DNA of 20,988 nucleotides from a virus. The stretch covers positions 1-20,988 of the IMG/VR virus record IMGVR_UViG_3300017772_000174. The stretch is one strand, 5' to 3'. Below the pieces are notes generated by a model. That model did not search any database and was not told where the DNA came from. It saw only the letters and a program-made list of their open reading frames with translations. Each line of letters begins with the position of its first letter. Positions within the stretch are counted from its first letter, which is position 1. A program made the position numbers and the translations under genes. Shown in pieces: positions 1-20,988 of the stretch.

Positions 1-2
1 CG

Positions 3-680
3 ACGAATATGCTGCAGGACTCCAACCCAGCAGTCCAACAAAAGGGCATACAAATAGTAATACAGCAACTCCCAGACATTGCAAAAGATATTTTTAACCA
101 GTACAGCCCTAACAATAAGCAAATTAACATGCTTACAGCTATGCTTCCAAAAGTACCTACGCCAGAGGTAACTACGCCAGAGGTAACTACAACAAAAAAG
201 TATGAAGTGTTGAAAAGTGGTACAGAGCTTGGAGATATAAGAATAGCAGAACATGAGGCCCTGGCTAGAAAGGGTTTTGTGTATGACAGTAAAAAAGAAC
301 TTGAGGATGCTCTACCGAAGTTAAAACCTAATACTCTAGTAGTTTACCAATCCGAAAAAGGTGTTTTCAAGAAGTTTGTTGTACCACCCAGGGAAAATAC
401 TACTGAAACGAGAACAGTGAAATTTAGTAAAGGTGGTCTTTCTGATGATATGGATACAGAACCAATGGAAGAGAATACTGAAATGAGACCAGTAGACCAA
501 GCACAGGAACAGTTTTCAGAGTTTGGGTTAAAAATGCCTACTAACGATAAAGAACTAGAAGCTTACAAGCAAACTCTAGTCACTGTAAAAGAGCTGATTA
601 ATCCTAATATGGATACTTCTGTACTGAAAGAGCTTACAGATAGAGCTATACAAAATGTAGAGGCAATCAGAAATGGTTAG
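3..680 (+). CDS. Virion-associated protein, C-terminal part (5' end outside window)
   Basis: The reading frame is open from the first bases of the window, and no ribosome binding site precedes the first ATG at 9. I therefore read this as the C-terminal part of a gene that begins to the left. The visible 225 residues are polar and charged. A PEVTTPEVTT duplication lies near residues 52-61 counted from that ATG, and the C-terminal helix-rich segment is acidic. No enzymatic motif is seen. Its stop overlaps the start of the next gene by 8 bases, so the two are probably co-translated. Position directly before a giant structural protein suggests an internal virion or tail-associated protein, but that is inferred from context only. 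Confidence 0.7.
   Translation, partial: TNMLQDSNPAVQQKGIQIVIQQLPDIAKDIFNQYSPNNKQINMLTAMLPKVPTPEVTTPEVTTTKKYEVLKSGTELGDIRIAEHEALARKGFVYDSKKELEDALPKLKPNTLVVYQSEKGVFKKFVVPPRENTTETRTVKFSKGGLSDDMDTEPMEENTEMRPVDQAQEQFSEFGLKMPTNDKELEAYKQTLVTVKELINPNMDTSVLKELTDRAIQNVEAIRNG
161..190 (+). repeat. Tandem 15-bp duplication (PEVTT x2)
   Basis: Two perfect consecutive copies of GCCAGAGGTAACTAC lie in frame. They encode a PEVTTPEVTT linker in the partial virion protein, probably a recent slippage duplication in a flexible region. Confidence 0.85.
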
Positions 681-3600
681 TTTTTCAGAGACTTTTAAAC
701 CTGTTAATGTAAATAGGGAAAGAGGATCAAGAGGCGAAGAAAAAGACATTATAAAGGACACTGTAAGTACTTTGTCTTTTTCGTCTAATCAGGTACAACC
801 TGAAGCACTACCTGAGTCTGAGGTAACTGAAGAACTGGTTGAATCTAGTCTACCAGAAGATGGCTACAGATTAGAAGAACCAGAAGAAGAGTCAGTCGAT
901 AGCAGTCTACCAGAAGATGGTTACAGGTTAGAAGAACCAGAAGATGTGCTTCAATCCAGCTTACCAGAAGATGGCTACAGGTTAGAAGAAAGTACTAACA
1001 GTGGTGCTTTGGTTGGTCTACCCACTGGAGTTGAAAAAGGTACTTACTCTGAGAATGATATAGTTGCCAGGCCAGAGCTATTTGAGCCTGTACGTGACTA
1101 TATAGAAGATAGATACGGCCTTCAAGCTGTTGAAAACAAGACTAATGCTGAAGTAGTTGAGTTATTTTTGGATAATCGGAGAGGTAACGCCTCAGGAAAT
1201 TCCATTAAAGCTATAGGAGAAGTAGACTACCTCATGGATGCCAAAGAAGATCCTGATCGTCTTCTTAAAGCAGGTAAAGCTTATGCAATCTTTGAGGGTA
1301 TGGAAAATATAACTGGAGAAGGTGTAACTTGGTCTGAGTTTGGTAGAGCTATGGGTGACTATGCCTTCAGTGTTATTGTGGACCCAATAAACCTTGCTGG
1401 TGGTATTATAGGCAAGGCTGTTGGTGGTACAGCCCTTCGTGCTGGTGTTAAAACAGCCTCTGACTTAGCTAGAAGAGAAGCTTCTAAACAACTGTTAGCT
1501 GGTGCCACTAAAGAGGCTGCTAAGAAAACAACTAATAAAATAATGAAACAATCAGCAAAAACTCTTGCTGTAGAGGGTGCTGCTGAAATCTCTGAGTTTG
1601 CTGCAAAGATGGCTAGTGAGAAAGCACTTACTCGTGTACTTAGTAAGCAAGGTATCAAAGAGATTAGCACGGCAACTGTTATAGACGCCGCTGCAAGTTC
1701 TGGTACTGAGTTCCTCTACCAAAGAAGTTTGCTTGAAACTAATGTTCAAAGTGAGATTAACAAGAGTGCTGTGGGGCTTGCTGCCTTAACATCTATGGCT
1801 ATGGGTGGTATTCAGGCAGGTATTGTAGCTAAACGTGGATTTACTGACACAGCCCTAATCACTGAGGTAGTTAAGCAGTCTACACCAAAAGAAATATCTA
1901 GTGAGTTAAAGAAGTCATTAAGTGAGTGGGCTTCTTCTACCCCAGAAAAAGGTATACCGTGGCTCGAAAAGGTTAAAAAAGGTAAGATACTTGGCCCAGA
2001 AGACGGTGACTTCTTTATTGATTTAATATTAGGAAGATCAGCTCAAGAGGCTAAGGAGGGTGTTAAGGCAACACCAGCCCTTAAAGGTCTAGCACAAATC
2101 ATGCAAGAGGGTGGATACTTCTTCACAAAAGAAAATGATGAAGACACTATCTCAAACTTTATTGCTGATTTTATAAAAGATAAATTTGATCAAGAAGATA
2201 TAAACTCTATTGTTAAGGCTCTTAACCCTAAAGCTTCTAAAAGTAAATCTCTGAAAAAGCAGTTGTTAAGCCCTGACCAGTTCAGTGAAGCTTTTGCTAA
2301 AACTATAAATAAATCAGCTCGTGAAATGAATAGCGTAGCTCAAGCATCTAAAAATCTAAAAATAGATATTAAAGATTTAACTTTGAGTGATGTAATGTCA
2401 GAAGCTCTGGGCCATAACTTAGTGCCATTCGGAGATAAAAAGAAGTTTAGTGGTCCCTTTATTTCTAACTTGTCTGAGATACAAAACAAATTTATACGTA
2501 GCTTAGTGTCACATCCTTCAACTACAATGCTCAACTTGTTTGGCTACACAGGCGCTGCCAGTCTAGACGCATCAACAGACCTAACTATGGCTCTGTACAA
2601 AGCTTCAGCTGGGACTTTAAAATCAGTTCTAAGGGTAGGAGATAAAGGCGGTACAGAGCTTGAAGCAGCTAAGCATTTAATCTTTGGGACTAAAGACAGA
2701 ATTAAGTTTGCTTTAGACCCTGACATGACCTACGCTGCTTACAAGAGTGCTATCCTAAGGAGCACAGGGGGGCTAAAAACACTCGACAGGACACTGGCTG
2801 GTGGTATCGATGTAGCTACAACTGTAGACCAGATGGTATCTGTAGGCGGTAAAGGTGGAGTAGTTCAGAATAAGTTAGATACAATTATAAACGGTATGCA
2901 ACATGCATCTGGTGTTCATTTCCAAGACAGTCTAACTAAGTCCCAAGAATACGTAAGTCAAATGAATAAAATGCTACGTCTTAAATTTAAAATGGGATGG
3001 AATGAATTTTATACAGATCCTGATGTTAAAAAGTATATGGCTACAACAGACTATAAAGAATTAGAGCTAATGGCTGTAATGCGTACCAACGAAAACATAT
3101 TCTCTAAGTCCTACAAAGGTACTGATACGATAGGCCAAATAGCTGGTTTTATTGAAGATATGAGGGGTATACCTGGTCTAGGGTTTATGGTTCCTTTTGG
3201 TAAGTTCTTTAATAACACTATTGACTTTGGAGTTAAGAATACTCCACTTCTTAACATAGCTGCTAAAGCTTCTGGTAAATACTCAAAAGAAGCTAGTAAC
3301 AAGTCTTATCTTGAATTAAATGCTCGTGGCGCTGTGGTGGCTGGTTTAGTATACGGCATGGCGCAAGATGAAGACGAGAATCGCAGACAAGGATTAGGTC
3401 TGTATGAAGAAGTAATAAATGGAGAAGTTGTATCACAGCAGTACGACTACCCTCTTTCTTTGTTTAAGGCTGCTTCACGTATTATATCGTATAATATGGC
3501 AGGAGAAGAAGTACCACCAGAGATAATAGCTCAAGTAGGTAAGGACTTTGGAGGCGGTGGTTTAACAAGAAATTTAACTAAGACAGGTGAAGGATTTGCT

Positions 3601-4428
3601 GAGTTTGGGGCTGCTATACTGGCTGGTGAGCTGAAAGAAGCAGGTGTACAAGGTGTAGACATTGTTTCTGATATTGTAGCTCAAGGTATAAGTGGTTTTT
3701 TAAGACCACTACAGCCTGTTGACACTGCGCTTGGAATTGGACTCAACGTATCTCAGAGACCTAAAGACACAGCTCAAGGTAATAAGTTTGTAGGTGATTC
3801 CTTCAAGTATATAGATACTTTAGCATCATTTGTAGTGGGAGAGTCTGGTCCTCCAAAAGTAAGTGCTGCTACTGGTGAGTTTGATCAACAAAGTTCTACA
3901 AGTTTCGGTGGTATAAGAGCCCCTATGCTAACTGACACTCAACGTCTTATGAATTTACTTGGAGTCAACCAGTGGTCTATCAATACAGGCTTGTCTAAAG
4001 AAAAGAGACTATTTATACCAGAAGCCACAAATGAGCTTCAAAGACAACTTAGTCTTTCTTTAGAACACTACGCCTCTCAGAAGATGAATAATGCTGCTTT
4101 TAGAGCGTCTACTCGTGAAAATCAATTAGACTTGTGGAATGAGAAAGTAAAACAAATTAAAGAAGAAGCTAAGTTTAATCTTCTACTGAGTTATGATGGC
4201 CCTCAAAGTACTCTAAGGGCTCAGTATGACTTAGTAAATAAGTACAAAGTTAAAGAAATTGAAGAGACAATAGACTCATTAAATATTCAGAATAAAGACT
4301 TTAAAAATAAGACAATGGGAGAACTTACTTTAGGTGAACTTATGGTCATTGAGGACACATTAGAAACTAATGAGTTTACAGATAAAATAAATATACCTGC
4401 TGGACTATATGATGAGGGAGACACGTAA
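673..4428 (+). CDS. Large internal virion / DNA-ejection-type protein (1251 aa)
   Basis: This is the largest gene of the window and the last of the rightward structural genes. The N-terminal ~110 residues are acidic and low-complexity, with three SSLPEDGYRLEE repeats (residues 58-70, 77-89, 95-106). Glycine/alanine-rich hydrophobic stretches follow near residues 225-260 and 366-385, which could be membrane-interacting. The rest is long alpha-helical sequence ending in a charged coiled-coil-like C-terminus. No lytic transglycosylase, peptidase or nuclease motif could be recognised. Size, position and composition fit the internal core or ejection proteins of podoviruses (the role of T7 gp15/gp16), although direct similarity was not seen. 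The start at 673 overlaps the upstream stop within ATGGTTAG. The gene ends 46 bp before the convergent - strand gene. Confidence 0.6.
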   Translation: MVSFSETFKPVNVNRERGSRGEEKDIIKDTVSTLSFSSNQVQPEALPESEVTEELVESSLPEDGYRLEEPEEESVDSSLPEDGYRLEEPEDVLQSSLPEDGYRLEESTNSGALVGLPTGVEKGTYSENDIVARPELFEPVRDYIEDRYGLQAVENKTNAEVVELFLDNRRGNASGNSIKAIGEVDYLMDAKEDPDRLLKAGKAYAIFEGMENITGEGVTWSEFGRAMGDYAFSVIVDPINLAGGIIGKAVGGTALRAGVKTASDLARREASKQLLAGATKEAAKKTTNKIMKQSAKTLAVEGAAEISEFAAKMASEKALTRVLSKQGIKEISTATVIDAAASSGTEFLYQRSLLETNVQSEINKSAVGLAALTSMAMGGIQAGIVAKRGFTDTALITEVVKQSTPKEISSELKKSLSEWASSTPEKGIPWLEKVKKGKILGPEDGDFFIDLILGRSAQEAKEGVKATPALKGLAQIMQEGGYFFTKENDEDTISNFIADFIKDKFDQEDINSIVKALNPKASKSKSLKKQLLSPDQFSEAFAKTINKSAREMNSVAQASKNLKIDIKDLTLSDVMSEALGHNLVPFGDKKKFSGPFISNLSEIQNKFIRSLVSHPSTTMLNLFGYTGAASLDASTDLTMALYKASAGTLKSVLRVGDKGGTELEAAKHLIFGTKDRIKFALDPDMTYAAYKSAILRSTGGLKTLDRTLAGGIDVATTVDQMVSVGGKGGVVQNKLDTIINGMQHASGVHFQDSLTKSQEYVSQMNKMLRLKFKMGWNEFYTDPDVKKYMATTDYKELELMAVMRTNENIFSKSYKGTDTIGQIAGFIEDMRGIPGLGFMVPFGKFFNNTIDFGVKNTPLLNIAAKASGKYSKEASNKSYLELNARGAVVAGLVYGMAQDEDENRRQGLGLYEEVINGEVVSQQYDYPLSLFKAASRIISYNMAGEEVPPEIIAQVGKDFGGGGLTRNLTKTGEGFAEFGAAILAGELKEAGVQGVDIVSDIVAQGISGFLRPLQPVDTALGIGLNVSQRPKDTAQGNKFVGDSFKYIDTLASFVVGESGPPKVSAATGEFDQQSSTSFGGIRAPMLTDTQRLMNLLGVNQWSINTGLSKEKRLFIPEATNELQRQLSLSLEHYASQKMNNAAFRASTRENQLDLWNEKVKQIKEEAKFNLLLSYDGPQSTLRAQYDLVNKYKVKEIEETIDSLNIQNKDFKNKTMGELTLGELMVIEDTLETNEFTDKINIPAGLYDEGDT
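844..990 (+). repeat. Three-copy in-frame linker repeat (SSLPEDGYRLEEP)
   Basis: Three near-identical units of about 36-39 bp begin at 844, 901 and 955 (period 57 then 54 bp). Each encodes SSLPEDGYRLEE, mostly followed by P, with acidic spacers between. Copies 2 and 3 differ only at synonymous positions, so the peptide is conserved. The unit resembles LPxGFxLD/E-type linkers that I recall from other large phage virion proteins. Confidence 0.85.
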
Positions 4429-4434
4429 TGCTAC

Positions 4435-4465
4435 AAAAAAACCCCTCTGTAATTAAACAAAGGGG
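4435..4465 (-). terminator. Intrinsic terminator for the leftward genes at the convergent junction
   Basis: A hairpin pairs 4442-4449 (CCCCTCTG) with 4458-4465 (CAAAGGGG), with one internal mismatch and an 8-base AT loop. Read on the - strand it is followed by seven U residues (A run 4435-4441), the classical rho-independent layout. On the + strand no U tract follows, so it should stop leftward transcripts far better than rightward ones. Confidence 0.85.
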
Positions 4466-4474
4466 CTAGTTGGG

Positions 4475-4720
4475 TTACTTATATTTGAGGATTAAGTCTG
4501 CATACCTAAAAGCCTCTTCCACGAGTTCTTCTGCCCGTGTTGATCCACCTTGTGCTAACAGCCCAGACAATGCAGAGGCTGCTAGTAGTTCCCTGTTGCA
4601 GGAAGCGTCAGTATCAGGAACTGCCGCAGGTGGTTTATTTACTACCTTCTTTGTTAAGATCTCTTTAGCCTCTTGTTCCAGCGTAGGACCAGGAGGCTTT
4701 TTAGTTTTCTTTGGTGCCAT
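4475..4720 (-). CDS. Small Lys/Pro-rich phage protein (81 aa), function unknown
   Basis: The N-terminus (MAPKKTKKPPGP) is basic and proline-rich, so it may contact nucleic acid. The C-terminal half is a predicted helix (AEELVEEAFRYADLILKYK). No family is recognised with certainty. An AGAGGGTAGAGAAG leader precedes the ATG. A sigma-70-like promoter lies just upstream (4750-4778) and a strong terminator just downstream (4435-4465), so it forms a single-gene cassette and could be expressed independently of the nucleotide-metabolism operon. An overlapping + strand frame at 4470-4736 is judged a shadow, because the - frame has the promoter, ribosome binding site and terminator in the right order. 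Confidence 0.75.
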   Translation of the reverse strand: MAPKKTKKPPGPTLEQEAKEILTKKVVNKPPAAVPDTDASCNRELLAASALSGLLAQGGSTRAEELVEEAFRYADLILKYK

Positions 4721-4749
4721 CTTCTCTACCCTCTGATAAAGTTAAGATC

Positions 4750-4778
4750 AGTCTAGCATAATTAGGTAGCTTTGTCAA
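4750..4778 (-). promoter_or_regulatory. Sigma-70-type promoter for the 81-aa gene
   Basis: On the - strand TTGACA (4773-4778), a 17-bp spacer and TAGACT (4750-4755) form a near-consensus promoter. It lies 30 bp upstream of the start codon at 4720. One copy of the window's repeated 14-mer TACTATGACAAAGC lies directly upstream of the -35 box. Confidence 0.7.
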
Positions 4779-4799
4779 GAGCTTTGTCATAGTAGTAGA

Positions 4800-5084
4800 C
4801 TAGTTATCTTGTCCTTCCGTTTCGGTTATTAACCTGTCGAGGTACCATCGTGCTTTCTTGAGGTCTTCTACAGGTTTACCTTTGTATCTGTATCTATGTA
4901 AGTACTTCTTGGCGTTACCCTCTAGGTATCCCATAAACATAATGTGATCCATGTTGTCTTTCATGTAGTCAATACATTCTATTTTACCATCGCCATAGTG
5001 TGCAGGTTTATTTACTACATCATCTTCTACAACTTTAGGTCCACCAAAGTAGTCGTCCTTTTTTACTTCACCCCATTTAGCCAT
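4800..5084 (-). CDS. DUF3310 family protein (SaV-like)
   Basis: The 94-residue protein carries the DUF3310 signature: VVNKPAHYGDGKIECIDYM, then GYLEGNAKKYLHRYRYKGKPVEDLKKARWYLD. This small domain is widespread in phages and sometimes labelled nucleotide kinase or SaV-like; its biochemical role is not established. I chose the ATG at 5082-5084 (MAKWGEV) rather than the upstream in-frame ATG at 5117. It follows a strong AAGGAAGG site and shares the TAATG stop-start junction with phoH. It is the last gene of the RNR-glutaredoxin-PhoH operon. Confidence 0.85.
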   Translation of the reverse strand: MAKWGEVKKDDYFGGPKVVEDDVVNKPAHYGDGKIECIDYMKDNMDHIMFMGYLEGNAKKYLHRYRYKGKPVEDLKKARWYLDRLITETEGQDN

Positions 5085-5788
5085 TATATACCTTCCTTTA
5101 TAAATGTTTTGACCCACATAGCTGTTATGTCACTACGTATTATGTCATCTACTCCAAACTCAATGATGGGTACAGGCAACATATGTTTTTTAGCTAAGTG
5201 TATAACTTTAGTTAAACCATCAGCTTCTTTCAAGTCAGATTGCTGTACATCTCCATTAAGAATAATAGTACTATTTTCTCCTACTCTTGTCAAGAGCATT
5301 TTTAACTCGTGTGTAGTTATATTCTGAGTTTCGTCTACGATTATGAAAGCATCACTAAAACTACGCCCACGCATAAGAGCAAGAGGAGCCATTTCAATGT
5401 TACCGTTTTTAATACCTGTATCAACTGTTCCTTTGCCCAAGTGTTTTTCCAAAACATCCAAGACAGGTAAAGCCCAAGGCATAGTTTTCTCATTGAGGTC
5501 TCCTTTCAAGAAACCTAGTTCTCTACCTACGGCAACGTGAGGTCTTGTGATGACGATTTTATCGATCTTTTTCGTCGTGTAGAGGTCGGAAGCGTAAGTC
5601 GCCGTAACATACGTCTTACCAGTACCCGCTGGACCCAGGATAAAAACTTGATTACTTTCTTTAAGAGCACTTATTAATTCCTTCTGCTTCTTAGTTCTGG
5701 GAAGCAGACCCGAAGTTTTATTCGAGGCTGCTCCCTTGTAGTTGGTCTTTCGTCTAGACTTCCTTGGCTTATCAGGAAAGTCGTCCAT
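5084..5788 (-). CDS. phoH: PhoH-like P-loop ATPase
   Basis: The 234-residue protein has the PhoH-type ATPase core. Walker A is GPAGTGKT at 52-59. The family motif VITRPHVAVGRELGFLKGD lies at 79-97. Walker B (FIIVDETQ) is at 148-155, followed by LTRVGENSTIILNGDVQQ. The first 30 residues are basic and lysine/arginine-rich. PhoH is a common auxiliary gene of marine phages; it was named from the host phosphate regulon, but its role in infection is unresolved (an RNA helicase/ATPase role is discussed). It is joined by TAATG junctions to glutaredoxin upstream and DUF3310 downstream, so the three are probably translated as a coupled set. Confidence 0.93.
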   Translation of the reverse strand: MDDFPDKPRKSRRKTNYKGAASNKTSGLLPRTKKQKELISALKESNQVFILGPAGTGKTYVTATYASDLYTTKKIDKIVITRPHVAVGRELGFLKGDLNEKTMPWALPVLDVLEKHLGKGTVDTGIKNGNIEMAPLALMRGRSFSDAFIIVDETQNITTHELKMLLTRVGENSTIILNGDVQQSDLKEADGLTKVIHLAKKHMLPVPIIEFGVDDIIRSDITAMWVKTFIKEGI

Positions 5789-6048
5789 TATACTTGGCCT
5801 TCTATACTACCTAGTAGTTGCTTTAGTTCTGCACAACCGCCTATGTAGCTCCCATCAGAGGAAAAGATCTGAGGAACAGTCTTATGACTGGCTTGCTTCA
5901 TAAGGCTTAGAACCCACTTGGAACTAGGCGAATCTATATTGTACTCTACATAGGTCTGGTTACTTCCTTTAAGTAAAGCTTTGGCAGTATCACAGAAATT
6001 ACATTGATTTCTAGATATAACAGTGTAGGTCAAGTCTCTACTCCCCAT
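5788..6048 (-). CDS. Glutaredoxin
   Basis: A thioredoxin-fold glutaredoxin of up to 86 residues. It has the beta-strand YTVISRN, the redox motif CNFC (16-19), the cis-proline motif TVPQIF (57-62) and the GGCAEL turn (70-75). It most likely supplies electrons to the adjacent class II ribonucleotide reductase by reducing its C-terminal cysteine pair. The start is uncertain. The ATG at 6048 has no clear ribosome binding site. A TTG at 6033 lies 7 bases after GGGGAG and would give a protein beginning at TYTVISRNQC, which is the usual glutaredoxin N-terminus. The stop shares TAATG with phoH. Confidence 0.93.
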   Translation of the reverse strand: MGSRDLTYTVISRNQCNFCDTAKALLKGSNQTYVEYNIDSPSSKWVLSLMKQASHKTVPQIFSSDGSYIGGCAELKQLLGSIEGQV

Positions 6049-6218
6049 TCAAAACAAGCAAAACGTTTTAGTGTAAAGTTCCTAGATTCAGCGTATAGCA
6101 AAGCAACATACGCATCTTTCTCACACTCCTCTCTAGACGCAAACACAGTCTGGTTAGTTACTGAAAAACAAGGGCCGTTACCCCCAAGAGCACAAACAAT
6201 TGCAAGCGCTGTAAACAT
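6030..6218 (-). CDS. Small cysteine-containing protein with hydrophobic N-terminus (62 aa)
   Basis: A 62-residue protein that begins with a hydrophobic stretch (MFTALAIVCALGG), followed by a compact domain with cysteines at 9, 17, 32 and 54 and the pattern VFASREEC(x22)C. This could be a secreted or periplasmic disulfide-bonded micro-protein, but the N-terminus lacks a basic n-region, so export is uncertain. AAAGGAG precedes the ATG by 6 bases. It lies between RNR and glutaredoxin and overlaps glutaredoxin's 5' end. The protein at 16430-16609 has the same layout (hydrophobic start, TFENNTIC, distal Cys) and may be a relative. Confidence 0.75.
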   Translation of the reverse strand: MFTALAIVCALGGNGPCFSVTNQTVFASREECEKDAYVALLYAESRNFTLKRFACFEWGVET

Positions 6219-6232
6219 TTTAGTCTCCTTTG

Positions 6233-8152
6233 TTATACTAGATCTACAATTTCACAACTATCACCAGAGCAAGCCAGTGTTTGACTACCTGATGTATTAT
6301 CCTCATTCTCGTACTCAGATACCTTAGACCAGTCAATTCTTTCAGGCATGACCGATTGTAGCATGTCGTAGTCTGACTTACCGCACTCTTGGTAAGGAGC
6401 TTGTTTATAGATGTGGTCATCATACGGCAAAAAGGATACGCCTGACATCTCATCGAAGTTCTTGTATACGAAAGCACCTACTTCAAACCACTCATCTTTC
6501 TTGACATTGACTGTCACAGATGGTTTATGTTCGCACCAATTACGTTGGTAAGCAAGCCACATCTCTAGTTGTTCTATGGCTGTCATATCAGCTGTAACTA
6601 CAGCCCCTTCAGGAGCCTTCTGTGGAAAACTAAACACAGTTGTTTGGTCAGGCTTTGTAGCGCAAGGCTCGTTAGGTATACCCTGATCTTGCATAAACTG
6701 TGTCAGAGGATCTTTGTTATCTCCACGTACAGTACGTATATAATAACGAGAGTGTCGTGCATGAATCCCACTACTGGAATCAACAAGCTGAGAAACCGTC
6801 CCACTTGGCTTAACACAAGTTACAGCAGTAGACACAGGTATTTCTAAACGTTCTGACCACTCAGCATTAGTATTAACAGCAACTTGCTTGAGATGTGCAA
6901 GTGTCTTACTTAACCCTTTGTTACTCATAGTCATCAGAGGATTGTCCATAATACCTGTCAATGAAACGCCAAGTAACCGTTCTTCCGCTGTGTTATCTGT
7001 CCACTGTTTACGCAAGTATGGAAACTTAGTGTATGTTGACTGGATCGTACCTAAGATAGTAGCTAGACGTACTTTCTCCTCTAATGTTTCAAGAGTATCT
7101 GTTGAGCGTACTACACACTCTGTTAAGTTGCAAAACTGACTTGGGCGTAAAATTATCTCAGAACATGGGTTGGTTCCAAACTCGTAGTCAGGATTACGTC
7201 GCCCATTTTTAGCTGCCTGTGCCTTAGATGCCTCACGGTTAAAGATACCTCTCTCACCACTACCACTCTCAACCAGTGCCAACCACTCACGCATGAAAGA
7301 CACTGCATCAGGTTTATTAGCATAAGCCACTGAATTGTTTGCTAGTGACCGTTGACCTTCACGTACAATACCTAAATCTGGATCATCCCACCATGTACCA
7401 CTCTTAGCGTGACGCATACGGTCATCACTCAGGTTGGACAGGGAAATCATAGCTGAACGGCGTACACCACCTACAACAACAACCTCACCTATCTTACACA
7501 TAATGTCGTGACACTCAATAGACTCTAGTTTACGTCCTTGTGCTTCCTTAAAGGTACGGATAGTAAAGTTAAACAGATCGACTAAAGGCGCTGGACCTGA
7601 GGCACGTCCTCCAAAGGTCTTGAGTGGAGCGCCAGCTGGACGAACCTTAGATACATCCCAGGTAGGGATTTCACCACTATACAGGAGTGCAATCAATTGA
7701 CGAAGAGCCTTAGCCCAACCCTCCTTACTATCTTTAACAACGATATTAGTCTCACTGTCGAACAACAACTTGGGAACCTCAGGGAGCTTACTGACGAATT
7801 GCCTCTCAACGGAGAAGCCAACCCCAGTACCACAGAGCAAGATAAACATAGCCTCATCGAAGGATTTAAGGTCATCTACGGCTAAGTAGCTACAGTTGTA
7901 CATACACGTATTGTCTCGGTCAGCAGCTGCGCCAGCAGTCATAAGAGAACGCATAGAAGGCATTACCTCAAGACCTATAATAGCCTGTTCTAGTTTGTAC
8001 TTAGTGTCGGAATCAACCATGTCTCGTATGATATTAGCTGAAAAACGTGCAACAGTGTCATCCCACGATTCACGCCCAGTACCTTCGTAGTACTTGGCAT
8101 ACCGTGACTTATGAATAAAAGATTGATAGTCTGTTGGTAGTGAGTTACTCAT
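6233..8152 (-). CDS. nrdJ: Class II (adenosylcobalamin-dependent) ribonucleoside-triphosphate reductase
   Basis: The 639-residue protein makes deoxyribonucleotides using a B12-derived radical. Visible elements are TNPCSEI with the predicted thiyl cysteine C330 and glutamate E332; the redox partners C341 (QFCNLTEC, 11 residues after C330 as in the Lactobacillus enzyme) and C83 or C87; a VKPSGTVSQLVDSSSGIHARHS loop; a YYIRTVRG strand; and a C-terminal shuttle pair C628/C633 (CSGDSC). No small radical subunit (NrdB) gene is nearby, consistent with class II. The length is a little shorter than typical monomeric RTPRs (about 700-740). The start overlaps the DUF1127 gene by ATGA. Glutaredoxin two genes downstream is the likely reductant. 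It is the hallmark gene of SIO1/cobavirus-type roseophages. Confidence 0.93.
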   Translation of the reverse strand: MSNSLPTDYQSFIHKSRYAKYYEGTGRESWDDTVARFSANIIRDMVDSDTKYKLEQAIIGLEVMPSMRSLMTAGAAADRDNTCMYNCSYLAVDDLKSFDEAMFILLCGTGVGFSVERQFVSKLPEVPKLLFDSETNIVVKDSKEGWAKALRQLIALLYSGEIPTWDVSKVRPAGAPLKTFGGRASGPAPLVDLFNFTIRTFKEAQGRKLESIECHDIMCKIGEVVVVGGVRRSAMISLSNLSDDRMRHAKSGTWWDDPDLGIVREGQRSLANNSVAYANKPDAVSFMREWLALVESGSGERGIFNREASKAQAAKNGRRNPDYEFGTNPCSEIILRPSQFCNLTECVVRSTDTLETLEEKVRLATILGTIQSTYTKFPYLRKQWTDNTAEERLLGVSLTGIMDNPLMTMSNKGLSKTLAHLKQVAVNTNAEWSERLEIPVSTAVTCVKPSGTVSQLVDSSSGIHARHSRYYIRTVRGDNKDPLTQFMQDQGIPNEPCATKPDQTTVFSFPQKAPEGAVVTADMTAIEQLEMWLAYQRNWCEHKPSVTVNVKKDEWFEVGAFVYKNFDEMSGVSFLPYDDHIYKQAPYQECGKSDYDMLQSVMPERIDWSKVSEYENEDNTSGSQTLACSGDSCEIVDLV

Positions 8153-8346
8153 AGGTTATTACCTCGTTCTTTCTTATCTTCTTCTAGCCAAACCATGCGA
8201 TCAATGTCGCCTCGTGTTAGTCCAATATCTTTTAACTCTGCATCTGTTAGTTTATTAAGTGTCTTGATTGCAGCCCTATGCTCTGACCACATAACACAGT
8301 ATCGCATAAACCGTACAAATATATTGTTGACCCACCTAGTCTTCAT
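8149..8346 (-). CDS. DUF1127 (YjiS-like) small protein
   Basis: A 65-residue, basic protein with the DUF1127 core LNKLTDAELKDIGLTRGDIDRMVW at about 30-53. The N-terminus contains a hydrophobic-aromatic helix (WVNNIFVRFMRYCVMW). DUF1127 proteins are abundant in alphaproteobacteria, where some act in RNA processing and in phosphate or carbon control. A phage copy could mimic or interfere with host RNA regulators, but this is inference. CAGGAG precedes the ATG. It overlaps mazG by ATGA upstream and RNR by ATGA downstream, so it is embedded in the dNTP operon. Confidence 0.88.
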   Translation of the reverse strand: MKTRWVNNIFVRFMRYCVMWSEHRAAIKTLNKLTDAELKDIGLTRGDIDRMVWLEEDKKERGNNL

Positions 8347-8711
8347 CTGTTATCTCCTGATCCTTTGATTACGTTGCGGTCTTTGCGTCCAGTTAACTTG
8401 TCTATATTTAGTTGAGCAATGTCCTCAAGGGTGTAGCCAAGGTCATTAGCTGTGTTTGCTAAGTACCACAAAACATCCCCTAGTTCTTTTGCTACATCGT
8501 GTCTGTTAAAAACACCGTCCCTAATCTGCTTCTTAACCTTCTCAGCTACCTCTCCTGCTTCCCCACACAAGCCTAGTGTTGGGTACAAAATCTTGTGAGT
8601 AGAGGGGTACACGGCAAAACCTACTGCTTTTCTTTGATACTCGTTTAGGTTCTCTACAGTCTTGTCTTGCTGTTGATCCGCAAAGGCATCTATATCATCT
8701 TGGCTAATCAT
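8343..8711 (-). CDS. mazG: MazG-like nucleotide pyrophosphohydrolase
   Basis: A single-domain, 122-residue MazG-type all-alpha NTP pyrophosphatase. The metal-binding signature is GEAGEVAEKVKK (E51, E54) followed by KELGDVLWYLA (E76, D79), matching ExxE-x(12-28)-ExxD. Enzymes of this group hydrolyse (d)NTPs to NMPs. In marine phages MazG has been proposed to alter host (p)ppGpp or to recycle host nucleotides, though substrate preference is unsettled. It is the second gene of the leftward operon starting at the promoter 8890-8918. It is TAATG-coupled to the gene before it and ATGA-coupled to DUF1127. Confidence 0.92.
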   Translation of the reverse strand: MISQDDIDAFADQQQDKTVENLNEYQRKAVGFAVYPSTHKILYPTLGLCGEAGEVAEKVKKQIRDGVFNRHDVAKELGDVLWYLANTANDLGYTLEDIAQLNIDKLTGRKDRNVIKGSGDNR

Positions 8712-8875
8712 TATTCTAATTCCTCTGCTGTTATGTTTTTAATCTTAATGTCTTCTATGTCGTACAGTATGTTCTTAACTTGATCGGCAATAGTAGCCTG
8801 ACGATCAGCTGCATCGACTTCCATGTAGAAGTAGTCAGGGTCTACTTTTACTCTAATTGATACTTCATACTCCAT
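8711..8875 (-). CDS. Hypothetical small phage protein (54 aa)
   Basis: An acidic 54-residue protein starting MEYEVSIRVKVDPD. A beta-strand is followed by an amphipathic helix (IADQVKNILYDIEDI) and an alternating IKIKNI strand, suggesting a compact alpha/beta fold. I recognise it only as a type common beside phage replication genes. The ATG at 8873-8875 follows CTGGAG by 9 bases. A longer frame starting at GTG 8899 would run over the promoter and is rejected. It is the first gene of the MazG-DUF1127-RNR-glutaredoxin-PhoH operon. Confidence 0.75.
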   Translation of the reverse strand: MEYEVSIRVKVDPDYFYMEVDAADRQATIADQVKNILYDIEDIKIKNITAEELE

Positions 8876-8889
8876 TATCGGAAACTCCA

Positions 8890-8918
8890 GTTTTACCACA
8901 TTATGTGCTTTAAGTCAA
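8890..8918 (-). promoter_or_regulatory. Sigma-70-type promoter of the nucleotide-metabolism operon
   Basis: On the - strand TTGACT (8913-8918), 17 bp and TAAAAC (8890-8895) form a promoter just upstream of the ATG at 8875. It follows immediately on the terminator at 8923-8946, so it restarts transcription for the MazG-RNR-PhoH block. Confidence 0.6.
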
Positions 8919-8922
8919 GATG

Positions 8923-8946
8923 AAAAAAGGTGACTAGGTGTCACCT
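8923..8946 (-). terminator. Intrinsic terminator after the phosphoesterase gene
   Basis: On the - strand AGGTGAC (8940-8946) and GTCACCT (8928-8934) pair perfectly around a 5-base loop, followed by six U residues (A run 8923-8928). It separates the replication/recombination unit from the nucleotide-metabolism operon, with a new promoter starting 5 bp further. Confidence 0.85.
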
Positions 8947-8964
8947 CTAAGTTTTGATTCGATC

Positions 8965-9762
8965 TCAGGATCCGTACTCCCGTCTAAGTGTATCAAGCGA
9001 TACCCATTGAGGTTCGTACCTACCGTCGCATATGTTTCTCTTAATGAGAACCCCTTTCCACCACTCTTTGTTAGCCTGTCCTGCCCAAGCCTCTGAATCT
9101 CCTTTGAAGCATCCGACAACTGCCCCAATAGCCCCACCAGAACCAACGTCATCTTTAAAGTACATATCACGTTTATGACTGTGACCAACACTGCAAGAGC
9201 GATACCGCTTTTGTATGAGAGCGTAAGCATGGTGAACACCACTAATGGCCCTGCCAAAGTTACCAGCGCCCACATAGTGAGCATAGTCCACACCGTCGTA
9301 GTTGTAGATGGCTGGTGCTCCATCAATGTACTCGTGATATTCATCAAACCATCTTTTAGTATTGAGGTGAGAGAATGAGATCCCATACTTGTCTCCTTCT
9401 AGTCTAGGGTCATGTGAGATAGCTGTCTTTATTCTATTCTCGTGATTACCTTCAAAGCCATACCAAGTTGGACGCTTTCGTCTTTGTTTCTTAAACCGAT
9501 AACGTAGAAGGTCTTGAGACTCATTGTAGGAGTCAATGTCTACTTCATAGTTTTGAGAGACAATAGACTCAGGCTTGCGAGTATCGTAGGAGTTGAGTGA
9601 TTTCATGTCAGCCCCATCCCCAAGGTCAACAACATAGTCTGGCTTTAAGTCATAGATTAGACCACCTAGCCAATCAAACCTTTCATTACTAGCCGTTGAG
9701 TTTGCGTGTGCACAAGAGAATACGATAGCAGTGCGCTCTTTACTGTGATTACTTATTAACAT
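8965..9762 (-). CDS. Calcineurin-like metallophosphoesterase
   Basis: A 265-residue protein with the order of metallophosphoesterase motifs: VFSCAHAN (15-21, where DxH is usual), VVDLGDGAD (45-52), GFEGNHENR (102-110) and SVGHSHKRD (191-199). The GD, GNHE and GHSH motifs are intact, but the first metal-ligand Asp is a cysteine (C17). Such phosphatases occur in many T7-like marine phages; the substrate (nucleotide, DNA 3'-phosphate or cyclic nucleotide) cannot be told here. Its start overlaps the endonuclease I stop by 7 bases, and a terminator follows. An out-of-frame - strand reading at 8934-9386 is a shadow of this gene. Confidence 0.85.
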   Translation of the reverse strand: MLISNHSKERTAIVFSCAHANSTASNERFDWLGGLIYDLKPDYVVDLGDGADMKSLNSYDTRKPESIVSQNYEVDIDSYNESQDLLRYRFKKQRRKRPTWYGFEGNHENRIKTAISHDPRLEGDKYGISFSHLNTKRWFDEYHEYIDGAPAIYNYDGVDYAHYVGAGNFGRAISGVHHAYALIQKRYRSCSVGHSHKRDMYFKDDVGSGGAIGAVVGCFKGDSEAWAGQANKEWWKGVLIKRNICDGRYEPQWVSLDTLRREYGS

Positions 9763-10160
9763 TTGTTAGGTTCCTTGATCCAGTCCTCGGGTATAACTTT
9801 ATCAGCGTATAGAAATCCATTCTTAGTACACCAGTCTGCATAAGAGCTAGTAGCTCCTTTGTAAAGTTTAGCCCTTGAATTATTAAACACAAAGCGTATA
9901 TCCTTGAGAGGATACTGTGACTTTATCTCCTTATGTTTTCTTCTGTCTGTTGATACAAATCTTCCCTTTGTCTCTATTATGATACCGTTGCTTAGTACAA
10001 AGTCTGGGGTATAAGTCCTGATTTTACTATCTAGCCACTTTATCTTTTCTTCCTCATACGTAAAAGAAACACCTAAGTTTTTAAGATAATCTGCTGTTTT
10101 TTCTTCAAGACCTGATCGATAACCTGCTTGTATCCCCCTAAACCTCGTTTTGATTGCCAT
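9756..10160 (-). CDS. Endonuclease I (T7 gp3-like Holliday junction resolvase)
   Basis: A 134-residue PD-(D/E)XK nuclease matching the T7 endonuclease I layout: SGLEEKTADYL with E20, TPDFVL with D53, and IIIETKG with E63 and K65 (T7: E20, D55, E65, K67). Such enzymes cut branched DNA, resolve replication or packaging junctions and help degrade host DNA. The length is slightly shorter than T7 gp3 (149). The ATG at 10158-10160 overlaps the exonuclease stop in TGATG, and GTGGAG lies upstream. It works beside the exonuclease, as in T7 where gp3 and gp6 act together. Confidence 0.92.
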   Translation of the reverse strand: MAIKTRFRGIQAGYRSGLEEKTADYLKNLGVSFTYEEEKIKWLDSKIRTYTPDFVLSNGIIIETKGRFVSTDRRKHKEIKSQYPLKDIRFVFNNSRAKLYKGATSSYADWCTKNGFLYADKVIPEDWIKEPNKC

Positions 10161-11020
10161 CAGAAGTTCTCCACTTCTTCAACCTTTAAAGGTTTCTTAA
10201 CGTCAGTCAAGTAGACTGGTCCATGAGAATATATAAACTTCTTCAGACCAGGCCAACATGGTTTCTTAAACTCGCAGTATGAACACTCCATCCTTAGTTT
10301 TTTATTAGGAGATGTCTTGCTCATTGGTTCATCTTTGAACTGACGCTCTGGTGGAACTTTGTTGGCTGACATCTTCTTTATGTCTTCAATCTCTTGCGGC
10401 TTAGTCTTTAGCTCATCAGTGAAGTCATAGGTATCTAAGCAGATATGACCATTAACTTTGTCAATAACCAAGAAGGCACCGTGTGTCTTATTTGTCACAA
10501 GTGGGTCATCTTTAGCTGCGTACACATAGGAAGACAACTGAGATATGTAACCAAACGGATCTTGTTCGCGTAAGTTACCCTCTTTAAACTTCTTAAAGGA
10601 ATAAGGAGAAGCAGACTTAACGTCAACAGTTATACCATCAATAACGCAGTCGCGGCTACCCTTGATACCGTGGGCAGACATTCGGTCTTGCTGACCTTCA
10701 ACTTTATGACCTGCTTGCTGTGCAATACCTAAAGCAAGCTCTTCTATCATATCACCGTAGAAAAACTTGAGCAGGGCGTTTGATTGTAGTGGTTCTGCTA
10801 ATTTACTTTGATTAACCTTATACCATAGCTTACGCTTACATGGAGATCCAATGGACGACATTGAAAGGTAATTACGTGCTTTTTGTGGTTCTTTAAATCT
10901 AGACATAGCCATACTTGCAATGTTATCACCGATAACTTGACTGATAGCTTTGTCCCACCCTTTGAGGCCATACAGAACTTGCTCCATGTCCTCTACTAGA
11001 GTATCAATAGTCTTTGTCAT
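10160..11020 (-). CDS. Cas4/RecB-like PD-(D/E)XK exonuclease with Fe-S-type cysteines
   Basis: A 286-residue nuclease. Features seen are SSIGSPCKRKLWYK with C61, GSRDCVIDG (D124), VDVKSAS (D133, K135) and QLSSYVYA (Q161, Y165), giving the RecB-motif catalytic set. A C-terminal CSYCEFKKPC cluster (C246, C249, C255) with C61 makes the one-plus-three cysteine pattern of Cas4/AddB-type iron-sulfur nucleases. It probably replaces T7 gp6 exonuclease in host DNA degradation and recombination. A good AGGAG site precedes ATG 11020. The start lies only about 20 bp beyond the terminator that follows SSB, so it depends on read-through or on an unseen promoter. Confidence 0.85.
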   Translation of the reverse strand: MTKTIDTLVEDMEQVLYGLKGWDKAISQVIGDNIASMAMSRFKEPQKARNYLSMSSIGSPCKRKLWYKVNQSKLAEPLQSNALLKFFYGDMIEELALGIAQQAGHKVEGQQDRMSAHGIKGSRDCVIDGITVDVKSASPYSFKKFKEGNLREQDPFGYISQLSSYVYAAKDDPLVTNKTHGAFLVIDKVNGHICLDTYDFTDELKTKPQEIEDIKKMSANKVPPERQFKDEPMSKTSPNKKLRMECSYCEFKKPCWPGLKKFIYSHGPVYLTDVKKPLKVEEVENF

Positions 11021-11040
11021 ACTATTCTCCTATATCATAT

Positions 11041-11069
11041 AAAAAAGGAGGGCTAACCGTTGGCCCTCC
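11041..11069 (-). terminator. Intrinsic terminator directly after SSB
   Basis: GGAGGGC (11063-11069 read on the - strand) pairs with GCCCTCC (11047-11053) as a 7-bp GC-rich stem, extendable by a G-U and an A-U pair. Six U residues follow (A run 11041-11046). It would limit SSB transcripts from running into the exonuclease gene. Confidence 0.9.
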
Positions 11070-11107
11070 GCGAGGATATTTAACGCTCCTACCCGTACTG
11101 CTTGGTG

Positions 11108-11638
11108 CTAGAAAGGTATGTCACCTGGTGACTCTTTCGTAGGGGCTGCAGGTTCTGGAGCTACCTGAGTTTGAGTGTAGTCTTTAGGAGATAACCCAGA
11201 TCCACGATCTGAATCACCCTCAAAAGATACATGATCAATAACCTGTACTCCTGCTAAACGTGATCCCTTTCCCATCTTTGTGTCGTACACGTCTACGTAA
11301 ACAACTCCAATAGAACCATTACCAATTAGACCATCCTCTGGAGTCCAAGGAGATCCGTCAGGTGCATAGACTTTAGGTGGTCCTGCTGCCCATGTCCTGT
11401 CAAACTTATCCTTCCAAGGTCTCTTGAACTTAACTCGTGCACCTCTGCCCTCAAGGTCTGGTTTTTCTTGTTTACGTACACCAGCTTCCTTCATAACTTT
11501 GAGTGCGTCAGCATCCATGATGATATCAACTGTTGTTGCACCGTCTGTCTCTACATCGTATTCTCCATTATCTCTGTTACCCTCAAAGAGCTTTGCCCAT
11601 TCAAGGATGCCGTGAAGTTCAATAGTTTTAGTAGCCAT
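11108..11638 (-). CDS. Single-stranded DNA binding protein
   Basis: The 176-residue protein has the layout of phage SSBs of the gp2.5 role. A basic beta-rich core (ARVKFKRPWKDKFDRTWAAG, PKVYAPDGSPW, GSIGVVYVDVYD) is followed by a flexible, proline/alanine-rich linker and the tail KESPGDIPF, similar to the acidic/aromatic SSB protein-interaction tip. It would coat the lagging strand and bind polymerase and primase-helicase. AAGGAG precedes the ATG. It sits alone between a strong promoter (11675-11703) and a strong terminator (11041-11069), which suits a protein needed in high amounts. Confidence 0.82.
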   Translation of the reverse strand: MATKTIELHGILEWAKLFEGNRDNGEYDVETDGATTVDIIMDADALKVMKEAGVRKQEKPDLEGRGARVKFKRPWKDKFDRTWAAGPPKVYAPDGSPWTPEDGLIGNGSIGVVYVDVYDTKMGKGSRLAGVQVIDHVSFEGDSDRGSGLSPKDYTQTQVAPEPAAPTKESPGDIPF

Positions 11639-11674
11639 ACTTTTCTCCTTATAGCTATTTGAATTATGTCTATA

Positions 11675-11703
11675 AGTTTAACACACAAACTAGTGTGTGT
11701 CAA
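11675..11703 (-). promoter_or_regulatory. Sigma-70-type promoter of SSB, overlapping the polymerase stop
   Basis: On the - strand TTGACA (11698-11703), 17 bp and TAAACT (11675-11680). The -35 box lies within the last codons of DNA polymerase. The spacer holds an ACACAC/GTGTGT inverted repeat (about 11681-11700) that could be an operator. Confidence 0.72.
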
Positions 11704-13648
11704 GCCAGTTTTTACCTATATCATAAGAGCCTGGTGTGGGAATCTTAAACCCCAAGTCAACACCTGTTTCAGCCATAGTTGTAGCTACAAGTTCGCCCAT
11801 AAGTTTAGCATCCTCATAACTACCCTTCACTTCAATCTGGTACTCATCGTGAATGAACCCTACCATCTTGAAGTCAATACTCTGATCTCTTGCCTTCTTG
11901 TGAAAATTGATTAGAGTATGTTTCATAAGAACAGACTCGCCAGACTGTAAGATACCCGCTAGTGTCTTGTGTTCATTGGGTACTTTGACTAGTCTACCAT
12001 CGTAACCCTTAAAGAATCCTTTCTCTGCTATGTACGGTATCATTCTTCGTTTGAGTGCGGCTAGTCCATCAATACTTTGCTCAAATCTAGTACGAGCATC
12101 AGCTGCTTCCTTTTGATTTACACCAAGGATACTTGCAGTCTTTGCAACGCCAGCACCTAGCAGCCAAGCATATATAAAGGTTTTAGCCATGTCTCTAGTG
12201 CCGTTAGGTACAGCTAAAGCTTTCTTGTTCATGTTGTGTATATCGGTTTCATCCTCTTTCTTACCTTCCATGATAGCCTTAGCATACATCTCAGCATCAA
12301 AGTGACGCCAAAGATAGTCAGCAAGAACCCTAAGTTGAATACCATCTGCATCACAACCAACAAGGTAGCTGCCATCAGGAACGTCCCAACAAGTACGTAG
12401 ATGGTGATCATACTTAGACTTTACTTTTTGAACTGCTGTATTTGGAGTACCGTGAAATGCTGATGGTATGTTAGCTGTGTTAGGCGCATTGTGTGCACAT
12501 CTACCTGTCCATGCTCCTATGTTGTTGATGGTACCGTGGATACGCCCATCGCTACAGACTTGGTTTATCCACTCCACAAGAGAACTTCTTCTACCCTCTA
12601 GTGTTAGCCATTGAGCTAGTCCAGTTGCACCTGACGGTGCATCTGCAGGTAAAGTGTTTAGGTTGTCCTCTGACACAGTATAACCATATCTCTCTAGATT
12701 CTTCAACTTAGTGTCGTAGAACTCTTGATCCATCTTTACTATTTTCTTGCCGTATGGATCTCCTACTCTTAGTCTAAGAAACTTTAGGTGAGTTTTTGTG
12801 CGATCAAAAGGAGCCCAACCTGCATCCCAAAGAGCATCAACTCTATCCTTGGAAGCACCTGGGTTAAACGAAACGAAGTCATAACAAAGTAAGTCATCAC
12901 CCAGTCTACTTGTTGCAACATACTTTTCTTTTGCTTCAAGTACCTTTGAGTAAGGCTCACCATCATTTTTCTCCTTATACTTGAGTGTGTGAACTTTTTG
13001 TAGTTTAGGTGGAAAGTCTTTTTGGAATTGATCTTCTAGTGCACTCTTCTCCTTTATGATACTGTCAAGAAGACTTTGAGCCATCTGGTAATTAAATTTA
13101 AAGCCATGAAACTTAGTACGAACTAATTCAATTTGGAGATCGTGTTCAGCTCTTAGAGATTTAGACCATTGAGGATCGTAGATAACGTCTGAGAAGTGCT
13201 TGAACAAAGCCTCAGTAGTGTCTAGGTCTCCGTACCAGTACTCAACCATTTCATTGTTAAAGTTTTCAAAGTCAGTGTAGTCTCCCTTGTGTACTCCTAG
13301 ACGTAATCCCCAACTCTTGAGACTGTGTGGACCCTTACCACCTACAGGTGGTGGTATATCATAGTCAACTGTTCTAGATATTATTAGAGTATCCAGTACC
13401 TTGTGTGGGTCTAGTCTAGCGTCTAAGAACTTATTTAGAAGAGGTAAATCGTATTGTATGAAGTTGTGACCTACCATCTTGTCTAGGGATAGGTGCCATT
13501 CCGTAGCTTCTTTTCGCGCTACAGGATCTTCATGTATATTCTCAAACTTAAACACCTCTCCTGTGTCTAGCATCTTTCCACCCACTAACCAACACTTGTC
13601 GGGGTGCTCAAGAGCATTTGTTTCTATATCGCAGAAAGCTAATCGCAT
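11690..13648 (-). CDS. Family A DNA polymerase with 3'-5' exonuclease
   Basis: The 652-residue replicative polymerase of T7 type. The exonuclease domain has CDIETNAL (D7, E9), GHNFIQYDLPLL (H61-D67) and YGDLDTTEAL (about 139-148). The polymerase domain has motif A GCDADGIQLRVLADYL (D433), motif B RDMAKTFIYAWLLGAG (R485, K489, Y493) and motif C GFIHDEYQIEV (H600, D601, E602). Tyrosine 493 corresponds to E. coli Pol I position 762 / T7 Y526, a state associated with virulent phages. The order primase-helicase, small acidic gene, polymerase, SSB, nucleases follows the T7 replication block. Its end overlaps the SSB promoter. It is shorter than T7 gp5 (704); I did not identify a thioredoxin-binding insertion. 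Confidence 0.96.
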   Translation of the reverse strand: MRLAFCDIETNALEHPDKCWLVGGKMLDTGEVFKFENIHEDPVARKEATEWHLSLDKMVGHNFIQYDLPLLNKFLDARLDPHKVLDTLIISRTVDYDIPPPVGGKGPHSLKSWGLRLGVHKGDYTDFENFNNEMVEYWYGDLDTTEALFKHFSDVIYDPQWSKSLRAEHDLQIELVRTKFHGFKFNYQMAQSLLDSIIKEKSALEDQFQKDFPPKLQKVHTLKYKEKNDGEPYSKVLEAKEKYVATSRLGDDLLCYDFVSFNPGASKDRVDALWDAGWAPFDRTKTHLKFLRLRVGDPYGKKIVKMDQEFYDTKLKNLERYGYTVSEDNLNTLPADAPSGATGLAQWLTLEGRRSSLVEWINQVCSDGRIHGTINNIGAWTGRCAHNAPNTANIPSAFHGTPNTAVQKVKSKYDHHLRTCWDVPDGSYLVGCDADGIQLRVLADYLWRHFDAEMYAKAIMEGKKEDETDIHNMNKKALAVPNGTRDMAKTFIYAWLLGAGVAKTASILGVNQKEAADARTRFEQSIDGLAALKRRMIPYIAEKGFFKGYDGRLVKVPNEHKTLAGILQSGESVLMKHTLINFHKKARDQSIDFKMVGFIHDEYQIEVKGSYEDAKLMGELVATTMAETGVDLGFKIPTPGSYDIGKNWLDTH

Positions 13649-13656
13649 TATGTTCC

Positions 13657-13923
13657 CTATACTCCAAAGCGTTGATAGTCAATGATAAGCAGTGATAACT
13701 CATCCTCTAACCTTTCTATTCTATCAGGATCCTCTTTATTAGTCAAGGCTTGGACAAGTTCATCTTGAGTTTTCTTAATCTGAGTATCAATTTCAGACAA
13801 GTAAATCTCTAACTTATCGTCAAAGTCATATATGTCCATCTCAGAAGACCCTAGCTCAATCCAATCACTCTCTATCGTAGGAGTATCAAGTTCGAAGTCA
13901 TCATCATCGTAGTCATTACACAT
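13657..13923 (-). CDS. Small acidic coiled-coil protein (88 aa)
   Basis: Very acidic N-terminus (MCNDYDDDDFELD) followed by a long helix with heptad-like spacing (LEIYLSEIDTQIKKTQDELVQAL and ERLEDELSLLIID), so probably a coiled-coil oligomer. No family recognised. I prefer the ATG at 13921-13923, 9 bases after GGAGG, over an upstream non-ATG start. It overlaps the primase-helicase stop by 8 bases and ends 8 bp before the polymerase start, so it is made together with the replication enzymes. A replisome accessory role is only guessed from the position. Confidence 0.75.
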   Translation of the reverse strand: MCNDYDDDDFELDTPTIESDWIELGSSEMDIYDFDDKLEIYLSEIDTQIKKTQDELVQALTNKEDPDRIERLEDELSLLIIDYQRFGV

Positions 13924-15520
13924 CGAAGGCAACCTCCTCTAGTACAGTTGTTTGTGGATCGTAGTAGATAGAACCAGCGTTACCCAACTTACTGAAGGGT
14001 CTGTTTTTATCTACGATAAAGGTTGTAGTATTTCTATCGTCTTCACTATCACTCTCTACGTCACGTTCTAGTTTAAGACATATGATAGCTTCTTCCTCAA
14101 GAGAACCTGCATACTTTGTGCGCCCATCATCATTGACTTGTGAGATAAAGATTACACCTATGTCTAGCTCCTTAGCCAACTGAGCCATACGTGACCCAAT
14201 AGCTGTCAGAAGAGAAGTAGCACCATCAGCGCCACCTTGAGATAAGTAGGCAAGTCGTTGTACGTGATCGATGAATACATAGTCAACACCGTACACTGTA
14301 GCAGCCATGCGAACATAGTCTAGTAGTTTCATAGGATCATCATGTGACCTTAGTTCAAAGACAACTGTACGGTCATCTGCCATTTTCTGTGCGGCAGCAA
14401 TGACGGCATCCTCTGAAACGTTAGATGCTGCTGCATCCTCTTTTGTACGTACATTCTTTTTGAGACCGTAGGTAGCCATAGCCCGATAAGTAGTCGAGCG
14501 CATCTCTTCCATGTGCATTAGCCCAATCTTAACGTCAGGGTCTTGCAGAAGACCACACTCAAAGAAACGAACCATCTCTGTTTTACCACCGCCTCTGGGA
14601 GCTTTTACAAAGGTAAGACCACCTTTGACTAGACCCCTTATCTTATTGTCGAGACCGCTGTGACCTGTAGGTACATATGAATATGGGTTTTCTCTAAGGA
14701 TGGTTTCTTGAATGTCGTCATCACCCATGTAAAAGTTATCTGGGCTAAACCTCTGCGGCTTACGCGCTGCCCACATAAGGGCATCACTATCACCTGCCAT
14801 TAAGAACTCATTGGCATCTTTATGTTTGGACATAGCGACGTAGTAGAACTTGTCAGGAAATATCTCATATAGTTTTTCTGCTGCTGCTTTACCTGCAGTG
14901 TCTTGCTCACCAGCATACACAATTTCTTTGAATGAGTTCAAGTACTCGTAGTTCTTCTTGATAAACCTCTCTGATACAGTAGCACTAGGTAGAGACTTAA
15001 CAGGGAAAGACTTGCCTAGTATTTGAAATAGGCTGGCACTGTCAAACTCACCTTCAGTTATGTAGAGTCTGTTGGAGCTACCTGAGTTAAACTCTGGCCC
15101 AAACAGATCGTCTAGACCACCGCGATCCTTCAACCAAAACTTCTTTTCATCGTAGCCGCGATACTTTACATTGTTTTTCCATTTGAAGGCATAGCGAACT
15201 GGTTTGTTGTCAGCATCTAGTTGCAGCTGAATGCCGTACATCTCACAAACGTCAGGATCAATACCTCGTATCCCTTCGTAGGTTCCTGACTTTATTTCAC
15301 GTTGTATCACTGGTTTCTCTCTTTCTTCTGGTGTATAGTCTTTCAGTGGATAGTCCTGCTTAGCCCAATCGAATACCTGCATACGGCTCATGCCCTCGCC
15401 TGGATAAGATAGACCGCAGCTGTGACATAAGCCAACCTGACGATCTATTTCCCAGCTAAAAGCGTCAGAGGATCCACACGCTTCATAGGGGCAAGGTATG
15501 TTACTTTTGTTATTACTCAT
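13916..15520 (-). CDS. T7 gp4-like primase-helicase
   Basis: A bifunctional 534-residue protein. The N-terminal zinc-binding domain has C10, C15, C32 and C35. The TOPRIM primase domain has LYITEGEFD (E156) and VYAGEQDTAGKAAAE (201-215), where the usual first Asp of D-x-D is E205 followed by D207. The linker is followed by a RecA-like DnaB-type helicase: GGLTFVKAPRGGGKTEM (Walker A 307-314), DYVFIDHVQRL (Walker B D418) and FISQVNDDG (Q461). It unwinds duplex DNA 5' to 3' and makes RNA primers for the polymerase. GGAGAG precedes the ATG, which overlaps the preceding gene's stop as ATGA. Confidence 0.95.
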   Translation of the reverse strand: MSNNKSNIPCPYEACGSSDAFSWEIDRQVGLCHSCGLSYPGEGMSRMQVFDWAKQDYPLKDYTPEEREKPVIQREIKSGTYEGIRGIDPDVCEMYGIQLQLDADNKPVRYAFKWKNNVKYRGYDEKKFWLKDRGGLDDLFGPEFNSGSSNRLYITEGEFDSASLFQILGKSFPVKSLPSATVSERFIKKNYEYLNSFKEIVYAGEQDTAGKAAAEKLYEIFPDKFYYVAMSKHKDANEFLMAGDSDALMWAARKPQRFSPDNFYMGDDDIQETILRENPYSYVPTGHSGLDNKIRGLVKGGLTFVKAPRGGGKTEMVRFFECGLLQDPDVKIGLMHMEEMRSTTYRAMATYGLKKNVRTKEDAAASNVSEDAVIAAAQKMADDRTVVFELRSHDDPMKLLDYVRMAATVYGVDYVFIDHVQRLAYLSQGGADGATSLLTAIGSRMAQLAKELDIGVIFISQVNDDGRTKYAGSLEEEAIICLKLERDVESDSEDDRNTTTFIVDKNRPFSKLGNAGSIYYDPQTTVLEEVAFDV

Positions 15521-15756
15521 ACATCTCTCCTTTTTTCTTTTTGGTAGTATACTCCATCTGGTAGGTCCATAGCAACTAAAATATCTTTCAACTGTTGATA
15601 ACTTATTTCAAGAACTTGTGCTCTGTTTGAATCAGGCAAAAGTTGGCTCAGATACACAGCTCTTTCATCTAGTATTATTTCAACGTCCTCGAAGTGACCC
15701 TTTTCATCAAGAGTTATAATTGATGTGTAGTCATGTTCAGTTTCTATTGTAAACAT
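15517..15756 (-). CDS. Hypothetical phage protein upstream of primase-helicase (79 aa)
   Basis: A 79-residue, acidic protein: a beta-rich N-terminal half (FTIETEHDYTSIITLDEKG, DVEIILDERAVYLSQ) and a helical C-terminal half (ISYQQLKDILVAMDLPDGVYYQKEKRRDV). It resembles small proteins often found beside phage primase genes, but I know no function. AGGA lies about 8 bases before the ATG. Its stop is ATGA-coupled to the primase-helicase start. Confidence 0.75.
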   Translation of the reverse strand: MFTIETEHDYTSIITLDEKGHFEDVEIILDERAVYLSQLLPDSNRAQVLEISYQQLKDILVAMDLPDGVYYQKEKRRDV

Positions 15757-15777
15757 TATTTGTCCTGTGTTGATGCA

Positions 15778-16443
15778 CTACCCGATCCATTCCAAAGAAC
15801 CCATCAAAGATACCCAAGATACAGGGAACAAGAGCTCCATCTCTGAGTTAATACGTTGTGCTACTTCTCGTGTCTCAGTTTGTGTGTCAGTGGTACATCT
15901 AAGGTCACACATATCAGCAAATGCATCCAGTGAACCTGACCAGTACCACTCAGTCATCATACTCTGTGGCAGTACCATACGTGCTTGCTCAGGGCATACA
16001 CCCCTGTCAAGCAAGCTATTGTATAGAGTTTTACTGGCTAAACTAATGTCACCTACCTTACCGACATCTACCTCACCCTCAGACCCCTGCTTCTTATCCT
16101 CACTACGTCCACGCCATTCTATAGGCTGATAAAACTCAGGCTCACTATCCACGTAACGTCTACTGATCTCATTCCAGCGTAGAAACTTATGCTTGACTAG
16201 CTGTCGTGCTACAAAGATAGGGGCCTTCACATGAAAACTGGCGAAGCAATGACCAAACGGACTGATGTGATCATGGTCTGCTAAATAATTAATTAACTTG
16301 GCATCCTTTTCTTTTAGAGTTGGTGGACCCCAAACATCAGACGTATCTAGTTCACTTTTTTTACCAAATGAAACACGGGCAGCGTTGGCTACAGTAAGGT
16401 CTGACCCCATGTGGTCAATGTATGTTACTTCAATCTTTGCCAT
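15778..16443 (-). CDS. thyX: Flavin-dependent thymidylate synthase ThyX
   Basis: A 221-residue FAD-dependent enzyme that methylates dUMP to dTMP with methylenetetrahydrofolate. The ThyX signature RHRx7S is present as KHKFLRWNEIS (84-94) followed by RRYVD, with both arginines replaced by lysine. RVSF (23-26), SPFGHCFASFHVKAPIFVARQ (61-81) and EQARMVLPQSMMTEWYWSGSL are further family elements. I chose ATG 16443, 8 bases after TTGGAG; an in-frame TTG at 16458 would add five residues. It overlaps the previous gene by 14 bases. Together with RNR and MazG it supports thymidine supply. Confidence 0.95.
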   Translation of the reverse strand: MAKIEVTYIDHMGSDLTVANAARVSFGKKSELDTSDVWGPPTLKEKDAKLINYLADHDHISPFGHCFASFHVKAPIFVARQLVKHKFLRWNEISRRYVDSEPEFYQPIEWRGRSEDKKQGSEGEVDVGKVGDISLASKTLYNSLLDRGVCPEQARMVLPQSMMTEWYWSGSLDAFADMCDLRCTTDTQTETREVAQRINSEMELLFPVSWVSLMGSLEWIG

Positions 16444-16609
16444 ATGTTTTAACTCCAATACACTCTATTGTTTCTGTTGAGTCATTAACCATAACGGATG
16501 CATGTTTTAGTTCTGCCATGCAAATAGTATTATTCTCAAAGGTACCTAAGTGATGGTACCTAACACCTTGATCGGGTAAGACTTGGAACCATATTAATAA
16601 AAAGAACAT
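16430..16609 (-). CDS. Small hydrophobic-start cysteine protein (59 aa)
   Basis: Starts MFFLLIWFQVLPDQG, a hydrophobic segment that may be a signal or anchor, followed by YHHLGTFENNTICMAEL and IECIGVKTYGKD with two cysteines 20 residues apart. The layout (F-x5-C then a distal C after a helix) matches the 62-aa protein at 6030-6218. I chose ATG 16609, which forms a TAATG junction with the previous gene and lies after GGGAGG. The in-frame ATG at 16627 is less likely. The 3' end overlaps thyX by 14 bases. Function unknown; an envelope-directed micro-protein is possible. Confidence 0.72.
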   Translation of the reverse strand: MFFLLIWFQVLPDQGVRYHHLGTFENNTICMAELKHASVMVNDSTETIECIGVKTYGKD

Positions 16610-16803
16610 TACTGATTGGCCTCCCATGCCGCTGTTGCACGTTTGAGAAAGATATCTCTGTCAAACTTGTCGTTAGTACTGGATAATATGTCAGCCATGT
16701 CCTGTAGGCCAGAAGGCCAGTCCAAGAGAGGGCTGATATTGTCAGCTATAAACTGGTAGTGTCTACGGCTCATTTTGGGTGCATTTGATGTTGTGTTAGT
16801 CAT
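16609..16803 (-). CDS. Hypothetical phage protein (64 aa)
   Basis: A 64-residue protein with KMSRRHYQFIADNISPLL and FDRDIFLKRATAAWEANQ, two helical blocks joined by a loop. This pattern (SRRHYQ...DRxxFLxxA) is one I recognise from many small phage proteins without known function. The ATG overlaps the stop of the membrane-anchored gene at 16796-16966 by 8 bases, and the stop is joined TAATG to the next gene. This is a chain of four overlapping small genes ending in thyX. Confidence 0.75.
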   Translation of the reverse strand: MTNTTSNAPKMSRRHYQFIADNISPLLDWPSGLQDMADILSSTNDKFDRDIFLKRATAAWEANQ

Positions 16804-16966
16804 TACTAAGTGCCTCTGTTATTTTTAGAACAAGTGAATTATGGGACTCAGATAGTTCAACTAGAACGTCGTCTAACTCCTCAACTAATGTCTGCGTTTG
16901 AAGTAAAGTCACCCATAAGTATAAACTAAAGGTAATCACGGCTGCTAAAGCAAAGATTGTTATCAT
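16796..16966 (-). CDS. Single-span membrane protein with coiled-coil tail (56 aa)
   Basis: A 56-residue frame: MITIFALAAVITFSLYLWVT is a clear transmembrane helix, followed by an acidic helix with heptad leucines (LVEELDDVLVELSES). The size and shape resemble spanin, holin-accessory or superinfection-exclusion micro-proteins, but no specific match can be claimed. The ribosome binding site is weak (AAAGAAAG), and its stop overlaps the next gene by 8 bases, which supports it being real. It lies directly downstream of the tRNA in the same transcriptional direction. Confidence 0.65.
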   Translation of the reverse strand: MITIFALAAVITFSLYLWVTLLQTQTLVEELDDVLVELSESHNSLVLKITEALSND

Positions 16967-16984
16967 TGTCTTTCTTTCTGTTTT

Positions 16985-17061
16985 TGGTGTCCCCTACAGG
17001 ACTCGAACCTGTAACCTACTGCTTAGAAGGCAGTTGCTCTATCCAGTTGAGCTAAGGAGAC
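16985..17061 (-). tRNA. tRNA-Arg (anticodon TCT)
   Basis: Read on the - strand a complete cloverleaf is visible. The acceptor is GTCTCCT pairing with AGGGGAC (one G-U). The D arm contains AGCTCAACTGGATAGAGC. The anticodon stem ACTGC/GCAGT encloses the loop CTTCTAA, anticodon TCT. The T arm has GGTTCGAGTCC. Discriminator A is followed by an encoded CCA (16985-16987). It should read AGA and AGG codons, which are frequent in the AT-rich virion genes here (for example at the start of the 1251-aa gene) and typically rare in Roseobacter hosts. Confidence 0.96.
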
Positions 17062-17083
17062 TGTTATAGTCTATCAATGTTAT

Positions 17084-17118
17084 CTATGACAAACTGAAAA
17101 AGATTTGCTTTGTCATAG
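17084..17118 (-). repeat. 10-bp perfect inverted repeat upstream of the tRNA
   Basis: CTATGACAAA (17084-17093) and TTTGTCATAG (17109-17118) are perfect inverted copies separated by 15 bp. The right arm belongs to the repeated 14-mer found also at 4781 and 20427. No U tract follows, so a terminator is unlikely; a protein-binding or RNA-processing site upstream of the tRNA is possible. Confidence 0.7.
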
Positions 17119-17125
17119 TAGTGGT

Positions 17126-17281
17126 TTAGTGACGTGTAATTGGTTTGCCGTAGCCACCGTCTACCAAAAACTTCTCAAAGTCTTCGAAGGTATAACCCTC
17201 GCTCTTTAGAAACTCTTGGTAGTAGTACAGCATTTCAACATACTCATCTTCTGTAAAGTCTTCACGTTCTTTGAAACCCAT
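17126..17281 (-). CDS. Hypothetical acidic protein (51 aa)
   Basis: A 51-residue protein, MGFKEREDFTEDEYVEMLYYYQEF and EGYTFEDFEKFLVDGGYGKP, acidic and aromatic, probably two helices. No family recognised. The ATG at 17279-17281 follows AGAGGTGG closely and is preferred over an in-frame TTG at 17308. It lies just downstream of the 97-aa gene and ends 8 bp before the inverted repeat. Confidence 0.65.
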   Translation of the reverse strand: MGFKEREDFTEDEYVEMLYYYQEFLKSEGYTFEDFEKFLVDGGYGKPITRH

Positions 17282-17304
17282 TGTACCACCTCTGTATATT
17301 AGTT

Positions 17305-17598
17305 TCAACTAATATCATTTTCTTTCATTTGTTCTAGTCTGTACTCAGTGAAGTACGCATCCTTATCTGTTTTAAGTACGTAGTCTCTCCAGAACTCAGG
17401 GCCTTGATCACCCCTCTTAGGGGCAAATTCAAAAATGCCTTGTACTTCGTATTTTAGTGATTGAAGCTTTGATGCTTCATCCAGAGTGCACGTAAATGAT
17501 TCCGAAAGACTTTCTAGTATTTCTTTTACTGCGTTGTGAAACTGTAGGATTGTGACAAGCTCTTTCTCAGTAATTTGTGTTTTGTTTTTAAGTTTCAT
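17305..17598 (-). CDS. Hypothetical helical protein (97 aa)
   Basis: A 97-residue, mostly alpha-helical protein: an N-terminal helix pair (ITEKELVTILQFHNAVKEILESLSESF), a middle FEFAPKRGDQGPEFWRDYV segment and a charged C-terminus. No recognised domain. Its ATG shares the TAATG junction with the 30-residue membrane peptide upstream, so the two are probably made together. Confidence 0.68.
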   Translation of the reverse strand: MKLKNKTQITEKELVTILQFHNAVKEILESLSESFTCTLDEASKLQSLKYEVQGIFEFAPKRGDQGPEFWRDYVLKTDKDAYFTEYRLEQMKENDIS

Positions 17599-17690
17599 TA
17601 TATAATTCCTAACATGATTGGGCCAAAGATTGCGGCTGAGATTGAAGCGCCCATAAGAACGCCAACTAGTACTGATTCCTTTTTACTCAT
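17598..17690 (-). CDS. Micro membrane protein (30 aa)
   Basis: A 30-residue frame that begins MSKKESVLVGVLMGASISAA and ends with another hydrophobic run (IFGPIMLGII): a short basic N-terminus followed by a single glycine-rich hydrophobic helix. AGGAG lies 8 bases before the ATG, and the stop overlaps the next start as TAATG. Both support translation despite the tiny size. It may be a membrane-active peptide or small-protein regulator; nothing more can be said from the sequence. Confidence 0.6.
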   Translation of the reverse strand: MSKKESVLVGVLMGASISAAIFGPIMLGII

Positions 17691-17705
17691 TATCTGAACT
17701 CCTGC

Positions 17706-18179
17706 TTAAATTTGGTGTGAATAACTTCTACCGAAATCATCCTCATCTCTTAGTCTGTCTAAAGTATCTATGTCTATTTCTGATGGATCCCAAGATGTGT
17801 TCCTTCCATCTATGAACTTACCTTCAAACATACAACCTTCGTCTTGGTAATAAGCGTGGACTTTTACACCTAGACCAAATAGCTTATCCCAGATAGGTAC
17901 AGGTGGACCCCATGCTGTCCAACAAGTGAAGTCAAAGTCTCCTGTTGATTCGTCTTCATACCAAGTTAAATCAGACGCAAGGTATACATCACAAACGTCC
18001 CACTTTGTACCCCATCTATCCCAACGCCAGTTGTACGCATCAGCTGCCTTAGTCAGTGGCATTGGTGTTACGGCATCACAAAACCTGGCGTCATGTCCTC
18101 TGCTTAAATTAAAATATAGCTCCTGCACCATAGCCCAAGGCCCACTAATATTAACTTGTTGATCACAGTGATTAGGCAT
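17706..18179 (-). CDS. Api92/YubB-like ferredoxin-fold protein
   Basis: The 157-residue protein begins MPNHCDQQVNISGPWAMVQEL and continues with TPMPLTKAADAYNWRWDRWGTKWDV and FDFTCWTAWGPPVPIWDKL. These are the marks of the Api92-like/YubB family (MPNwC start, WGTKWD, W-PP) found on phages and plasmids; its function is unknown. It is the first gene behind the operator-rich promoter region at 18196-18317, with an AAAGGATAATAC leader that also precedes the helix-turn-helix gene. The strong regulated promoter suggests an early or tightly controlled role. Confidence 0.85.
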   Translation of the reverse strand: MPNHCDQQVNISGPWAMVQELYFNLSRGHDARFCDAVTPMPLTKAADAYNWRWDRWGTKWDVCDVYLASDLTWYEDESTGDFDFTCWTAWGPPVPIWDKLFGLGVKVHAYYQDEGCMFEGKFIDGRNTSWDPSEIDIDTLDRLRDEDDFGRSYSHQI

Positions 18180-18195
18180 TTGTATTATCCTTTCC

Positions 18196-18317
18196 TATAC
18201 TTTAAGTATATACTCTATTCCTACTTTACTCATAAACATTAATAAAACTTTAAGTAAACCTAAGGTTATTTTAAGGGTATACATTTAGTTCGTCAAGTCT
18301 AAAGTAGTAAAGTAGGA
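18196..18317 (-). promoter_or_regulatory. Promoter with multiple palindromic operator-like sites
   Basis: In the 172-bp gene-free stretch 18180-18351 the - strand has TTGACG (18291-18296), 17 bp and TAAAAT (18268-18273), one of the best promoters of the window. Around it lie AACCTAAGGTT (18257-18267, over the predicted start point), two copies of ACTTTAAGT (18199-18207 and 18247-18255, 48 bp apart), the palindrome AGTATATACT (18205-18214), and a perfect 12-bp inverted repeat TCCTACTTTACT (18219-18230) / AGTAAAGTAGGA (18306-18317) flanking the whole. The expected leader is about 80 bases long. Confidence 0.7.
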
Positions 18318-18351
18318 GATATTGTACATATAATTTATTTATGTGTGACAC

Positions 18352-18549
18352 TTATACCACATAGTTGAGTATTGTGTTGGCCTCATCAATACCTTGATCT
18401 GCACACACATAGCCCTCTTTGATAATAACCGTATCACCTTCCATCGTATTCTTTGAGGCCCAAACTACGGCTCGACGTAAATCCTTAGTAGTAGTGGATG
18501 CCATCATGCTGTCGTCGGACATAACTTTAGTTACATAGATAAAAGACAT
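18352..18549 (-). CDS. Hypothetical protein (65 aa)
   Basis: A 65-residue protein: IYVTKVMSDDSMMASTTTKDLRRAVVWASKNTMEGDTVIIKEGYV. It reads as an alternating beta/helix/beta arrangement; a small single-domain fold is likely. No family recognised. GGAG lies 8 bases before the ATG. It lies immediately upstream of the operator-rich promoter region and downstream of the two-span micro membrane protein. Confidence 0.68.
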   Translation of the reverse strand: MSFIYVTKVMSDDSMMASTTTKDLRRAVVWASKNTMEGDTVIIKEGYVCADQGIDEANTILNYVV

Positions 18550-18562
18550 ATTATTTCTCCAA

Positions 18563-18727
18563 TTAGTTGTTGTATGTTATAGTAGCTTTAGTGAAGCACA
18601 CTAGTGCAACAAGTAGTAACACCCAGTGTGCATAGTTGTCAATCTCAATTGAGTGCGCGATTGAAGCTAGTACAACTAGGCTTAATCCGCATAGTAAATA
18701 ACAGGTTGTTGTTAGGGCAGAATACAT
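18563..18727 (-). CDS. Two-span micro membrane protein (54 aa)
   Basis: A 54-residue frame with two hydrophobic helices: YLLCGLSLVVLASIA (about 10-24) and HWVLLLVALVCFT (about 34-46), joined by the acidic turn HSIEIDNYA. GGAGAAATGAGCT precedes the ATG at 18725-18727. The frame fills the otherwise empty interval between two genes exactly. Two-helix membrane micro-proteins in phages include holins and superinfection-exclusion factors, but the position among early-type genes rather than lysis genes does not let me choose. Confidence 0.65.
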   Translation of the reverse strand: MYSALTTTCYLLCGLSLVVLASIAHSIEIDNYAHWVLLLVALVCFTKATITYNN

Positions 18728-18730
18728 AGC

Positions 18731-18958
18731 TCATTTCTCCTTTTTTATAGGGCTTCCAGACCAGCTCTTTACTGAGAACCAGTCGTACTTGTACTTGCTG
18801 TTTACGTAGTCACACACCGCCCAATACTCCGCAGATTCTCGTGACGATAAGTCCCACACCCAAATGCATGGGATATTTTCTACGTAGAAGCCTGTTACCT
18901 CTCCATCACACGCCATCATTTCTACATCGGCTGATACTAATAAATTAGTCTCTCTCAT
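18731..18958 (-). CDS. Hypothetical protein (75 aa)
   Basis: A 75-residue protein rich in Trp and Cys (WVWDLSSRESAEYWAVCDYV, YKYDWFSVKSWSGSP). No known motif; an acidic, beta-rich small domain is likely. Its ATG overlaps the stop of the helix-turn-helix gene as ATGA, so the two are translationally coupled. It could act with that regulator, but this is only inferred from the arrangement. Confidence 0.7.
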   Translation of the reverse strand: MRETNLLVSADVEMMACDGEVTGFYVENIPCIWVWDLSSRESAEYWAVCDYVNSKYKYDWFSVKSWSGSPIKKEK

Positions 18959-19317
18959 TTTTCAATCCTTATCGTTACTAGTATAGAGTCATCTTGGTGT
19001 ATAACCTTTGCTTTTCCCTTTGTTTCTGTTGCTGGTTTTGCAGGGTATACACTCAAGAGGGCTGGTACCTCAATCTGAAACACACCATCTACCTTCTTAC
19101 CAAACACACGCCGATCCATAACAGCTTTAGATATTGTAGGCTTAGACACACCAGTCATCTTAGATGCTTGACCTAGTGTTACTACCTTAACACCTTTACT
19201 TTTCCTTACCTTTGCAAGCAAGTTACCCCAGTCGTTGTAACCGTGCTTAGAGCGTGTTCTAGGTCCATAAAATTCTAGTACTTCTTCTAACATAGTTAAT
19301 TGTTTATCTGTAAACAT
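18955..19317 (-). CDS. Helix-turn-helix DNA-binding protein
   Basis: A 120-residue basic protein. Residues 46-75 (VVTLGQASKMTGVSKPTISKAVMDRRVFGK) form a helix-turn-helix of the excisionase/MerR or DNA-binding-helix type, with a recognition helix around SKPTISKAV. The rest is a basic linker and a short beta-strand C-terminus (ILVTIRIEK). It is the only clear transcription-factor candidate in the window, so it may bind the palindromes at 18.2 kb. The AAAGGATAATAC leader before its ATG is identical over 12 bases to that of the Api92-like gene. Confidence 0.82.
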   Translation of the reverse strand: MFTDKQLTMLEEVLEFYGPRTRSKHGYNDWGNLLAKVRKSKGVKVVTLGQASKMTGVSKPTISKAVMDRRVFGKKVDGVFQIEVPALLSVYPAKPATETKGKAKVIHQDDSILVTIRIEK

Positions 19318-19321
19318 AGTA

Positions 19322-19564
19322 TTATCCTTTTGTTTCGTTTGCTAAAGTTACACATGACACAACAGTATTAGTGCCACACCAATTACAATAACTGTACCCA
19401 TGCAATGACACCTTGTCATCACTCCAATCAGGGCAAGTATTATTAATACAAATTCCTGGAACACCTATATCTGCAAACCCTAAAGTATCTAAGAGTTCGT
19501 CAGGTGTGAGCTCATACTGTTCAGCTAAGACTAATAGACGCTCCTTACTATCATATCTTTCCAT
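19322..19564 (-). CDS. Zinc-ribbon-like small protein
   Basis: An 80-residue protein. The N-terminal helix-turn-helix-like half (ERLLVLAEQYELTPDELLDTLGFAD) is followed by a cysteine cluster, GICINNTC (C39, C44) and YCNWCGTNTVVSC (C60, C63, C71), which should bind one zinc ion. This GIC-x4-C ... YC-x2-CG-TNTV pattern is one I recognise from many phage proteins of unknown function, perhaps nucleic-acid binding. The ribosome binding site is weak (GGGTAATGG). It lies 4 bases before the helix-turn-helix gene. Confidence 0.78.
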   Translation of the reverse strand: MERYDSKERLLVLAEQYELTPDELLDTLGFADIGVPGICINNTCPDWSDDKVSLHGYSYCNWCGTNTVVSCVTLANETKG

Positions 19565-19580
19565 TACCCAGACTTTTCCA

Positions 19581-20249
19581 TTATTTCAACTCCATTACAC
19601 ATTCTACATGAAAGCGTGACACAACATCACCTGTGTCTAATAGCTTGTTAGCTCTGTTACCTGCTACGTATTCGCACCATGTATTCCACCAAAACTCTGT
19701 TCCTCTCTCTTGTGTCATTAGAACGTAGTCACGTATCTTCTTGTACTTAGTCTCTGTTTTGAGTTTGGCACCTATCTTCACAGCATTAGCTGACATACCA
19801 AGCCTAGTTAGGTTGTGGCTATCAATACACGCTACATCAAAGCCTAACATCTGCATCACAAAAGCAGCTTTAACCATCCCAAGGTTAGGCACTTTCATAA
19901 GCAACATGATACCCTCTGTTATTACGTCAGCATCACTTAAGCTTGTTCCATTGTCTAAGTACTTTTCAAGATACTCAAACTCCTCAAAGCCACAACACGC
20001 TCTCTCTTTGAGCTGCATAAGCTTAGGCCACAAGAAACCTATGTTAGTCTGCACATAGGCCATACCGTCAGACTTCTTGCCCCACAGATATTTACTTCTT
20101 AGGCCGTTGTCTCGAATGTCTAGACGTTGATTTTTAACAGTGCTTAGCCCTGCCTGTATGGTACACAAGGTAAACTCAATAACATCTATTAAACCTTCTG
20201 GACTTGCTGCAGCGTGTTCTGCAATTGCGATACAGTCTCTTTTATACAT
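19581..20249 (-). CDS. HhH-GPD DNA-glycosylase-like protein lacking the catalytic lysine
   Basis: A 222-residue protein. Residues 117-150 (LMKVPNLGMVKAAFVMQML...ACIDSHNLTRLG) match the helix-hairpin-helix plus catalytic aspartate of the endonuclease III / HhH-GPD superfamily (LPGVGRKTA ... VDTH). The Asp is present (D143), but the position of the nucleophilic Lys is V126, with a Lys one place later (K127). It may be a monofunctional glycosylase (as MutY and AlkA lack the Lys) or a non-catalytic derivative. I chose ATG 20249 (MYKRDC), which overlaps the previous stop by 8 bases and follows GAGG; an in-frame GTG at 20291 is less likely. A base-excision or host-DNA-damage role is possible. Confidence 0.7.
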   Translation of the reverse strand: MYKRDCIAIAEHAAASPEGLIDVIEFTLCTIQAGLSTVKNQRLDIRDNGLRSKYLWGKKSDGMAYVQTNIGFLWPKLMQLKERACCGFEEFEYLEKYLDNGTSLSDADVITEGIMLLMKVPNLGMVKAAFVMQMLGFDVACIDSHNLTRLGMSANAVKIGAKLKTETKYKKIRDYVLMTQERGTEFWWNTWCEYVAGNRANKLLDTGDVVSRFHVECVMELK

Positions 20250-20436
20250 CTGAAATATCCTCACCCATAGCCATATTGTAAATGGTTTCACGACACTCTT
20301 TAATTGTTTTCATAAAGAAATCATAGTCATCTAAGGTGTAAGTGTCACCTGTTAGGTACTGCTCCCTAAAACGACTGTACAATTGTAATCGGTCCATCGT
20401 TTCAATAATCATTTCATTTCTGTCTAGCTTTGTCAT
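20242..20436 (-). CDS. Hypothetical protein (64 aa)
   Basis: A 64-residue acidic, helical protein (MTKLDRNEMIIETMDRLQLYSRF ... DYDFFMKTIKECRETIYNMAMGEDISDV). No family recognised. The ATG at 20436 lies within a copy of the repeated 14-mer, preceded by GTGAG. An ATG at 20451 would add five residues but has no ribosome binding site. Its stop overlaps the glycosylase-like gene start. Confidence 0.68.
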   Translation of the reverse strand: MTKLDRNEMIIETMDRLQLYSRFREQYLTGDTYTLDDYDFFMKTIKECRETIYNMAMGEDISDV

Positions 20437-20440
20437 AGTA
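20427..20440 (-). repeat. Dispersed 14-mer TACTATGACAAAGC, copy 3 of 3
   Basis: The - strand 14-mer TACTATGACAAAGC is exact here, at 17107-17120 and at 4781-4794. The two left copies share two more bases (ACTACTATGACAAAGC). Here the ATG in the motif is the likely start codon of the 64-aa gene; at the other two sites it is intergenic. Confidence 0.75.
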
Positions 20441-20467
20441 CTCACTTTCATTAATCTTTGTCTTATA

Positions 20468-20623
20468 TTATAGTTGACTTTGCAGAATGTCTTTTAGTTC
20501 TTGAATAGTCATGCCTAGTTTTTCCGCGTACCATCTCAAAGTAATGTTTGGGGTCTGGTCGTAATACTCGGCAATGTCTTGGCGAGTAAAATACGCGGGT
20601 GATTTCCAAAAAAGTTTTGTCAT
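20468..20623 (-). CDS. Small HTH-like protein (51 aa)
   Basis: A 51-residue frame, MTKLFWKSPAYFTRQDIAEYYDQ then TPNITLRWYAEKLGMTIQEL. The sequence FTRQDIAEYYDQTPNITLRWYAEKLGM looks like a winged or simple helix-turn-helix (recognition helix around LRWYAEKLG). GGGAG lies 9 bases before the ATG, which supports translation. The 3' end lies close to an isolated TATAAT at 20467-20472. It may be a small transcriptional regulator; confidence in the fold is low. Confidence 0.65.
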   Translation of the reverse strand: MTKLFWKSPAYFTRQDIAEYYDQTPNITLRWYAEKLGMTIQELKDILQSQL

Positions 20624-20655
20624 GTTTAATGCTCCCTGTCACTCCTTTTCTAACC

Positions 20656-20838
20656 TTAATCTTTCCACCATCCTACAAGGATATGATGATTGTTTGCCGC
20701 ATGGTCTAAAAGTTCTTGTGCCTCTTTTGGTGTATAACCAAATTGTGCTGCAGAAGTGCCTAGTGGTTCTCCATTTTCTACTAAACGTCTAATCTCGGCG
20801 GCGTCACGAGTGGATACATAGTCAATAAGGTCGTCCAT
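20656..20838 (-). CDS. Hypothetical protein (60 aa)
   Basis: A 60-residue protein, MDDLIDYVSTRDAAEIRRLVENG then GTSAAQFGYTPKEAQELLDHAA and HHILVGWWKD. The middle (SAAQFGYTPKEAQELLDHA) reads as a helix-turn-helix-like or small helical domain. A strong AAGGAGTCGG site precedes the ATG, and it directly follows the partial gene at the right end (TAAATG junction). Confidence 0.7.
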   Translation of the reverse strand: MDDLIDYVSTRDAAEIRRLVENGEPLGTSAAQFGYTPKEAQELLDHAANNHHILVGWWKD

Positions 20839-20988
20839 TTATACCGACTCCTTATCATGGCTATGCAATAGGACTGTTTTGACTACGGCTCTACACCCTG
20901 TCTCATGGAATGCTTCTGAAGCAGAGCAATAAGCTTCACCTGAGCAAGTGTTGTCGGACCATACATAAGGTTCATCATCAGGCGGTAA
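20839..20988 (-). CDS. Partial CDS entering from the right edge (C-terminal 49 aa)
   Basis: On the - strand a frame is open from the window edge to TAA at 20839-20841. The visible 49 residues contain VWSDNTCSGEAYCSASEAF and HETGCRAVVKTVLLHSHD, with three cysteines. Its stop lies next to the next ATG (TATAAATGG), the same tight spacing as other genes here, which supports it being real. The start and function lie outside the window. Confidence 0.6.
   Translation of the reverse strand, partial: LPPDDEPYVWSDNTCSGEAYCSASEAFHETGCRAVVKTVLLHSHDKESV

Follow-up and report, generated by a model that had tools for sequence, protein, structure and literature searches.

Temperate-phage repressors of the lambda and P22 type act at tandem palindromic operators that lie over promoter starts. 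A different arrangement has been described for the stoperators of cluster A mycobacteriophages, asymmetric sites spread over the whole genome to which the repressor binds as a monomer (PMC9283540). In the control region of cobavirus CRP-4 (L265:39625-40768), which shares its host strain with CRP-9, repeated TACTTAAAGG words stand beside a TTGACA promoter between divergent early and late blocks. HMO-2011-type phages are reported to be dominant in the ocean, with a broad distribution there (PMC9038755), and the roseophages CRP-9 and CRP-13 are described as pairing a replication module of the cobavirus type with morphogenesis of the HMO-2011 type (PMC8528129). In term searches of three genome papers on this phage group (PMC9038755, PMC8528129, PMC6918029), neither promoters nor repressors came up, and palindromes were not mentioned in the two papers where they were sought; a search of an open-access library for promoter motifs of HMO-2011-type phages also gave nothing relevant, an absence that is no proof of novelty.

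The locus analysed here lies on a viral contig of 20,988 bp (the window), which forms a virus record of its own. Its relatives are the roseophages CRP-9 and CRP-13 and HMO-2011, the nearest isolates by primase being CRP-9 and CRP-13 (65% identity), and a contig of 55,156 bp (G001) is its near-identical twin. With the lambda/P22-type systems it shares tandem palindromic sites over promoter starts and a site sequence that varies among relatives of the same layout; some of these relatives also carry an integrase beside one of the site clusters, cluster B. In contrast to the lambda/P22 type, no CI/Cro-type repressor gene was recognised, the operators are found in integrase-less genomes too, and they fall into two clusters, one at the replication promoter and the other at the late promoter, with 4-7 kb between them. 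One regulator would serve several places in the genome, as in cluster A mycobacteriophages (PMC9283540, PMC6550527); unlike stoperators, the present sites are palindromic and mostly gathered in two clusters. The CRP-4 words also differ from them, being mostly asymmetric direct repeats and not TACT-N3-AGTA palindromes; they possibly represent a related operator system.

With a probability of roughly 0.7, the locus is an operator-controlled host-sigma70 promoter, at which a phage-encoded dimeric protein would bind symmetric 11-bp operators with repression as its simplest action.

Symmetric elements of the intergenic region

The 172-bp interval 18180..18351 is the gap between the minus-strand ORFs 17706-18179 and 18352-18549 and is an intergenic control region of the cluster B type on the minus strand. 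The five symmetric elements that the original prediction had placed in it are all present at their positions (Table 1), and the first ACTTTAAGT proved to be the core of a 15-bp palindrome, TATACTTTAAGTATA (18196-18210), whose minus-strand reading TATACTTAAAGTATA holds one of the operators. The twin departs from the interval by two substitutions (18195 and 18333), neither of which falls in an operator or a promoter hexamer. Phage records contained no match to the region at the nucleotide level.

Table 1. Sequence features of the interval and the gene behind it (window coordinates; operators, promoter hexamers and ribosome-binding site are predictions)
Feature	Position	Strand	Remarks
157-aa gene	17706..18179	-	first gene behind promoter
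AGGAAAGGA, likely ribosome-binding site of gene 17706-18179	18188..18196	-	inferred from sequence
Operator TACTTAAAGTA	18198..18208	-	about +54 to +64; matrix rank 1 of 20974
ACTTTAAGT palindromes	18199-18207 and 18247-18255		48 bp start to start
AGTATATACT	18205-18214		best read as junction of the 18198 operator and half-site TACTCTA (18211-18217), 13-bp period
12-bp inverted repeat, left arm TCCTACTTTACT	18219-18230		exact repeat
Operator TACTTAAAGTT	18246..18256	-	about +6 to +16; matrix rank 2 of 20974
AACCTAAGGTT palindrome, minus-strand reading AACCTTAGGTT	18257-18267	-	directly after -10, over start point; probably a variant operator
-10 hexamer TAAAAT	18268..18273	-	17-bp spacer; TATAAT in relatives
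-35 hexamer TTGACG	18291..18296	-	TTGACA here in homologous relatives
12-bp inverted repeat, right arm AGTAAAGTAGGA	18306-18317		exact repeat

Chance symmetry of AT-rich DNA was considered as an alternative, as was RNA structure in a leader or terminator. With an A+T content of 74%, the interval would be expected to contain some 9-bp palindromes: 3000 dinucleotide shuffles gave an expectation of 2.2 perfect palindromes of at least 9 bp, and the interval has 6. That number was reached in 66 of the 3000 shuffles, the 57 bases covered in 15, and six palindromes together with the 12-bp repeat in none. When the window was cut into 1041 tiles of 172 bp, six palindromes were found in only two tiles, both over the interval, and 12-bp repeats were likewise exclusive to tiles over it, bearing out the claim that no comparable symmetry density exists elsewhere in the window. 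An RNA leader or terminator was rejected, as the transcript folds no better than shuffles (z +0.5), no terminator-like site was detected in the interval and Rfam gave no match to it. Chance is contradicted by the conservation and positioning of the sites in relatives, and explanations of this kind retain next to no credibility.

A palindromic motif conserved among relatives

A screen of all 2304 patterns made of a 4-bp half-site, a gap of 0-8 bp and the reverse complement was applied to 29.7 kb of intergenic DNA from ten relatives, the window and twin being left out. It was led by TACT-N3-AGTA, with 49 intergenic copies against 2.3 expected and 18 copies in 450 kb of ORFs (binomial p 2e-44), where "intergenic" rests on greedy longest-ORF calls and not on curated genes. 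The co-leader, ATAC-N5-GTAT, is the same motif extended by one base. Further half-site spacings served as controls. Upstream of the first late gene, TACT-N3-AGTA was counted 123 times versus 3.7 expected, and 37 of the 42 non-redundant loci had it. A matrix trained without the window or twin placed the sites at 18198 and 18246 above all others of the 20,974 window positions.

Among the predicted palindromes, conservation in related phages was thus confirmed for the ACTTTAAGT operators, which form close pairs in several relatives, and not for the 12-bp repeat. Outside the window this repeat is present in the near-identical twin only; none of the other cluster B regions read has it, and it was dropped as a conserved element. 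Nor does it bracket the whole arrangement as had been proposed: the promoter, AACCTAAGGTT and one ACTTTAAGT lie inside it, whereas the other ACTTTAAGT and AGTATATACT lie outside. As for AGTATATACT, it most readily marks the place where two tandem operators meet, since cluster A of the twin has the tandem pair TACTTTAAGTATATACTCTAAGTA intact and AGTA-N2-TACT was counted 27 times versus 3.7 expected; in the window the second copy of the pair has decayed (TACTCTATTCC). The spacing of neighbouring perfect sites peaks at 11-13 bp. The symmetric words of the interval are, on this comparative evidence, very likely binding sites set on a promoter start.

Two operator clusters and their predicted promoters

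Comparison of the genomes revealed a common layout. Most of those examined have both clusters, A and B, and the sites are mostly intergenic and mostly confined to them. Cluster A precedes the late block, whose first gene is conserved and encodes 101 aa; cluster B, represented in the window by the interval, is found within the early block, before the ThyX and primase genes. In the integrase-carrying genomes (G013, G016, G020 and G023) cluster B adjoins the tyrosine integrase gene, with a tRNA between the two in G013 and G023. When cluster A words of CRP-2, CRP-207 and CRP-345 were sought in the early regions of the same phages, no clear cluster B was found.

A tRNA-Arg (UCT) at 16985-17061 of the window (minus strand) lies inside the replication operon. 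The same tRNA-Arg is located between cluster B and the integrase in the integrase-carrying L252 and L264, beside cluster B in L078, and is also present in CRP-9 and CRP-13; its placement near cluster B and integrase in relatives suggests a former attachment-site neighbourhood. Integration of CRP-3 into a tRNA-Met site has been reported (PMC6918029). In many relatives (e.g. L252:3250-5821) a peptidase-M28-like gene and a gene for 480-560 aa precede cluster B, a place taken by other small ORFs in the window.

At cluster A, a sigma70 promoter is followed by an operator no more than 60 bp downstream in 29 of 42 loci, compared with 2/42 on the antisense strand and 3/42 for a control palindrome, and 20 of the recorded offsets fall 0 to 3 bp after the -10, with a start at 1-3 bp being the usual case. 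Other recurrent elements were noted in these upstream regions. In L164 and other loci, the stretch from the operators to the first late gene contains another conserved word, TTTTTGTCGTCCC / TTTGTTGTCC, together with a second promoter, TTGAC-17-GTATAACT; GTGATCAC and GTTT-N6-AAAC palindromes recur as well.

The window promoter, TTGACG-17-TAAAAT, has 10 of 12 hexamer matches within the 16-18 bp spacing rule of a host sigma70 promoter, and no RNA polymerase gene was recognised in these phages. From the hexamers at 18296-18291 and 18273-18268 a start near 18261 is predicted, which, the promoter lying on the minus strand in a gap between minus-strand ORFs, would read into 17706-18179; behind this gene follow, on the same strand, the tRNA-Arg, ThyX, primase-helicase and DNA polymerase A. 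Since sigma70-like matches are no commoner in the region than in shuffles (19 vs 14.5, sd 3.4), the case for the promoter rests on its conservation in relatives. The cluster B promoters of the nearest relatives (L043, L045, L049, L058, L055 and L050) have 11-12 of 12 matches with operators just downstream, the window promoter being weaker than these homologues. Upstream regions of the 157-aa gene give no help with conservation, except in the twin, as this gene is accessory and found in other contexts. AACCTTAGGTT directly follows a sigma70 -10 in three independent genomes (the window with its twin, L058 and L174); it is weak by the operator matrix (rank 125 of 20974) and is probably a variant operator on the start point. 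With the ACTTTAAGT family conserved and placed on promoter starts, and with AACCTTAGGTT in this repeated position, the original prediction of an operator-dense promoter serving as a regulatory switch is supported. In L102, L067, L082 and L046, cluster B operators occur with no promoter passing the scan, and the operators may have another role there.

The original prediction had also named a replication origin as a possibility, in which the palindromes would be iterons for an initiator beside an AT-rich unwinding stretch. An AT-rich core between operator pairs and the repeat period of 11-13 bp would suit such a function, and the cumulative GC-skew minimum of the twin lies near cluster A (18.75 kb). 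However, the skew does not turn at the interval, which makes an origin there unlikely, and it follows gene direction, which turns at cluster A too. In addition, there are two clusters per genome, of which cluster A is closely tied to a promoter start, and no initiator gene or family was recognised nearby; overall, an origin appears improbable.

Proteins that may read the sites

The operator sequence varies between genomes, and comparison shows that it agrees between the two clusters of one genome. The variant TACTTTAAGTA occurs in both clusters of G013 and G022, TACTATTAGTA in A and B of G011, and TACTGTTAGTA is the variant of G015, while G020 and G023 use a 10-bp form, TACTTAAGTA, at A as well as at B, a form not found in G001, CRP-9 or the G013 stretch read. 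Similarity of A and B variants was 0.69 for matched versus 0.40 for permuted genomes (p 1e-4, phylogeny not controlled). CRP-2, CRP-9 and CRP-13 infect the same host strain, FZCC0023, and have differing sites at the same place (AACATTAATGTT in CRP-2). This agreement within genomes, together with differing variants on one host strain, suggests that the operator-binding protein is probably encoded by the phage. A transcription factor of the host might be considered instead, as host RNA polymerase presumably reads these promoters and no phage binder is known; nevertheless, the differences among the three phages of FZCC0023 speak against it, as does the fact that G020 and G023 have 10-bp instead of 11-bp sites in their two clusters, and it seems quite improbable.

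The search for a phage-encoded binder among the early proteins scanned yielded none that is conserved across the group and has a recognisable DNA-binding domain. A 120-aa protein (18955-19317), which had been put forward as a helix-turn-helix binder, shows sub-threshold HTH matches only, and its matches are the twin and one weak match of 31 residues, whereas the operators are widespread. It is therefore a poor candidate and was rejected as a general binder. The 101-aa first late-block protein (L164:3001-3303; G001:17494-17799, minus strand), with a HIP[RH]S[DS]VF core, was found in more than 500 viral contig stretches, a conservation to be read with the fact that many loci were chosen by this protein. 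Its AlphaFold model is all-helical (pLDDT 79) and resembles no PDB or viral fold significantly, the protein matched no family, and profile comparison with HTH_28 proteins gave a probability of 0.9%. The HTH_28 protein itself is present in some integrase-carrying genomes only.

Proposed mechanism and significance

In the preferred reading, a host-sigma70 promoter in the interval would be read leftwards into the replication genes and be controlled by a phage-encoded dimeric DNA-binding protein acting through 11-bp operators with the consensus TACT-N3-AGTA, here TACTTTAAGTA, AACTTTAAGTA and probably AACCTTAGGTT. As the operators are located at and just downstream of the start, the simplest action of the bound protein is repression, and repression of the promoter is what we infer as probable. 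The protein may prevent the polymerase from forming an open complex or from escaping the promoter. Repression may be strengthened by cooperativity between proteins bound at neighbouring sites, one helical turn from each other, and a bridge could perhaps form between the operator groups about 50 bp apart. If the same protein also bound cluster A at the late promoter, one regulator would set both replication and late transcription.

The main rival to repression is that the protein bound at the same sites activates or times transcription, or organises DNA. In many relatives long arrays stand on either side of an AT-rich stretch, and the operators are kept in members with no recognised integrase, to which a repressor of lysogeny would be of no evident benefit. 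Near-consensus sigma70 promoters, however, should need no activator, and activator sites are normally upstream of the -35, whereas the present sites are on and behind the start point. Such a role appears unlikely, albeit clearly less so than an origin or a host factor, and the repressed promoter remains our preferred reading. Its regulator could function in lysogeny or immunity in the integrase-carrying members and in timing in the rest.

Several symmetric operators overlap or abut a promoter, and the same operator occurs at more than one lytic promoter and co-varies between them, in a comparison that does not control for ancestry. It is conceivable, although we hold it only tentatively, that HMO-2011-type and CRP-9/CRP-13-type marine phages share an undescribed two-point transcription switch with a phage regulator of an unrecognised protein family, that its operator specificity diversifies between same-host phages as in immunity groups, and that it is kept in genomes with no integrase. 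An operator of defined sequence and clear position offers a way into how these phages could time their replication and late genes in marine hosts that grow slowly, and it can be used to isolate the regulator. Should the operators mark out immunity groups, sequence data would allow lysogeny and co-infection in these phages to be tested.

Elsewhere in the window, a 65-aa protein with a DUF1127 domain (8149-8346, minus strand; E 6e-10) is encoded within the phage nucleotide-metabolism block.
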